A stretch of 64,000 nt of DNA from Trichocoleus sp. FACHB-46 (GTDB lineage: Bacteria; Cyanobacteriota; Cyanobacteriia; FACHB-46), in NCBI RefSeq assembly GCF_014695385.1, contig NZ_JACJOD010000010.1:62001-126000 (forward strand). Direction: 5' to 3'. Below the pieces are notes generated by a model, which made no database searches, was not told the DNA's origin, and was given only the letters and a program-made list of their open reading frames with translations. The position numbers and the translations under genes were made by a program. This document shows positions 1 to 64,000 of this stretch, piece after piece (within the stretch, counting starts at the first letter, position 1; each line of letters opens with the position of its first letter).

Positions 1-879
1 ACAAAGACGGCATGGGTGTTTCCTGGACAGGGGTCTCAGGCAATTGGGATGGGGGTAGATCTGCTAGAGCTACCCGAAGCAAAAACCAAGTTTGAGCAAG
101 CAGAACAGATCTTGGGTTGGTCGGTTTCGGCAGTCTGTCAAAGCGAAGAAGACAAGCTATCGCGTACCCTCTATACCCAGCCTTGTCTTTATGTTGTGGA
201 AAGCATTTTAGTTGACTTGATGCAAGCCAAAGGACAACAGGCTGATTTGGTGGCAGGTCATAGCTTGGGCGAGTATGTAGCACTTTATGCAGCTAAAGCT
301 TTTGATTTTGAGTCTGGACTGCGCTTGGTGAAGCGTCGAGCTGAGCTGATGGATAGTGCCTCTGATGGCATGATGGCGGCTGTGATCGGCTTCGATCGCG
401 AGCAACTAGAACAACAAATTGCTCAAACTGCTGATGTGGTCTTAGCCAATGACAACAATGCAGGCCAAGTCGTGATTTCTGGCACTCCGGCTGGAGTTGA
501 AGCCGTTCTATCTCAAATCAAAGCGAAACGAATGGTTCGCCTCAACGTGTCAGGTGCATTTCACTCGCCCTTGATGGCTGAGGCGGCGGCAGAATTCCAG
601 CAAGTCTTAGAAACTGTGAGTTTTGCTGATGCTCGGATTCCCGTCCTGTCGAATGTAGAACCTACCCCAGCGATCGCGGCTGCCGAACTGAAGCAGCGTT
701 TAGTGCAACAAATGACCGGATCGGTACGTTGGCGAGAAATTTCTCTGCGCTTACCGGAAGAAGGAATTGGCCGAGTTATAGAAATCGGACCCGGTAAAGT
801 CCTAACTGGTTTAATTAAACGCACCGCTCCTGATTTAGCCCTAGAGAACGTCAGCACTGCTGCTGATCTTCCCAGCTAA
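1..879 (+). CDS. fabD: Malonyl-CoA:ACP transacylase FabD (5' end cut)
   Basis: Transfers malonyl groups from CoA to acyl carrier protein, supplying type II fatty-acid synthesis in the cytoplasm. The frame is open from the first base and reads TKTAWVFPGQGSQ, so only the initiator codon seems to lie outside the window; the GTG at 16 is internal. The GQGSQ motif, the nucleophile elbow GHSLGE (Ser near residue 89) and the catalytic His in AFHSPLM (near 189) are all present. Length, about 293 residues, is normal. It is followed without a gap by an acyltransferase gene, which suggests a shared lipid-synthesis transcript. The family assignment is secure. Confidence 0.96.
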   Translation, partial: TKTAWVFPGQGSQAIGMGVDLLELPEAKTKFEQAEQILGWSVSAVCQSEEDKLSRTLYTQPCLYVVESILVDLMQAKGQQADLVAGHSLGEYVALYAAKAFDFESGLRLVKRRAELMDSASDGMMAAVIGFDREQLEQQIAQTADVVLANDNNAGQVVISGTPAGVEAVLSQIKAKRMVRLNVSGAFHSPLMAEAAAEFQQVLETVSFADARIPVLSNVEPTPAIAAAELKQRLVQQMTGSVRWREISLRLPEEGIGRVIEIGPGKVLTGLIKRTAPDLALENVSTAADLPS

Positions 880-1539
880 GTGAGTAGCAAACCAACACTG
901 ATGGGCAAAAGCCGCGAACCTCGAATTAGCCTCTTCCTCTACCACCTATTCAAGTGGTCGGTGGTCAGCCCTATGCTGCATAGCTATTTCCGAGGACGAA
1001 TTTATGGGGCAGAGCATGTACCCCACCAAGGACCACTCGTGATCGTCAGCAATCATGCTAGCGACTTCGACCCGCCCATTGTTTCCTGCTGTGTCCGCCG
1101 ACCCGTGGCTTACATGGCGAAAGAGGAACTATTTCAGGTGCCCGTGCTCAAGCAAGCGATTCGGCTCTACGGAGCTTACCCAGTCAAACGCGGCTCGGCA
1201 GATCGGAGCGCCATTCGGGAGGCTATGGCTGCTTTAGATCAGGGCTGGGCCGCAGGTATTTTTCTGCAAGGCACGCGCACCGTGGACGGTCGTATTCCTA
1301 GTCCTAAACTGGGAGCTGCATTGATTGCGGCTAAAACTCAAGCTCCATTGCTACCTGTAAGCTTATGGGGCACCCAAGCCATCATCCGTAAAAGCTCAGC
1401 AACACCTCGACCTGTGCCGTTGACAATTCGGATTGGACAGCCAATTCCACCGCCGCGATCGACAGAGCGAGAAGAACTAGAAGCTGTGACTCAGCAGTGT
1501 GTTGAGGTGATTCATGCCATGCACGATTTAGGGCGATAA
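880..1539 (+). CDS. plsC: 1-acyl-sn-glycerol-3-phosphate acyltransferase (PlsC family)
   Basis: Predicted to acylate lysophosphatidate to phosphatidate at the membrane, the second acylation of glycerolipid synthesis. The block NHASDFD supplies the HX4D catalytic motif near residue 60. QGTRT near residue 127 matches the EGTR substrate-binding motif, with Gln for Glu. Its GTG start follows directly on the fabD stop, so translational coupling is likely; an ATG 21 bases downstream (901) is an alternative start. At 219 residues it is of ordinary PlsC size. Whether it acts on acyl-ACP, acyl-CoA or another lysolipid cannot be read from the sequence. Confidence 0.92.
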   Translation: MSSKPTLMGKSREPRISLFLYHLFKWSVVSPMLHSYFRGRIYGAEHVPHQGPLVIVSNHASDFDPPIVSCCVRRPVAYMAKEELFQVPVLKQAIRLYGAYPVKRGSADRSAIREAMAALDQGWAAGIFLQGTRTVDGRIPSPKLGAALIAAKTQAPLLPVSLWGTQAIIRKSSATPRPVPLTIRIGQPIPPPRSTEREELEAVTQQCVEVIHAMHDLGR

Positions 1540-1681
1540 ATCCCAATACCCTTTAGAGCAACGAACTACCACCAAAGAGAGTTTGCGAGTAGCTAAGGAC
1601 ACCATGAAAATAGGCATGGTTCTAAGCTTCCTCACCGAATAACACCTATCACAAACTCTTGGCTTGTTGCCTGTTGTAAAT

Positions 1682-2794
1682 ATGAATGAACGACCTGCCA
1701 GAGATTTCTGGGACCGACTGAATAATGTGGCACTCGTTCGCTTTTTATTACTATTTGCATCTGGCTGGGCTTTGGTACAGCTACTAGCGTATTTCGAGAC
1801 TGTAATTGTCACATTTACCCTAGCAGCAGTTTTGGCATTGTTACTTAACTATCCAGTGCGGTGGTTACAACGGTTTTTGCCGCGCGGTTTAGCTATTGGT
1901 TTGGTGTTTATTTCTAGTTTGGTCCTGTTTAGCGGGCTGGCAGTAACGGTAGGTTTTACTTTAGCGTCTCAGGCTCAAGAGTTAGTTGACAGAATTTCGG
2001 AAGTTCTTAACTCTTTAATTCCCTTAACTGAACGCATCGAACGGTTTCTGCGCGATCGCAACATTCCAATTCAGCTCAATGAGATTCAAAGACAGTTTCA
2101 AACCCAGTTCTTGTCGGAAGTTGGAACAAGTATTGGTTTGGGACTGGCGGCATTAGGCGTATTTTTTTCTAATTTTATTAATTTCATCCTAATTACAGTC
2201 GTTGCCTTTTTCATGTTGCTAGATGGCAGGCGGCTTTGGCAATTGTTAATGAAACTGGTGCCTGTTCATCTGCGCTCTCGGTTCACGCTAGTTGTGCAAC
2301 GTAAGTTCTTAGGTTTTTTTCGTGGCCAGTTTTTGCTCACTGTATTTCTGACCACCACTAGCTTTTTAGTATTTTTAATTTTACAGGTTCCGTTTGCTTT
2401 GCTTTTAGCCATGATGGTCGGGATTCTGGATACGATTCCGGGAATTGGAGCGACCTTAGGCGTGGCGTTGGTTTCGCTAATTGTTTTGTCTCAGAGCGCC
2501 TGGTTGGCGCTACAAGTCTTAGTGGCTTCAGTTGTTTTGCAACAAGTTCAAGATAACTTCATTGCCCCACGAGTGATGCAAGAGTCACTCAATATCAATC
2601 CTGTGATCGTCTTTTTTGCATTGCTAGTAGGAGCAAGAGTGGCAGGTCTGTTAGGAATTTTTTTGGCGATTCCTATTGCTGCTGTTTTAGTGAGCTTATT
2701 TGAAATTGATGAAATGAAAGCGGAACCCGCTGAAAAAGTGTTACAGGAGCAAGTGCTCCAAGAAGACACGTTACAAGAAGACACGCTAAAATGA
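1682..2794 (+). CDS. AI-2E family transporter (PerM/DUF20-like permease)
   Basis: Multi-pass membrane protein of the AI-2E/PerM family, whose members export autoinducer-2 or act as ion antiporters; the substrate here is unknown. There are hydrophobic segments at the N terminus (roughly residues 15-60), a helix pair near 65-85, and a cluster of C-terminal helices around the family hallmark GILDTIPGIGATLG. I chose the ATG at 1682 over the TTG at 1664, giving 370 residues, a usual length. The C-terminal tail is odd: a short QEDTL repeat encoded by a 15-base tandem duplication. Confidence 0.85.
   Translation: MNERPARDFWDRLNNVALVRFLLLFASGWALVQLLAYFETVIVTFTLAAVLALLLNYPVRWLQRFLPRGLAIGLVFISSLVLFSGLAVTVGFTLASQAQELVDRISEVLNSLIPLTERIERFLRDRNIPIQLNEIQRQFQTQFLSEVGTSIGLGLAALGVFFSNFINFILITVVAFFMLLDGRRLWQLLMKLVPVHLRSRFTLVVQRKFLGFFRGQFLLTVFLTTTSFLVFLILQVPFALLLAMMVGILDTIPGIGATLGVALVSLIVLSQSAWLALQVLVASVVLQQVQDNFIAPRVMQESLNINPVIVFFALLVGARVAGLLGIFLAIPIAAVLVSLFEIDEMKAEPAEKVLQEQVLQEDTLQEDTLK
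2759..2788 (+). repeat. Two-copy 15-base tandem repeat in permease tail
   Basis: CAAGAAGACACGTTA is followed at once by CAAGAAGACACGCTA, differing at one base. In frame this encodes repeated QEDTL units at the extreme C terminus of the permease. A related but diverged unit (CAGGAGCAAGTGCTC) lies just upstream. Confidence 0.8.
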
Positions 2795-2818
2795 GCCGAG
2801 TTTAAGAGGTCGTGGTCA

Positions 2819-3154
2819 ATGTCAGGTTTGGACAGTGTTAGAGCAGATTTAGCAGAGATGCTGGATGAGGCGGAGTGGAACTGGTTGATGCCTCATGCTC
2901 AGCGAGATGTGCTGCTGGTTGTGGCTCCAGGATTGAGCTTGTTAGATGTAGGAGTGGCGATCGCCAGTGATAATGTAGCCGAAGTGCAGAGCTGGATTCA
3001 GCAGAACTTATTAGCTAAGCCGACTGCAACTCAATTATCTGACTGGAACAGCGATCAGGAGAAACGCTTTAGTGCCTTGATTGTGCGGCCCTACGTTTTA
3101 GTTCAAGAGCTATCTGTCCCTTCTGATACTCCTGAAGTTAAGGGAAGTTATTAA
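2819..3154 (+). CDS. DUF2288 family protein
   Basis: Small soluble protein of 111 residues without signal peptide or membrane segment. The N-terminal block (LAEMLDEAEWNWLMPHAQRD) and the VGVAIASDNV segment match my memory of the DUF2288 family, found in cyanobacteria and proteobacteria and of unknown function. It lies 24 bases downstream of the permease, probably on the same transcript. Its last 17 bases overlap the end of the convergent YdcF-like gene. No catalytic motif is visible. Confidence 0.75.
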   Translation: MSGLDSVRADLAEMLDEAEWNWLMPHAQRDVLLVVAPGLSLLDVGVAIASDNVAEVQSWIQQNLLAKPTATQLSDWNSDQEKRFSALIVRPYVLVQELSVPSDTPEVKGSY

Positions 3155-3785
3155 CCGCTGGCTCAGGAGACTCAGATGTATTGAGGAGCTGACTGAGACG
3201 CGAGCCTGTCCGACCTGTCGCAACCCAAAGTATGGCTCTAGCTCCATCTCGCACAGCTTTTTCCAGCGATTCTGGCGATTGTCCAGAAGGGACAGATACC
3301 GGCTTAAAATCAATTCCCCGACTACCTAAAACAATTTCACCAATCACTTGGGCTCGGCGCATATGGTAGTCAGAGGTAATCAGGTAAACGCTGTCAATCC
3401 CTTCCGCCTTGAATTTATCGACCAAGGTTGTGAAGTTGGTGACAGTATCAACGGCTTCGCGATCGATAATTACGCGATTGGGTGCAATTCCTGCCTCAGC
3501 AAAGGCCCACTCTGTATATTCTGGATTGCTGCCACTTGAAATCCAGACTGATATTTGAGGATGTTCCCGCGCAAATTCAGCCGCAAATACTTCCCGCTCC
3601 GGAGCACCACCTAGGACTAGCACCGCTTGGGGCTGCCGGAAGTAACTTCTAATTTCTCGGTACCCTAACCACAAGACAGCAGGGAGTAACAGCATCAACC
3701 ACGGAAATGACTTGCGGCGAGACTGAGACTTTTTTGAGCGTTTACCTTGCTGTGCTCTAGGATAGATAGCTTCCCTCGACTGCAT
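3138..3785 (-). CDS. YdcF/ElyC/SanA-family membrane-anchored protein (DUF218)
   Basis: DUF218-family protein of 215 residues; some relatives affect envelope polysaccharide or peptidoglycan assembly, and the biochemical role is unclear. A basic N terminus (about 1-26) is followed by one membrane segment (about 29-42), leaving the domain probably outside the cytoplasmic membrane. Family signatures are the VLGG strand, an early acidic/arginine block (PERE), the VTNF segment, and SDYHMRRA near residue 140. It converges on the DUF2288 gene with a 17-base overlap. Start ATG is followed by a plausible anchor, so I kept it. Confidence 0.82.
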   Translation of the reverse strand: MQSREAIYPRAQQGKRSKKSQSRRKSFPWLMLLLPAVLWLGYREIRSYFRQPQAVLVLGGAPEREVFAAEFAREHPQISVWISSGSNPEYTEWAFAEAGIAPNRVIIDREAVDTVTNFTTLVDKFKAEGIDSVYLITSDYHMRRAQVIGEIVLGSRGIDFKPVSVPSGQSPESLEKAVRDGARAILWVATGRTGSRLSQLLNTSESPEPAVNNFP

Positions 3786-3862
3786 ACTTAAAATCGTAAA
3801 TAGTGTAACCTGGAGCCCCTAGGTCGTTCCTAGCACGACAGCGAGTGATTCCCCAGTAAAAG

Positions 3863-4048
3863 AGTACCCTCAAATTTAAGCAAACTTGTGGAGAATCGCT
3901 CTTTTATGGTGAAATTCTATGCTTTCTGCTAACTCTGACGCACCACTCCTTAGCATGGTTCACCCCCACTAACGAATAGTCAGGAAAAGTAGCTCAATTT
4001 CATGGGCGATCGCTGACTGAGACTAGTACCCTGAAGAGACAGTACCCT
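3863..4048 (+). promoter_or_regulatory. Three direct AGTACCCT octamers before the GH1 gene
   Basis: The octamer AGTACCCT occurs at 3863, 4025 and 4041 in the roughly 300-base gap before the beta-glucosidase gene; the last two start 16 bases apart and sit 41-64 bases before its ATG. This could be a regulator site or chance. I see no gene, tRNA or terminator in the rest of the gap. Confidence 0.3.
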
Positions 4049-4088
4049 ACAGATTCAGTGGCAGGAATTTAGCCGCATTGGAGGTTCT

Positions 4089-5462
4089 ATGGCCAGCTAC
4101 TCATTCCCAGATGATTTTACTTGGGGCGTAGCCACTGCCTCTTACCAAATTGAAGGGGCAGTCGCAGAAGATGGCCGAAAACCTAGTGTTTGGGATACCT
4201 TCAGTGAGACTTCGGGACGTGTGCTAAACGGAGATACAGGCGAAAGTGCCTGTGAGCATTACCATCGTTACAAAGAAGATATTGCCTTAATGGCCCAATT
4301 GGGAATTAAGCATTACCGCTTCAGCATCGCTTGGCCTCGGATTGTGCCGACTGGTATAGGTCCAGTGAACGAAGCAGGCATCGATTTTTACAAGCGTTTA
4401 GTTGATTGTCTCCAGGAACATGGCATCACACCTCACGCCACCCTGTTTCATTGGGATAGCCCCCAAGCTTTAGAAGACCGCTATGGCTCTTGGCGGAGCC
4501 GAGAAATGGCTCAAGCTTATGCTGACTATGTGAGCGCGGTGGTCAGTCGCTTGGGCGATCGCATTACCCACTGGATGACGATCAACGAGATTTCTTGCTT
4601 TACCCATATGGGCTACGCAGCCAATCAAATTCCCGTCCATGCGCCAGGAACGACCGTCAAAACGCTAAAAGAAGTTTGGCAAACCTCTCACCATGCTGTT
4701 TTGGCTCACGGATTAGGTTGCCAAGCGATTCGCGCAGCTTCTCCTGGTCCTTGTTCCGTAGCTTTGGTGGACAACTTCACAACCACCGTTCCCTTAATCG
4801 AGTCGTCAGAGCACATTGCTGCTGCCCAAAAAGCCTTTGGCTCTCTCATGTCCAACGGTGGAATTATTTTTCCAGTTTTAACTGGAGCATACAACCCAGA
4901 TTTATTGGAAAAACTCGGTGCTGATGCTCCAGATATTCAAGATGGCGATCTAGAAAATATTCATCAACCTTTAGATGCGATCGGCCTCAATATCTACTTC
5001 GGTAGCTACGTCCAAGCGTCTGACAATCAACAAGGGTATGAAGTTCTCGACTTCCCTGTTGGTTATCCTCGGATGCACATGCCATGGCTACATATCGTAC
5101 CGGAAAGTATTTATTGGAGCATTCGCCACATCAGCGAAACTCTAGGCAGACCTGACTTGCCCGTTTTTATTACCGAGAATGGGTGTGCCGCTCAAGACGA
5201 ATTGCGACCCGATGGCACTGTGATCGATAGCGATCGCATTATGTATTTGCGTCAGCACCTCAAGTCGGCTCAGAGAGCGATTAGTGAAGGTTACCCACTT
5301 AAAGGTTATTTTCTCTGGACGTTTATGGATAACTTTGAGTGGGCTTGGGGGTACGATCGCCGCTTCGGGATTATTTACACCGACTACCCCACCCAAGCCC
5401 GGATTCCTAAGGTTAGCTACCATTGGTATAGCGAGTGTATTCGGCAAAATCGCGTTGTGTAG
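4089..5462 (+). CDS. Family 1 glycoside hydrolase (beta-glucosidase)
   Basis: Predicted to hydrolyse beta-glucosides such as cellobiose or plant-type glycosides. It has the full GH1 barrel at 457 residues: the N-terminal FTWGVATASYQIEGA block, acid/base Glu in TINEI (E167), and nucleophile Glu in ITENG (E363). The acid/base motif reads TINEIS rather than the usual TFNEP, so the residue after NE is not Pro. The C-terminal WTFMDNFEWAWGY block is standard. A good ribosome site (GGAGG, 8 bases upstream) supports the ATG. No signal peptide is evident, so it is probably cytoplasmic. Confidence 0.93.
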   Translation: MASYSFPDDFTWGVATASYQIEGAVAEDGRKPSVWDTFSETSGRVLNGDTGESACEHYHRYKEDIALMAQLGIKHYRFSIAWPRIVPTGIGPVNEAGIDFYKRLVDCLQEHGITPHATLFHWDSPQALEDRYGSWRSREMAQAYADYVSAVVSRLGDRITHWMTINEISCFTHMGYAANQIPVHAPGTTVKTLKEVWQTSHHAVLAHGLGCQAIRAASPGPCSVALVDNFTTTVPLIESSEHIAAAQKAFGSLMSNGGIIFPVLTGAYNPDLLEKLGADAPDIQDGDLENIHQPLDAIGLNIYFGSYVQASDNQQGYEVLDFPVGYPRMHMPWLHIVPESIYWSIRHISETLGRPDLPVFITENGCAAQDELRPDGTVIDSDRIMYLRQHLKSAQRAISEGYPLKGYFLWTFMDNFEWAWGYDRRFGIIYTDYPTQARIPKVSYHWYSECIRQNRVV

Positions 5463-5488
5463 TCTTCAACCAGGGAAGCAAAACTTCA

Positions 5489-5851
5489 ATGCATGTGACT
5501 ATTAACAGCAACAAACTTTGCATTGAACTTAACTTCTGGGAAAAACTCTGGGCTTTGCAGTTCAATTACACTTGGCAAATCCCTCTTGATCACATCGAGC
5601 GAGTTACCACAACCGCGCCTTCAAGTAATTGGAAAACACTCATCTGGAAAGAAGTAAAGCTACCTGGAACCTTTGTGCCAGGTGTAATTAAAGCTGGGAC
5701 TTATTACACAGATCAGGGTCGGGAGTTTTGGTATGTCACAGATGACAAAAACTATTTAATTCTCGACCTAAAAAATGAGTTTTACCAAAAAGTGATTTTG
5801 ACTGTAGAACAAAATCAACTTTTGGCAGAGCAATTGAATTTAGAGCGCTAA
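5489..5851 (+). CDS. Hypothetical protein, possibly PH-like fold
   Basis: Protein of 120 residues from the ATG at 5489; the open frame runs further upstream into the GH1 gene, but that part is unlikely to be coding. It has no membrane segment or signal peptide. The alternating hydrophobic strands, WEKLWALQ near the N terminus, IPLDHIERV, and the closing LDLKNEFYQKVILTVE helix-like stretch recall small bacterial PH-domain proteins that read out membrane or protein contacts. That is a pattern impression, not a firm match. It lies 26 bases after the GH1 stop and may be co-transcribed. Confidence 0.6.
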   Translation: MHVTINSNKLCIELNFWEKLWALQFNYTWQIPLDHIERVTTTAPSSNWKTLIWKEVKLPGTFVPGVIKAGTYYTDQGREFWYVTDDKNYLILDLKNEFYQKVILTVEQNQLLAEQLNLER

Positions 5852-6013
5852 CGGTTGAGCTTATTTCTCCTAAGTCTTTGATGAGTTCGTTGGCATCGAG
5901 CAAGGCAGTAATAGTACAGAGATTACCAATCATGCCTTGGTAATATTTAGCGCATGAAAGCTTTAGAGCTTGTTCTAGCTTGAGTTTGGTTCTCAGCCTC
6001 TGGCAGTTTTTGC
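5736..6013 (-). pseudogene. Possible relic of a helical protein
   Basis: On the minus strand the frame is open from a stop near 6014 down to 5736. Its upstream half reads like a real amphipathic helical protein (for example KYYQGMIGNL and LLDANELIKDLGEI), but there is no good start before that stretch, and the downstream half merely shadows the plus-strand gene. It may be a decayed fragment. I could not name the family. The rest of this gap up to 6295 is AT-rich and holds the Pho-box-like repeats. Confidence 0.2.
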
Positions 6014-6063
6014 TTTACACAAACTTCATCAAATATCGCTAAAAATACATCGTTAGTTTAAAC

Positions 6064-6104
6064 AGAGATTAAATAAGTCAAGCCAAATTAAGTAGAGATT
6101 AAAT
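6064..6104 (+). repeat. Direct repeat AGAGATTAAAT, 30 bases apart
   Basis: The 11-mer AGAGATTAAAT occurs at 6064 and 6094. The second copy leads into the TTAA-periodic block described next. The 30-base spacing is close to three helical turns, compatible with a regulator site, but low complexity makes chance possible. Confidence 0.4.
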
Positions 6105-6127
6105 TAAAATTAACCTTTGCTTAACCG
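6098..6127 (+). promoter_or_regulatory. Pho-box-like triple repeat (SphR/PhoB site)
   Basis: Three octamers in tandem with 3-base spacers: ATTAAATT, ATTAACCT and CTTAACCG. All share a TTAA core at an exact 11-base period. The cyanobacterial Pho box is known as direct octamer repeats of the PyTTAAPyPyT type with 3-base spacers. The second and third copies fit well, the first only in its core. It lies about 170 bases before the ATG of the six-helix membrane protein, so phosphate-dependent control of that gene is inferred. Confidence 0.5.
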
Positions 6128-6295
6128 TTTCTAAGGCTGGAATTTCTGATTAAAGGTTGCTCTTCTACTATGTCTTCTCCTGCATTAGCTTCTATCTAAA
6201 GCAGGAAAATATACCTGTTTTGTCCTTGTCTCATTAGGGTGGATGACTTTTTCTGCTAACTTGCTGAGTCCACGCTTCGAAGGTACCGAGCAACC

Positions 6296-7096
6296 ATGAT
6301 TTCTATCTCCTCTAGAAAAGTTGTTAAATTTCTAGCGTTTGTTGTCCTAGGCTTGCTTTCCTTCAGTCTGTTAGGGCAACTTTCCAAGGTTCTATGGGGT
6401 GGCGATCGCCAGTGGATTACGTCGTTGGCTCATGTCTTTGATCTAGATCGAGAAAAAAATCTGCCTAGTTTGTATTCGGCGGCAACGCTATTTATTTGCG
6501 CTTTTCTGCTAGCGTTCATTACTTGGGTTAAGCGTCAAAATCGCGATCGCTATGTTTGGCATTGGGGATTTCTGTCTTGTATTTTTCTCTTCCTCAGTGC
6601 TGACGAATGGACTAGTATTCATGAAAAAACCATTGAACCGCTTAGAGCTTTGCTCGGTAGCAATGGTGGTGGAGTTCTATACTTTGCTTGGGTCGTTCCC
6701 GGTGCCCTTTTTGTGGGCGTTGTCGCGATCGCCTATCTCAAGTTTTTGACCGATTTGCCTCCTCGCACCAAGCGACTGGTTTTGCTCGCGGGCACGCTCT
6801 ATGTTGCTGGGACTTTAGGCATGGAAATGATAGACGGGGCCTATGCCAACCAGTATGGGACGCGCATTTGGGGGACGCAAGGCTTAAGACTTAGCCTGGA
6901 GGCAGGAGTCTATACGCTAATGATGACCTGCGAAGAAGCTCTAGAGATGGTGGGGGTACTAATTTTTATCTATACACTGCTCTCTTACCTGGGGGATTGC
7001 ATTCAGGAAGTCCGCATTCGGATCGATGCTGACAGAAATCCAGTTTTGTCTGATGTGGTTGTTGGTGCAGCAATGCCGAATAGAGGACGGGCTTAA
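6296..7096 (+). CDS. Six-helix membrane protein of unknown function
   Basis: Protein of 266 residues with about six predicted membrane helices (near residues 10-30, 58-78, 88-101, 128-148, 160-177 and 213-232). Charged residues lie in or beside the helices: DEWTSIHE after helix 3 (D103, E104, H109, E110), EMID at 177-180, and EEALE at 213-217. Such a cluster suggests a metal site or a membrane hydrolase of the CREST kind (alkaline ceramidase-like), but I cannot confirm any family. The Pho-box-like repeat upstream hints at a phosphate-starvation role. The gene stands alone, with its stop 5 bases from the convergent hydrolase gene. Confidence 0.75.
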   Translation: MISISSRKVVKFLAFVVLGLLSFSLLGQLSKVLWGGDRQWITSLAHVFDLDREKNLPSLYSAATLFICAFLLAFITWVKRQNRDRYVWHWGFLSCIFLFLSADEWTSIHEKTIEPLRALLGSNGGGVLYFAWVVPGALFVGVVAIAYLKFLTDLPPRTKRLVLLAGTLYVAGTLGMEMIDGAYANQYGTRIWGTQGLRLSLEAGVYTLMMTCEEALEMVGVLIFIYTLLSYLGDCIQEVRIRIDADRNPVLSDVVVGAAMPNRGRA

Positions 7097-7101
7097 AGAA
7101 T

Positions 7102-8001
7102 CTAGAGGCTTTGTAGGTATCGGTATAGCAACCCAATCACAATTGCGGGTTGTTCCAACTGTGGCAACACGCCTGCATCTGGAATCACTTGAAAAGCTTG
7201 CACTGCCTTGGGGTTCAGTTGAGCCAAACGCTGCCCTAGACTAACACTTGTAAATTGGGCTTGCTCCCCCCACACCATACAAGTTGGTACAGTGAGCTGG
7301 CCTAAATATTGAGCTAAATCGAAATAGAGATCACCGCGTAAAAAAGCCAGTGCCGCATATTCAGCATTGGGTTGCTGAGCGGAAGCTAAGTAAGCAGCCA
7401 CCATTTCTGTAGAAACCCGCTCTGGCCGAGCGAAAAGAAATCGCTCCAGAAAGTTCCGTACTGCCACTTCATTTGTCGCTCCTACCGTGTAAATGAGGCT
7501 ATCCAGTAGGGGCGTGCGGATTAATTGCAGCGGGAGGCGACGGCCTGCGCTTTGCCCAAAGTCATCAAATCCAGCGGGACATACTAGAAAGAGCGATCGC
7601 AAGAGATTGGGCTGTTGAATGGCTAAGCGAATCGCGATCGCCCCTGTAAGGGAAGCAGCCACCACACAGACAGGTTGCTCAGATACCTGTTGCAGAAACT
7701 CCCCTAAAGTTGTTAAATAATCAGCCACTTGGTAATCTCGCACCGGATGGGCGGATTGTCCCCAACCTATTAAATCTGGCGCAATAATTCGGTGAGTAGT
7801 AGCAAAAGCGGCATAAACCTTGGACCACTCATAAGCGGAAGCTCCACCTCCAAAGCTGTGTAAAAAAACGAGTGGTGGTAACTCATCGCTATTGGCTGGA
7901 ACCCAAGATTCTGGGCTGTGGGATTGAGTGTAGTAGGCGATCGAACCTAAAGAGGTTTGAACTACACCTTGCCGAAAACCCGGAGGTTGAAACTGGAGCA
8001 T
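7102..8001 (-). CDS. Alpha/beta-fold hydrolase homologue lacking catalytic acid and base
   Basis: A complete alpha/beta-hydrolase fold of 299 residues with the oxyanion loop HSFGGG (48-53) and APDLIGWGQS. The nucleophile Ser117 is present, but its elbow reads AASLTG instead of GxSxGG. The usual acid in the WGEKD block is replaced (WGEQAQF, Ala248), and the usual base His in the DAGHLP block is Val278 (DAGVLPQLEQP). Fold identity is secure; activity is doubtful. It may be a binding protein or scaffold. It diverges from the next gene with only 35 bases between starts, so the two promoters must overlap or lie inside the genes. Confidence 0.9.
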   Translation of the reverse strand: MLQFQPPGFRQGVVQTSLGSIAYYTQSHSPESWVPANSDELPPLVFLHSFGGGASAYEWSKVYAAFATTHRIIAPDLIGWGQSAHPVRDYQVADYLTTLGEFLQQVSEQPVCVVAASLTGAIAIRLAIQQPNLLRSLFLVCPAGFDDFGQSAGRRLPLQLIRTPLLDSLIYTVGATNEVAVRNFLERFLFARPERVSTEMVAAYLASAQQPNAEYAALAFLRGDLYFDLAQYLGQLTVPTCMVWGEQAQFTSVSLGQRLAQLNPKAVQAFQVIPDAGVLPQLEQPAIVIGLLYRYLQSL

Positions 8002-8036
8002 ATCTTGTCATGCTTAGTATCTTCACTCCTAAGGAT

Positions 8037-8435
8037 ATGAAACAAACTCTCACTCTGATAACGGCGATCGCGCTTTCTCTAGCCAGCACTGTTTCTGTTC
8101 GTGCTGCTTTGCCCGATCAAGAAACCTACGATTTTGTTACCGAGCGCTACAGCTTATTGCTAGAAGACACAAGAAGCGGCTGTAGCAACTATGCCAATCC
8201 TGCCACTCTGTCTCAAGCATCAGACAACTCACCCCTGCTGACTGTGAGAGTTCTTCAAATGCGCGGAGAAGGTGGCGGTTCCCTGTGTAACGGGGTCTTT
8301 GAGTTCAAGCAGTTGAATGTGAATTGCCAAACAGCAGAGGTCATGTACCGTGACCTAATCGGCTCACCTGCTAACTGGACCGAGCAACCCTACCAAAATG
8401 AAGATCTGGCGAATAAGGTTTGTTCGCTACTTTAA
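8037..8435 (+). CDS. Small secreted cysteine-containing protein
   Basis: Protein of 132 residues from the ATG at 8037, preceded by AAGG. A signal peptide is clear: basic MKQ, a hydrophobic core to about residue 20, and an Ala-X-Ala-like end (VRA/ALPD). The mature part has four cysteines (in GCSN, LCNG, NCQT, VCSL), enough for two disulphides in the periplasm. I recognise no family. The open frame extends further upstream into the divergent hydrolase gene, but that extension lacks the signal peptide at its N terminus and is rejected. Confidence 0.7.
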   Translation: MKQTLTLITAIALSLASTVSVRAALPDQETYDFVTERYSLLLEDTRSGCSNYANPATLSQASDNSPLLTVRVLQMRGEGGGSLCNGVFEFKQLNVNCQTAEVMYRDLIGSPANWTEQPYQNEDLANKVCSLL

Positions 8436-8488
8436 TGAGTGGAGACAAAATTGCTCCATACACTTGAGAGAATTGTTGAAAAAGCAGT

Positions 8489-9757
8489 ATGGCCCCTAGA
8501 AACTCCACGTCATGGGATGCAGGCCGATTTCTAAAAACGTTGGCCTACTTTGATGTCATTCCATTTTTTAGTTGCTTACAACGACTGTTCAAAGGCCAGC
8601 CTCAGCATCCGATCAATTCCCCAACTGGAGCAAAGCGCATGGGTGTGGTTTTAGTGGCAGGCGCAACCAGCGCTCTGGGGCAGCAAGTCGTTCAGCGGTT
8701 ACTCGCGCAAGGGTATCAAGTGCGATCGCTAGTACCCGATTTGCAGCGAGGGCAAGCAATGGGAACACAGGCAGATTTGCTTGTGGCCAACTTGACTCAA
8801 ACCGAAACGCTAACTCCGGAGGCTTTGGGCAATATTGACGCGATCGTTTATTACTCTGCCGCGGTGCCATCTGCTAGCACCAATGCTTCCTATTCAACCG
8901 CATCCTTGAGCACGCAAAATTTGGTACAAGCTGCTGCTCCTGTCCTAAGCCAGCCTGGAGAAACAACCTTTTTTGATTTCACTTACCCCTCTACAAGTCT
9001 AAAAGAGCTTTGGGGCGCGGTTGACGATGTGGTGATGGGCGGAGTGAGCCAAAGCGAGGTGCACCTCAGCGACAGCAGTGCCTTATTTGTAGGCAATGTC
9101 TCAACTGCCAACTCCGGTGGATTTGCTTCCATCCGCACTCGTAACTTCTCATCCGCGATCGCCCTAGGCAATTACCAAGGCATCAAGCTACGAGTCAAGG
9201 GTGATGGCAACCGCTATAAGTTTCTGCTGCGAACTGAGGAAAAATGGGATGGTGTCGCTTATTCCCATTCCTTTGATACCGTTTCTGATCAATGGATGGA
9301 TATTGAAATCCCCTTCAGTGCTTTAGTTCCAGTCTTCCGGGCTAAAACTGTACCTAACGATGGCCCGATCGACCCCAACCGCATCTGCTCCTGCCAGTTC
9401 ATGCTGAGCAAGTTTGAGTATGACGGAGCCTTGAACCCTCAATTTACTCCTGGCCCCTTTCAGCTCGAAATTGCCTCTGTCAAAGCTTACGGCGGACCTA
9501 CCCTACCTCAGTTTGTCTTGCTTAGCGTCGCCACCTCTCTCCAGCTCCAGAGTGATTCAACGTCCCTTTCACAAGACGAAGAACGGGTGCGATCGAGTGG
9601 CATTCCACACACGATTATTCGTCTCTACCAATCAACAAAATTAACAGGTGATCGCTCTCAAGAGACAGTCAATCCAAAAGATATTGCTGAGTTGTGCGTA
9701 CAGGTTTTAGCACAACCCGAAGCTTGCAATCGTACTTTTGAAAAAGCGGTGAATTGA
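8489..9757 (+). CDS. Atypical SDR with inserted CIA30 domain (HCF173-like)
   Basis: An NAD(P)-binding Rossmann start (VVLVAGATSALG, residues 53-64) is interrupted by a CIA30 domain (about 160-330; landmark WGAVDDVVMGGVS). The Rossmann fold then resumes with SGIPHTIIRLYQ near 370. No YxxxK active site is seen, so it is probably not an oxidoreductase. The SDR-CIA30-SDR order is that of plant HCF173, needed for psbA translation and photosystem II assembly. The cyanobacterial counterpart is likely to have a related role, which is inference. About 422 residues; a 50-residue N-terminal extension precedes the Rossmann fold. Confidence 0.82.
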   Translation: MAPRNSTSWDAGRFLKTLAYFDVIPFFSCLQRLFKGQPQHPINSPTGAKRMGVVLVAGATSALGQQVVQRLLAQGYQVRSLVPDLQRGQAMGTQADLLVANLTQTETLTPEALGNIDAIVYYSAAVPSASTNASYSTASLSTQNLVQAAAPVLSQPGETTFFDFTYPSTSLKELWGAVDDVVMGGVSQSEVHLSDSSALFVGNVSTANSGGFASIRTRNFSSAIALGNYQGIKLRVKGDGNRYKFLLRTEEKWDGVAYSHSFDTVSDQWMDIEIPFSALVPVFRAKTVPNDGPIDPNRICSCQFMLSKFEYDGALNPQFTPGPFQLEIASVKAYGGPTLPQFVLLSVATSLQLQSDSTSLSQDEERVRSSGIPHTIIRLYQSTKLTGDRSQETVNPKDIAELCVQVLAQPEACNRTFEKAVN

Positions 9758-9838
9758 GGGTGATATTGAGAGAGCGATCGCTCCTCAAACAGGTAAGGTA
9801 GGGATCAGAATCCATTGATTAAAGCATCCTGAACCCTA

Positions 9839-10261
9839 ATGCAACCCCTGCCAGAGCTGACAGTTGAAGCAGCGCACAAAATCCTTCAAACCTTTACTTG
9901 TATCGAGCAAGACGCTACCGAGTCCCTACCCTCAAATGCTCTAGTTCGGCAAGCACTCCTATTCGTGACGAATCTTTGCGACTATCAGATGTTCGGTATT
10001 TGTGCTGATACCCTGACTCAGGGTTTAGCCGCTCTCAAGAGTTATTTGCCAGCCTTGGGCTACAACGCAGACGAAGTAACAGTGGACTCGATCGAGGGGC
10101 CAACTTACATCAAATTCAACTCTAAAACAGGCTTATGCTATGCCAGCCCTTACCCAGGCTCTCATCGCGGAGTTTTGGTTTCCTGCCAGTCGGCTCTGAG
10201 TAATGGCATCAATGAAACCTATGGGCACTTACCCTTAGATTTATTCCTAGAAGCTGCGTGA
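9839..10261 (+). CDS. DUF1824 family protein
   Basis: Soluble protein of 140 residues that I recognise as DUF1824, a family nearly confined to cyanobacteria and of unknown function. Landmarks are LCDYQMFGICAD (about 46-57), the IKFNSKTGLCY segment, and GVLVSCQS near residue 115. There are no membrane segments. It follows the HCF173-like gene on the same strand by about 80 bases and converges on the linker-like gene with a 4-base gap. Confidence 0.78.
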   Translation: MQPLPELTVEAAHKILQTFTCIEQDATESLPSNALVRQALLFVTNLCDYQMFGICADTLTQGLAALKSYLPALGYNADEVTVDSIEGPTYIKFNSKTGLCYASPYPGSHRGVLVSCQSALSNGINETYGHLPLDLFLEAA

Positions 10262-10265
10262 GTTT

Positions 10266-10982
10266 CTAAAGTATCGCTTTACGCAAAGCCCGACGCTGCT
10301 CCATTGAAAGCGCTGCTACCACCTGCCCAGGGTCAGAAGATTCAAACAACTTCACTAGATCCCAGAGTTCTCCATCTTCATCTTGAGAACTAAGGGGAGC
10401 TAAGACTTCATCAGCTTCAGGATGGCGACACACGCCTCCATCGCAATTAAGCCCTAACTGATGCCAGTAATGAGTCGGAACGCCCCAACCCCGCTGACCA
10501 AAATGCTCGTGATTCAACAATTGAGATTCTAAATATGCCTTGGGAGACGCATAATACTTCTGCTCCCGTGGGTAAGGCACAGTGAAGCAGCCAAAAGCCT
10601 TCCGATACTCTTCTGAATCAAGTATGGTGGTCACGAACTGACCCACTCCTTGCTTCATCAAAATATCGCAATAAAGTTGGATTTCTTCTTGATTCATGGG
10701 AGCGCGGCCCATGAACTTTTTGAAGCACCAATCTAAGAACTTGAGATTAGAAGCGTGGTGATAAAAAGCTTGCAGAAAAACTTCTGAATGACCTAATTCT
10801 TTGAGAAACCGTCTCACTCCAATTTTATCTTTCAAGAAATTTTTCTCAATTTGAGCCAGACTCTGACGCTCGTAGGCATAGGGTTGTCGCTCTAGCACTT
10901 GGCGATAAATTTGAGTCAAAGCAAAGCGACGCTCTTCTTGGGAAGAGTGGCGGCTGACTGTAATCGGCTGAACTTGGTTCAT
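10266..10982 (-). CDS. Phycobilisome linker-domain protein, orphan
   Basis: A phycobilisome linker-polypeptide domain occupies about residues 10-140: the RxFALTQIYRQVLERQPY opening, a FLKELGHSEVF block, and the LDSEEYRKAFG end. A distinct C-terminal tail of about 90 residues follows, with a CDGGVC motif. I use the ATG at 10982 (238 residues); an upstream start at 11030 is possible. It lies 71 bases downstream of a phycobiliprotein-like gene on the same strand, and the two are probably one operon. It is not next to cpc, apc or cpcG genes in this window, so its partner is most likely the neighbouring protein. Confidence 0.85.
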   Translation of the reverse strand: MNQVQPITVSRHSSQEERRFALTQIYRQVLERQPYAYERQSLAQIEKNFLKDKIGVRRFLKELGHSEVFLQAFYHHASNLKFLDWCFKKFMGRAPMNQEEIQLYCDILMKQGVGQFVTTILDSEEYRKAFGCFTVPYPREQKYYASPKAYLESQLLNHEHFGQRGWGVPTHYWHQLGLNCDGGVCRHPEADEVLAPLSSQDEDGELWDLVKLFESSDPGQVVAALSMEQRRALRKAIL

Positions 10983-11053
10983 TGTGGGTTTCCCGTAAAG
11001 GTATTGAGGTGAAATACCTGAATCGGGCATATGGAGTTAGGAAAGCTTTGTGG

Positions 11054-11530
11054 TTAAGCGTGGGACTGAAGTGATTGCAGCACAATATCGAGGTAGGGGC
11101 GTACCAAACTACCACTAGCAGGAGACAAACCGCTAGTAATGGCTTCTTGTAAAGCGCGATAGGCGATCATGCATTGGCTAGTTTTGCGGTGGGCTAGCAA
11201 AATTGTGTCGAGCCAAGACATCATTTGTTCTTTAAAGAAAACTTCATCGTCTCGCAGAATTGAGACAGCAATATAGCGCAAAACCTCGGTCATGTCGTAC
11301 TTACAGCGCTGACCATGTTGCTGAATAATTTCTGGGTAAGCTTGAGCTAACTTACGCAGGGATTGTAGAACCAGCTTGTCGCTTTGATCGCGCAACTGCT
11401 GATAGGTTTCTAAACGGACTTTGTAACTTTGGAGATATTGTTCTAGCGGGTCCAACTCGCGAGAGCTGAGATAGCGACCATCCGCTTCCAAAATATTTTT
11501 TTCAAGCGTGTGATTGAGAGTATGCATCAT
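11054..11530 (-). CDS. Phycobiliprotein-like protein (allophycocyanin family), orphan
   Basis: Globin-fold phycobiliprotein relative of 158 residues. The N-terminal ILEADGRYLSSRELDPLEQYL aligns by eye with allophycocyanin alpha. The RCKYDMTEVLRYI block keeps the bilin-attachment Cys (C76) and the bilin-contacting Asp (D79), but the usual Arg between them is Tyr. Bilin binding is therefore possible. Later regions diverge from true ApcA/ApcB, arguing for a specialised role in assembly, repair or sensing rather than bulk light harvesting. It is first in a likely two-gene operon with the linker-domain gene. The family is secure, the function inferred. Confidence 0.85.
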   Translation of the reverse strand: MMHTLNHTLEKNILEADGRYLSSRELDPLEQYLQSYKVRLETYQQLRDQSDKLVLQSLRKLAQAYPEIIQQHGQRCKYDMTEVLRYIAVSILRDDEVFFKEQMMSWLDTILLAHRKTSQCMIAYRALQEAITSGLSPASGSLVRPYLDIVLQSLQSHA

Positions 11531-11775
11531 GGTTCGGCGCTGAACTAAGTCACTTTAGAAGCACTGCTTCTTCAGACTGCCCTGCCACAATAACTAGCTC
11601 AACAGATTGCAGTGATTCTTAATACAATCTTTTTGCCGCTTGTACATAGTGCAAGAATTACGGGTTGAGAGGTTAGCCTGCATCAAGAGACCATGCAGGT
11701 TTACTGAAGAACAAGTTAGCCTAGGGGTAGGTAAGTGCTTGGAATCAACCATCAACAGACAGGTCAGCCAAAGCA

Positions 11776-12255
11776 ATGAATTGGATTTTAAGTTTAGTTG
11801 GAAAAGCCCTTGGGATCGCATTGCTCTTTAGCGGTGGCACCGTTTCTACTGCCATCTTGTTAGGTATTGCTGCGAGTCATGCTACAGGGGGGATTCTAGC
11901 GCTGCTCTCTATGTTGCTGGTTTTCTTTGGCTTAGCACCTGCCTTGATTGGCGCTGGCTTGCTGTTTCTAGGGGTATCGGCGAAACGACGGCTGATCCGA
12001 GAGCGATTTTTTCAAACTTTGCACATTAAGCAAGGCCGATTATCTTTGTTAGATTTTTCAGCGGCAGCTCGTTTGGAACCTGCGATCGCTCGTCGGCATT
12101 TAGACGGCTGGGCTAAAGAATTTGATGCGACGTTTGAAGTGAGTGACGAAGGCGAAATCTACTATGTATTTGGTGGCGTTTCACCCTCGTTCTATAACCG
12201 TGACCCGCTCCCTTCGCTCAATTACTGGGTTCGTCGGCTAGAAGAAATTTTCTAG
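11776..12255 (+). CDS. Membrane protein with cytoplasmic winged-helix-like domain
   Basis: Protein of 159 residues. Two hydrophobic segments (about 5-32 and 38-67) are followed by a basic hinge (KRRLIRER) and a soluble domain. In that domain SLLDFSAAARLEPAIARRHLDGWA followed by the beta-hairpin EVSDEGEIYYVF looks like a winged helix. It resembles conserved cyanobacterial proteins of unknown function; a membrane-tethered nucleic-acid or protein-binding role is inference. It is divergent from the phycobiliprotein-like gene across a 245-base gap. Start ATG is preceded by only a weak ribosome site. Confidence 0.65.
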   Translation: MNWILSLVGKALGIALLFSGGTVSTAILLGIAASHATGGILALLSMLLVFFGLAPALIGAGLLFLGVSAKRRLIRERFFQTLHIKQGRLSLLDFSAAARLEPAIARRHLDGWAKEFDATFEVSDEGEIYYVFGGVSPSFYNRDPLPSLNYWVRRLEEIF

Positions 12256-12594
12256 ACCTGAAATTGGCCTAACGCTGGCTCAGAAGTTTTAGTGCTTGGG
12301 TTCGTGGCCGTATCTCTAACAGGCCCCTATGCATTGAAATATCCTGGGCTGGCAATTAGATAAACTTATCTAGTCACCACCTAAAAGAAAAATGTTTTTC
12401 TAGGCTGTAAGTTGCTTGGGATCATTTACTTGTAAGCCTTTTAGGCAAGCCTAGCTGGAGACTTTTAAGTCAGCGATCGCATCTTTGGGCCTTATGGGTT
12501 AATATCTTTAACTAAGCCCAAGGTTACAAATTGATTGCTGTGTTCTTCATATTTTGTTACAAAAGGTGAAGAGCTGTTTCAATTGAGAACCTGC
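12256..12594. other. 339-base gap without a recognised gene
   Basis: Between the winged-helix-like membrane protein and the DUF2993 gene. It contains a HIP1 octamer near 12473 and a short imperfect hairpin near 12430-12450. I see no tRNA, strong terminator or credible ORF. The promoter of the DUF2993 gene presumably lies here. Confidence 0.5.
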
Positions 12595-13395
12595 ATGTTT
12601 GGCGGTCTTTCTGGTTTGACAACTCCTCCCGGCTCAGGCACCGACTTTGGTGAGCGTATGCTCAACACGGTTGCCAGCCAAAGTATTCGTCATCTGTTTA
12701 CCCAGAGCGAATCAGTGGAGGTTGCTGTCCGTTGCTTCCCTTCCAGCAAACTCCTCCAGGGCAGCATTGACAGCTTCAAGATGAGCGGTCGTGGCCTCAT
12801 CATCCGTAAGGATTTTTGGGTCGAGGAAATGTCATTTGAAACGGATGCAGTTTCAATTGATTTTGGGTCAATTTTGGGTGGCAAAATCCGTTTAAAGCAG
12901 TCAACCCAAGCTGTGGCTCAAGTCACCTTGACCGAAGACGGCATCAACCAAGCGTTTCAGTCTGAGCTGGTACAAAAGCGTCTGCAAAATCTCACGATGC
13001 CGGAATTAACCAACCTGTCTGGGGGAGAGCCAGTTTCATTTCGGGAAGTGCAGCTACAATTGCTGCCCGATAATCAAGTCAAAATCTTGGCTAAAACTGA
13101 TTTACCTAACTGTGATGCTGTTCCAGTTAGTATGACTGCGACCCTTGATGTGGAAAGACGACGACGGATTTTGTTTCAAAATTCTCAGTTTGAGCCAGAG
13201 GCGGTGGATGAATCCTTACGCGCTATCTCTGAAATTTTGACTAAAGCCTTTGCTCAAGTGCTGAATGAAATGGTTGATCTCGATCGCTTCAACTTAGATG
13301 GAGTGATGATGCGGATCAATCGTTTGGAGACTCAAGGTAAAAAGCTGATTTTTAGTGGTTATGCTCAGATCGATCGCTTCCCAGGCAACGGTTAG
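12595..13395 (+). CDS. DUF2993 protein (LmeA-like, lipid-binding family)
   Basis: Protein of 266 residues from the ATG at 12595, where the conserved cyanobacterial opening MFGGLSGLTTP begins; a longer frame from TTG at 12535 adds unconserved residues. The following ERMLNTVASQSIRHLF and SSKLLQGSIDSF segments are typical of DUF2993. The actinobacterial member LmeA binds phospholipid and acts in mannan elongation. There is no obvious signal peptide here, so the protein may sit on the inner face of a membrane. It precedes the ExbB-like gene by about 110 bases on the same strand. Confidence 0.82.
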   Translation: MFGGLSGLTTPPGSGTDFGERMLNTVASQSIRHLFTQSESVEVAVRCFPSSKLLQGSIDSFKMSGRGLIIRKDFWVEEMSFETDAVSIDFGSILGGKIRLKQSTQAVAQVTLTEDGINQAFQSELVQKRLQNLTMPELTNLSGGEPVSFREVQLQLLPDNQVKILAKTDLPNCDAVPVSMTATLDVERRRRILFQNSQFEPEAVDESLRAISEILTKAFAQVLNEMVDLDRFNLDGVMMRINRLETQGKKLIFSGYAQIDRFPGNG

Positions 13396-13503
13396 TTGCT
13401 TTTGAATTGGGAGCCTAGAGGTGAGCGATCGCGTCTCGAACTCAAGTCTGAACTGGTAAGCTGTTCAAGGTGAACTTGTTTCTCTTCTTGAAGCTGATCT
13501 AGC

Positions 13504-14151
13504 ATGGCATTCGCGAACTTATTTATCTTAGGCGGCGTTGTAATGTGGCCATTGTTGGGATTTTCGATCCTGGCAGTGGCTTTGATTTTGGAGCGAGCTG
13601 CCTTTTGGTTCCGGATTACCCAACGGCAAGACCGTGTAGTGCGCGAAGCGCTGAGCTTATACAAGCGCAGTCCTCAAGCGGCATTTCAGAGACTAGAGCA
13701 GAATGCTGATCTGCCCATCACTCGCATTTTTTTGACTGCGATGGAACTAGAGCAGCCCTCACCAGAGGAATTTCGCTTGGCTTTAGAAAGTGCGGCCCAA
13801 GCGGAGCTGCCCTTGCTCAAGCGCTTTAATACCATCTTTGAGACGATCATTAGCATTGCACCCCTCCTAGGCCTGCTGGGGACCATTTTGGGCTTGATTG
13901 GCTCTTTTGCCTCGTTGCGGGTCGGAGATTTGGGGGGTACTAATGCCACTGGGGTAACGGCTGGCATTAGTGAAGCCTTGATTTCTACTGCCTCTGGATT
14001 AATTGTGGCTATCTTTACGCTGCTATTTGCCAATACGTTCCGAGGGTTATATCAACGGCAAATTGCGCTCATTCAAGAATACGGCGGGCAGTTGGAATTG
14101 TTGTATCGCCGCCGCTATGAGCGAGATGACTTGCCCTATGCTTCTTCTTGA
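13504..14151 (+). CDS. MotA/TolQ/ExbB proton-channel family protein
   Basis: Proton-channel subunit of 215 residues with three membrane helices: about 5-30, 118-142 (ISIAPLLGLLGTILGLIGSF) and 158-180. The long cytoplasmic loop between helices 1 and 2 is typical of ExbB/TolQ. It would couple proton flow to outer-membrane transport or envelope work through an ExbD/TolR partner. No exbD lies beside it: the flanking genes are DUF2993 upstream and a convergent histidine kinase downstream. The partner must be encoded elsewhere, or the protein works with something else. Confidence 0.85.
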   Translation: MAFANLFILGGVVMWPLLGFSILAVALILERAAFWFRITQRQDRVVREALSLYKRSPQAAFQRLEQNADLPITRIFLTAMELEQPSPEEFRLALESAAQAELPLLKRFNTIFETIISIAPLLGLLGTILGLIGSFASLRVGDLGGTNATGVTAGISEALISTASGLIVAIFTLLFANTFRGLYQRQIALIQEYGGQLELLYRRRYERDDLPYASS

Positions 14152-14223
14152 GCTGCGATCGCTCCACTGTTAAAGCTTGAGAACAGAATTTAGCAGGAGT
14201 AGGGGGATTCACCTTGGAGATGT

Positions 14224-17214
14224 CTAAACTTCCGTAGGTTTAGAGGTGGGCGGCCAACTGACCTCGCCTTTCGGTAACTGGGCTTGCAGATGTACGGTGA
14301 AAACGGTGCCTACTCCGACTTGAGATTTGAAGCTGATACTGCCGTCATGCATTTCAACGAGCTGGCGTGTCAAAGCTAGTCCTAACCCAGTTCCTTCGTG
14401 CTTACGGTTTAAGGCGCTGTCAATTTGCTGAAAAGCTTCAAACAGCAAGTGATGCTTGTCTGCCGCAATGCCAATGCCTGTATCTTCTACCTCGATGGTG
14501 ACTATATTGCCATCGCACCGCAGCCGCAACCAAACTTGGCCGCCTACAGGGGTGAACTTAATAGCATTCGATAACAGATTCAAGAGAATTTGTTTAACTC
14601 TGCGCTGATCTCCTACAAAGCGATCGCATTTTTGTAGACCTACTAAATCAGTCGTCAAAACTAATTTTTGGCCATGTGCCTTTTCACTCAAGGAGGCAAC
14701 ACTTTGTTCGGCCACTTCTTGCAGAGAAAATCGACTGATTTGTAGGGAAGCTTTGCCCGCTTCAATCTTGGATAAATCTAAAATATCGTTAATTAATTGA
14801 AGTAAATGAGTGCCGCTGTTGTGAATAATGCCTAGATACTCACTTTGCTTAGGAGTTAACGAACCAAAGAGTCGATTCAGCAGTGCAGAAGACATGCCAA
14901 TGACTGAAGTGAGAGGCGTACGCAGCTCGTGGCTCATGGTCGCTAAAAATTCGCTCTTAGCTTGACTGGCTTTACAAGCAGCAGTTAAAGCGTCTTGAAG
15001 CTGCTCGGTTCGCTCCGATAGCGCTTGGCGAGTTTCAATCAGCTCGGTGATGTCCCGTGAAGTACCAAGTAGGCCATAAACTTCGCCATCTGGTTTTTTG
15101 AGCGGCACTTTGAAGGTGTCTAGATGACGCATCCCGCTTGGAAAGACAATGGTTTCTTGCGTGTGCAACGTCTGACCCGATTGAAATACTTGCAAATTTT
15201 GTTCAGCAAAATGGTTGAGCAAGTTGCTAGGTAGACAACCAAAAATTGATTGGCCTTGAATATTTTGGCGGTCTTCGTAACCAATGGACTTGGCAAATGC
15301 GTGATTGCAAAACGATAAAGTCATGCCCTCTCGATGCATGACAAAAATGTGATCGGGTAGAGCATCAAAGAAGTATTCTAGCTCTGCGGTTCGTTGGGCA
15401 ACCTGCGCTTCTAAAGTTTGGTTGTGTTGCTGAATCTGTTGGTAAAGGGTGGCTTGGTGAATGGCGATCGCTAGTTGATCCGCCACGGTCGTTAGCAGTT
15501 CCACTTCTGACTCATGCCAGTAGCGTGGGTAGTGGTCCTGGCGGAACGAAATGCAGCCCCAGAGCTTTTGGTGATAATGAATCGGCACCATTAACCAAGC
15601 TCCGGAAACCTGACTCGGTGGCTTTTCTGGATGCCAGGGTCGGAGGGTACGGGCGTCGCTGACTTGTACCGTTTGCAGGTTACGTAGGCGAGCGGAGTGA
15701 GGATGAATGGGGGCAAAAACCGTGGCATCCACGGTGGAGGATGCTTCTGGCTGCAACCGATACTCCGTTTGCACTTGCCAGTCTTGAGGGTCTTCAAGAT
15801 ATTGAAAAATGCTACAGCAATCAACTACCACCAGTTGCCCCAACTCCATCACTACTGTTTCAAAAATATGAGACAGGTCTAGTGAGGCTCGAATTTGGGC
15901 TACGAGGCGATTGACCAGAGCCGCTCGTTGTACTCGTTCTTCGGCTTGTTGGTAAACCAAAGCTTGATAGAGCACTTGCTCAATTTGGTGGATCACCATG
16001 TGGAGCAAATACATTTCTTCGGGTTGCCAAATGCGATCGCGCTCCCATTGCTCAATGCAAAGAAACCCTCCTACCCATTTATCAGCATGCTTCGGGTGAG
16101 ATTGGGTCCAACTGGAGAGCGCTGCTCTGGCAACTCCAGACTCGCGAATTTCCGTATGCTCCGCTAGCAGAGGAAATTCATCAGATACCCAAGTGCTCAG
16201 GTGGTGATGCTTGTGAATGAGCTGCTCTACGGTTGCCCAAGCAGGATAATGGGTGTGGCGGTCCCCAGTCAGCAGTTCGGGCGATCGCGCGATCGCACCC
16301 CAGATAACACGCTGATCTTTAGCGCTATAAAAAGCAATCAGGCAACGACTGACATTAAAAATTGTCCGAATTACTTCAGCAGAGCGGCGCAGAATCGTTT
16401 GCGGCTCTAAGGAACTACTACTGACATGCAACAGTTCATGCAGAAGTTTTTCCTGCTGCAACCAATGAGGTTGTTGATAGATAGTTTTGGTATTGGGCCG
16501 AGCCGCCACAGCTTGGGAGTTTGGACTCATGCTGTGATTAGTTGGGGTTAGTGCTTGAGGCTTTGCACCATTCGCTTCTAGGGCCATCAGCAGCCTTAAT
16601 GTAATCTCACTTTGCAACTCTGGGGCATTGCTCTGGGCTACCCAGCTAGCGATCGCTGTCTCAAAAGCAGGTGCGATCGCCGCTACAGTCGAGGTCTGGG
16701 GTTGTAAATGGGCACAAAACTTGCTGATCTCACTTGAGTCGTAAATCAGCTCAATTTGATACAAAGGCTCTAAGTCTGCGCGGTTAGCTTCTAAAGGTAG
16801 AGAACAGCCTGCTTGAAACAAAATGCTGAAGCGATCGCTGATACCCAAGATGAAAACTAACGGGGTCTGAGAGGGCGACTGACGAGTTTCGAGGTGAGTT
16901 GGTAAGCGCTCTAAGTCTAAGTGGCAGGCAAGCCAACCATTGGAGCCTTCCTCTCCACTGACCCAGGTTGATTGAGGCTGGCTTCTGCCTTCTGGCTTGA
17001 ACTTAAAATAGCTATTGGGGTGGGTTGCAGGAGGTTGTAGCAAGCTTAGTTCAGCGCCAGTTTTTAGCTCCAAACCTAGCTGGCAGGGTGTTACTTGAGG
17101 ATTTTGAGAACTAAAAAGCACCAGGTGCAGATCCGGTAACGCTGTTAAAAACTCCAGCAATGCGGAGCCCAAGGCCACACAGGAAGACTGTTTCAACGCA
17201 CACTTATTATTCAT
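14224..17214 (-). CDS. Sensor histidine kinase: unknown N-domain, two GAFs, PAS
   Basis: Transmitter of 996 residues from the ATG at 17214 (a TTG at 17250 would add 12). The order is an unrecognised N-terminal region (about 1-240), two GAF domains (about 265-430 and 440-600), a short coiled coil, a PAS domain (about 615-730), then HisKA and HATPase. The phosphoacceptor is in SHELRTPL (His near 762), and ATP-binding boxes NAIKF, DTGIG and GTGLGL follow. No receiver domain or membrane helix is seen, so it is a soluble kinase that must phosphorylate a separate regulator. GAF2 has a Cys in VDCCSIFQY but not in a known bilin-lyase motif. Confidence 0.93.
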
Positions 17215-17541
17215 TGTAAAAACAACATAGCCTGTGTCTAAAATGGGCAACCTGATGGAGATGCTGACGATAAAGATGACTCATAAAATCTTGCGGTTAG
17301 AGTAGCAGGGAGATAAAACTCACTGGTTGGGCTACTCTAAACTCGGTAGATTCTTAAACTTAATCAATAGCGTTATAGGGTAGGCAGGCTCAGCTTTAAT
17401 CTAAAGTTTTCCCGCCATAGGTGATGTATCAATTTATATCAAGCTCTAACCCAATGCTGTTTGTAACTTTTTGACCCGCGTTTCTCCTGTAGAAATTGTT
17501 CCCTATAACTAGAGAGATACAACGCCTACCAGTAGAAGGAC
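17215..17541. other. 327-base gap upstream of the histidine kinase
   Basis: Lies between two minus-strand genes, the HD protein upstream and the kinase downstream. No ORF, tRNA or obvious terminator is visible. It presumably holds the kinase promoter. Confidence 0.4.
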
Positions 17542-18849
17542 TCAAGCTGAATTGAGTTTGGGGTAAAAGTTTGAGAGCGAAGACTCGATCTCTGAAGGGT
17601 AGATAAGCCAGGCTCGTTTCACAGGTTGGATCAGAGTTTTTACTAGAGGCGACAATTCACTAATTTCTTGCAATCCAGCGGCGCTTTGTAACCTAATGCC
17701 CCGTTGGTAGATAGTGTAACCACGGCTACAGGCAACACGAATTCCAGCATAGTGAGTTGCGCTAAAACCGGCTTGAGCTAGCCGAATCGATACTTGCTGC
17801 ATCAAATGTTCTTGCTCATTTACATTCAAGCTAGAAATATCTAGAGCTTTCAAGAGATCGCGATCGAGAAAACGGCGACACAAATCTACCAACACTGGAT
17901 CGGCGCAGTGCTGCCAACGCTGCAAGTGGTAAGTCAGCACACCATCATCGGCTGCCAGGTAATGCGCCAGCGGTAACAGCTTCACTGGAGCCCCTGAGAG
18001 AGAACTACCTTCTCCAGGAAGCTTTGATTGAGTTAGCCAAGCCGTGACCGTATCATCTGCTTCAATACCACCTAAAGCAAATTGCTCACAGGCGCGTCTA
18101 AAAGCTTGCTCCAATACCCAAGTTGCGGCGATATTTTTGGGATGGTTGTAAACCTGGGCGTACATGAAATAGCGCACGATCAAATAATGCTCGATCGCAG
18201 CCATGCCTTTACGAGCGACTACCAACTGCTGGCTTACCGGGTCGTAGCTCAGCGCCATCAAAATCCGATCGAGGTCGAGCTTGCCGTAGGAAGCGCCTGT
18301 GAAGTAACTATCCCGCATTAGGTAGTCGAGGCGATCGCAGTCAAGCTGACTGGACACTAACTGCCAGACAAAGGGAACCGGATATTTCTTTAAGTAGACC
18401 TGCTCCAAGCTGTCCACCAAGCTAGGATCAAAGGAGTCTAAAAGTTGACGAACGGGCGCAGATTCTCGCAGAATCCGCCTGGTCCAAGCTTCATGATGAT
18501 TACCAAAAATCTCTTCGCTCGTATGGCTAAATGGTCCATGCCCAATGTCATGTAGCAGAGCTGCACACAAAACAATGGGGCGGTGCGGCTGCACCTGGGG
18601 GTAACGTTTGGCAATGCGATCAAACACCCGCCGCGCGATCGCCATCACGCCCAAAGAATGGGTAAAGCGAGAACCTTCTGCTCCGTGAAAGGTAAGGCTA
18701 GCAGGACCGAGCTGACGAATACGCCGCAACCGCTGAAAGGCAGGCGTATCGATTAGGCGAATCAGTAAAGCTTCGGTTGGATCACTGTTATCCAACGCGA
18801 TCGCCCCATGCAAGGGGTCATGATACGTGCGACTGGAATTAGGCAGCAC
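17542..18849 (-). CDS. HD-domain phosphohydrolase (SAMHD1/YwfO-like)
   Basis: Metal-dependent HD protein of 435 residues. Ligands are visible: H64 in RFTHSLG, H100-D101 in ALLHDIGHGPFSH, and a later Asp in the LDCDRLDYLMRDS block. The N-terminal YHDPLHGAI and FQRLRRIRQLG segments are typical of the COG1078 family, which hydrolyses dNTPs or related nucleotides. Its start overlaps the end of ctpA by 11 bases, so translational coupling is likely. A link between nucleotide hydrolysis and D1 processing is not obvious; the pairing may only be transcriptional. Confidence 0.9.
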   Translation of the reverse strand: MLPNSSRTYHDPLHGAIALDNSDPTEALLIRLIDTPAFQRLRRIRQLGPASLTFHGAEGSRFTHSLGVMAIARRVFDRIAKRYPQVQPHRPIVLCAALLHDIGHGPFSHTSEEIFGNHHEAWTRRILRESAPVRQLLDSFDPSLVDSLEQVYLKKYPVPFVWQLVSSQLDCDRLDYLMRDSYFTGASYGKLDLDRILMALSYDPVSQQLVVARKGMAAIEHYLIVRYFMYAQVYNHPKNIAATWVLEQAFRRACEQFALGGIEADDTVTAWLTQSKLPGEGSSLSGAPVKLLPLAHYLAADDGVLTYHLQRWQHCADPVLVDLCRRFLDRDLLKALDISSLNVNEQEHLMQQVSIRLAQAGFSATHYAGIRVACSRGYTIYQRGIRLQSAAGLQEISELSPLVKTLIQPVKRAWLIYPSEIESSLSNFYPKLNSA

Positions 18850-20074
18850 CCGCTAGCACAGAAGGCTGGGTGAGTAACTCGACCGCTGCTTGATACTGTT
18901 GGTCCTGCTCCGTAGCAACTTGCTCTCGGGTAATGGCTTCTAAAGGTACCAGGCGATCGGGCGTGATGCCTAGCTTATTGATGTCATGGTGGTTGGGAGT
19001 TTCATACTTCGCCACCGTTACCGCTAAGCCAGAACCATCTGAGAGTTCAAAGAGTGACTGAATTAAACCTTTGCCAAACGTTTTTTCGCCGACTAACTCA
19101 GCGCGGCCATTGTCCTGCAACGCCCCTGCTAGAATCTCACTTGCGCTCGCGGTACCTTGATTCACCAACACGACCAGCGGATCTTGGGTCAGGGCGGGGC
19201 CGTTCGCTTCAAAACTGTCCTGGATGCCTTGGCGATTCACAGTGTAGACAATAGTGCCGGAGTCTAGCCACAAACGGGCAATTTCCACCCCAGCTTGCAG
19301 CAGGCCGCCAGGATTATTGCGGAGGTCGAGAATGTAGCCCTCGGCTCCTTGATTCTCTAGGCGATGCACAGCTTTGGCTAGCTCAACGGTGGCATTGGCG
19401 TTGAACTGATTCAGGCGAATATAACCAATGGTGGGGCGGTCATGAAACTCACGCAACTGGGCATAAACCGGATTAATCGCAATGCGATCGCGCACCACCT
19501 GAATATCTAACTCAGGCTCTCCTTCTCGGGCCACAGTCAAAACCACACGACTGCCAATGGGACCGCGCATTTTCTCGGCAGCTTCATCCAAAGTCAACTT
19601 AGCCGTAGGAACGCCATCAATGCGCGAGATGCGGTCGGCAGGGCGGATGCCAGCTTGCTCGGCTGGAGAACTTTCAAGCGGCGCAATAACTTTTAACTCA
19701 CTCGTCTCTGAATCGAGCGCAATCTGCAAGCCTACTCCAGTTAACTCGCCAGAAGTATTAGTTTGTAAGCTGCGGTACTGATCGGGGCGCAACAGCCGCG
19801 TGAAGGGGTCGTTCAAGCTAGCCAGCATTTGCTGAATCGTTTCATAGGCAGCTTCTCGGTTATTGAGTGGACGGCTGAGGACTTGCTGACGTAGCGATCG
19901 CCAGTTTTGATGATTGAAAGACTCATCGACATAAGAGCGATTGACGATCCGCCAAACTTCATTCACCAACCGCTGCTCCTCTGTGAAAGCCCAAGCTGGA
20001 GTAGACCAGCTCAAAGCCACCACAATCGGCAATATCAGCAATAACCCAACCCTAGCGATCCACTTTTTTTGCAT
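18839..20074 (-). CDS. ctpA: Carboxyl-terminal processing protease (CtpA-type, S41)
   Basis: Serine protease of 411 residues exported to the thylakoid lumen or periplasm. The signal peptide is residues 1-29 (ends TPAWA/FTEE). A PDZ domain spans about 105-190. The Ser/Lys dyad is S310 in GTASASEI and K335 in GEKTFGKG, 25 residues apart as in the plant and algal D1 protease. CtpA removes the C-terminal extension of precursor D1 so that the photosystem II manganese cluster can assemble. CtpB/CtpC paralogues exist, so the subtype is likely but not certain. Divergence from petB fits a photosynthetic role. Confidence 0.88.
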   Translation of the reverse strand: MQKKWIARVGLLLILPIVVALSWSTPAWAFTEEQRLVNEVWRIVNRSYVDESFNHQNWRSLRQQVLSRPLNNREAAYETIQQMLASLNDPFTRLLRPDQYRSLQTNTSGELTGVGLQIALDSETSELKVIAPLESSPAEQAGIRPADRISRIDGVPTAKLTLDEAAEKMRGPIGSRVVLTVAREGEPELDIQVVRDRIAINPVYAQLREFHDRPTIGYIRLNQFNANATVELAKAVHRLENQGAEGYILDLRNNPGGLLQAGVEIARLWLDSGTIVYTVNRQGIQDSFEANGPALTQDPLVVLVNQGTASASEILAGALQDNGRAELVGEKTFGKGLIQSLFELSDGSGLAVTVAKYETPNHHDINKLGITPDRLVPLEAITREQVATEQDQQYQAAVELLTQPSVLAGAA

Positions 20075-20495
20075 GACACCGAATCTTAGTTCACTAGATC
20101 CCTAACTTCTTGAGTTGCCCCAGCATGAAATCCTCTTCTGGTCTATGTTACATTTTTTGTAGACTCCTGTGAGTTAGCCCATCCATTTAGGCCAAATTAG
20201 CTCAAAGAATTGCCGTCTGAGTCCCTGTTGGAGAAGCTTCACTCAAGCAACGAGCTAATAGAAGTTCAGTAGGTAATCTGCAAGCTTTTTGACAGCGTAC
20301 TAGGATGGATAGAACATTTGAACTCAATAAGCTCAGACTAGATCAGACCAGAATCTAGCTCTCTAAACTTGTTGAGAGTCTCTTAGAGAACTCTTTGGAT
20401 CAGTAGCTTACTCCAGCCGACCCCCCAAGATTCTCCTTCTTCTGAGAGACTAGAAAGGTCACAAACAGCAATACATTTTCAGGAATTCTTGCTTC
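20075..20495. promoter_or_regulatory. Divergent ctpA/petB promoter region and petB leader
   Basis: This 421-base gap separates ctpA from petB. A TTGACA hexamer at 20289 is a possible petB -35 box, with a weak -10 (TAGAAC) at a short 15-base spacing. Downstream are two hairpins: CTAGAT/ATCTAG (20338-20358) and TCTCTAA/TTAGAGA (20360-20389). If the promoter call is right, petB has a structured leader of about 180 bases. TACA/TGTA half-sites flank a T tract near 20149-20161 on the ctpA side. No ORF is credible. Confidence 0.35.
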
Positions 20496-21164
20496 ATGTT
20501 TACCAAGCAGGTAACCGACTCAAAAGTCTACAACTGGTTTGAGGAACGTCTGGAAATCCAGGGACTCGCTGATGATGTCAGCAGCAAATATGTGCCTCCC
20601 CACGTCAACATCTTCTATTGTCTAGGTGGCATTACCCTGACTTGCTTCCTAATCCAGTTTGCAACTGGGTTTGCAATGACGTTTTACTACAAGCCAACCG
20701 TAACTGATGCTTTTGCGTCAGTTCAGTACCTGATGACAGAGGTCAACTTTGGTTGGCTCATCCGTTCCATCCACCGCTGGTCTGCCAGCATGATGGTGCT
20801 GATGATGATTTTGCACGTCTTCCGGGTTTACCTCACCGGTGGTTTCAAAAAGCCTCGTGAGTTGACTTGGGTAACAGGTGTAATTTTGGCCGTAATCACC
20901 GTTTCCTTTGGTGTAACTGGCTACTCACTGCCTTGGGACCAAGTCGGTTATTGGGCTGTCAAGATCGTTTCTGGTGTTCCTGAAGCAATCCCAGTCGTAG
21001 GCCCCTTTATCGTTGAATTACTTCGCGGTAGTAGCAGTGTGGGTCAAGCAACTTTGACTCGCTATTATAGCTTGCACACCTTCGTTCTGCCTTGGTTGAT
21101 TGCAGTCTTTATGCTGCTGCACTTCCTCATGATTCGTAAGCAAGGCATTTCCGGTCCTTTGTAA
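20496..21164 (+). CDS. petB: Cytochrome b6 of the b6f complex
   Basis: Core subunit of plastoquinol-plastocyanin reductase in the thylakoid membrane, binding hemes b and the extra heme c-prime. At 222 residues it is the normal cyanobacterial length, with an N terminus seven residues longer than chloroplast PetB. Cys42 in FYCLGG is the expected c-type heme attachment. Heme b His ligands lie in the SIHRWSAS / ILHVFRVY pair and the SLHTF / LLHFLMIR pair. The Qo-side [13 protein letters not shown] block is intact. It is first in petB-petD, with petD 142 bases downstream. Confidence 0.98.
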
Positions 21165-21306
21165 GCAATTCCCTGTAAGCAGCCCATAGGCAGTCTTCAC
21201 AGTTTGCTCAGAGCACTTATACTAGGCTATTACATCTAGCTCAAGTCTAATTGCTGTCTCGTTCTCTACCTGCTGACTTCAGAATAAAGGAGAGCACTTT
21301 TACATC

Positions 21307-21789
21307 ATGGCAACGATTAAAAAACCGGATCTCAGCGATCCACAGCTTCGCGCCAAACTTGCCAAGGGGATGGGCCATAACTACTATGGTGAACCCGCTT
21401 GGCCTAATGACCTGCTTTACATCTTCCCAGTTGTAATTGCGGGCACGATCGCTCTTTGCGTCGGTTTGGCAGTTCTAGACCCAGCTTTGGTGGGTGAGCC
21501 TGCTAATCCCTTTGCCACTCCCTTGGAAATTTTGCCTGAGTGGTATCTCTACCCTGTCTTCCAAATCCTGCGCATTCTTCCTAACAAGTTGTTGGGGATT
21601 GTGTGCATGGGTGCAATTCCTCTAGGTCTAATGCTTGTTCCTTTCATTGAGAACGTGAACAAGTTCCAAAACCCCTTCCGTCGTCCAGTGGCTACCACCC
21701 TCTTTTTGTTTGGGACTCTGGTAACTCTGTGGTTGGGAATTGGTGCAACTTTCCCTATCGACAAGTCCCTGACTTTGGGTCTGTTCTAA
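21307..21789 (+). CDS. petD: Cytochrome b6f complex subunit IV
   Basis: Three-helix partner of cytochrome b6, corresponding to the C-terminal half of mitochondrial cytochrome b. It has 160 residues, the usual length. The quinol-site PEWY motif ([14 protein letters not shown]) is intact, as is the opening [32 protein letters not shown] region typical of PetD. A strong ribosome site (AAAGGAGAG, about 11 bases before the ATG) supports the start. It is co-directional with petB and followed by a strong terminator. Confidence 0.98.
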
Positions 21790-21810
21790 GAGAGCTGAAG
21801 AGTTCAACTC

Positions 21811-21880
21811 AACGCCTGTTTGTGCTTCCGTAGTGCCAATTGTTGTACTACGGAAGCACTTAAGCAGGCGTTAGTTTTTA
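21811..21880 (+). terminator. petBD rho-independent terminator
   Basis: A perfect 13-base stem GTGCTTCCGTAGT / ACTACGGAAGCAC, flanked by an outer pair AACGCCTG / CAGGCGTT, ends in a short T-rich run (TTAGTTTTTA). It begins 21 bases after the petD stop. Confidence 0.9.
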
Positions 21881-22090
21881 TGTAAAGCTTTATGCTGAGT
21901 CCTAGCCCCGATTCGCAAAGATTAGATTAATCTGCTGGCTGTCGCTCCCATTTCTACCTGTTCTTTGTTAGGATTTGGCAGCAATCTTAAGTTATTACAA
22001 AATACTAAGCGAACTGATTATTAATAACCATCAATTGTTCTAGGCTCCTAGCCCTAAAAATTTGGGTGCAAAAACTGCAAATATTTCTGG

Positions 22091-22110
22091 GGAGCGGAGT
22101 AATTTGCTCC
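22091..22110 (+). promoter_or_regulatory. Small hairpin over the glycosyltransferase ribosome site
   Basis: GGAGC and GCTCC pair across a 10-base loop (GGAGTAATTT) just before the ATG at 22122. The GGAG runs in the stem and loop are the only Shine-Dalgarno-like sequences near that start, so the hairpin could limit translation. The short stem makes this tentative. Confidence 0.3.
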
Positions 22111-22121
22111 GGTAATAATCG

Positions 22122-23390
22122 ATGACTGGAACTTACCATTCACCTGATGTACTAGCAGTCAAGCGTGAAGTTAGAGCTACAAAATTGGACCCTATTACGA
22201 CTAAAAGTGCTCGTCACGTATTTGTGTTCTTAGAGATTTTTGCCTGCGAAGGTGGCATCCAATCCTACGTCAAAGATGTATTGAAATCTTACGTAACTTT
22301 GGTGGAGCTAGCAGACGGAAAAATCGCTGTCCCTTACAAAGCAGATGTATTTCTACTGCGGGATGGGCCAGAATGCCACAATCCCTTAGAATCTAGTCCG
22401 ATCAATTTTCACTATTTCAAAACTCGTCCCCCTGCTCTAGGACGCCTTAAATTAGCTGCTCAGTTGTTGGCTTCTCTACTGCGCGATCGCCCTGAGCGAG
22501 TTTTTTGCGGCCATATCAACCTCGCCCCCATGATCCAGGCGCTATGTCAACCGCTAGGGATTCCTTACACTGTCTTGACCTATGGCAAAGAATTTTGGGT
22601 CAAGTTGCCACAGCATGAGCAAAAGGCTCTCCAGCAGGCAGCCAGTATTTGGACGATTAGCCGCTATAGCCGCGATCGTGCCTGTGAGGTCAATGGACTA
22701 GACGCGCAGCGAGTCAAGTTGCTTCCCTGTATTGTTGATGGCGATGCCTTTACCCCTGGCCCTAAAAACCCAGCTTTAGTCGAAAAGTATGCTTTAGCTG
22801 GAGCCAAAGTGCTGATGACTGTGGCTCGACTTTGGGGAGGGGACCGATATAAAGGGGTGGATGTAACGATTCAAGCTCTGCCTGCGATCGCTCAAGCTTT
22901 TCCGCAGGTGAAGTATTTAGTGATTGGTCGAGGTGATGACCAGCCCCGATTGGCCCAATTAGCTCAAGATTTAGGGGTGGCGGATCGGGTCGTGTTTGCG
23001 GGCTTTGTGCCGACTGAAGAGCTAGTTGAGCATTACCGCTTAGCTAATGCCTACGTCATGCCGTCCCAGGAAGGCTTTGGCATAGTCTACCTAGAGGCGA
23101 TGGCTTGTGGCGTGCCTGTGGTGGCAGGAGATGCAGACGGTTCCGCCGATCCGCTACAAGATGGCAAACTCGGCTGGCAAGTGCCTCGGCGTGACTCAGA
23201 GGCAGTAGCTGCGGCCTGTATTGAAATTTTACGCAACACTGAGGATGCTGTGGGTAAACCAAGCGATCGCCGCTGTGACGGAGCTTGGTTGCGCCAGGAA
23301 GCTTTATCTTTGTTTGGTGCTGAGGCGCTGACCCAGCAATTAAAACAATTACTGAGTTCGACCATAGAGGAGTCAACAAAGCTATCCTAA
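22122..23390 (+). CDS. Family 4 glycosyltransferase
   Basis: GT-B fold glycosyltransferase of 422 residues, probably adding a sugar from a nucleotide donor to an exopolysaccharide or glycolipid acceptor. N-terminal acceptor motif: FACEGGIQSYVKDV. The C-terminal donor domain has VGRGDD-like (VIGRGDDQPRL), a VMPSQEGFGIVYLEAMACG block with the EX7E glutamates, and GVPVVAGDADGSAD. No membrane helix is obvious, so it is cytoplasmic or peripheral. It stands alone with a small zinc-ribbon membrane protein gene 35 bases downstream on the same strand. Specificity cannot be read. Confidence 0.9.
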   Translation: MTGTYHSPDVLAVKREVRATKLDPITTKSARHVFVFLEIFACEGGIQSYVKDVLKSYVTLVELADGKIAVPYKADVFLLRDGPECHNPLESSPINFHYFKTRPPALGRLKLAAQLLASLLRDRPERVFCGHINLAPMIQALCQPLGIPYTVLTYGKEFWVKLPQHEQKALQQAASIWTISRYSRDRACEVNGLDAQRVKLLPCIVDGDAFTPGPKNPALVEKYALAGAKVLMTVARLWGGDRYKGVDVTIQALPAIAQAFPQVKYLVIGRGDDQPRLAQLAQDLGVADRVVFAGFVPTEELVEHYRLANAYVMPSQEGFGIVYLEAMACGVPVVAGDADGSADPLQDGKLGWQVPRRDSEAVAAACIEILRNTEDAVGKPSDRRCDGAWLRQEALSLFGAEALTQQLKQLLSSTIEESTKLS

Positions 23391-23425
23391 AAAAAGCAAG
23401 AATTTGTTGCCTCTAGGAGCTTGCT

Positions 23426-23806
23426 GTGAATCAAGACAGCCTCAGAAGTTTTCAGTTAACCCTCGCTGGTGCAAGTCGCTGGCTTATGTTCCTAGCTTTG
23501 CTCTGGCTGCTAGGATTAGCGGGTTTGGGCTGGCTGGTTAAGTCATTTCTGCTTGTGGTTGGTTTTATTTGTTTAGCGCCAATCATTGCGTTTTTAGGCT
23601 TTCGCTGGTGGCTGAAGCGCAACTTAGTCCAAGCTCAATGCCCCGTTTGTGGCTCTGAGGTGGCGGGCATCAACCAGACCCAGATTGAGTGTGCTAGTTG
23701 TGGGGAAGCACTTAAGGTAGAGAAAGGCCATTTAAGCCGTCTGACGCCACCCGGAACCATTGATGTGCAAGCTATTGAAGTGCCAGCCCAACCGATTGAC
23801 CGTTAG
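23426..23806 (+). CDS. Two-helix membrane protein with zinc ribbon
   Basis: Protein of 126 residues starting at GTG. Two hydrophobic segments (about 18-38 and 40-60) are followed by a Cys4 zinc-ribbon: CPVCG near residue 72 and CASCG near 90. A polar tail ends the protein. Zinc-ribbon plus membrane anchor suggests a small scaffold or assembly factor at the membrane; no family name comes to mind. It lies 35 bases after the glycosyltransferase gene and is probably co-transcribed with it. A bidirectional terminator follows. Confidence 0.7.
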   Translation: MNQDSLRSFQLTLAGASRWLMFLALLWLLGLAGLGWLVKSFLLVVGFICLAPIIAFLGFRWWLKRNLVQAQCPVCGSEVAGINQTQIECASCGEALKVEKGHLSRLTPPGTIDVQAIEVPAQPIDR

Positions 23807-23850
23807 CTGGACATTTTTCCAACGCGATCGCCTAACTACCCATCTCAATT

Positions 23851-23894
23851 AAAAAAGTGGACAGTTCTGAAAGAAGAACCATCCACTTTTTTGT
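23851..23894. terminator. Bidirectional terminator between convergent genes
   Basis: AAAAAAGTGGACAGTTCT pairs with AGAACCATCCACTTTTTT with two mismatches over 18 bases. A tract lies before the stem and T tract after, so it can end transcription from both sides. Confidence 0.88.
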
Positions 23895-23921
23895 TTAAGT
23901 CACTAGCGGTTTAGGCTTTTG

Positions 23922-24347
23922 TTAGTTGGGAGCCTGAGAAATGGAAAGTCGGTAAGCATGCTGTCCTTGGCCGCGATCGCCAACGTAGACAGAGTAGGTG
24001 CCAGGAGACCAAAAACCTGAGATTTGCGCTGGCTTCTGGGAATAAGTATCTGCTAAAGAACAGAATCGTCCCCCCGGACCATCAATCAACAAGGTGGGTT
24101 GTCCTTCACTTTGCACTGCAAAACGCAGGTAAGGAACAGCCTGGGTCACTTGAATTACCTGACTGGGGGTATTACTGACATAGCCACAATCGCTACTTTT
24201 AGCTCCGCCCGATGTGCCTGTTAGCACTTGAGGGTCAGGCTGAAACCCGGGAGCAACAGGTAAAGGTTTACTCTGAGCTGAACCAGCAACTGTCAAAGCC
24301 ACCACCAGGGCTGTAGGAACAGCAAGCCAATATTTGTACGTCTTCAT
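23922..24347 (-). CDS. Small secreted protein, conserved type unknown
   Basis: Protein of 141 residues starting at the ATG at 24347. A GAGGGG ribosome site lies 9 bases before that ATG and would abut the upstream GTG at 24356, so the ATG is preferred. The signal peptide is residues 1 to about 27 (ends AGSAQS/KPLP). The mature part is beta-rich, with two Cys (DCGYV, FCSLA) and the segments FAVQSEGQPTLLIDGPGGRF and SGFWSPGTYSVYVGDR. These resemble bacterial pre-peptidase C-terminal-like beta domains. Periplasmic or exported; function unknown. Confidence 0.72.
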   Translation of the reverse strand: MKTYKYWLAVPTALVVALTVAGSAQSKPLPVAPGFQPDPQVLTGTSGGAKSSDCGYVSNTPSQVIQVTQAVPYLRFAVQSEGQPTLLIDGPGGRFCSLADTYSQKPAQISGFWSPGTYSVYVGDRGQGQHAYRLSISQAPN

Positions 24348-24391
24348 CTTGCTCACCCCTCAAAAAGTGCGGAGTGCTCCTAATTCCAGTA

Positions 24392-24416
24392 TCCGCAATT
24401 TCCGGCGAATTGCGGA
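24392..24416 (-). promoter_or_regulatory. Inverted repeat upstream of secreted-protein gene
   Basis: Perfect 9-base arms TCCGCAATT / AATTGCGGA flank 7 bases (TCCGGCG). It lies 45-69 bases before the start of the secreted-protein gene on the minus strand. No T tract follows on either side, so an operator or leader hairpin is more likely than a terminator. Confidence 0.45.
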
Positions 24417-24499
24417 ACTGTATGTTCATGTTTCTAGATTGTCACAGAACTTTTTATTGCTGAGGCAGCTAAAGCCCTACACAACCAATTACCAATTAA

Positions 24500-26365
24500 T
24501 TAGGTGGAGTGGCGATACTGTTCTAGTAGCTGCGGAATGTGGTCATAACCATCGACCCCGATCACGGAAGCAATTTGACGGCGATATTGTTCTAAAGCTG
24601 CTTGAAACCCTGCTTCCCCCATTTGCCCCTGCAAAATCATTAGTAGCCCTGCGGGTTGCCGCCACTCACTAGAAGCAATTTGCTCTAGAAGATACATGCC
24701 CAAACAGCCACTATAAACAGATTTTTCCAGGTTTTGTAGACGGTAGTAGGCTTCGGCTAAGTGAGCTAAGTTGCGAGCTTGTAAATAGACATCACCAGAA
24801 AACTGCGCCGCTTGAATACCACCTTCTAAATAAGCGATCGCTATTTGTGATTGATCTAAGACAATATGAGCGATCCCCAAGCTGCTGAGACAGAGGGCTT
24901 GGCTTTGGCGATCGCCTAACCGTTCAGATAATTTCAAGCCTTGCTGTAAATAATCAATCGCACTTTCGTAGGTTTCAGGTTCAACTTGTTCTAGCTGCTG
25001 CGCTTGTAGCACTTCGCTGTAACCCAAGTTAGCTAAAGCATTCGCCTCACCCAAGCGATCCCCAGCCTGACGACTCAGAATCAAGGCCCGCTGACTGTAG
25101 TTGATCGCTTCGGCATAATTTTTCTCCGATACGCAAGCCCGACTGAGGTGATTGAAGTTGGCGATTTCACAGGGGCGATCGCCTGCTGTCCGCGCCAGCT
25201 CCAAAGCTTGTTGATGAAAATTTTGCGCCCGGTCATATTGGCCCTGCGCCCGGAAAGAATAGCCGAGTAAGGTCAGGATTCTGGCTTTTTCCTGAGTGCC
25301 TTCGGCTCGCCGTAATGGTTCATCTAGGTAGTTCAGGGCATCTCGTAAATAGTTGCCAGCAAAGGAAGCAAAAATGCCACCGTAAAGCGGAAAGTACTCG
25401 CGTTGCGCAAAGGTTCGCAGGATTTGCAGTGTGCTCTGAAAGGCTGCATTGGCAAAGCGATCGCCTAAACCCACGCCCATTTGGGACCACAGGACGGCAA
25501 ATGCTAGAAACGTCGAGATGGAGAGCTTAGAGCCGACTTTGGAATCGTAGACCAACTTGTCAAACCAGGTCACCAAACCTTGCTGTAAGCCGCGCAGAAT
25601 CACCGTGAGTTCAACCCAATCTTCGAGGTCCACAGTTTGATGTCTCCCCCACTCAGCCGCCGATTGCTCATGAGCGAGGGCTTGGAATAAAGATTGAGGC
25701 ATGGGACTGCCAACTTGTTTAGCCCACAGTGCCCAAGGACCACGCTGACCCGGCACACCTTCAAACCCTAACTGCCCTTGGTTTTGGTCGTAAATCCAGC
25801 CCACCAAATGGTCTTCTAAACGACGCCAGGCGGCAATTCCGCGCCCAATGCCTGTCGCTAGTTGCTCAATCTGCTGCTGAGAGTCAGTCTCGGTGATGGT
25901 AGCGGCTTGCTGCTGTAACGCTTTAGCAAGCTGTTGCCACTGCTGTAGCGTCACGATTTGCCCCCGATTGGGATCGGTGACTTGAATCAAGGTTGTTAAG
26001 CGCTGCTCAGGCTCAGCCGCTACGACTTGACGCACTGCGGTCGTGAGCATTTCTGTCGCTTGGTTTTGCTCTTGCCAACGTTCCCACTCACCTTGGATCG
26101 TTTGTAAGGCTCTCAGGACACGGTTGGCCTTAGCGAGTTTTAGCTCATCGGTTTGGATTTCGACTTGGCGTTGAGCGGCAGTGAGGCGATCGCCCAAACA
26201 ACGCTCAAAGATCTCCCCCGTCCCGGCACTCACCTCTTGCAATAACATTTGGTAAACCTGCTCTTTAGAGCGGATTTTGCCCTTGAGTGTGGTTTCGACA
26301 ATGCGATCGATGAGTTCTAGATAGCGACTAGCTAGTGGAGTAGCACCACTCACAGGATCAGCCAT
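24500..26365 (-). CDS. TPR-repeat protein, cyanobacterial
   Basis: Soluble protein of 621 residues. The N-terminal half is Gln-rich and helical and I do not recognise it. The C-terminal part holds at least five tetratricopeptide repeats (about 365-570), for example QGQYDRAQNFHQQALELAR, KNYAEAINYSQRALILSRQ and QSQIAIAYLEGGIQAAQ. Spacing of about 40 residues places them in the TPR-12/Rapsyn-like class used for protein-protein contacts. There are no enzymatic motifs or membrane helices. It stands alone on the minus strand. Confidence 0.8.
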   Translation of the reverse strand: MADPVSGATPLASRYLELIDRIVETTLKGKIRSKEQVYQMLLQEVSAGTGEIFERCLGDRLTAAQRQVEIQTDELKLAKANRVLRALQTIQGEWERWQEQNQATEMLTTAVRQVVAAEPEQRLTTLIQVTDPNRGQIVTLQQWQQLAKALQQQAATITETDSQQQIEQLATGIGRGIAAWRRLEDHLVGWIYDQNQGQLGFEGVPGQRGPWALWAKQVGSPMPQSLFQALAHEQSAAEWGRHQTVDLEDWVELTVILRGLQQGLVTWFDKLVYDSKVGSKLSISTFLAFAVLWSQMGVGLGDRFANAAFQSTLQILRTFAQREYFPLYGGIFASFAGNYLRDALNYLDEPLRRAEGTQEKARILTLLGYSFRAQGQYDRAQNFHQQALELARTAGDRPCEIANFNHLSRACVSEKNYAEAINYSQRALILSRQAGDRLGEANALANLGYSEVLQAQQLEQVEPETYESAIDYLQQGLKLSERLGDRQSQALCLSSLGIAHIVLDQSQIAIAYLEGGIQAAQFSGDVYLQARNLAHLAEAYYRLQNLEKSVYSGCLGMYLLEQIASSEWRQPAGLLMILQGQMGEAGFQAALEQYRRQIASVIGVDGYDHIPQLLEQYRHST

Positions 26366-26823
26366 AGAATTTAAACGCTTTTAGAGAATTTTTAGTTACC
26401 TTACCGAGAGTCTAGCTAAGCACAATCTTTTTTATTTTTTCTTATAAACTGAGCGTGCTTGGGCGACTTCTCTTCGCTACAATCGCAGACACAACAGTAG
26501 ATTTACTGAGTCCGCTGCTGTTCCTCACCATTGTCGCGATCGCTGCTGAAATTCAGCATGGGAATTTAGCTGAACTTCTAATGTATGAGTTGGTTTTAGG
26601 ACAAGGATTTGTCCTACTTTACCAGGGTAGCTTTCTTGGTAGGGCAGCTTGCGCAAGTCTAGTCACTAGTTGGTAGATCGCACTGATGAGCTATGACTTA
26701 ACACCACGATCGCCTTCATAACCTAATCTCAGCTTGACGCAGTCTCTACGCGGGTAGAGACCTCCTACCCAAGAATTACAAGAACCAATAGACTGCATAA
26801 CTAGTGACGGGGAGTTTTTGAAG
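26366..26823. other. Gap before the RDD-pentapeptide gene
   Basis: About 458 bases between divergent genes. A weak plus-strand ORF (26455-26676) begins with a rare start and has no recognisable features; I do not call it. The downstream part carries two overlapping hairpins described separately. Confidence 0.4.
26742..26770 (+). promoter_or_regulatory. Two mutually exclusive hairpins in the leader
   Basis: GTCTCTAC / GTAGAGAC (26742-26761) forms a perfect 8-base stem with a 4-base loop. An alternative GGGTAG / CTACCC pairing (26752-26770) uses the same right-arm bases. They cannot form together. The element lies about 55-80 bases before the start of the RDD-pentapeptide gene and could be a switching leader or simply part of a repeat. 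Confidence 0.4.
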
Positions 26824-29004
26824 ATGGCGAGCCCAACTGTGAGGAGAAGCACCAATCGCTCTCAATCAATGCTACCTAGTTGGCGCTTCAAACGGTTGCC
26901 CTTACTACCTCGACGCTGTGGAGCTTGGCTCATTGAGGTTTCTCTAGTTGTGGCTAGCGCTTGGGTGCCGTTCAGCTTAGGGGAATACGCCAAGCTCCAC
27001 TCTGCCAGTGAGCCAGTGCCACTCAATCCCTTTGTCGCTCAAGCTGAAGCGGCGATCGCCCGAACCCTAGCGATTCCGGTGGGTGATCGCGATCGCACAG
27101 TTCCTCCCCTGACAAATTTGCTGTGGTCTGGTGCTGTGGTGGCTCCATTTGTGGTGGCGGGGCTAAACCTGTACTCACTCACTAAGACGGGCAAAACTCA
27201 ACCCAAGCGCTGGTTTGCGGTCAAGGTAGTGACAGCTACGGGAGCGCCTCCCGGTTTGGTTCGAGCGGTAGTACGAGAAGGTATTGGGCGCTGGGGCTTG
27301 CCGCTGGGGCTTGCTTATACGATCTGGCGCTATAGTGGGGCCTTTCCAGATCTCAGCATTTTGTTGGGGCTAGCTAGTTTTCTAGTATTAGGTGAAAACT
27401 TTAGTGCCCGCTTCAACGCGCGGCGGTGGGCTTGGCACGATCGCTTGTCGAGGACAACGGTGATCGACGCAGCCCAACCCACTTCTATCTATAGCGACCA
27501 TGTACAGGTATTGCGCCGTGACCATCAAGCTTGGTCAGAGCAGTCATCTCAGTGGAGCGAGGAAGATGCGGCGATCGCGGCCATTGTACTGACACCAGAA
27601 AAAGGCTGGCGGGGGCAAGGGTTGTGGTACTGGATGCGGCAACATCCTGGCATGACCCTGCTGATCGTGTCGCTCTCTAGCATAGCGTTGGTACTTGGCA
27701 CCTTCGTGGGCACCCAAGTCTATGTGCAAAGCCAAGCCAATCGTCGGGAGTTTAAGCAGCAGGATAATCAAGTCTTTCTAGCGTTGGTGAGTAAGCTGAC
27801 CCCCACCTCTCCCGGTGCCCCAGATGAGCGGCAAGGAGCAATTTTGGCGCTGGGTACGGTGAACGACTCACGGGCAGTGCCGCTATTAGTGGATTTGTTA
27901 GGACAAGAAGACAAACCTGCCCTGATTGATGCGATTCAGCAAGCTTTGGTCAGTAGTGGTCCCGATGCTCTGCCTTACCTGCAACGACTGAATCAATCTT
28001 TGAAGACTGATTTGGAGTCGCTGCGCTACGGCAATAACGAGAAGGAGTACAAGTTATTGGCGTTGAGACGACGGGCGACTCAACGAGCGATCGCTAAATT
28101 GCTGACAATCTATAGCGGTCAAGTGCATGCTGCCGATCTGAATCGGGTAGACCTAGGCCGCGTCGCTGAAGGGGCAGCTCAATTTACACTCGTGTTGGAT
28201 CAAATCGATTTATCAGGGGTCCAACTGAAAAGTGCCATTTTGGCGGGCGCGAGTTTGCAAGGCAGTCGATTCTATGGAGCGGGCGAAGATGAGCGCTGGG
28301 GAACCTTTGATGATTGGGTTACCGACTTAAGTGGGGCTGAACTCAAAGATGCCAACTTAACCGGAGCCTTCCTAGGCAATGCTTTGATGGAGCGCACGAA
28401 TTTAATTCGGGCCATTCTTAACAAAGCGGATCTTTCAAAGGCTCGTCTGTCGAAATCGAACCTCAGTAGTGCCAAACTGGTTGCTGCTAATTTTCGCCAA
28501 GCTATCTTGAATCATGCCAGCCTTACAGGTGCGGATCTAGGAAATGCTGACTTCTCCGAAGCAAATTTGCAAGCTGCTCGATTGGGTCAAGCTAGTGCGA
28601 CTGCCACAAAATTTCAGTTGGCTAACTTAGTGCGATCGGAGTGGCAAGGAGCCGATTTGACTGGGTCAGACTTTAGCCAAGCTAACCTCCAGTATGCGGA
28701 CCTAAGCTCGACTCAACTAGGAGAGGCTAATTTCAAAAATGCTCAATTGCAGCATGTCAGTTTCCGCAACGCAGATCTCAATCAGGCAGATTTACGCGGA
28801 GCCAATGTTACGGGAGCAGACTTCCAAGGGGCGATTTTTACACCTTCCTCCTCTAAACCTTCTAGCCAGTTCATTCAATTAGCACCTAGTGTTTCGCAGT
28901 CTGGTCTGTTTAAAGGTGCTAATTTTGTCGATGCTAAAAATTTGAATCCTACTCAGATTGCCTATATTTGCGCTCAAGGCGGTCGTCATTCTCAGTGTCA
29001 ATAG
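26824..29004 (+). CDS. RDD membrane domain fused to HEAT and pentapeptide repeats
   Basis: Protein of 726 residues from the ATG at 26824. It begins with an RDD domain (about 28-215): membrane segments near 33-53, 98-120 and 160-190, closed by WHDRLSRT. A further membrane helix sits at about 276-302. Then come a HEAT-like stretch (about 335-390; DSRAVPLLVDLLG) and pentapeptide repeats (about 430-680; runs of ANLQYADLS type) forming a right-handed beta helix. RDD domains are linked to transport. The repeats probably make a platform on one face of the membrane. I do not recognise an experimentally studied homologue. Confidence 0.85.
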   Translation: MASPTVRRSTNRSQSMLPSWRFKRLPLLPRRCGAWLIEVSLVVASAWVPFSLGEYAKLHSASEPVPLNPFVAQAEAAIARTLAIPVGDRDRTVPPLTNLLWSGAVVAPFVVAGLNLYSLTKTGKTQPKRWFAVKVVTATGAPPGLVRAVVREGIGRWGLPLGLAYTIWRYSGAFPDLSILLGLASFLVLGENFSARFNARRWAWHDRLSRTTVIDAAQPTSIYSDHVQVLRRDHQAWSEQSSQWSEEDAAIAAIVLTPEKGWRGQGLWYWMRQHPGMTLLIVSLSSIALVLGTFVGTQVYVQSQANRREFKQQDNQVFLALVSKLTPTSPGAPDERQGAILALGTVNDSRAVPLLVDLLGQEDKPALIDAIQQALVSSGPDALPYLQRLNQSLKTDLESLRYGNNEKEYKLLALRRRATQRAIAKLLTIYSGQVHAADLNRVDLGRVAEGAAQFTLVLDQIDLSGVQLKSAILAGASLQGSRFYGAGEDERWGTFDDWVTDLSGAELKDANLTGAFLGNALMERTNLIRAILNKADLSKARLSKSNLSSAKLVAANFRQAILNHASLTGADLGNADFSEANLQAARLGQASATATKFQLANLVRSEWQGADLTGSDFSQANLQYADLSSTQLGEANFKNAQLQHVSFRNADLNQADLRGANVTGADFQGAIFTPSSSKPSSQFIQLAPSVSQSGLFKGANFVDAKNLNPTQIAYICAQGGRHSQCQ

Positions 29005-29015
29005 GGTGTGTCGCT

Positions 29016-29056
29016 GTTTTGTAAATGGCGCGGGCGAAACCCGTGTCCTACAAAAC
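29016..29056 (+). terminator. Hairpin after the RDD-pentapeptide gene
   Basis: GTTTTGTA pairs with TACAAAAC around a GC-rich inner hairpin (CGGG / CCCG). It resembles the GTAGG-type dispersed hairpins common in cyanobacteria and may double as a transcription terminator. There is no clean T tract. Confidence 0.45.
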
Positions 29057-29258
29057 AAAATGCAAAACCTGTGCTAATCAGTCAATCAGCTAGATTATTG
29101 CGCTGCTTGGGTGAAAATAAGTAACAAGATGCCTGGTTTAAAACTAGGAATTTGCTTGAATAGACCTGAGGGTGAATCAGCCTAGATGAAGGGCTGACGG
29201 CTGAAGTTGAATTGAGCGAGACAAATCAATCAATGCTACTGGTAGTGAGGAGTTGGCA

Positions 29259-29810
29259 ATGAAGAGTCTTAAGCGCCTGTCGCAAAGTAAAAGTTGGGCT
29301 GGGTTGGCTACGGCGATCGCTCTAGGGGGCGCTGTTGTAGCGGCAGGAGTTGAAGGTCTCGCCCCATCCGCAGCATCGGCACAGGCTGCCTATGGGAGTT
29401 ATGTTGGCGTTGGTCCCTCGATTGGTCTCACCGATGGCTCTGTTAACGAAGACAGCGAAAATGCTTTGGTCATTGCCGCGCGTTACAAGCTGCTGAAGTT
29501 GCCAATTTCTCTCAGAGCCCAAGCCTTGATTCTGAATGACAACACGGCGATCGTGCCCACTGTGTCCTACGACATCCCGCTGAGCTGGCAAGCGGATGCC
29601 TATATTGGAGCAGGATATTCCTTCTCAGAGGGCGACTCTACTTCGCCTCTAGGCAATCAAGATGCCTTTGCTATTCAACCAGGCATTGACTACGCTCTGC
29701 CCAACAGCAAACTCGTGGTGTTTGGCAACGCCATTATTGCCTTTGATGCTTACCGGGAGAGTGGTGGAACAGCGGTCTCTGTGCAAGGTGGAGTCGGATA
29801 TCGATTTTAA
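29259..29810 (+). CDS. Outer-membrane beta-barrel protein with signal peptide
   Basis: Protein of 183 residues from the ATG at 29259, with GAGGAG 6 bases upstream. The signal peptide ends near ASAQA/AYGSYVG. The mature part is alternating, Gly- and Tyr-rich strands (YGSYVGVGPSIGLTD, VPTVSYDIPLSWQADAYIGAGYSF) closing with GYRF. A final aromatic is the usual sorting signal of outer-membrane barrels. An 8-stranded OmpA/OmpW-like porin is the best description; no ligand can be inferred. It is a single gene with its own terminator. Confidence 0.82.
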   Translation: MKSLKRLSQSKSWAGLATAIALGGAVVAAGVEGLAPSAASAQAAYGSYVGVGPSIGLTDGSVNEDSENALVIAARYKLLKLPISLRAQALILNDNTAIVPTVSYDIPLSWQADAYIGAGYSFSEGDSTSPLGNQDAFAIQPGIDYALPNSKLVVFGNAIIAFDAYRESGGTAVSVQGGVGYRF

Positions 29811-29836
29811 TTCCAGAAACTAGAAGTTAAAAGTCG

Positions 29837-29878
29837 GAAGCCAGGAGCCAGAATTTAGATGGTTCTTGGCTTCTTTAT
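29837..29878 (+). terminator. Terminator after the beta-barrel gene
   Basis: GAAGCCAGGAGCCA pairs with TGGTTCTTGGCTTC, a 14-base stem allowing two G-U pairs in the RNA, followed by TTTATT. It starts 26 bases after the stop. Confidence 0.8.
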
Positions 29879-29917
29879 TCAGGTAGTCATGCTAGCCAAA
29901 GAGATTTAGAAATAAAG

Positions 29918-30175
29918 CTATTCTTCGGCGATCGCCTTTTCTGGGGTAGTTTGATCAGGGTTTAGCATGCCACTCTGAATCACAAGTTGGGGCCAGACCA
30001 AGATAAAGAAACCCATCCAAGCCAGAATTGGCACTGCAACGAGGCAGGTGAACCAAATGGTGTGGGCGAGGAACCAACTGCCAGTAATGATGGCGATACC
30101 TGTAAGCAAAATGGACCAAGGTTGGCACCACCAAGGCTTATAAGACCAAGGGCTGATTTGAGAAGATTCAGACAA
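29918..30175 (-). CDS. Small two-helix membrane protein (probably DUF6737)
   Basis: Protein of 85 residues with two membrane helices (about 20-37 and 40-62) after a Trp-rich opening (PWSYKPWWCQPWSILLTG). I associate that opening with DUF6737, a small cyanobacterial membrane family of unknown function, but with moderate certainty. The tail is polar and acidic. It stands alone on the minus strand and is divergent from the following small gene. Confidence 0.65.
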   Translation of the reverse strand: MSESSQISPWSYKPWWCQPWSILLTGIAIITGSWFLAHTIWFTCLVAVPILAWMGFFILVWPQLVIQSGMLNPDQTTPEKAIAEE

Positions 30176-30347
30176 AATCTGACGCGATCGCTCCAGAACT
30201 CAACAGGGGTTATATAAAGAAACTGTGTTTTAGAAGGCACATTACTTTGAGTACAATGCTAAAACAAACATGACTAGAGTGTGGCTACTGCTCTAGTGAT
30301 GGAAGGGGTACTGGACCATTCTGCAACTGTGTCTTCTGGCGATCGCC

Positions 30348-30662
30348 ATGCCTCACCGCAACTTTGATTCTTTCCGAACTCAGCATTTGTCTGACCTGGA
30401 GTGGCCTGCTAATCCGGAACTGCAAGGCCAAATTACAGAATTGCAGAACTCCTATAGCTCCCACTATAAGTTGCTGAATGTAAATGCTTGGGCGATCGCG
30501 AAAACAATGGACAAGTTCTATCCAGGTTTTTGGAATCGCTTCATGGCAAATCGGCAAGTGGCGTTGCAGCAATTTCTGGAGCAGAAGCGCCAGCAAGCAG
30601 CTCAGGATGCAGCTTCTACACCGCCCTCTGCCAGCTTGGAAATTCCAGAAACTTCTAAATAG
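30348..30662 (+). CDS. Hypothetical protein
   Basis: Soluble, mainly helical protein of 104 residues with no recognised domain. The segment NAWAIAKTMDKFYPGFWNRFMANRQ looks like a conserved core, followed by a Gln-rich, low-complexity tail. Start ATG follows a HIP1-type GCGATCGCC. Composition and a clean frame support coding, and similar short proteins occur in cyanobacteria in my recollection. No role can be proposed. Confidence 0.6.
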   Translation: MPHRNFDSFRTQHLSDLEWPANPELQGQITELQNSYSSHYKLLNVNAWAIAKTMDKFYPGFWNRFMANRQVALQQFLEQKRQQAAQDAASTPPSASLEIPETSK

Positions 30663-30719
30663 GTAAGGTGAGCATTGCCCACCCTACAAAACGATTCGAA
30701 TAGCTTCTAAAAGCTGGCT

Positions 30720-32174
30720 CTAAGAGCGAGAAGCTGCCAAATTTAAGGGTTGATCCAGCTTGATTAAGATGAACTCGCTATCATCCGGTTTGCCTGGAGT
30801 CCGACCCGCACTAAAGGGATAGTTGTTGTCGTTGATCACCAAGAGAGTATTGGCGTCAATCGGCAATACGTCTTCGATCGTCACGAAGGGGAATGTAAAC
30901 CGACCGTTCACAGTGCCATTACCACCCAGACCTTGAGGGTCAGAAATGTTGAGCAAATCTACGAGTAAATCCTTTTTGACAAAGCCAGCCTCGTCTTGCT
31001 GCCGCAAATCTACTTTGTAGAGGCGCTTGAACTGGGCAGGATCACTAAAGTTGGGATTGTTGGGATCACCTTGGCGATTGTCCCGTTCAATCACAATAAA
31101 CTCGGAGTCGTTAATGGCGGTAAAGTCGCCGATCGCATGACTGGGGTCTTCTAGCCGATAACCAAAAACTTTTCCGCTATAGCGCTTGGTTGCCAGATCA
31201 AACTCGTTAATCAGGAGGCGATCGCGCTGCGGATCACTCACCACAGGCTTCTCTAGCAAAGCGTAGAGTTTGGTGCCACTGGTATTTAGAGCCATGCCCT
31301 CAAACCCACCAGAGCGGGGTAAATTCGCCGCCGTCACCCGTTCTTGATCGGTAGGTAGGTTGGCGAAGGCAGGATTGTCAGGCGATTGAATGAAGGGGCG
31401 ATCGCCCAGCTTGAGGAAGTTGGGTAGGGGAATGGGTGGTTCTAAAAGTTGACCATTGGCGCTGGTATGCAACAAATAAGGCCCAAATTCATCCCCAAAC
31501 CAATAAGTTCCGTCACTCACCCGACGAAATGCCTCCAGATCAAAATCAGCCCCCGTTAATAGGCGGCGCGATTTGATGGTTGCTGCAACTGGAATTCCTT
31601 GCGGTTGGCTGGGGGAGATGCTGCCCGGATAAATGTTTTGCTCCGCCACAATGGGAAAGTCAGTTTTATTGCGGCGATCGCTAAGCGAGATAAAGCTTTG
31701 ACGACTAAACTGGCTCAACCGCCCGCCACTTTTTACGTTTACTGGAAAAACACGCCCAGAGGCAAAGTCGGGTTCAACGGCATAAAAGCGCAAGGGGTAA
31801 TCTGGAGAATTGGCCTTGGCCCCATAACCGTTGTCTGACAGAACCAAAAAGGTGCCTGGTTTCGGTCCGGGCAGCACCGCAGAAAAACCTTGAACAGGTA
31901 GTTTCTCTACAAACGGCACCGAAACTTCATTCGTCGCGCTAATTAGCTGCCCAGAAGTGGGGCCAGGCGCAAAGGTATTGGCTGGCAGAACGGCGCGTCC
32001 TACCAACTCTACGGCGATCGCAGGCACATATAGACCTAAAGCATAGAAGGTGCTGACGACCGAAAAAATTGCCGTCAGTCCTGCAACGGAGACTCGTAAC
32101 TTGGAATGGTGGGTTGAGCTTACAGCCTTGTTTACGTTCATCGTCAGCAGTTGAGGTGTGGATAGTGCAACCAT
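30720..32174 (-). CDS. Esterase-like activity of phytase family protein
   Basis: Protein of about 484 residues with one hydrophobic segment near residues 26-55, a signal anchor or uncleaved signal. The rest is a beta-propeller of the phytase-like/esterase family (PF13449). Landmarks are GFSAVLPGPKPGTFLVLSDNGYGAK, the FGDEFGPYLL block, FEGMAL and the C-terminal TIEDVLPIDANTLLVINDNNYPFS block, all rich in Asp/Asn suited to calcium binding. A phosphoesterase outside the cytoplasm is inferred. The start is uncertain: ATG at 32174 or 32141. A TTAA-periodic element upstream may be a weak Pho box. Confidence 0.83.
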   Translation of the reverse strand: MVALSTPQLLTMNVNKAVSSTHHSKLRVSVAGLTAIFSVVSTFYALGLYVPAIAVELVGRAVLPANTFAPGPTSGQLISATNEVSVPFVEKLPVQGFSAVLPGPKPGTFLVLSDNGYGAKANSPDYPLRFYAVEPDFASGRVFPVNVKSGGRLSQFSRQSFISLSDRRNKTDFPIVAEQNIYPGSISPSQPQGIPVAATIKSRRLLTGADFDLEAFRRVSDGTYWFGDEFGPYLLHTSANGQLLEPPIPLPNFLKLGDRPFIQSPDNPAFANLPTDQERVTAANLPRSGGFEGMALNTSGTKLYALLEKPVVSDPQRDRLLINEFDLATKRYSGKVFGYRLEDPSHAIGDFTAINDSEFIVIERDNRQGDPNNPNFSDPAQFKRLYKVDLRQQDEAGFVKKDLLVDLLNISDPQGLGGNGTVNGRFTFPFVTIEDVLPIDANTLLVINDNNYPFSAGRTPGKPDDSEFILIKLDQPLNLAASRS

Positions 32175-32221
32175 TAGCACTCAAAACTTACTGATGATGG
32201 GTTAAGGGAACCCTTGCCCAG

Positions 32222-32240
32222 CCGTTAAGATGTCCTTAAA
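32222..32240 (-). promoter_or_regulatory. Weak Pho-box-like pair before the phytase-like gene
   Basis: Read on the minus strand, TTTAAGGA and CTTAACGG are separated by CAT, giving TTAA cores at an 11-base period. The spacing matches the Pho-box pattern but the GG positions are purines, so the match is only partial. It lies about 50-65 bases before the start. Confidence 0.28.
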
Positions 32241-32273
32241 AAAGGCTGATTTCATGAAAGATTGCTGGGAAAA

Positions 32274-32618
32274 CTACTCGCTGTCTTTAGCAACTACTTG
32301 AGGCAAACCCATACTGTAGTTAAGCACCCGGCTCTCTAGGTTGTAGCTGATTTCTCCCTTCTTCACGAGCGATCGCACAAAGTGCTCCAAGTCTGACCCA
32401 ATGCGACGCAGGTTATAGTCAGTTAAGTCTTCCCCTTCATTAGCAGCAACCAGCTCATCAAACTTGCGATATACCTGTTGCAAGGCAACGTCATTCCATA
32501 CAAACTCGTTGTCTGGGTCAACATCCAAGGTCAAAACGCCATCAGCAGGATTCAGTTCGGTGCCTTTCACTTCCGCAGTAAAGATGTGGATGTGGCGGGT
32601 TGTAGACTTGAGTAGCAT
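32274..32618 (-). CDS. ndhM: NAD(P)H-quinone oxidoreductase subunit M (NDH-1)
   Basis: Peripheral subunit of the cyanobacterial NDH-1 complex, needed for cyclic electron flow and respiration at the thylakoid. It has 114 residues, close to the usual length. Hallmarks are the opening MLLKSTTRHIHIFTAEV, DPDNEFVWND, and the C-terminal ISYNLESRVLNYSMGLPQV. There is no membrane segment, as expected. It is upstream of the phytase-like gene on the same strand (about 100 bases) and divergent from the phosphatase gene, with about 50 bases between the starts. Confidence 0.95.
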   Translation of the reverse strand: MLLKSTTRHIHIFTAEVKGTELNPADGVLTLDVDPDNEFVWNDVALQQVYRKFDELVAANEGEDLTDYNLRRIGSDLEHFVRSLVKKGEISYNLESRVLNYSMGLPQVVAKDSE

Positions 32619-32668
32619 AGGAAATGTTACGGTCTATTGAGTGTATTGACTCATTCTAAACTACGACC

Positions 32669-33409
32669 ATGAAACTCCTGTTTATTCGTCATGCTCAGTC
32701 TGTGGGAAACATAGAACGGCGGATGCAGGGGCATGGTGAGTTTGAGCTTTCGGCCAACGGCAAAATCCAAGCGGGAAAGCTGGCTCAGCGCTTACTAGAG
32801 GAGTCTTGGTGGCCTTCCGCAGTCTATAGCAGTCCCCTAAAGCGGGCGGTACAAACCACCGAAATTTTGGTAAATCACTTTGTTACGGCTCCTTTGCCTG
32901 CTGCCGTTAGTGATCTAATCGATAGTGAAGATACTTCCCAAGTGAGTGTAGCCACAGGCTCTCAAAAACCCTGTACCTTCAAAGTCTCTTATGCCGATGA
33001 GCTAGCAGAGTTTCAAAATGGTGTTTTTCAGGGCTTAACTTGGATGGAAGCGAAGGCGCGATACCCAGAGTTTTGCCGCACCTTAGAAACCTCGCCGGAT
33101 TGGATTCAAATTCCCGAAGCCGAATCGCTGCAGGAAGCCCGCGATCGCGCCCATCAGTTCATCCAAAAGTTACTGGCCCAACATCAAGATTCTGATCAAA
33201 TTTGGATTGTGACTCACAGCTGGATTTTGCAGCATTTGATTGCGGAGTTGATGGGTTGCGATCGCTCTTGGCGCTTACATGCCCGCAATACGGCTTTGTT
33301 TGAATTTTGGCTCGATCGATCGCGTTGGCACCTGCAAGACCAGAACCGTTTTAATACCGATCTCTGGCAAGTGCGCCGCTTTAATGATTGCCGCCATTTG
33401 GCCTCTTGA
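32669..33409 (+). CDS. Histidine phosphatase family protein
   Basis: Phosphoglycerate-mutase-like phosphatase of 246 residues. The catalytic His is in LFIRHAQS (RHA motif, His 8), with the Arg in SSPLKRAVQTTEI and the second catalytic His in WIVTHSW near 190. The Glu donor lies in the DELAEFQNGVFQG block. It could act on a phosphorylated metabolite or a protein; specificity in this family is poorly predictable. No signal peptide, so cytoplasmic. The gene is alone on its transcript as far as can be seen. Confidence 0.85.
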   Translation: MKLLFIRHAQSVGNIERRMQGHGEFELSANGKIQAGKLAQRLLEESWWPSAVYSSPLKRAVQTTEILVNHFVTAPLPAAVSDLIDSEDTSQVSVATGSQKPCTFKVSYADELAEFQNGVFQGLTWMEAKARYPEFCRTLETSPDWIQIPEAESLQEARDRAHQFIQKLLAQHQDSDQIWIVTHSWILQHLIAELMGCDRSWRLHARNTALFEFWLDRSRWHLQDQNRFNTDLWQVRRFNDCRHLAS

Positions 33410-33566
33410 AAGCTCGACAATGAGGCGCTAAAGTCTCTGTCAAGACAGATTTCTACCTGGGGTTTTTGAACAGTTTCAATCCACCTCAAGGTACAGTATT
33501 GTGAGCAGGGAACCTGGATGACTGCGGCTAAAGTTCAGGATTTTTATTTCGACCGCTGAGCGCACA

Positions 33567-34532
33567 ATGGTAGATTCAATTGAAAATATTACCAAGCAAG
33601 CCCGCCAAGGCAGCGTGGCAGCGATTATTCAAGTTTTGAATGACAAGCTGGCGGATTCTGGTGTTAGGACCAGAGCCATTTTTGAGGATGGCGTGCTACA
33701 GCTTTTGTGCGAAGCAGCGGATGTCGATCAACTAGAGCAATCTACTTTAGTTGAGCGGGTGCGTCAGATTCTGGAGTCGATTTCCCCCCGCAATATCCGC
33801 CGCGTCAAAATTAACAGCCGCATTGTGCGAGAGCAACAACTGTTGTGGCTCGAAGAAATTAATCGCGATCCAGAAAATCAATTGCTTTGGTCGCAGGAAA
33901 TTACTCTAACTCGGCCTAACCTGTTCAAGCAGTTCATGGAGGATTTGCAGAGCCAGCAAGCAGAACAAGCAGCTGGTATGCCAAAAACTCCTTCTCCTCG
34001 CCAAGTCCGGGAGCAACGCCAATTTAAGCGAGGCGTGGTGGGTGGTACTTTAGCGAGTTTACTCCTGCTGTTGCTGGGTTGGGGTGCCTACAGTTGGTTT
34101 GGCCCAAAATTCCAGAGTAATAGCCAAGCGAATACAACGCCATCTCCAGACTCGGCCCAATCTCCTGAGCCTAACGCTACTAGTACTAACTCTGCTGCGA
34201 TCGCCCCTAGCCCCTCTACTGCTCCTAACCCTTCGCCAGTTGTTCCAGCAAGTCCTAGTCCTAGTCCTGAAGCTGCGATCGCTCCCACTACTGCACCGAC
34301 TTCTGCCGACCCTTTCGCCGATGCAGTCAGACTCGCTGAGCAAACCGCTAGTGATGGCAAAGCAGCCCAATCTTCTGCCGACTGGCTAGCTCTAGCTGCA
34401 AAATGGCAACAAGCTTCAGACCTAATGGGCCAAGTAACTACTCAAGACAAGCGCTACAGCATCGCCCAAGATCGTACTGCTCTCTACCAACGCTTTAGTG
34501 AAGCTGCCTTGCAAGAAGCTAAAAAGAAATAA
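33567..34532 (+). CDS. Membrane-anchored protein with Pro/Ser/Ala-rich linker
   Basis: Protein of 321 residues with an N-terminal cytoplasmic domain (about 1-130), a basic stretch, one membrane helix (about 156-178), and a long Ser/Pro/Ala-rich linker (about 182-250). A small helical C-terminal domain follows (about 255-321, SADWLALAAKWQQASDLM). Bitopic topology is inferred. The N-terminal domain begins ENITKQARQGSVAAIIQVLNDKL and resembles conserved cyanobacterial proteins of unknown function. The C-terminal helices look like those seen at the end of cyanobacterial membrane proteins with IMS-like domains. Function unknown. Confidence 0.75.
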   Translation: MVDSIENITKQARQGSVAAIIQVLNDKLADSGVRTRAIFEDGVLQLLCEAADVDQLEQSTLVERVRQILESISPRNIRRVKINSRIVREQQLLWLEEINRDPENQLLWSQEITLTRPNLFKQFMEDLQSQQAEQAAGMPKTPSPRQVREQRQFKRGVVGGTLASLLLLLLGWGAYSWFGPKFQSNSQANTTPSPDSAQSPEPNATSTNSAAIAPSPSTAPNPSPVVPASPSPSPEAAIAPTTAPTSADPFADAVRLAEQTASDGKAAQSSADWLALAAKWQQASDLMGQVTTQDKRYSIAQDRTALYQRFSEAALQEAKKK

Positions 34533-34806
34533 GGCCAAGCTGCTAGCAAAATTGGAGGCTAGTAGGTTTAGAACTTTCACACTTCAGTATGACGAACCTT
34601 AAGGTTGGGAAGAGCAGTAGATAGTTCCCTAGCCTGGCTGCCTAAACCACCATTCTTGTAAGAAACGCTTCATGGCATTCACTTGATATGAGATGGCATA
34701 AAAATTTCCTACCCTGTTTATTTGGATTTGAATAGTGCTTCGAAAACTGGATCCAGTACACAACTGGTTCTAAGAAAAGTAAGAAAACCTAGAGTTCTTA
34801 ATAGAA
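34533..34806. other. Gap upstream of the DUF262 gene
   Basis: About 274 bases, AT-rich toward the gene. I see no tRNA or flanking direct repeats that would mark an integration site. The start codon of the DUF262 gene follows with no strong ribosome site. Confidence 0.35.
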
Positions 34807-36405
34807 ATGAAATCTAATATTGCTACAAGATTATCAACAGATACACCTTTTATTGAGGACTTGATCAGTGGTATCCGTCGTGGCGAGATAAAGATTCCAC
34901 AGTTTCAAAGGAAATTTGTTTGGAAGGAAGAGCAGGCATTACGGCTTCTAGATAGTATCGCAAGTAACTATCCTGTTGGAAGTCTATTGCTCTGGAAGAC
35001 ACCGAATAAACTTGCTACAGAAAGAAATATTGGTGAATTTCGCCTTCCAGAAACTGATGACTTAACTCCAACTGATTATGTACTGGATGGCCAGCAAAGA
35101 ATTACTGTTATATATTCTTGCTTTGGTCCCGAGGAGGAAGATCTAGGATTTCAAGCAGCCTATGATTTGGTAAATGAGGTGTTCATTGAGCGTTCTCTAG
35201 AGCACAAGCCTCACGTTTTTTCGCTGAGGTTGCTATATAGAACAACGAAACTGCTAAATTTTCGTTCTGGGCTTGTGAGTCACCCTGATAGTGAAAGACT
35301 ACAAGAGAGGCTTGACCAAATAATCAAGGTATTTACAAGCTATAAAGTTCCTGTTGTAACCCTTAAGGGTTTATCAGTAGAAGAAGTATGCCCAATCTTT
35401 GAACGTGTTAATAGTTCAGGTACTCGTTTGTCAACCTATGATCTCATGGTTGCTGCAACATGGTCTAAAACTTTTGACCTCAACCAAGAGTCAGCCATTA
35501 TTTCGGAAAGCCTAACTCCAAAGGGTTTCGGAGATATTGAAGGCGATACAGTCTTGAAGTGTCTTTCTGCGGTGAGAAATAAAGGGATAAAGAAAGAGCA
35601 AGTCCTCAGCCTTCGAGATCTTGAAAAAGAAGATATGGATAAGCTCGTTATTCAGGTAAAGAACGCACTTCTTAAAACCGTGGATTTGCTAACAACAGAA
35701 TTCAAAATTTATAGCTGGGACTTCTTGCCATACGAAGCATACGCAGTTATATTGTGCTACATTTTTGTAAAGCGATTACGGCTAGAAAGTGATGATATAC
35801 GTCGTGTTCGTCAGTGGTTCTGGATAAGCTCTTTTTCTGAGCGATATAGAGGTGCTTCAGAACACTTTGTATCAAAAGATCTTGAAGCAATTGATAGGTT
35901 TGTAGTAGCAGCAGACGGGGTGATTCCATTTGGATCTACACCTTCAGCCAATGAGTTACTTACTCTAGCCTTTAGAAGTAATAACTCCAGAACACGGGCA
36001 TTTATACTACTTCTCGCATTGTGTGGACCGAGAAATTTAACAAATGGTGCTAGTATCGACCCTTCTGATGCGCTGTCAACATTCAATAAAAAACAGTTTC
36101 ATCACATATACCCGAAAGCTTATTTATCGCGAACTGGTAGCCAACTTGATCAGAACGCGCTCCTAAATATATGTATGCTTACTGCATCGGAAAATAATTG
36201 GATTAGTGATAAAAATCCTAATGAATATCTTCCTGCATTGATATCAATCAATCGAAATGATATTGAAGTAATCTTTAATTCAAATCTTATGCCATTACCG
36301 TCTCTCGTAGATTACTCAGTACTAGCATATGAAGAATTTTTAAAGGAAAGAGCCAAGCTGGTAGAAGAAAAAATCAGGAGGCTTTGTGCTGGTGATAGCA
36401 TTTAA
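34807..36405 (+). CDS. DUF262-HNH protein, GmrSD-like nuclease
   Basis: Protein of 532 residues. The DUF262 signatures are PQFQRKFVW (31-39) and DGQQR (94-98). Near the C terminus HHIYPKAYL (from 432) followed by spaced Asn residues (LLNICMLT, ENNWIS) matches the HNH motif of DUF1524-like domains. DUF262 plus HNH in one chain is the design of single-chain GmrSD-type modification-dependent restriction enzymes and BrxU-like defence proteins, so a role in cleaving modified foreign DNA is inferred. Its codon use is AT-rich, unlike its neighbours, and it lacks HIP1 octamers, suggesting recent acquisition. No partner gene is beside it. Confidence 0.85.
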   Translation: MKSNIATRLSTDTPFIEDLISGIRRGEIKIPQFQRKFVWKEEQALRLLDSIASNYPVGSLLLWKTPNKLATERNIGEFRLPETDDLTPTDYVLDGQQRITVIYSCFGPEEEDLGFQAAYDLVNEVFIERSLEHKPHVFSLRLLYRTTKLLNFRSGLVSHPDSERLQERLDQIIKVFTSYKVPVVTLKGLSVEEVCPIFERVNSSGTRLSTYDLMVAATWSKTFDLNQESAIISESLTPKGFGDIEGDTVLKCLSAVRNKGIKKEQVLSLRDLEKEDMDKLVIQVKNALLKTVDLLTTEFKIYSWDFLPYEAYAVILCYIFVKRLRLESDDIRRVRQWFWISSFSERYRGASEHFVSKDLEAIDRFVVAADGVIPFGSTPSANELLTLAFRSNNSRTRAFILLLALCGPRNLTNGASIDPSDALSTFNKKQFHHIYPKAYLSRTGSQLDQNALLNICMLTASENNWISDKNPNEYLPALISINRNDIEVIFNSNLMPLPSLVDYSVLAYEEFLKERAKLVEEKIRRLCAGDSI

Positions 36406-36531
36406 CGAATGCATCTGATGAATTGGCACCAAATAGCTTTATCATATCTTCCTAATATTAGTGATTGTATTATTGCAGTTCGAGAAACTTAGTATTTAGA
36501 GCAACCCTACAGATCTGCTTTTTATTTCTCA

Positions 36532-37122
36532 TTAAGCCAAGTTACACTGTCGTTGAAGGGCTTGGTTTAGTAGGACGCGATATTCTTTTTGCTTGATGAT
36601 GAAAGCTCCGAACCGTTCTAGATGGGGGTTCATCATTTGGGCATCGAAGAAGACGAATTGGCGCGATCGCAAGCGTTCTACCAGCTTCACCAGTGCCACC
36701 TTCGAGCCATCGGGAATGCGGAAAAACATCGACTCGCCGATGAACGCACCACCGATGACGATGCCTAAAATTCCACCTGCTAAGCGATCGCCCTGCCAAG
36801 TTTCAAAGCTGTGTGCCCAACCTGCGACGTGAAGGGCTTGGTAAATTTCTTTGAGCTGCGGAGAAATCCAAGTGGTTTCGCGATCGGCACAGCCTTCTAC
36901 CACTGCGGTAAAGTCTCGGTTCACCGCAACAGTAAAGCGCTCTTGGTTCAGGACTCGTTGCAGCGATCGCGGATACCGAAACTGTTCATCTAGAGGAATC
37001 AGCGTGCGTTGACGGCTAGAATACCAATCCAACGCGCCCGACTCATCGGCCATCAAGAAATAGCCCTGAGCGTATCCCTGAACAATAGTGGGAACATCAA
37101 AGGGTAAGGATTTCGACGCCAT
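36532..37122 (-). CDS. aat: Leucyl/phenylalanyl-tRNA-protein transferase
   Basis: Transfers Leu or Phe from charged tRNA to proteins with N-terminal Lys or Arg, marking them for ClpAP in the N-end-rule pathway. Family blocks are present: [51 protein letters not shown], and [18 protein letters not shown]. It has 196 residues, slightly short of E. coli Aat because the N-terminal extension is missing. The start overlaps the end of the methionine aminopeptidase gene by 26 bases, indicating a common transcript. Confidence 0.93.
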
Positions 37123-37855
37123 CCTCAGTTACAGCTATGGTGTGCTCAAATTGGGCGGATAGCTTGCGGTCTTTGGTCACTGCCGTCCAATTGTCATCCA
37201 ACACTTCGACTTCCCAAGTGCCTTCGTTGATCATGGGTTCAATCGTGAACACCATGCCTGCTCTCAGCTTCTTGCCTGTACCGCGTTTGCCGTAGTGAGG
37301 GATGAAAGGTTCAGTATGGAAGACGCGGTGGACTCCATGCCCTGTGAAGTCTTGGACCACCGAAAAACCTTCTGCTTCGGCATACTCCTGAATCGCAGCC
37401 CCAATGTCTCCGACTCGCGCATCTGGCTTAACTTCAGCAATGCCTCTTCTTAAAGATTCCTCGGTCACTTCAACCAACTTTTTCGCTAGAGGTGACGGTT
37501 GACCCACAAAGTAGGTTCTAGAAGTATCTCCATAAAAACCATCCACGATCGGCGTGACATCAATGTTGATGATGTCGCCTTCCTTCAAAATTTGCTTGGC
37601 GTTGGGGATACCGTGACAAACTACATGGTTAACGCTGGTACAGATTGACTTAGGAAAGCCATGATAACCCAGGGGAGCACTCTTAGCTCCGTGTGCTTGG
37701 GTCCAACGTTCTGCTTCGTCATTAATTTCTAAAGTACTAATGCCCGGTCGTACCAGCGGTTCTAAATGGCTCAGCAACTCAGATGCAAAGCGTCCAGCCT
37801 GACGCATTTTGTCTATTTCGCGATGCGAAAGCAGTACCAGTGGTTCTTTCCCCAT
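37097..37855 (-). CDS. map: Methionine aminopeptidase, type I
   Basis: Removes the initiator Met from nascent proteins. It has 252 residues with the type I metal ligands in order: Asp in NIDVT and DTSRTYFVG, His in VFHTEP, Glu in [10 protein letters not shown], and Glu in [12 protein letters not shown]. The substrate-side His is in CHGIPN. It overlaps the downstream aat gene, pairing two enzymes that act on protein N termini. Paralogous map genes are common in cyanobacteria; which this is cannot be told. Confidence 0.95.
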
Positions 37856-38112
37856 TATCTTGAATCCCCCTTGTGTCTTGGCTGTATTATTTCACCACAT
37901 TAATTTTGCTAGTTGGGTTAAACATAACCTCGCAAATCTAGTTTGGTGAAGCCGATCTGAATGGTTGTTGCAGTTTGTTCAGAGGCTCTAATCCGGCGTT
38001 GGGGTAGCGGTATAGTGGTTAGAGAAACCCTCTGTTTCCAAGAAGCATCCTAGTTAAGCTGAGCTAGCTTTCCTCTAGACTGCCTTCAAACAGTTGTCAA
38101 TTTGCTAGGTCA

Positions 38113-38442
38113 ATGGCCGAACCAATTCCCCCCATCACCCTGCCTCCTGCCGAAAACCCCCAGCAGGAAGGAGAATGGCTAAAAAGCGTTTTATGTCAGT
38201 GGCTAGACCACGAATTTATTCCTGAAGCAATTAACCAGCAGATCGCTGAGAGAGCCACTCAAGTTTTTGTTCGCCAACGGATGGAAGGCGAAAATGACTT
38301 AGGGGCACTCGTGATTGCCATCGTCACGGAAATGCAAGCCTTTGATTTTTCTAAAAGCTTTTTCAGCGAGTTTGCTGTAGCCAATGCAGTCAGCGATTTG
38401 CTCTTAGATAGCTTGGGAATCGATCGCTGCTGTGGTCAGTGA
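38113..38442 (+). CDS. Conserved hypothetical protein
   Basis: Small acidic, helical protein of 109 residues, without membrane segment. Distinct stretches are EWLKSVLCQWLDHEFIPEAINQQIAERA and DLGALVIAIVTEMQAFDF. I recall similar short proteins across cyanobacteria but no name or domain. Its coding frame is clean and its base composition matches the neighbourhood. It stands alone between map and rpsN, facing away from map. Confidence 0.65.
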   Translation: MAEPIPPITLPPAENPQQEGEWLKSVLCQWLDHEFIPEAINQQIAERATQVFVRQRMEGENDLGALVIAIVTEMQAFDFSKSFFSEFAVANAVSDLLLDSLGIDRCCGQ

Positions 38443-38460
38443 TGGAGTAGTCACTGCGTG

Positions 38461-38524
38461 GATTTTGGATTTCGGATTTTGGATCGCAAATGATTGACTA
38501 ATCCAAAACCTAAAATCCAAAATC
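38461..38524. repeat. Inverted ATCCAAAATC-type repeat (dispersed, terminator-like)
   Basis: GATTTTGGATTTCGGATTTT is answered by AATCCAAAACCTAAAATCCAAAATC across a short spacer, so the two sides fold into a long imperfect hairpin. Repeats of this composition are common between cyanobacterial genes. It sits between convergent genes and could end transcription of both. Confidence 0.75.
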
Positions 38525-38527
38525 TGT

Positions 38528-38830
38528 TTACCAGCTAGACTTAACGACTCCGGGCAGTAGACCTTGGTGGGCCATTTCCCGGAATACGTGACGAGACAAG
38601 CCAAAGTCACTGTAGTAGCCTCTAGGACGACCGGTCACCCAGCAGCGATTCCGCAAGCGAGTGGGGGCGCTGTTACGAGGCAACTGTTGGATTTGACGGT
38701 GAATTTCAAGTTTTGCTTGTTGGGAAGTTGCTTGGGCAAATTGTTCCTGTAGCTCTTCCCGTTTTTGAGCGTACTTGTCAACCAACTTCTGGCGACGCTT
38801 TTCCCGCTCAATCATGCTTTTCTTAGCCAT
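38528..38830 (-). CDS. rpsN: 30S ribosomal protein S14
   Basis: Small-subunit protein that binds 16S rRNA in the head of the 30S particle. The ATG at 38830 gives 100 residues ([13 protein letters not shown]...); a start 21 bases upstream is less likely. It is the long form without the zinc-binding CXXC pairs, as in most cyanobacteria. The C-terminal [25 protein letters not shown] block is typical. It is monocistronic here, separate from the main ribosomal protein operon, as usual in cyanobacteria. Confidence 0.97.
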
Positions 38831-38915
38831 GAATTGCCTGGTTTCTCTCAAATAAAGACAGCATTTTCTATTCTATCTGATTCAACAGACCCTGATCTAC
38901 CCCAATGTCGATTAA

Positions 38916-39623
38916 TCAGATTTGTGGGGCTGTGAGTAAGGGCGGTTGCAAAGCTGCTATATCCACCTTGTTTGGATCAGCGGAGGGGCAGAGGTCGGCT
39001 AGGAGGCAGCGATCGCAAGCAGGATTACGAGCATTGCAAACCGCCCGCCCGTGATAAATGATCCGAATCGACCAATTTTCCCAATCTGGTTGTGGCAGCA
39101 GCTTAATCAAGTCCCGCTCAATATGAATGGGGTCGGTGTGCTTGGTGAGTCCTAAGCGTTGAGTCAGCCGCTTAACATGAGTATCGACCGTCACCCCAGC
39201 ATGAATTCCGTAGGCATGGGCTAATACCACATTCGCTGTTTTACGAGCCACGCCTGGGAGTTTCAGCAAATCTTCCATCAACTTGGGCACTTGACCATTA
39301 AATTCAGTCTGAATCAAATAGCAAGCTGCCCGAATATTTTTGGCTTTGTTGCGGTAGAACCCGGTCGATCGCACTAAAGTTTCCAAGTCTAGTGGGTCAG
39401 CAGCAGCAAGGGCCGCAGCATCTGGAAAGCGGCGAAACAATTCTGGAGTGACTTGGTTGACTCGTTCATCGGTGCATTGGGCCGAAAGAATTGTCGCCAC
39501 TAAGAGTTGGACAGGAGTTTCATAATTGAGGGTGCAAGGGGCTTCTGGATAGAGTCGCTTCAAACGAATCAAGATTTCCAAAGCCCGTTGCTTTTTGGCA
39601 GACAGTTTTCGCGTAATGCTCAT
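38916..39623 (-). CDS. nth: Endonuclease III (DNA glycosylase/AP lyase)
   Basis: Removes oxidised pyrimidines and nicks the resulting site in base excision repair. The helix-hairpin-helix LPGVARKTANVVL carries the catalytic Lys, and the catalytic Asp is in VTVDTHVKRL. A C-terminal 4Fe-4S cluster is marked by CNARNPACDRCLLADLCP (spacing C-X6-C-X2-C-X5-C). Length 235 residues, normal. It is downstream of a site-2 protease gene on the same strand, separated by about 38 bases, so probably co-transcribed. Confidence 0.96.
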   Translation of the reverse strand: MSITRKLSAKKQRALEILIRLKRLYPEAPCTLNYETPVQLLVATILSAQCTDERVNQVTPELFRRFPDAAALAAADPLDLETLVRSTGFYRNKAKNIRAACYLIQTEFNGQVPKLMEDLLKLPGVARKTANVVLAHAYGIHAGVTVDTHVKRLTQRLGLTKHTDPIHIERDLIKLLPQPDWENWSIRIIYHGRAVCNARNPACDRCLLADLCPSADPNKVDIAALQPPLLTAPQI

Positions 39624-39660
39624 GGCATAGCAGAAGGAGCAGTAGATTCAGCCTGCTGAT

Positions 39661-40755
39661 CTAAGGTTGAAACAACTTTTGTACAGGTTCTAGATTGACC
39701 GTATCGCGAATAATCAAGAAAATGCCCAAGCCTAACAAGAGCATTAAACCCGTTTGCATCACGCCATCTTGAATTTTGGTCGGTAGAGGTTTGCCCCGTA
39801 GCCCTTCGATTGCGAGAAAGGCCAACTGCCCACCATCTAAAGCAGGTAGAGGCAAGATGTTGATAATGGCCAGGTTAACGCTGATCAGCGCCGCAAACTG
39901 GAATAAGCTAGCAGCATCGGAACGAGCAATATTAGCTCCCAGAGCTACGATCGCCACTGGGCCAGAAACCTGCTCAGCCGTTTCACCAAAGTTACTGATT
40001 AACTGACCAAAGCCTTGGACTGTCAGAACCACGATGCGCTGAAATTCGTTGGCACCTGTGCTGAAGGCTTCCAAGATATTGCTAGCTCGACGGCGCTTTA
40101 CCTCGGCGTTTTGAGCCAGTTGCACCCCAATACGGCCTTTGCCTTCTGGGCCTAAATCAGGCTTGACGCTGAGAGACAACGTTTCATCACCGCGTTGCAC
40201 GGTAAGCGGCAGCGCTTCATTTGGGTGAGTTTGAATCTCTTCCATCAAGATCTGGATTGCTTGTTTGGAAGCACCTAATTCCCGATTGTTAACACTCAGG
40301 ACGATGTCTCCAGATTTGATGCCCGCTTTCGTTGCGGCTGAGCTAACTTCGGCGGCAACCTTGGGCACGATGACACCAGGCTGATAGTTAAACTCTGGAG
40401 TCCCAACTGCGGCGACCTGCCCGACGAGCAGGAAGTAGGCAAAAATTAAATTAGCAATCACGCCAGCGCTAATGACGATCGCTCGATCGAGCACGGGGCG
40501 ATTTCGCAGTAGATTCGGATCTTCAGGGGGAATTTCGCTCTCTGGATCATCATCAGGAAAGCCAACGAACCCCCCTAATGGGAAAGCGCGAATGGCATAT
40601 TCAGTTTCTGGCCCTTGATATTTCCACAGAACGGGGCCAAACCCTAAGGAAAAGCGATTCACGTGGATGCCTTGAGCCCGCGCTGCGGTGAAGTGACCCA
40701 ACTCATGGACCACAATCAAGAGTGCTAAGACTGCGATCGCCGCCAAAACTGACAT
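39661..40755 (-). CDS. rseP: RseP-type site-2 metalloprotease with PDZ domain
   Basis: Intramembrane zinc protease that cuts membrane-bound regulators. The zinc motif HELGH is at residues 17-21 in the first helix, and the LDGG motif near residue 305 supplies the Asp ligand. A single PDZ domain lies about 120-210 between the membrane parts, and helices near 90-112, 270-300 and 330-350 complete it. It has 364 residues, typical of the cyanobacterial RseP/MlxB group. Substrate in this organism is unknown; anti-sigma factors are the classical targets. Confidence 0.93.
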   Translation of the reverse strand: MSVLAAIAVLALLIVVHELGHFTAARAQGIHVNRFSLGFGPVLWKYQGPETEYAIRAFPLGGFVGFPDDDPESEIPPEDPNLLRNRPVLDRAIVISAGVIANLIFAYFLLVGQVAAVGTPEFNYQPGVIVPKVAAEVSSAATKAGIKSGDIVLSVNNRELGASKQAIQILMEEIQTHPNEALPLTVQRGDETLSLSVKPDLGPEGKGRIGVQLAQNAEVKRRRASNILEAFSTGANEFQRIVVLTVQGFGQLISNFGETAEQVSGPVAIVALGANIARSDAASLFQFAALISVNLAIINILPLPALDGGQLAFLAIEGLRGKPLPTKIQDGVMQTGLMLLLGLGIFLIIRDTVNLEPVQKLFQP

Positions 40756-40832
40756 AGATTTAAGACCCGAAAAACGTCTGTTAGATATCTTTACTATTCT
40801 AAGATGCCTGAATCGTTGACGCCGACTCCATC

Positions 40833-42113
40833 TTAGAGAACCTCTCGCCGGAGGTAGGGTTGTAACACTTCGGGTAGACGCACTGTACCGTCTGGTTGTT
40901 GGTAATTTTCCAGAACCGCAGCCATTGTCCGACCGACTGCTAAGCCAGAACCATTCAAGGTGTGAACCAGTTGGGTGCCTTTTTGCCCAGCCTCCTTAAA
41001 GCGAATATTGCCGCGTCGGGCTTGGAAATCTAAGAAGTTAGAACAGCTAGAGATTTCGCGATATTTACCCGAAGCTGGCAACCAAACCTCTAGGTCGTAG
41101 CACTTGGCGGCTCCAAAACCTAAGTCTCCAGTGCAAAGCTCAATCACTCGATAAGGTAGCTTTAGAGCTTGCAAAATTGCTTCGGCGTTTTGTACTAAAG
41201 CTTGGTGTTCTTGCTCTGAGGTGCTGGGATGCACCAGTTTGACCAATTCCACTTTGTTAAATTGGTGCAGACGAATTAAGCCGCGTGTGTCCCGCCCATA
41301 GCTGCCTGCTTCCCGGCGAAAACATGGGGTATAGGCGCAGTGATGGATGGGTAGTTGCTCCGCCGCTAGAATTTCATCGCGGTAGAGGTTGGTTACGGGA
41401 ACCTCGGCTGTGGGGGCTAGCCAAAGATCATCGGACTCGCACTTGAAACTCTCTTCCGCAAATTTAGGCAGTTGGCCTGTGGCGGTCAGCGATTCGCTAT
41501 TGATCAAGAACGGCGGAATCACCTCCAGATAACCTGCCTCAGTTTGGCGATCGAGCATGAACTGAATCAAAGCTCGCTCTAGCGCTGCTCCAGCCCCAAT
41601 TAAGGTAACAAATCGACTTTGAGCTACTTTAGTCGATCGCTCGGTGTTGAGAATGCCGAGTTTTTCACCAATTTCCCAGTGAGGCAAAATACTGGGGTTT
41701 TGCGGCTTGTATTCATCACCCCAACGCCGCACCTCAACGTTTTCTTCCTCGCTCTGGCCCACGGGGGTAGAATCGCTGGGCAAGTTGGGCAAGGTCAGGA
41801 GCAGCGATTCAATCTGAGCTTTCAGTTCTTTTTCGTGGGGCTCTAAATTGCTGAGTTTGACCTTGATCTGGTTGCCCTCTTCCCGCAATTCTTGAATTTC
41901 TGGGCCTTTAGGGTCACTGCCTGCCTTAATTTTTTGTCCAACGAGTTTACCAATCTCGTTACCACGAGCTTGAAGTTGCGCTCGCTCCTTCTCAATTTCC
42001 CGCTGTTGTTGATCCAATTGCAGAATCGGCTGAATGTCAAAATTGCCCGATCGGTGGTTCAGGCGTTCTTGGACTGCTTGTGGATTTTCCCGGATCTGCT
42101 TCAGATCAAGCAC
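40833..42113 (-). CDS. serS: Seryl-tRNA synthetase
   Basis: Class II synthetase charging tRNA-Ser. An N-terminal coiled coil (about 30-105) contacts the tRNA. Motif 2 lies in the [21 protein letters not shown] block and motif 3 in [16 protein letters not shown]. 426 residues, normal for a bacterial SerRS. It is the first gene of the minus-strand group serS, rseP, nth, each separated by short gaps (about 77 and 38 bases). Confidence 0.98.
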
Positions 42114-42222
42114 AAATCTTCCTCAAAATCTTGATTAATACTTCGGCAATAGATCAAGATATACCGTTTATTGGGATTCTCTTTAAGTTTTGTGGGGCTT
42201 GACGGTTTCCTTGTTTACCAGC

Positions 42223-42312
42223 AAACCTCTCCCCAAACCCCTCTCCTTAAGGAGAGGGGCTCTGAACCTTGCTCCCCTTCTCTAGCAGGGAAGGGCTGGG
42301 GGTTAGGTCTCA
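42223..42312. repeat. Dispersed C-rich inverted repeat, copy 1
   Basis: Contains a perfect palindrome CCCCTCTCC-TTAA-GGAGAGGGG and a second imperfect hairpin, and ends GGGTTAGGTCTCA. The same ending and a related hairpin occur at 63171-63213. It is a common cyanobacterial intergenic repeat. It lies between serS and the GH57 gene. Confidence 0.8.
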
Positions 42313-42315
42313 AGA

Positions 42316-44547
42316 TTAAGGCACATCAAACGGAATCAACGCTTCTTCTGGGACATAGCTGTGGTAGCGGCCCCCATCTGAGAGCACTAATACCACCCTT
42401 AGCGACCAGTCTGGTTTGGCGGGTAAGTCTGCCCAGGGCACTGCTAACTCTAAGCACTTGTCGATCCTGACTTGGGCGCGGCTGGGACGGGGATGCCATT
42501 GGTAATGCTCTCCCGCTTGCTGAAACCAAATGGATTCGGTTGCTAAGTTGATGCTGAGATGGTCGTGAAATAGATAATTCAAGGGCGCTTCGTCGGGTAG
42601 GTCCGCGATCGGCGCTGGGCTGTTGTGCATGGTTTGGTTGGTGTAGAACCACAATAAATTCAGTTCTGGCGATCGCCCAATCCCAGCCTGCATCCCTGCT
42701 TGAAAGTCTAGACGTAGGTAAAAGTTTAAGTGATCAACTCCGTACCAAAGGCGTTGCATGGGACTACTGCGGTGCATGGTGCCTCTGGCTCCCCCCACTT
42801 CAATGCGACCTGCTTTATCCCAATCCTGCTCATCCCCACGTCCATCAATCACTGGGTGGATAAACCCTTGAGGACGGTGGTCTCCCTTCGCTTCATGAAC
42901 CTCAATGGGACGGTACAAGTGGGACGGTACTGGCTCGTTCAGGGCTTGATAGATAGCGCACAAGTGTTCGCGGAAGAGTTGGTCAAAAATGGCATCTTGG
43001 TTGGAAGAGTGCCCTTCACCAAACCACCAAAACCAATCGGAGCCTTCAGCGGCGTAAAGCGCTTCCCAAGCGGCAGGATTGCTTTCTTCAGTGGCTTCGG
43101 GGTGGTTGGCTAGTACTTGGCGGGCTTCAGTAAGCAGATCCCAGGCCCGATTTTTCGCCGGATCGCCAATCCAAGTTGTGAAGCTACCGTCTACCCAAGA
43201 ACCGCTGTGGAGTTGAGCCGCTGGTATGGTCTCTGTCGGTGGGAATTTCTCGACAAACTCAGAAACCGTGACCAACTTAATATCTTGATCGTTACTCAAG
43301 GTTTGATAGAAGGCCTCTAAGAACGGTTTGCCATCTTGTTGATAAAACTCCCAACAGTTTTCGCCGTCTAACGCAATCGTGACAAGCCAAGGCTGTTCCA
43401 GAGCGGTGCTGCCACTGGATTGGCGTTTCTTCAGCGATCGCGCGATCGCCTCCAAGTGCCCCACCAGATCAGCGGCGGCCCGCTTCGGCTCCATGGCGCT
43501 GTAAGTAAACCCAATCAAGTCAGACAAACGGTGATCTCTGAATACGATCGCCAAGTCACCATTTGGAGTTTCTAGGCGATACGGTCGGTACAAGAGTTCT
43601 GGCTCATGGACATTACCCAGACCGTCGCGATGGAAGAAATGCTTCAGCGTCCAGCCCAACACCGCTTCATCGGAGCACAACCAGTTAAATCCTTGTTTCG
43701 CCACATGTGGCAAGATTTCTGGGCTCACCGACTGCTCAGAAGGCCATAACCCACGCGGGGCTTGACCAAAGCGATCGAGATACATATCCCAAGATTTCTG
43801 CAAATGGCGCGGAATATCCTCTGCCCACTGAAACCGCTGTTCTGGCAATCTCATATTGGGAATCGCCACTCGCCCAGTGTTGGTATCAGCCAGCAGCGGC
43901 AAAATCGGGTGAGTGTAGGGCGAAGTCGTCACTTCTAGCTGCCCTGTTTCCTGCATGGCCCGGTGTTGCGGAATAATGCGGCTGAGAATCTCGCGCTGCT
44001 TGGAGTAAATACGCTGGCGATCGCCAATCGTAAAATTGCGGCCCTGCTTTAGCCACTGCTCAATCTCGGGGTCATCCCAGAACAGGGGGTCTATCCAGGC
44101 TAAGTTGTGCCAAGCTAGCAGGTCGCTATAGTCTTGCAAGTTCCAGTTTTCTAAGCACCATGCCTCCCCTCGGTCCTGCCGCTGACCGTATAGCTCAGCA
44201 TAGCGAGGATGTGGATCGATCAAGGTATGGTGATTTGCATCGAAGAAATGCCCCACAATAAATTCTTTTTGCTCTTGCGTCAGTTGCTCTGAGGGCAACA
44301 AAGCAACTGAAAGATAAGGGTCGAATGCTTGTCCCGCTACGTAGTCTTCAATTTGCAGGATCAAAGACGGCACTAAATTGACCGTTTGATGCAGCTTGGG
44401 GTAACGCTCTAGTAACAGCACCAGATCTAAATAATCTTTTGTACCGTGCAATCGCACCCAAGGCAGACGGTACTGACCCGCCACGCGCGATTTGTACAAC
44501 GGCTGGTGCTGATGCCAGATAAAAGCGACGTAGAGAGGATAAGTCAT
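42316..44547 (-). CDS. Glycoside hydrolase family 57 protein
   Basis: Protein of 743 residues acting on alpha-glucans such as glycogen. GH57 conserved regions are HQHQPLY (region 1, near residue 14), the Gly-Leu-Trp-Pro-Ser-Glu block (nucleophile Glu271), and SDEAVLG downstream. The C-terminal third (about 530-743) is beta-rich and likely a carbohydrate-binding or domain-of-unknown-function module. GH57 includes alpha-amylase, 4-alpha-glucanotransferase and branching enzyme; which activity is not decided here. No signal peptide, so cytoplasmic. It stands alone, between serS and nfu. Confidence 0.9.
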   Translation of the reverse strand: MTYPLYVAFIWHQHQPLYKSRVAGQYRLPWVRLHGTKDYLDLVLLLERYPKLHQTVNLVPSLILQIEDYVAGQAFDPYLSVALLPSEQLTQEQKEFIVGHFFDANHHTLIDPHPRYAELYGQRQDRGEAWCLENWNLQDYSDLLAWHNLAWIDPLFWDDPEIEQWLKQGRNFTIGDRQRIYSKQREILSRIIPQHRAMQETGQLEVTTSPYTHPILPLLADTNTGRVAIPNMRLPEQRFQWAEDIPRHLQKSWDMYLDRFGQAPRGLWPSEQSVSPEILPHVAKQGFNWLCSDEAVLGWTLKHFFHRDGLGNVHEPELLYRPYRLETPNGDLAIVFRDHRLSDLIGFTYSAMEPKRAAADLVGHLEAIARSLKKRQSSGSTALEQPWLVTIALDGENCWEFYQQDGKPFLEAFYQTLSNDQDIKLVTVSEFVEKFPPTETIPAAQLHSGSWVDGSFTTWIGDPAKNRAWDLLTEARQVLANHPEATEESNPAAWEALYAAEGSDWFWWFGEGHSSNQDAIFDQLFREHLCAIYQALNEPVPSHLYRPIEVHEAKGDHRPQGFIHPVIDGRGDEQDWDKAGRIEVGGARGTMHRSSPMQRLWYGVDHLNFYLRLDFQAGMQAGIGRSPELNLLWFYTNQTMHNSPAPIADLPDEAPLNYLFHDHLSINLATESIWFQQAGEHYQWHPRPSRAQVRIDKCLELAVPWADLPAKPDWSLRVVLVLSDGGRYHSYVPEEALIPFDVP

Positions 44548-44662
44548 AGGAATTGTGAAGGAGCTCTTACCATAAAAAATAAACAGGAAAGATGGACTTA
44601 CCTTCCCTGCTTAATCACTTTATGCACAGTGTAAAAAAACGGTTAATGTCAGTAACGTTTCC

Positions 44663-44905
44663 TTACATGACCTGTTCAACGTCAGCAATTTCTGGAATAA
44701 ATTCCCGCAAGCGCCGCTCAATGCCCATACGAAGCGTCATTGTAGAACTGGGGCAAGAGCCACAAGCGCCTTGGAGCCGTAGTTTGACTACTGGTCCATC
44801 AATATCTACAAGTTCGACGTTGCCGCCATCCGAGATCAAGTAGGGACGCAGTTCATCCAGTACCTTTTCTACGTTTTCTGAGGTTAACGCTAGAGTTTCA
44901 GCCAT
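44663..44905 (-). CDS. nfu: NifU-like iron-sulfur scaffold (NfuA type)
   Basis: Small Nfu-domain protein of 80 residues, starting at the ATG at 44905 (MAETLALTS); eight more residues are possible upstream. The CXXC motif in [13 protein letters not shown] binds a 4Fe-4S cluster between two subunits. The opening [22 protein letters not shown] block is diagnostic. It hands clusters to photosystem I and other iron-sulfur proteins in cyanobacteria, where it is often essential. It is a single gene. Confidence 0.95.
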
Positions 44906-45017
44906 AGTTTCCCTTTCGCAGTCTGTCAATTGCAGCGATATTGATCCTAGGTTTATCCTAACGCTACAAAGGTAAAGACCGCACGGGAGCTTCTGGCTCC
45001 AGCAGAGAATGTTTAGC

Positions 45018-46925
45018 TTATTGCGGTAATCGCTCTACCAAGAGGTCTACCGACTCATTTAATGAAGTAGTAGTGCTCATAATCGGCTCTTGAAATAGAG
45101 GCACGTCAAAAGTAACCGTTGAGCCTAATCCTTCACCCAAGCTGTAGAAGTTGACCACGCCACCCATTGCCTCAACCAAGCGTTGCGAGATGGCGAGCCC
45201 TAAACCTGTACCACCATATTGACGAGTTCGAGAACCGTCTACCTGGCTAAAGGACTGGAACAATTTATCTTGTTTGTCGAGAGAAACGCCAATGCCTGTG
45301 TCGGCTACTCGAATTTTCACCATTCCAGGCCGCTCATTGTTTTGCACAGTGACTTTCTTCTTCACCACTTCAGCGCTGATGGTGATGCCGCCTTCATGGG
45401 TGAATTTAATGGCATTTCCCACTAAATTCAGCATCACTTGCAGCAAGCGCTGATAGTTACCCTCCAAAATAATTTGGTCGTAAGTAGGGGGTAAATTGAT
45501 TTCAAAATTCAAGTTTTTCTGTTGGGCTTGAATTTGTCTTTGAGAGAAGTTTTCCACTGCGGACAAGAGTTCGTTGAGGTTGACAGGGCTTAACTCTAGC
45601 TGCATTTTGCCAGCCTCGATTCTGGCAATGTCAAGGATGTCATTGATCAGCTGCATGAGGTGAATAGCACAGTCATAAGCTTCTTCGATAAACTCGTGCT
45701 GCTCTTCTGGGCTATCGACCATGTCATCCATCACCAGCTTGAGGAAGCCGATCATGCCATTCAGCGGAGTGCGGAGTTCGTGGGATGTATTGGCCAAGAA
45801 CTCACTTTTAAGACGCGATGCTTCTTCAGCTTGCTGGCTAGCTTCTTCTAACTCGCGATGCTTCTGGACTAAATCTTCGTTGACTTTTTGGAGTTGGTTG
45901 GCTAAGGTCTGACTCGCGGTAAATAGAGTGGCGTGGGCGATCGCGGTTCCCACTTGGTCGGCCAACTCTCGCACTAGGTCAATTTCAGCTTCGCTCCACA
46001 TCCGAGGGCGATCGCACTGATACAAGCAAATCAAGCCGTTGGGTTGATCTTGGTAGCAGGTAGCAACCATCAAAATTGATTGCTTCGGCCCCTCCAGAAC
46101 TTGCGCCGTGGAACCGTTACTTGAGTGATTTCCTTCCTGACCGCTGTAAGCGCCATTGAAAATATGCATCGTATTGGCGCTTTGCTCGAGCAAAATCGGC
46201 TCCAGTAGAGTCAGCGCCTGTCTGACATGGACTTCCTCAGCAATTTTTAGGGTCTGCCCTTGCATGGAGGGAGCCTGATCCTGACAAAATTCTGCCACCA
46301 CCTTGACAGCAGAGTTGCCACTTTCGTAGGGACAGATGATACAGCGGCTAACGCCTAAAGCTTTACCCAAACCATTAACGGTTTGCTGCCAAATCGTCTC
46401 TAAGTCAAGGGTGCGCCGGATGTTCCAGGCAATTTGGGTGAGTAGTTTTTGATAGCGATCTGAATTAGGAGCTTCGTGGCGGGGGAAATCTGCTTCAACG
46501 GCAACTCCTTGATCGCGACCAGAGGTGGATAGTCGTCTACCCATGATCAGGGCGGTTGTAGCGATGCCGCTGGGAGTGAGGATAGGACTAACAATCAAGT
46601 CGAAGAGTAGGTATTGATCGCCGAAGCGAAAGGGATAGGTAAAGCGATCGGGAGTTAAATAGTCTAAGACTCGTCGCACTCGCCCTAGATAAGGATTGAG
46701 CGCCGCTGGCCCAAACCCTTCTCCAAGGCCATGACCTACCAGTTGATCTGGTGTGAGTCCAAAGTGTTCAGCTTCCTGCCAATAAAACGAAAGGTATTCC
46801 CCTGTAACCGTTTGGGTAAATACCAACTCAGACCCTAATCCCTGCAAGTATTCAGGGTTATCAGTAGCAGGTACTAATTCTGTCAGTTCCGTTAATGAAA
46901 ATTTAGAGTCAGCGGAAGAGGTCAT
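45018..46925 (-). CDS. Sensor histidine kinase with PAS and GAF domains
   Basis: Transmitter of 635 residues. An N-terminal PAS domain (about 25-140), a GAF domain (about 165-335), a coiled coil (about 340-370), HisKA with phosphoacceptor H382 in [10 protein letters not shown], and an HATPase ending about residue 605 with NAIKF, DTGIG and GTGLGLA boxes. No membrane helix and no receiver domain are seen, so it is a soluble kinase with an unlinked partner. The GAF domain has cysteines (SRCIICPYE) but no clear bilin motif. A response-regulator gene is not nearby. Confidence 0.94.
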
Positions 46926-47201
46926 TAGTATAGGATGCGAAACTGCGAAGGGTGCGAATAGAGAAGCACTACGTTAGGCTTAATTTCTTTCAGCTTAGTG
47001 AGGCTTCGCGATCGCCTAGAAGGACAGAGTAGATGCAACCAAGCAAATGTCTAGAACCCAAGAAACCGTTCGCTATCTTCAGGAAAACTGCTATGAGTAG
47101 TAGAACTTGGCTGGCCCTGACTGGCCTAGGCACTGATATACAAGCAGTTATCCCAGTTCGACAATTTAATTAACCTTCAAGGTTTGAGGTGAGCCGCTAG
47201 A
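46926..47201. other. Gap between kinase and ribbon-helix-helix gene
   Basis: About 276 bases, with one HIP1-like site and no credible ORF, tRNA or terminator. It holds the promoter of the minus-strand kinase. Confidence 0.35.
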
Positions 47202-47432
47202 TCAATCATTCCACTCGCCTCTAGGGGGCACCGGAGGATTTCTAGGCAGCGTTCGAGATAGTTCGTAGTCCGAGGAAGATTCTCCCCTCAACCACTGCCG
47301 TACTGCTGTCTCAATCACCTTACTAGGATCGCTGGTGAGATGTTGAATTTGATCAAGCAATTCTGGGTCTAAATGAATTGCAATCTCAACCTTATCCGAT
47401 GGTCGTGGGGAAGGGCTAGCCTGCTCACTCAT
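47202..47432 (-). CDS. Ribbon-helix-helix (CopG-like) small protein
   Basis: Protein of 76 residues. The core VEIAIHLDPELLDQIQHL followed by DPSKVIETAVRQWLRG matches the strand-helix-helix pattern of CopG/MetJ DNA-binding proteins, often antitoxins or small repressors. A disordered N-terminal stretch and Pro-rich tail flank it. No toxin-like gene lies beside it, so a solitary regulator is more likely than a toxin-antitoxin pair. Function is not known. Confidence 0.7.
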   Translation of the reverse strand: MSEQASPSPRPSDKVEIAIHLDPELLDQIQHLTSDPSKVIETAVRQWLRGESSSDYELSRTLPRNPPVPPRGEWND

Positions 47433-47879
47433 AAGTAATGACAGAGATCTTCAGTGGATCAAATGCGAAGAGACTGGGAAGGCGGCAACGGTTTTTAAGT
47501 AGTTTCGCCCTCAAGCAACACCCAAAACGTTTTTTGAAGGATCAAAAATACATCTGAGTCATAAAAAATTCTAGACATAGGAATTGAGTTCCTACGTGCA
47601 TTGTACATGCTGCCCTCTAATCCCGCGGCATATCTGCGTTCAACCTCAGCGATCTAGCTCTATTTGAGGCTGGGTCGAGCTAAGCTAGCCTTGTAAGAGC
47701 TGTGCCTGTCGTGGCTGTTTGAGCCTAGAGTCCTTGCGCTTGCAGACCGAGGATTGTGTCAAAATGCATTACAGAGCCTTCTAAATTCCGCCCCTAATTT
47801 GCCCTGGCTTTGGGCTAATTCACAAAGCTGAAATTGTTTCTTAGTCATCTTCATCCTGCCTGTTAATTGAGCCAGCTAT
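47433..47879. other. Divergent promoter region of lepA and the RHH gene
   Basis: About 447 bases. It contains the perfect hairpin TAGGAA-TTGAG-TTCCTA (47578-47594). Nothing coding is seen. Confidence 0.4.
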
Positions 47880-49691
47880 ATGACCGACGTGCCCGTTTCT
47901 CGCATTCGTAATTTTTCGATCATTGCCCATATTGACCACGGAAAATCTACCCTCGCGGATCGCCTGCTACAAACAACTGGCACTGTTAGTGATCGGGATA
48001 TGAAGGCCCAATTTCTAGACAATATGGATCTAGAGCGCGAGCGAGGGATCACTATCAAGCTCCAGGCAGCGCGGATGAACTACAAAGCCCGTGATGGCGA
48101 GCAGTACGTCCTGAACTTGATTGATACACCAGGGCACGTAGATTTCTCTTATGAGGTGTCGCGATCGCTCGCAGCTTGTGAAGGCGCGTTGTTGGTAGTC
48201 GATGCCTCACAGGGTGTAGAAGCGCAAACGCTAGCCAACGTCTATTTAGCTTTAGAACATAATCTAGAAATTATTCCAGTCCTGAACAAAATTGATTTGC
48301 CTGGTGCCGACCCGGAGCGGGTCAAGCAGGAAATTGAAGAGGTTGTGGGGCTCGACTGTAGTGGGGCTATTTTGGCCTCGGCTAAAGAAGGGCTTGGCAT
48401 TAATGAAATTTTGGAGTCGATCGTCCACTTGGTGCCCCCGCCGAAGGACACCATTAACGATCGCTTGCGAGCCTTGATTTTTGACAGTTACTACGATAGC
48501 TACCGGGGTGTGGTCGTTTATTTCCGAGTCATGGATGGCACGGTGAAAAAAGGCGATCGCATCCGGTTAATGGCCTCGAAAAAAGAGTACCAAATCGACG
48601 AACTAGGCGTACTTTCGCCCACCCAAGTCCAAGTGGATGAACTGCATGCTGGCGAGGTAGGCTACCTGGCAGCAGCAATCAAAGCGGTTGAAGATGCGCG
48701 GGTTGGTGACACAATTACCCAAGCCAATGCCTTAGCAGCAGAGCCGCTCCCAGGCTATACAGAAGCCAAGCCGATGGTGTTCTGTGGCATGTTTCCGGTA
48801 GACGCCGATCAGTACGAGGATTTGCGGGAAGCATTAGAAAAACTCAAGCTCAATGACGCAGCGCTTTACTACGAACCGGAAACCTCTAGCGCGATGGGGT
48901 TTGGGTTTCGTTGTGGCTTCCTCGGCTTGTTGCACATGGAAATTGTGCAAGAACGCTTGGAACGAGAATATAACCTGAATTTGATTATTACGGCTCCCTC
49001 GGTGATCTATCGAGTCACGACTATGAAAGGCGAAGTGACTCTCGTAGACAATCCGAGTCGTTTACCGGGCCCTCAAGAGCGCGAGAAAATTGAAGAGCCT
49101 TACGTCCAAGTAGACATGATTACGCCGGAGGAGTACGTCGGTACCCTGATGGAGTTGAGTCAGACCCGACGGGGGGTATTCAAAGACATGAAATACCTCA
49201 CTAAAGGCCGTACAACGCTGATTTATGAGTTGCCTTTGGCTGAGGTAGTAACCGACTTCTTTGATCAAATGAAGTCGCGATCGCGCGGTTACGCCAGCAT
49301 GGAATACCACTTAATTGACTATCAGGAAAATCCGCTGGTGCGCCTAGACATCATGATTAACGGCGATCCAGTAGACTCATTGGCTACGATTGTTCACCGC
49401 GACAAAGCTTATGGAGTGGGTCGCGTGTTGGTCGAAAAGCTCAAAGAACTAATTCCTCGCCACCAGTTCAAGATTCCTCTACAGGCAGCCATTGGCTCCA
49501 AAGTCATTGCCAGCGAAAGTATCCCAGCGTTACGCAAGGACGTACTGGCTAAATGCTATGGCGGTGACATTAGCCGGAAGAAGAAGCTGCTGCAAAAGCA
49601 AGCCAAGGGTAAAAAGCGCATGAAGGCTATCGGTACCGTAGATGTGCCCCAAGAGGCGTTTATGGCTGTCTTGCGCCTGGATCAGTCCTAA
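47880..49691 (+). CDS. lepA: Elongation factor 4 (LepA)
   Basis: Ribosome-associated GTPase that back-translocates or assists assembly of ribosomes. GTP-binding elements are visible: AHIDHGKST (G1), DTPGHVDF (G3), and NKIDLPGA (G4). The EF4-specific C-terminal domain ends with the basic [16 protein letters not shown] block. It has 603 residues, the expected length. The start is ATG right after a short AT-rich leader. It is a single-gene transcript with a terminator 80 bases downstream. Confidence 0.98.
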
Positions 49692-49770
49692 TTTGGGCTT
49701 TGGGCGGCATTACTGAGTTTAGTTCGCCTTGCAAATAAATTTACTTGCATTTGTACTTGCCGTTGGCAAC

Positions 49771-49821
49771 ACTCCCACTCGAAAGCACCTTGCGGGGAAA
49801 CTACTGAGTGGGAGTATTTTT
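49771..49821 (+). terminator. lepA terminator
   Basis: ACTCCCACTC pairs with GAGTGGGAGT and is followed by ATTTTTT. The 25-base loop is long but the stem is perfect and starts about 80 bases after the lepA stop. Confidence 0.82.
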
Positions 49822-50409
49822 TGCAAGCCACAAGTAACTCGTGACTGATGTAACGCTTACTGGCAGAATTTTCATCAGCGTCAGCAGGCTCAGGAATTCA
49901 AGTTAAAGTCTGATTACATCTGAGCTGTGCTCAAGACTCCTATTTTGGTCAATTCAGCATCTTCCAATTGACATATTTGATATTAAATTTATTCTGATTC
50001 TTAGATTATTTACTGGCTAATGCTGATGCTCTTCAAGCCTAGAGGACACTAGAGCGATCGCTCCTGAACAGACATTCTCAGCATTTTGGCGTTGACTTAC
50101 TTGGTCTCTGGTAAGGCTAAACTAGGCTAATTTTCATCAATTCAGGATTGCTATTAAGTTTTGGTGAATTCTACGGTTTTAGATCTGACTCCACCCAAAA
50201 TTTCTGTTAGTTTTCTAAACAAATCAGTACAAATACGGCAACGCTAGACAGTCCAAAAATCAGAGGTTAACTTAGAGGACAGCTTTCCTCCAAAGAGCTA
50301 ATCCAACAGCTTAGAAACCTTGAATCGGCCCTAACGTCCGTTTTCCAGTTGACTCAGGATTGGGTTGTAAAATAATTCAACCCTCTTCAAATATCTGTAG
50401 CTTCAAACT
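49822..50409. other. Long gap upstream of the nucleotide-sugar genes
   Basis: About 588 bases. It includes the HIP1-centred palindrome GAGCGATCGCTC near 50052 and AT-rich stretches, but no ORF, tRNA or recognisable riboswitch. The uxs promoter presumably lies near its downstream end. A small RNA cannot be excluded by reading alone. Confidence 0.4.
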
Positions 50410-51405
50410 ATGAGAATTTTAGTCACAGGTGGTGCTGGATTTATTGGTTCACATCTCATAGATCGATTGATGACAGAGGGACACGAAGTCCTTTGCATCG
50501 ATAACTTCTATACGGGACATAAACGGAATTTGCTGAAATGGCTAAATCATCCCTATTTTGAGTTGATTCGCCATGACATCACCGAACCTATTTCCCTGGA
50601 AGTGGACCAGATTTATCACCTAGCCTGTCCAGCCTCGCCAGTGCACTATCAGTACAATCCAGTCAAAACCATCAAAACTAATGTGATGGGCACTTTGAAT
50701 ATGCTGGGCTTGGCTAAACGAGTCAAAGCGAGATTTTTCCTCGCTTCTACTTCTGAGGTTTATGGTGATCCAGAGCAGCATCCTCAAACTGAGGAATACC
50801 GAGGGAATGTCAACCCTATTGGTATTCGTAGCTGCTACGACGAGGGTAAACGGGTTGCAGAAACCCTAGCTTTTGATTACCACCGCCAAAATGATGTTGA
50901 AGTTCGCGTGGCTCGAATCTTCAATACCTACGGCCCCAGAATGCTAGAAAACGACGGTCGGGTTGTCAGTAACTTTGTTGTTCAAGCTCTGCGAGGAGTT
51001 CCCCTGACTGTTTATGGGGATGGCTCTCAAACTCGAAGCTTTTGCTACGTCTCAGATTTAGTAGACGGTTTCATCCGTTTAATGAACGGTGAGCATACTG
51101 GTCCTGTAAATTTGGGGAATCCTGATGAGTACACCATCTTGCAACTGGCTCAAGCCGTGCAACAAATGGTAGCTCCAGACGTGGCAATTCGATTTGAACC
51201 GTTACCCCAGGACGATCCCCGTCGCCGTAAGCCCGACATCACCAAAGCTAAAACTTGGCTGGGATGGCAGCCGACTGTTCCCTTACAGGATGGCTTGCGG
51301 TTAACTGTAGAAGATTTTCGGACTCGGATTACAAGCCCAAATCCAGATAGTAATCCGTCCGTCAACGATTTAACTGGCTCTCCTGCCATGTTGAAAACGT
51401 TCTAA
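50410..51405 (+). CDS. UDP-glucuronate decarboxylase (UXS family SDR)
   Basis: Extended SDR of 331 residues converting UDP-glucuronate to UDP-xylose with bound NAD. Rossmann motif GGAGFIGSH near residue 7; catalytic Ser/Thr in STSEVYGD and Tyr143-Lys147 (YDEGK). The [12 protein letters not shown] and [14 protein letters not shown] segments are typical. It is paired with UDP-glucose dehydrogenase downstream, which supplies its substrate. The short C-terminal tail (about 310-331) looks non-conserved. Confidence 0.92.
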
Positions 51406-51474
51406 AGCGTTCCCTGCCTCGTTCTGATTTCCTGACCTTTCACCTTCATTTGCCCCTTTTCGAGGACTCACCCT

Positions 51475-52857
51475 ATGCGCGTTTGTGTCATTGGTACTGG
51501 ATACGTTGGCCTAGTAACTGGAGTCTGCTTGGCTCACATTGGACATGATGTGATCTGCGTTGATAACAACGAAGAGAAAGTCAAACTGATGCAGGCTGGT
51601 CAATCTCCCATCTTTGAACCGGGGCTGTCAGAGTTGATGCAGTCTTCAATTCAGCGTGGAAAGATTCAATTCACAACTGACTTGGGTGCAGGTGTTAACC
51701 ACGGCGAAGTACTCTTCATTGCAGTGGGTACACCTCCACTACCAACCGGCGAAAGTGATACTCGCTATGTAGAAGCAGTAGCTCGCGGCATCGGTAGCCA
51801 TCTCAACGGCGGCTACAAGGTGATTGTGAACAAGTCCACCGTACCGATCGGCTCAGGTGACTGGGTCAGAATGATTGTGCTCGATGGGATTGCTGAGCGT
51901 CAGCAAACTTTGGTCGGCGCTGGCGGTGCAATAGCTGAAGAAAGCCTCGGTGCTCAGTTCGATGTAGTCAGCAACCCTGAATTCTTGCGGGAAGGTTCGG
52001 CTGTATACGACACCTTCAACCCTGACCGGATTGTTTTGGGCAGCAACAGCTCTAAAGCGATCGCGATGATGCAAGAACTCTACACACCAATTACAGAGCG
52101 GCAGTTTGCGGAAGACAAGTCTTTGCCCCCAGTGCCAGTGGTTAGCACCGACATCAGCTCGGCAGAAATGGTGAAGTATGCTTCCAATGCTTTCCTAGCT
52201 ACCAAAATCAGCTTTATTAACGAAGTTGCCAACATTTGCGATCGCGTTGGCGCTGATGTCGTACAAGTGGCGAAAGGGATTGGTCTAGACTCTCGGATTG
52301 GCAGCAAGTTCTTACAAGCTGGAATTGGCTGGGGTGGTTCCTGCTTCCCCAAAGACGTTTCAGCGCTGATTCATACTGCTGATGACTACGGCTACGAGGC
52401 TCACTTGCTCAAAGCTGCGGTCAGCGTCAACCAGCGCCAACGCTTGATTGCGCTCGAAAAACTCCAGCAAGTCCTCAAAATTTTGAAAGGCAAAACGGTT
52501 GGTTTGTTGGGTCTGACCTTCAAGCCCGACACAGACGATATGCGGGATGCGCCTGCTCTAGACTTGATCGAGCACCTAACTCGCTTGGGCACCAAAGTTA
52601 AGGCTTACGACCCCATCGTTTCCCAAACTGGTTTGCGTCATGGCCTATCCAATGTGTTAGTAGAAACTGACCCTGAGCGCTTGGCTGATGGTTGCGATGC
52701 CTTGGTGTTAGTGACCGACTGGCAGCAATTCCGCACCCTCGACTACGCGAAGATGGCGAAATTGATGAACAACCCCGTCATGATCGATGGCCGTAACTTC
52801 CTCGAAGAAGAAATCCTAGAGCGGGCTGGCTTCCGTTATCTAGGTGTGGGTCGATAG
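51475..52857 (+). CDS. ugd: UDP-glucose 6-dehydrogenase
   Basis: Oxidises UDP-glucose to UDP-glucuronate with two NAD molecules. N-terminal Rossmann motif GTGYVGLVTG; catalytic Cys290 in GIGWGGSCFPKD; C-terminal UDP-binding domain with the LTFKPDTDDMRDAP block. It has 460 residues. It lies 69 bases after the decarboxylase gene on the same strand and ends at a strong terminator. Together they make UDP-glucuronate and UDP-xylose for extracellular polysaccharide or lipopolysaccharide. Confidence 0.97.
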   Translation: MRVCVIGTGYVGLVTGVCLAHIGHDVICVDNNEEKVKLMQAGQSPIFEPGLSELMQSSIQRGKIQFTTDLGAGVNHGEVLFIAVGTPPLPTGESDTRYVEAVARGIGSHLNGGYKVIVNKSTVPIGSGDWVRMIVLDGIAERQQTLVGAGGAIAEESLGAQFDVVSNPEFLREGSAVYDTFNPDRIVLGSNSSKAIAMMQELYTPITERQFAEDKSLPPVPVVSTDISSAEMVKYASNAFLATKISFINEVANICDRVGADVVQVAKGIGLDSRIGSKFLQAGIGWGGSCFPKDVSALIHTADDYGYEAHLLKAAVSVNQRQRLIALEKLQQVLKILKGKTVGLLGLTFKPDTDDMRDAPALDLIEHLTRLGTKVKAYDPIVSQTGLRHGLSNVLVETDPERLADGCDALVLVTDWQQFRTLDYAKMAKLMNNPVMIDGRNFLEEEILERAGFRYLGVGR

Positions 52858-52920
52858 ACTCTTAGCTGAAGCTTGGTCTGAACTAGACTCACTGACTTTC
52901 AGTATCTAAACACGCTCTAG

Positions 52921-52958
52921 AAAATGCGCCCTTTCCTAATAAGAGGGCGCATTTTTTT
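52921..52958 (+). terminator. ugd terminator
   Basis: AAAATGCGCCCT pairs with AGGGCGCATTTT, ending in a run of seven Ts, 63 bases after the stop. The stem is perfect and A-tracts on the left arm also allow termination of the convergent gene. Confidence 0.93.
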
Positions 52959-52978
52959 CGGGGGGTTTTTGATTGCGA

Positions 52979-53674
52979 TTACAGCAAAGGCTTTGCTTCA
53001 GCGTAAGCAGCCAAATCTAGCTGAGCTAAGCGATCGTAAGCTTGGGCAATGGCGCGATCGCCCCGCAAAAATCCCGTATTGGCCCCCGGACAGATAAAGT
53101 TGAGGGTTTGGGGTGTAAATCGCTCCAGTAGTTTTTGAATGCTGCGCAACTGGCGGGGCCAATGGAAAGTTTTGGCAATTCGCAACGGCACAGGCTCCCC
53201 TTGAGTGCTGGGGATTAAGTGACGTCCAGAGAACAGCACCCCACCATAGGCTTGATGATAAAGACAAGCGGAGCCCGGAGAATGTCCTGGGGTCCATAGA
53301 GCTTGAGCTTCTGGATAAAACGAGAAGGTTTCATGAAATTGAATCGAATTTAACCCTGGCAGCAAATAGGCTTCCTGCTCTTGGACCACGATTTGGCAGC
53401 CGAAGGTTTGTTGTATTTCACTGACATACTTGCTAATGCCGCCGCGATGAGTGATAAACAGCCAGCGGACACCACCCTGAGCTTGTAAAAACTGTAGGTT
53501 GGCTTCGTTCCAAGCAGGACAATCGACCAGGATATTAACATCGTTTCCTACAATGAAATAAGCAGTACCACCCAAAATATCTCGGTTGGGTGGGAAAGCG
53601 TACAGGGTGTAAGGAGGTTGTCCATCCAAGACAACACGAGGCTGCTTTGATAGTGAGCTTTGTGGCTCCGGCAT
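52979..53674 (-). CDS. Metallo-beta-lactamase-fold protein lacking most metal ligands
   Basis: MBL-fold protein of 231 residues. The fold is clear (NILVDCPAWNEANL, TPGHSPGS with His131, VLFSG), but the zinc motif THxHxDH reads THRGGIS (75-81): only the first His survives. The Asp after LFSG is Arg151, and the final PGH motif reads PGAN. It probably does not bind the usual two zincs and may be non-enzymatic. It is alone and convergent with ugd. Fold assignment is secure; function is not. Confidence 0.85.
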   Translation of the reverse strand: MPEPQSSLSKQPRVVLDGQPPYTLYAFPPNRDILGGTAYFIVGNDVNILVDCPAWNEANLQFLQAQGGVRWLFITHRGGISKYVSEIQQTFGCQIVVQEQEAYLLPGLNSIQFHETFSFYPEAQALWTPGHSPGSACLYHQAYGGVLFSGRHLIPSTQGEPVPLRIAKTFHWPRQLRSIQKLLERFTPQTLNFICPGANTGFLRGDRAIAQAYDRLAQLDLAAYAEAKPLL

Positions 53675-53898
53675 AGTCTTAGTTTGGCTTTGGAGTTCTT
53701 GTAAATTGAGAATACGCTGGCAACAGCTCGTGAGACATGTCTACCAGGCTAGTGGGCTTCTTGCATAGTAGTTTGGCTAGGGCTTGGCCCCACTCAAACT
53801 AATCACGAAATCTAATTTGCAGCAGGCTAGTGATAATGTTGCTTACTGGTCATGAAAGTGTTTAAGACATCCTCTGAAGGCCACTTGAGATTAATAGC

Positions 53899-55416
53899 AT
53901 GACTTTTTGGTTGCTCTCACTCGTATTCTTGCTTGGCTTCATTACCTACCTGGTTGTGCAGCGCAATGTTGCTAGCATTACCCGCACTCCAGTCTGGATT
54001 CTATGGCTGGTAATGATGACGCCTGCGCTAATTTGGAGTACCTGGACCCTAGTTTACGGTGAGAATAATCCGCCACCGCCTATTTTAGTGATTGGGCCTT
54101 TTGTCACCTGTACCCTCTTGTATTGGTTGTTGATTCGGGTAGGGCGCATCCCTAATTCTGCTAGCAAGACTGCTGAGGCCACTAGCCAACCTACATCGCC
54201 GGAAACGAAGCATTCTTTATTAGCTGAGCCAACGGCGGCGGAAGCAAAAACTGTAGTTAAGCCTCTCAATAAAGAGGAAGAGGCCAGTTTGCAAAGCTGC
54301 TTTCCTTGGTCAGTCTACTATGTTCAGAACTTTGAGTACCGACCTCAAGCAGTGATTTGTCGGGGACAGTTGCGCACTACACCCGACGCAGCTTATCAGA
54401 CGATTCGGGACAATATTGAAGCTCAATTTGGCGATCGCTTCTTGGTGATGCTGCAAGAAGGAGCAAATGGCAAACCTTTTTTCGCCTTAGTGCCCAATCC
54501 CCAAAGTCAGCAAGCCGATCAATCGAAGCAAGAGCCTTTGACTCGACCCGGATTGGCACTGGGATTATTAGTTGCCACGCTTTTCACTACTACCCTAGCG
54601 GGGATTGAAATTGCGGGCGTAACGGTGACTTCGCTTTCGCAGTTGTTTGCAGAACCGCAGCTATTTTCGGCTGGGTTGCCCTATGCCTTGGCTTTAATGA
54701 CAATTTTGGGAATTCATGAGTCGGGACACTATTGGACGGCTCGCTTTTATAAAGTGCGGGCGACGTTGCCCTATTTCATTCCCATTCCTTTCTTCCTAGG
54801 AACATTTGGCGCGTTTATTCAAATCCGTTCACCGATCCCTAATCGTAGAGCGCTGTTCGATCTAGGCATTTCAGGGCCCATGACTGGGCTGATCATTACA
54901 TTGCCCATCTTGCTGTGGGGGTTAATGCACTCTACGACTGTGCCTGCGACTGATAAGCTTGGCCTCAATTTCAATGCCTTGAATCCTAGTACCTCGTTTT
55001 TACTGGCGCTATTAAGTAAATTGGCCTTGGGTGCTGCCTTGACGGCTGAAACTGCGATTAAATTGCATCCAGTGGCGATCGCAGGTTGCTTAGGTCTCAT
55101 TGTTACAGCGCTTAATTTAATGCCGGTAGGACAACTCGATGGCGGCCATGTGGTGCATGCGATGTATGGGCAGCGAGCTGGAGCCTTAATTGGTCAAGTG
55201 ACACGGCTGCTGGTACTGGGGCTATCGCTGGTGCAACCGGATTTCTTTCTCTGGGCAGTGCTGCTATTTTTTATGCCAGTGGTAGATGCACCCGCACTCA
55301 ATGACGTGAGCGAACTCGACAATCGGCGAGATTTACTGGGATTGTTTACTTTGGGCTTGCTCTTGATGATTATTTTGCCTGCCCCCAAGGTTGTGACTCA
55401 AATCCTAGGTTTTTAA
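53899..55416 (+). CDS. Site-2 protease of the EGY type (M50)
   Basis: Intramembrane metalloprotease of 505 residues with an N-terminal extension. Two membrane helices come first (about 2-20 and 30-50), then a polar domain (about 85-210), then the protease core. In the core, IHESGHYW (HExxH) sits near residue 275 and the LMPVGQLDGGH motif near 410 provides the Asp ligand. The order matches chloroplast EGY1/EGY2 rather than RseP (no PDZ). Chloroplast homologues affect thylakoid and photosystem development. It is a single gene, followed by a coiled-coil protein gene. Confidence 0.88.
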   Translation: MTFWLLSLVFLLGFITYLVVQRNVASITRTPVWILWLVMMTPALIWSTWTLVYGENNPPPPILVIGPFVTCTLLYWLLIRVGRIPNSASKTAEATSQPTSPETKHSLLAEPTAAEAKTVVKPLNKEEEASLQSCFPWSVYYVQNFEYRPQAVICRGQLRTTPDAAYQTIRDNIEAQFGDRFLVMLQEGANGKPFFALVPNPQSQQADQSKQEPLTRPGLALGLLVATLFTTTLAGIEIAGVTVTSLSQLFAEPQLFSAGLPYALALMTILGIHESGHYWTARFYKVRATLPYFIPIPFFLGTFGAFIQIRSPIPNRRALFDLGISGPMTGLIITLPILLWGLMHSTTVPATDKLGLNFNALNPSTSFLLALLSKLALGAALTAETAIKLHPVAIAGCLGLIVTALNLMPVGQLDGGHVVHAMYGQRAGALIGQVTRLLVLGLSLVQPDFFLWAVLLFFMPVVDAPALNDVSELDNRRDLLGLFTLGLLLMIILPAPKVVTQILGF

Positions 55417-55466
55417 GACATACTGCTGAAAGCCTGACTTGATGGAAGCAGGAAGGAACGTTGCCG

Positions 55467-56063
55467 ATGACTCAAGACGTTAGACAGTGGCTATCTGAAA
55501 TCAAAGCTTTGCAACAGCAGTTGGCTGAAGCGGAGCGAGAACGAGACGCAGCTTATACTAGTGCGACTAACTGGCGGCGGCTCTACGAAACCGAGGCCCA
55601 ACAGCGCCGCATGGAGACGAACCTAGCGCAACAGGCGATCGCAGATTTGCAAACGGAGATTCAGCAGTTGCGAGGCGGCATCATCTTTGGTGACAATGAC
55701 AGTCACTCTGCCGCAGAAATGACCCAAGCCTTAGACCAGCTCCAAACGCCCGCTGAACTGCGCGAGAAGTTGGGGCAAATCTTGCAAGAGCAAAGTCGCC
55801 TCCAAGGTGAAGTGGAGCGATTGATACAGGCGTTGCAGCTAGAGCAGGCCAACCATGCCCAAACTCGTAAAAGCTTAACCACTGCCTTAGGCGATACGAT
55901 TGACCTGCTGACGAAAGAGCGAGCCATCAAACAAGTAGAAAAAAGCACCAGTAGTATGACTAATACTGGTGCTGATTCAGCTTCTGAGAATCTGGATTTA
56001 GAGGCAACTAAAAGCCCATTGCTTGAGCTACCGCCGTTAAATCAGGCGCAATTCCCTGTTTAA
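55467..56063 (+). CDS. Coiled-coil protein, cyanobacterial
   Basis: Protein of 198 residues from the ATG at 55467, preceded by GGAAGGA. Most of it is coiled coil: about 8-75 ([21 protein letters not shown]) and 95-150. The C terminus is polar and disordered. No enzymatic motif. Its last 56 bases overlap the end of the convergent thrC gene. It follows the site-2 protease gene by 50 bases on the same strand. A structural or scaffolding role is guessed from composition only. Confidence 0.72.
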
Positions 56064-57117
56064 ACTGGTTGGCGCTGTGTTTGATGGCTGAGTCTGGATC
56101 TTTCAAGCCATTGCCTGTCAGGACACAGACCACCGTAGCTCCCGTAGGAATTTGATCTTTCACCTTTAGCATCCCTGCTACTGATGCGGCGCTGGCAGGT
56201 TCGCAGAACACACCTTCTTGGGAAGCCAAGAGGCGATAAGCTTCTAGAATTTCTTCATCAGTGACGGGGTTAAAAGCGCCTTGACTGGCATCTTTAACGG
56301 CGATCGCTTTTTCCCAATTCGCGGGATTGCCGATGCGAATAGCAGTTGCCAGTGTTTCAGGATGCTCAACCGGAACGCCGGAAATTAGAGGGGCAGCACC
56401 TGCGGCCTGGAAGCCCATCATTTGGGGTAGGCGATCGCAGCGACCCTCTTGGTGGTACTGGCAAAAGCCCATCCAGTAAGCAGAAATATTACCTGCATTA
56501 CCGACAGGAATGCAGAGCCAATCGGGGGCGTTACCTAGCACATCCACAATTTCAAAGGCGGCGGTTTTCTGTCCTTCCAAACGGTAGGGATTCACCGAGT
56601 TCACCAAAGTAACGGGGTGAGTTTCGGCCATTTCCCGCACAATCTCTAAGGCGCGATCGAAGTTGCCTTGAATTGCTAGGACTTCAGCGCCATACAGTAA
56701 AGCCTGAGCGAGTTTACCCAAGGCGACATAGCCTTCGGGAATTAAGACAAAGGCACGCATGCCACCCCGACGGGCATAAGCGGCGGCGGCGGCTGAAGTG
56801 TTGCCCGTACTGGCACAAATGACAGCTTTCGCTCCCGCTTCTTTGGCTTTGGAAATTGCCAAAGTCATGCCTCGATCTTTGAAACTTCCAGTAGGGTTAA
56901 GACCGTCATATTTTACGAACACCCGCACCTGCCTACCAATCTGCTCTGCGATCGCAGGGACCGGAATCAGGGGAGTATTGCCCTCATGCAGCGTTACTAC
57001 AGGAGTCTGGTCGGTAACGGGTAGATAGGGTCGGTAAGCTTCAATCAGACCTGGCCAACTTATGGCCTTTGGTGCAGATCCAACAGAGGAATTAGCGGAG
57101 GACAGGCTTAGAGTCAC
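56008..57117 (-). CDS. thrC: Threonine synthase
   Basis: PLP enzyme converting O-phosphohomoserine to threonine. The PLP Lys is K80 in [10 protein letters not shown], and the phosphate-binding glycine loop is in [12 protein letters not shown]. The opening HEGNTPLIP block is typical. It has 369 residues; this is the short threonine synthase class. It is transcribed away from a small helical protein gene, and its 3' end overlaps the coiled-coil gene. A paralogue may exist elsewhere. Confidence 0.94.
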
Positions 57118-57312
57118 AGTGTCAGCTAGGTGGGTTCCAAAAAAATTGAAGTAAACCTTAGTGTATCGCGATCGGCAAACTTCTCTAAACTTTCAGTGTG
57201 CCCACCCTGAGCTTGCGCCTGAACTTATCAGCGTCACGCTCAAATATCGATACATTCCTTCACCTTAGTTCATTAATCCAGTAAAATAAGCAAATGGTGT
57301 GAGTAAGCAAAA

Positions 57313-57582
57313 ATGACTAGTCAACTACTGATTTCGACAAGTGCATCCAGCTCATCTAGTGCTCCCAGTGGTCTAGAACCCGGTGAACCTGCTAGTAGTA
57401 GCACAGCCGTCTCGGAAGCCAGAAATCGTTTAATAGAATCCATGAAAAAATCTGCTTATCAAGTTGATCACCAAGTTAGAGTCCTGACCTTGCAAGCAGA
57501 GGCAGAGGCTTTACTTCAGCAACTGCAAGCTTTAAAACAGCAACGTTCGATCTCAGAACTAGCTTTAACTCATCGCTCCTAG
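57313..57582 (+). CDS. Small helical hypothetical protein
   Basis: Protein of 89 residues. A Ser-rich disordered N terminus (about 8-30) is followed by one long helix (about 35-75, Ala/Leu/Gln-rich, likely coiled coil). No recognised domain. A hairpin terminator lies just after the stop. It is divergent from thrC with about 195 bases between the starts. Function unknown. Confidence 0.6.
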   Translation: MTSQLLISTSASSSSSAPSGLEPGEPASSSTAVSEARNRLIESMKKSAYQVDHQVRVLTLQAEAEALLQQLQALKQQRSISELALTHRS

Positions 57583-57608
57583 GCGGCAGTCAGCCCCTCA
57601 CCCGCTAA

Positions 57609-57636
57609 TCCCTGCTTTCAAGTTTGGGAGCAGGGA
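57609..57636 (+). terminator. Hairpin after small helical-protein gene
   Basis: TCCCTGCT pairs with AGCAGGGA around a 12-base loop, 27 bases after the stop. Only a weak T-rich stretch follows (TTTAGTTTTC), so termination is likely but not certain. Confidence 0.6.
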
Positions 57637-57868
57637 CACGGAACTTTAGTTTTCTCAGCGAGTGCTATGGGGTAAGATGATTTTTCTCTGCGATCGCCAG
57701 CTAGAAACTCGCTACGAACCGGAGTGATGCTCAATGGTGTGGGGCCGCTGTGGCTTGCGGATAAGCCAATATGAGAAATTTTTAGCCCTATCTCTAAAAA
57801 ACTTAATACTTAAATTCAATCTTGTGGTAAAAAGGACTGGTTACTGAGCTTGCAGCTAGAGTGGCACT

Positions 57869-57898
57869 TTGGTTTGCAGCACTCATTTTTGCTGCCAA
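57869..57898 (+). promoter_or_regulatory. First hairpin in desA leader
   Basis: GCAGCA pairs with TGCTGC across CTCATTTT, with extra TTG/CAA pairing after a bulge, then GTTTTT follows. Together with the second hairpin it suggests a structured or attenuated leader. Confidence 0.45.
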
Positions 57899-57939
57899 GT
57901 TTTTCTACATATCAATTGACGCAACTACTTGAAAAGCAG

Positions 57940-57968
57940 AACCTGCTACCTTGCATTAGCAGGTTTTT
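57940..57968 (+). terminator. Terminator-like hairpin just before desA
   Basis: AACCTGCTA pairs with TAGCAGGTT around 8 bases, followed by TTTAA. It sits about 50 bases before the desaturase start and inside its leader. The small gene upstream already has its own hairpin, so this one must serve an unannotated transcript or act as an attenuator of desA. Confidence 0.7.
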
Positions 57969-58016
57969 AATTGTGCACCCAGATATCACTGCTCATTGGA
58001 GAAAGTTCATTTCTTT

Positions 58017-59066
58017 ATGACCGTATCGACAGTAAAGCCTGAAAACCTAGAGTTTGATGCACCTGCTTCAGCTCTACGTCTCAAAGACATTTTGAAGACC
58101 TTACCGAAAGAATGTTTTCAAAAAAATAGCCGCAAGGCGTGGTCTGCTGCATTATTCAGCGTCGCTGTCGTGGCTCTAGGTTATTGGGGTTTAGCGGTTG
58201 CCCCTTGGTTTCTTCTACCTGTGCTCTGGATTTTTACAGGGACCGCGTTAACTGGTTTTTTTGTGATTGGTCATGACTGCGGCCATCGCTCTTTTGCCAA
58301 ACGCCGCTGGGTGAATGATTTGGTGGGTCACTTGTTCATGATGCCCCTGATTTACCCCTTCCACAGTTGGCGCATTCTCCATAACTTCCACCACACCCAT
58401 ACCAACAAGCTGGATATTGATAACGCTTGGCAACCGTTCCAGACAGAGTATTACGATAGTTTGCCACGCTCACTCCAGAACGGCTATGAGGGGCTGCGGG
58501 GACGCTTCTGGTGGGTCGGTTCGATCGTGCATTGGGCAGGGATACACTTTACTCTGGCGGAGTTTCAACCCAAGGACCACTCCAAGGTTAAGTTGTCTGT
58601 GGCGGTTGTGTTGATTTTTGCCGCGATCGCTTTCCCCACTTTAATTTTGACAACAGGCATCTGGGGCTTTGTGAAGTTCTGGCTGATGCCTTGGCTGGTC
58701 TACCATTTCTGGATGAGCACGTTCACTTTAGTGCATCACACCGCACCAGATATTGCGTTTTATCCTGAAGAGCAATGGAATGCGGCTGATTCTCAGCTTT
58801 CCGGTACGGTGCATTGCAATTACCCAGGTTGGGTGGAGTCTTTGTGCCATGACATTAACGTGCATGTGCCGCACCACATTTCCACCGCAATTCCTTCCTA
58901 CAACTTGCGGATGGCTTACCAAAGCTTGCAGCAGAACTGGGGCAATCGCTTGTACAAAGAGTGCAACTTTTCCTGGGCATTGATGAAAGAAATTACAGAC
59001 CAATGCCACTTGTATCATCCTGAGGCTTGCTACCGCTCGTTTACGGACTATCGTCAAGGTCAATAG
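58017..59066 (+). CDS. desA: Delta-12 acyl-lipid desaturase (DesA type)
   Basis: Diiron membrane desaturase adding a double bond at position 12 of lipid-bound oleate with ferredoxin as electron donor. The three histidine boxes are HDCGH near residue 87, HNFHHTH near 122, and HVPHH near 287. Membrane segments flank them (about 45-80 and 190-235). It has 349-350 residues, the usual DesA length. I use the ATG at 58017; the TTG at 57996 gives seven more residues. Its 5' leader carries two hairpins. Cold induction is known for DesA elsewhere. Confidence 0.92.
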
Positions 59067-59076
59067 GCATCACTTG

Positions 59077-59121
59077 CGGCTGAAATTTACGTTTTTTTAT
59101 CTAACGGGAGTTTCAGCCGCT
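59077..59121 (+). terminator. Inverted repeat after desA
   Basis: Perfect 10-base arms GCGGCTGAAA / TTTCAGCCGC flank a 25-base loop that includes a run of seven Ts. It begins 10 bases after the desA stop. Termination is plausible even though the T run is in the loop. Confidence 0.6.
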
Positions 59122-59186
59122 AGAATTAAGGCTATTCTGTGTAATCAGATTGCACGAATTTCAGCAATGTTGGTGAGGGAGTGGGC

Positions 59187-59981
59187 ATGAACAGATTGCA
59201 GCAACTGGTAAGTTTCACGGCCACGGCTCTGGTCCTGGTTGGTTGTGCTGGGGGCGATCGCACGGCCCAGCAAAATCCCACTCCCGCTTCTCCGTCTGTG
59301 GCTAGTTCCACCCAAACTGTTAAAACTCAGCCGATCGCCCAACAAAACTTTTCTAAGCCCATCGTCCCACCCGTACCCGTGGTCAAAACGGTTCCCGTAC
59401 CAGGTTTAGTGCAGCCTACTAACGCCACAGCTCGATTGCCGCAAATCGCCTCAGGTCGTCGTGACCCCTTTGCCGCTGTCGTGACCTCTCCAGTCGTGGT
59501 GCCTGGACCTGTGACTAGTACTAGTACTGCTACAAGACCAATCCCTCAGGTTGCTCCGGTGCCGAGAGTGGTGAGAACGGCTCCAGCTAGACCCGCTCCT
59601 AGTCAGCCTGCTCCCGCCCCAGTCTTTGCAGCTGCTCCTTTACCGCAGTTGCAGCCTAGCTCTCCTAATTTCACTACAGTTCCCTTACCTCCGCCTGCTC
59701 CGTTCCCTGGTGTGGTGCCTCTACCGCCTACCAGCGTTGCTAATGTGATCGAGGTGACTGGTGTGGTGCAAGTGGGCCAAAAGGTAAGCGCCATTATCAA
59801 AGTGCCAGCAGAGTCCACGAGCCGCTATGTCAGTGAAGGCGAGTATTTAGCGGGTGGCATTTTAGTCAAGCGAATTGAGTTAGGCACCCGCGAAGAGCCT
59901 TTAGTTGTGCTAGAGCAAAACGGCGTTGAAATTGTTAAATCTGTCGGTAGTGCAGGCAATACAGTGGCTCGCGCCTTCTAA
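59187..59981 (+). CDS. Pro-rich lipoprotein with PilP-like C-terminal domain
   Basis: Protein of 264 residues from the ATG at 59187 (GAGGGA 6 bases upstream). A lipoprotein signal ends at LVGC (Cys20). A long Pro/Val/Thr-rich stretch (about 50-190) contains GRRDPFA near residue 92. The C-terminal domain (about 190-260: VTGVVQVGQKVSAII, YVSEGEYLAGG) is a small beta sandwich recalling PilP, the lipoprotein linking inner- and outer-membrane parts of type IV pili. The match is by motif and layout only. No other pilus gene is beside it. Confidence 0.65.
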   Translation: MNRLQQLVSFTATALVLVGCAGGDRTAQQNPTPASPSVASSTQTVKTQPIAQQNFSKPIVPPVPVVKTVPVPGLVQPTNATARLPQIASGRRDPFAAVVTSPVVVPGPVTSTSTATRPIPQVAPVPRVVRTAPARPAPSQPAPAPVFAAAPLPQLQPSSPNFTTVPLPPPAPFPGVVPLPPTSVANVIEVTGVVQVGQKVSAIIKVPAESTSRYVSEGEYLAGGILVKRIELGTREEPLVVLEQNGVEIVKSVGSAGNTVARAF

Positions 59982-60070
59982 GCGCTAAGGCGGAGGCTGG
60001 AACGAATTCTGATGTCTAGAATGGGAAGGAGCTTTGCTTGACCCCAGTCTCTAGGTAGGTGTGCGTAGCT

Positions 60071-60565
60071 ATGAAGCGATCGCCTCAGTCAACGATTTCC
60101 CGGAATTTGAGTTATCAAGAGGTTTATACCTGCCCCATCTGCCGTCATGGTGAGATTGCAGGCATGACCTTGATGGATGCGTTTGCTTGTAATTTTTGTC
60201 GCCATATCTTCACAGCTAACTTGCGCGAGCAATCAGTTCAAGTGGTAGATAACTCTCACCCCTTAGCTTGGCGCTGGAATGGGCAAACTTGGCGAGGTCT
60301 GCACCAAGTAGATGGTGACCAAACTGTTTTAATTTGGTTGATCGGGTTGATTTTGGTCGTCTTGCCATCGGCTTTGGTGGGGCTGGCTTCTTATATGTTT
60401 CCGCCCCTTGATGACAGTCCTTCTAGCTCTGTCCCTTTGCTGTGGACGAGCTTAACTTTCTGTTTGCACTTTATTTTGGTGGCGTGGTTGGTGGCAGAGC
60501 ATCACCAGTTCCCGCTGTATGTAGCTTGTAAGGTGCGATTGCAAGGACTTACCAATCGGCCTTAA
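60071..60565 (+). CDS. Two-helix membrane protein with N-terminal zinc ribbon
   Basis: Protein of 164 residues from the ATG at 60071. The Cys4 ribbon is CPICRHGE (near residue 21) and CNFCRHIF (near 42). A folded region follows (RWNGQTWRGLHQ), then two membrane helices (about 85-108 and 122-142). Conserved in cyanobacteria in my recollection, of unknown function. A role as a membrane assembly factor is speculation. It ends 9 bases from the convergent 819-residue gene. Confidence 0.68.
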   Translation: MKRSPQSTISRNLSYQEVYTCPICRHGEIAGMTLMDAFACNFCRHIFTANLREQSVQVVDNSHPLAWRWNGQTWRGLHQVDGDQTVLIWLIGLILVVLPSALVGLASYMFPPLDDSPSSSVPLLWTSLTFCLHFILVAWLVAEHHQFPLYVACKVRLQGLTNRP

Positions 60566-60574
60566 GGGGTTAGC

Positions 60575-63034
60575 CTACTCGAATTGCTGTTTCTTGCTAG
60601 ACCAGCGTTGGAGGCGGTAGCCCGTAGATCCATCCACGACGAGGACGGAGATACCACCATCGCCTAAGTCTGCGATCGCTAACAGTGACTGTTGGGCTGT
60701 TCCATTAAATTCGTTGTAAAGTACAGCGCCCGTATCTGACACAATCAAGGTCCGCGATCGCCCAGCAGGACGTTTCTGGGCGTCTGGCTGGTCAAGTTGC
60801 AAAGTAGCCAGCGTCTCTGGGTCAAGGGTAAACACGGCTTCGATTTGCTGGTTGCCAGTCAAGTCAATTTGTTGCACTTGCCAACTACCAATTTCGCTTT
60901 GTTGGAGTAGGCCCGCAGGGGTCGCTGTCACTCCAGCGGGTAATTGATTGCTTTGTTGTAGTTCTGTCGCTAGTGCTTGCAGGATCGGATTGGCCAGCTT
61001 AGGTTGCTGTTGATTCAGATCTGCCAAAGTAGTCACTGCGGGGGTCGTCCATTGCAAGGCCGTAGTCGTCAGGGCCAAAGGACGGGGTAGGGGTTGTGCA
61101 GCCGTAGGAGCGGGAAGGGGGTCGCCAGCCGCCAAAATCCGTATGGTGCCGCCTTGTAGTTGTATTGCTTTGGCTGTGGCGAAGACAGTGTCTTGTTGGC
61201 CCGCATCGGTCCAGACCAAAATCTGTAGTTGTGGATCGGTGGTGAGGCCCAGCAAATTCCACAACGGTTCGGCCCCATCAGCCTTGGAAAACTTGAGGTC
61301 AGAAAAGTTAGAGCGTTGCCAACGCTTGCCATCGTAAAAAGCCGTCACCTCCACTTCGTACCAGGTTTGTCCAGCCTCTAATTTCAAACTTGAGTTCTTT
61401 AGTTGCCACCAATCCGCAGGGTTGATTTGCTTAATTGGCTCTGCCGTGCCGACAACTTGGCTCAGGTGGGTGCTGGGAGGAACGACATCGGAAAAGTTGG
61501 GGTCGAGGCGATCGAGGAGTTTGCTAATCTGAGCGATCGCGGCTGGTTTGGTTTGGGGTTGTTTCTTTAACCAAGCGATCGCCGCAGCTTTATCTTTCTT
61601 AGCGCCAACAATTAAAGCGCCCCAGGCTTTGGCATCGGTTTGCATTGGGTCAACTTTGAGGGCAGCCTCGACCCGATTCCACAAGCGATCGGCATCTCCC
61701 TTCAACAGAGAGGCGACCTCCTGGCTGTTATCCACGGACGCTTGAAACACGGATAAGGCTCTGGCCCAACGACCATCAATTAAATTCGTGAGCACTTGTT
61801 GGCTAGGGCTAGCCCAAGACTTTTCTGCTTGAGCTTGGGTCGCTTCTGCATGCAGCCGCACAAAATCCATCTCGGCTTGGGCCGCGTTGGACCACAGGTC
61901 CGGATTGGCTTCACTGGCTTGGCGGAGCGATTTGAACCAGGCTAAAGCTGGAGACCATAAGCCACTCCGGGCTAAGGTCATAATTTTGCCGTAGGTTTCT
62001 GTATCAAAGGCTGGATCACTGAGCGAAATAGCTTCTAGCTGAATCGGGTCCGGTAAAAACTGCCGTGGCTGGACCTGATAAACCTCGAATTGCGGCTCTA
62101 AGCCAACGGTTTGGTCTACTACTAGTTCGGGGGTGGCTCCGCTAGTAATCGCTTTCCAGGCAGGAGCTTGGCCCGTAGAACTTGTCCACTCCAGCATCCA
62201 ACCTAAGTAGTCTCGGTCAGGATTGTAGTGAGCCACGCGGCCATAAGCAATAGTGTCGTCGCCTCGTACCAACTCGCCGCTCAGCAGTAACCATACGCCT
62301 GAGGTGGGGACTTTGCCCTCAAAGCGCTGAATGGTGGTTAGCGGGAGCGATCGCGCGGACCCTTGGTTCTCTGAGTTGGCATCGACCAGTGGAGCGATCG
62401 CAAAAGATTCTTCTGGCCCCGCTACGGCGATTTGGCTAGCTAGCCAGTAAGACTGCTCTTGCTTAATCTGCCGCCGCGCATCCTCAACGGGTCGATAAAC
62501 CTGGAGCTCAACAATTTGCTCACAGTTACTCTTGGTTGAATCTAGAGTGCTAGTGGCTTGACAGAGGGGGCGTCGAGCCAAAACCGGAATTAAAAGATCG
62601 GTGGCAGTTGCACTTTTGTTGGCTCCCTTGGCTTCATTGCCCAAAGAAATGGGTTCACCTGGAATCCGACCTGCTTGACGAATGCTGGCGCGAATTTCTG
62701 AGAGGGTTTGATAAGTCTCCTGGTTGGCAACCGGGATGCGAGTCCAAGTGGGTAAATATTGATTTAATCCCACGATCGCATCGGGATCAACAATCAGTAG
62801 AATGGCTATCCAAGCTCCGCCAACTGTCAGCCCCGCCGCACCACATAACAGTGCCAGTGCCCCCAGCAGCGAGAGCCAAGAATTACCCTGAGCCTTAGTG
62901 GGTGTCTGGGGAGGACTCGGAACTCTGGGTGGGGCAGCACTCGCAGGCGGCCTTGGAGTCGCTGGCTTGCGCGGTGGCAAAAGCTTCGGTTTCTTCTGGG
63001 GTTGGAGCGCAGTCTTATCCGGTTTAATTCCCAT
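60575..63034 (-). CDS. Large bitopic protein of unknown function
   Basis: Protein of 819 residues. A basic Pro-rich cytoplasmic tail (about 10-50) precedes one membrane helix (about 53-82); the remaining 730 residues are probably periplasmic or lumenal. I see no enzymatic motif. The middle part is helical (about 355-470), and the C-terminal part includes a beta-rich region with an FTLDPE segment and a conserved-looking ending VLVVDGSTGYRLQRWS. It is long and cyanobacterial in style; no domain name is justified. Single gene. Confidence 0.72.
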   Translation of the reverse strand: MGIKPDKTALQPQKKPKLLPPRKPATPRPPASAAPPRVPSPPQTPTKAQGNSWLSLLGALALLCGAAGLTVGGAWIAILLIVDPDAIVGLNQYLPTWTRIPVANQETYQTLSEIRASIRQAGRIPGEPISLGNEAKGANKSATATDLLIPVLARRPLCQATSTLDSTKSNCEQIVELQVYRPVEDARRQIKQEQSYWLASQIAVAGPEESFAIAPLVDANSENQGSARSLPLTTIQRFEGKVPTSGVWLLLSGELVRGDDTIAYGRVAHYNPDRDYLGWMLEWTSSTGQAPAWKAITSGATPELVVDQTVGLEPQFEVYQVQPRQFLPDPIQLEAISLSDPAFDTETYGKIMTLARSGLWSPALAWFKSLRQASEANPDLWSNAAQAEMDFVRLHAEATQAQAEKSWASPSQQVLTNLIDGRWARALSVFQASVDNSQEVASLLKGDADRLWNRVEAALKVDPMQTDAKAWGALIVGAKKDKAAAIAWLKKQPQTKPAAIAQISKLLDRLDPNFSDVVPPSTHLSQVVGTAEPIKQINPADWWQLKNSSLKLEAGQTWYEVEVTAFYDGKRWQRSNFSDLKFSKADGAEPLWNLLGLTTDPQLQILVWTDAGQQDTVFATAKAIQLQGGTIRILAAGDPLPAPTAAQPLPRPLALTTTALQWTTPAVTTLADLNQQQPKLANPILQALATELQQSNQLPAGVTATPAGLLQQSEIGSWQVQQIDLTGNQQIEAVFTLDPETLATLQLDQPDAQKRPAGRSRTLIVSDTGAVLYNEFNGTAQQSLLAIADLGDGGISVLVVDGSTGYRLQRWSSKKQQFE

Positions 63035-63321
63035 TCCAGCTTTCAGTTAGCAATCAAAAATCTTTGGCGATCGCAGGTTTGCAGTTGAGCTGACTGCGTA
63101 CTGATCCATACAAGGTGTAGTGACCTCTTCCGGTCAACCCATAAAGTCTTGGAAGCGAGTTGGAGTCTCAAACTCCCCTTCCCTATGAGGGAAGGGAGTG
63201 TGGGTTAGGTCTCATAATGCCTAGCGGTCGCGCCATCAACTCAGCAAATTTGGAACTAACTGTACCCCTAATTCTCAATAGTTCAGCAGGAATTTCAGAC
63301 TTTTGCCAAAATCTACAGAAT
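63035..63321. other. Gap with dispersed repeat
   Basis: About 287 bases between two minus-strand genes. It holds the second copy of the C-rich repeat. Nothing else is evident. Confidence 0.4.
63171..63213. repeat. Dispersed C-rich inverted repeat, copy 2
   Basis: ACTCCCCTTCCCT pairs with AGGGAAGGGAGT with one bulged base and is followed by GGGTTAGGTCTCA, the same ending found in the copy at 42223-42312. Confidence 0.8.
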
Positions 63322-64000
63322 TTAAGCTTCTAACAAGGCTTGTTCGTAAAGTTGGCCCGCCCGCTCCCAAGTGTAATTGGTTTCGATCATCGATCGCGCG
63401 TTGTGGGAAAGCTCTGCTCGTAAAGCTGGATTTTCAAACAACTGGCTAATCGCGTTGACGTACTCAGCCACAGAATTCGCTCGCAACGCCCGCAGAGGCA
63501 CATTGGCTCCATCCACAGTTAAGCCCTCTAAGCCGCGATCGCTAGCCACAATGGGTGCGCCTGCTGCCATCGACTCCAAGGTTTTGGTTTTAATGCCCAA
63601 ACCAACGCGGAGGGGCACGACGCATACTGTCGCTTGGTGCATGTAGTCCACCATTGACGGGACTTTGCCCGTGACCACCACACCAGGCTCATCTTTGAGG
63701 GCTAAAACTTCCGCGACGGGACGCGCCCCCACCAAGCTCAAGGTAGCTTCTGGATAACGCTGCCTGACTTGGGGAAACACCTCTAAGGCAAAGAAGCGAG
63801 CGGCATCAATGTTGTGGGAAGAATCCATCGCGCCCACAAACACCAAGCGTTGGCCGCCTGGGTCGCCAGGACGATAGGGAAATGTCTCTAAATCCACGCC
63901 GTTAGAAACGACGGTAATGGGAGAGCCTGGGGAAATGGCCGCTAGTTTTTGGCGATCGTCTTCCGTAGTGGCAATGAGACTCGAAAACTTGGCGCAATAG
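63322..64000 (-). CDS. Family 4 glycosyltransferase, N-terminal part outside the window
   Basis: C-terminal donor domain of a GT-B glycosyltransferase; the frame stays open to the last base, so the start lies beyond the window. The internal GTG at 63897 is not the start: upstream residues (ATTEDDRQKL, VVSNGVDLETFP) are in family character. Visible motifs are LVFVGAMDSSHN, LSLVGARPV, and a GLGIKTKTLESMAAGAPIVASDRGLEG block, like glycosyltransferases that set a sugar on polysaccharide. The acceptor cannot be read. Confidence 0.88.
   Translation of the reverse strand, partial: YCAKFSSLIATTEDDRQKLAAISPGSPITVVSNGVDLETFPYRPGDPGGQRLVFVGAMDSSHNIDAARFFALEVFPQVRQRYPEATLSLVGARPVAEVLALKDEPGVVVTGKVPSMVDYMHQATVCVVPLRVGLGIKTKTLESMAAGAPIVASDRGLEGLTVDGANVPLRALRANSVAEYVNAISQLFENPALRAELSHNARSMIETNYTWERAGQLYEQALLEA

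Follow-up and report, generated by a model that had tools for sequence, protein, structure and literature searches.

A Pho-box-like array precedes the gene of an uncharacterised family of predicted six-helix membrane proteins in Trichocoleus sp. FACHB-46

In the 64-kb stretch of the Trichocoleus sp. FACHB-46 genome that we analysed (the window), a gene for a small membrane protein is preceded by a regular array of TTAA-containing octamers, arranged as follows.

6057 to 6075, plus strand: Pho-box-like octamer pair TTTAAACA gag ATTAAATA, with starts at 6057 and 6068, apart from the run of four
6087 to 6094, plus strand: Pho box 1, ATTAAGTA, unchanged in both of two congeners and overlooked in the initial annotation
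6098 to 6105, plus strand: Pho box 2, ATTAAATT, unchanged in both congeners
6109 to 6116, plus strand: Pho box 3, ATTAACCT, which is ATTAATCC in one congener and decayed in the other
6120 to 6127, plus strand: Pho box 4, CTTAACCG, which is CTTAAACA in one congener and gone from the other
6296 to 7096, plus strand: coding sequence of a 266-residue six-helix membrane protein from a Pho-box-associated family without a Pfam or NCBIfam model

The octamers at 6087, 6098, 6109 and 6120 are all centred on TTAA, separated by 3-bp linkers and held in register at an exact period of 11 bases. The initial annotation had described the last three of these and likened them to published cyanobacterial Pho boxes, and both observations hold, with a fourth repeat besides. 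In the definition of Su et al. 2007 (PMC1906773), a cyanobacterial Pho box consists of three or more direct repeats of 8 bp, separated by 3-bp linkers so that the period is 11 bases; the array has four repeats in register and fits the profile from the literature, which is CTTAACCT-like and has a conserved TTAA. The pattern TTAA-N7-TTAA-N7-TTAA has two overlapping matches in the window, both at 6087-6127, where shuffled sequences predict 0.01. When scored with a profile derived from the boxes that the same paper tabulates (its Table 1), three boxes at the site reach 22.1, the maximum for the window on both strands (next best, 12.8), a score equalled by none of 60 shuffles. In Synechocystis, electrophoretic mobility shift assays found that binding of PhoB requires each of three TTAA cores (PMC11126600). 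Of the two congeners, one retains all four boxes and the other only the first two, and one has a similar octamer pair at the position matching 6057-6075. Because the left neighbouring gene, on the same strand, ends at 5851 and the right one lies on the opposite strand, 6296-7096 is the only gene that the boxes can serve.

The 6.56-Mb genome contains 12 overlapping sites of the triple pattern, grouped in 10 places, and runs of four boxes are found at only two of these places, namely before 6296-7096 and before its paralogue on contig 8, whose product is 44% identical. Among the other eight, one precedes a PhoA-type alkaline phosphatase gene and one a PhoX-type phosphatase gene, so the pattern marks known phosphate-starvation genes in Trichocoleus sp. 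FACHB-46. One of the pstS-like genes of this genome scores 18.9 with the three-box profile, and two others have no such score. A search of the genome for the exact CTTAACCT pair returned zero matches, this pattern being too strict. Contig 31 encodes a PhoB-like (SphR-like) regulator, with a histidine kinase gene after it; the regulator scores below the TIGR02154 cut-off, and we infer that it is SphR. A second SphR-like regulator gene, on the minus strand of contig 21 (L147:1375-2175), is broken by an in-frame TAG, whereas its relative on contig 31 is uninterrupted; the broken gene lies near the boxed PhoA-type gene, and a pstS-like gene is on the same contig.

We gathered 63 homologues from cyanobacterial genomes, each with up to 5 kb of flanking DNA per side as contig ends permitted, and took a profile score of at least 13 at period 11 as a strong three-box site. 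Such a site precedes 24 of the 63 homologues, compared with 1-5 of 63 at other periods, 5 of 201 neighbouring genes at the same loci and 14 of 32 phoX and pstS genes; p-values for the comparison with these other genes call for a loose reading, as related genomes are not independent. The repeat is thus kept before the orthologues, the paralogue and many homologues at roughly the phoX/pstS rate, whereas its loss from upstream of orthologues had been named by the initial annotation as evidence against its reading. A profile-free comparison gave the same picture. In the 56 homologue upstream regions left after removal of near-copies, pairs of TTAA are spaced by 11 bases in 59 cases and by 22 in 25, with no more than nine at any other distance up to 40; exact TTAA triples at period 11 occur in 13 of these 56 regions and in 0 of 174 controls, and none occurs in the 56 regions at periods 7-10 or 12-16. 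Control by SphR/PhoB is well supported at the sequence level by this sharp 11-base peak and the lack of triples at other periods, and a phosphate-starvation regulator very probably controls 6296-7096.

In the protein tree, boxed members are scattered over most branches, and a single one falls in a well-supported clade of 17 to which small-genome, marine-Synechococcus-like members belong. Many distant members are without boxes, so the biochemical role of the protein need not concern phosphate. At one cyanobacterial locus (L045:5001-6795, genome G020), the membrane protein gene is tandemly duplicated, with a separate three-box site for each copy. Relatives outside cyanobacteria are carried on plasmids of Deinococcus and Rhodobacterales. 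A search for Escherichia coli-type PhoB boxes at seven non-cyanobacterial loci turned up a single, weak candidate (p 0.007), the Rhodobacter triple TGGTCATC, TGTGACC and TGTCATT at L107:5803-5862, just upstream of the relative on a plasmid of Rhodobacter sp. CZR27. A 37% identical relative (L033:5001-5690) is on a contig binned as Armatimonadetes, reflecting either genuine spread or mis-binning.

The open reading frame at 6296-7096 is real, as the order's two other genomes both carry orthologues with 76-79% identity and 82 of the 390 genomes in the class have homologues. The six membrane helices that had been proposed from the sequence reappear as six long helices in an AlphaFold model (mean pLDDT 87.6, pTM 0.84). 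When 62 members were compared with Pfam and NCBIfam, no family matched more than 3 of them. A match to OST3/OST6 (PF04756) over residues 45-110 (E value 0.00025) reached 21 bits against a curated cut-off of 27, was found in one of the 62 members and was judged to be chance. Neither a sequence search of the PDB (best E value 0.054) nor a Foldseek search of a PDB library (E value of at most 0.001) returned a significant match, and the viral fold library BFVD gave nothing significant. Two single-protein viral scans yielded one short match of 41 residues and nothing, respectively, and so no evidence of viral carriage. Conservation across the family is concentrated in four stretches of the protein.

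6452 to 6454, plus strand: codon of E53 in the motif FDLDREKN.P, conserved, in a predicted extracytoplasmic loop before helix 2
6602 to 6625, plus strand: motif DEWTSIHE with D103, E104, H109 and E110, nearly invariant, at the predicted outer end of helix 3
6824 to 6826, plus strand: codon of E177 in the motif GMEM, in helix 5
6932 to 6946, plus strand: motif EEALE with E213, E214 and E217, of which E214 and E217 are invariant, in helix 6

Across the 62 sequences, E214, E217 and W90 are invariant, and E53, D103, E104, H109, E110, E177 and E213 nearly so. Lysine and arginine are abundant at the N-terminus and in the loops between helices 2 and 3 and between helices 4 and 5, the other loops being acidic or neutral. 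By the positive-inside rule, this distribution predicts a cytoplasmic N-terminus, with the nine acidic and histidine residues on the outer half of the membrane. DEWTSIHE, EMID and EEALE, to which the initial annotation had drawn attention, contain residues that are invariant or nearly so and all on one predicted side, which suggests a metal-binding site; on this predicted topology, the nearly invariant Asp, Glu and His residues are one-sided, as would be expected of the ligands in a metal-dependent membrane enzyme.

The most coherent account of these observations, with a probability of roughly 0.65 for regulation and function taken jointly, is that of a periplasm-facing, metal-dependent membrane enzyme switched on by SphR. 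When phosphate is exhausted, SphR, the cyanobacterial PhoB, would bind the four boxes at 6087-6127 and turn on the single gene at 6296-7096. Its product would be a six-helix inner-membrane protein with both termini in the cytoplasm, in which E53, D103, E104, H109, E110, E177, E213, E214 and E217 most likely make up a site for a divalent metal on the periplasmic side. The protein would then most likely be a metal-dependent enzyme whose substrate, possibly lipid-linked, belongs to the membrane or envelope, and would serve the phosphate economy of the cell. Against this, its sequence shows no catalytic motif recognisable from a known enzyme. The boxes, their conservation and their co-occurrence with phosphatase genes are read directly from the DNA, as are the invariant residues and the helix layout from the protein; binding of SphR, induction, topology, metal binding and enzymatic action are inferred from them. 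For the function on its own, a periplasm-facing metal-dependent enzyme is a tentative best guess, placed ahead of a carrier.

Several alternatives have to be weighed against this account, and two of them share its regulatory part. The protein may instead be a channel or carrier whose cargo could be, for instance, a divalent metal ion that is freed or becomes scarce as polyphosphate is used, with the acidic and histidine residues as its ion site. This is possible, in line with a compact six-helix bundle that has acidic residues in helices 5 and 6 and at the end of helix 3, and with the relative in Rhodobacter sp. CZR27, which adjoins a heavy-metal P-type ATPase gene and mgtA; against it, solved transporters give no fold match, and the conserved residues are gathered, on the predicted topology, toward one face and do not line a path across the membrane. 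A periplasmic role in the metabolism of envelope glycans or polyprenyl phosphate, such as the recycling or modification of a lipid carrier, is rather unlikely as a separate reading and overlaps with the metal-dependent enzyme that we favour. It draws on the neighbourhoods of relatives in or near polysaccharide clusters on two Deinococcus and two Rhodobacterales plasmids: polysaccharide genes surround those of two Deinococcus and one Paracoccus, and lipopolysaccharide genes lie a few kilobases from the Parasedimentitalea copy. In the box-poor clade, a related polytopic membrane protein is encoded within 5 kb at four loci (PMT-like in one of the four), marine loci lie near genes for PMT_2/DUF2079 membrane proteins, and at two loci a D-Ala-D-Ala ligase gene begins 35 bases downstream. 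Whereas these neighbourhoods hint at metabolism of envelope glycans or lipid carriers, most of the cyanobacterial copies are solitary, the cyanobacterial loci share no conserved operon partner, and solved proteins of such a kind give no fold match. In D. ficus, pstS is about 5 kb from the relative.

Remodelling of phospholipid to sulfolipid under phosphate starvation, which the initial annotation had offered as a possible role, is improbable. Pho regulation and a membrane location are compatible with it in principle, and the Pho part of that proposal stands on sequence grounds. The lipid part found no specific support: no neighbour with such a role was identified at the loci examined, including beside 6296-7096, and the informative neighbourhoods are those with envelope-glycan genes. 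Moreover, sulfolipid replacement is widespread among cyanobacteria, whereas the family occurs in only 82 of the 390 class genomes. Least probable is that the repeat serves another OmpR-type regulator with sites spaced by 11 bases, or that it is an accident of AT-rich sequence. The genome does encode many OmpR-type regulators and TTAA is a simple palindromic core; the sharpness of the 11-base peak, together with the controls, however excludes an accident, and another regulator is disfavoured because the same pattern precedes the PhoA- and PhoX-type genes here and matches the SphR consensus.

The array before 6296-7096 resembles those of the cyanobacterial Pho regulon (phoA, phoX and pstS/sphX) in having tandem 8-bp TTAA repeats, at least three in number, with 3-bp linkers in an upstream intergenic region. 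It differs from them in that four consecutive boxes are accompanied by a separate pair, and in that its target is an unnamed membrane protein, neither a known phosphatase nor a known transporter. Among small membrane enzymes, UppP and alkaline ceramidase have sites built from acidic and histidine residues, and the family is like them in combining several membrane helices with conserved Glu, Asp and His near one membrane face. The conserved motifs differ, however, and matches to the PDB by sequence or by fold (E value of at most 0.001) are absent.

Phosphorus limits the growth of cyanobacteria in many waters, and Pho-regulon genes without an assigned function are where missing steps of the phosphate economy may hide. 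The family represented by 6296-7096 appears to be a new, uncharacterised member of the Pho regulon: it bears the putative switch about as often as phoX and pstS do (24/63 compared to 14/32) and yet has no Pfam or NCBIfam model and no solved relative. From the recurrence of the switch, it would seem to be an overlooked part of the cyanobacterial response to phosphate starvation. Conceivably, it is an unrecognised family of periplasm-facing, metal-dependent membrane enzymes with a fold absent among solved structures; it would then rank as a core phosphate-starvation target across many cyanobacteria and connect phosphate limitation with envelope or lipid-carrier chemistry. A literature search for presumed marine locus tags found no mention of them. 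The supplementary tables of Su et al. 2007 (PMC1906773) hold further hypothetical genes, and the family may already be listed among them.

Other triple sites of the Trichocoleus sp. FACHB-46 genome lie at L101 (C13:432154), L104:1590-2411, L105 (C48:12842), L094 (C6:195979) and L096 (C6:816542). The genes adjoining them, which are candidate Pho targets, comprise a cation-efflux (CDF) gene, a gene for an unnamed 273-residue protein divergent from PhoX, one for a large protein that belongs to no Pfam family, and others for small membrane proteins or proteins of no known kind. Two DUF7219 (PF23856) genes also lie behind a triple 11-base TTAA site each (L095:1501-1930, C6:417090; and L103:1501-1829, C22:213573). 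In a class-wide sample of DUF7219 genes, 6 of 29 upstream regions contain an exact triple, and DUF7219 may be another overlooked family of the Pho regulon.
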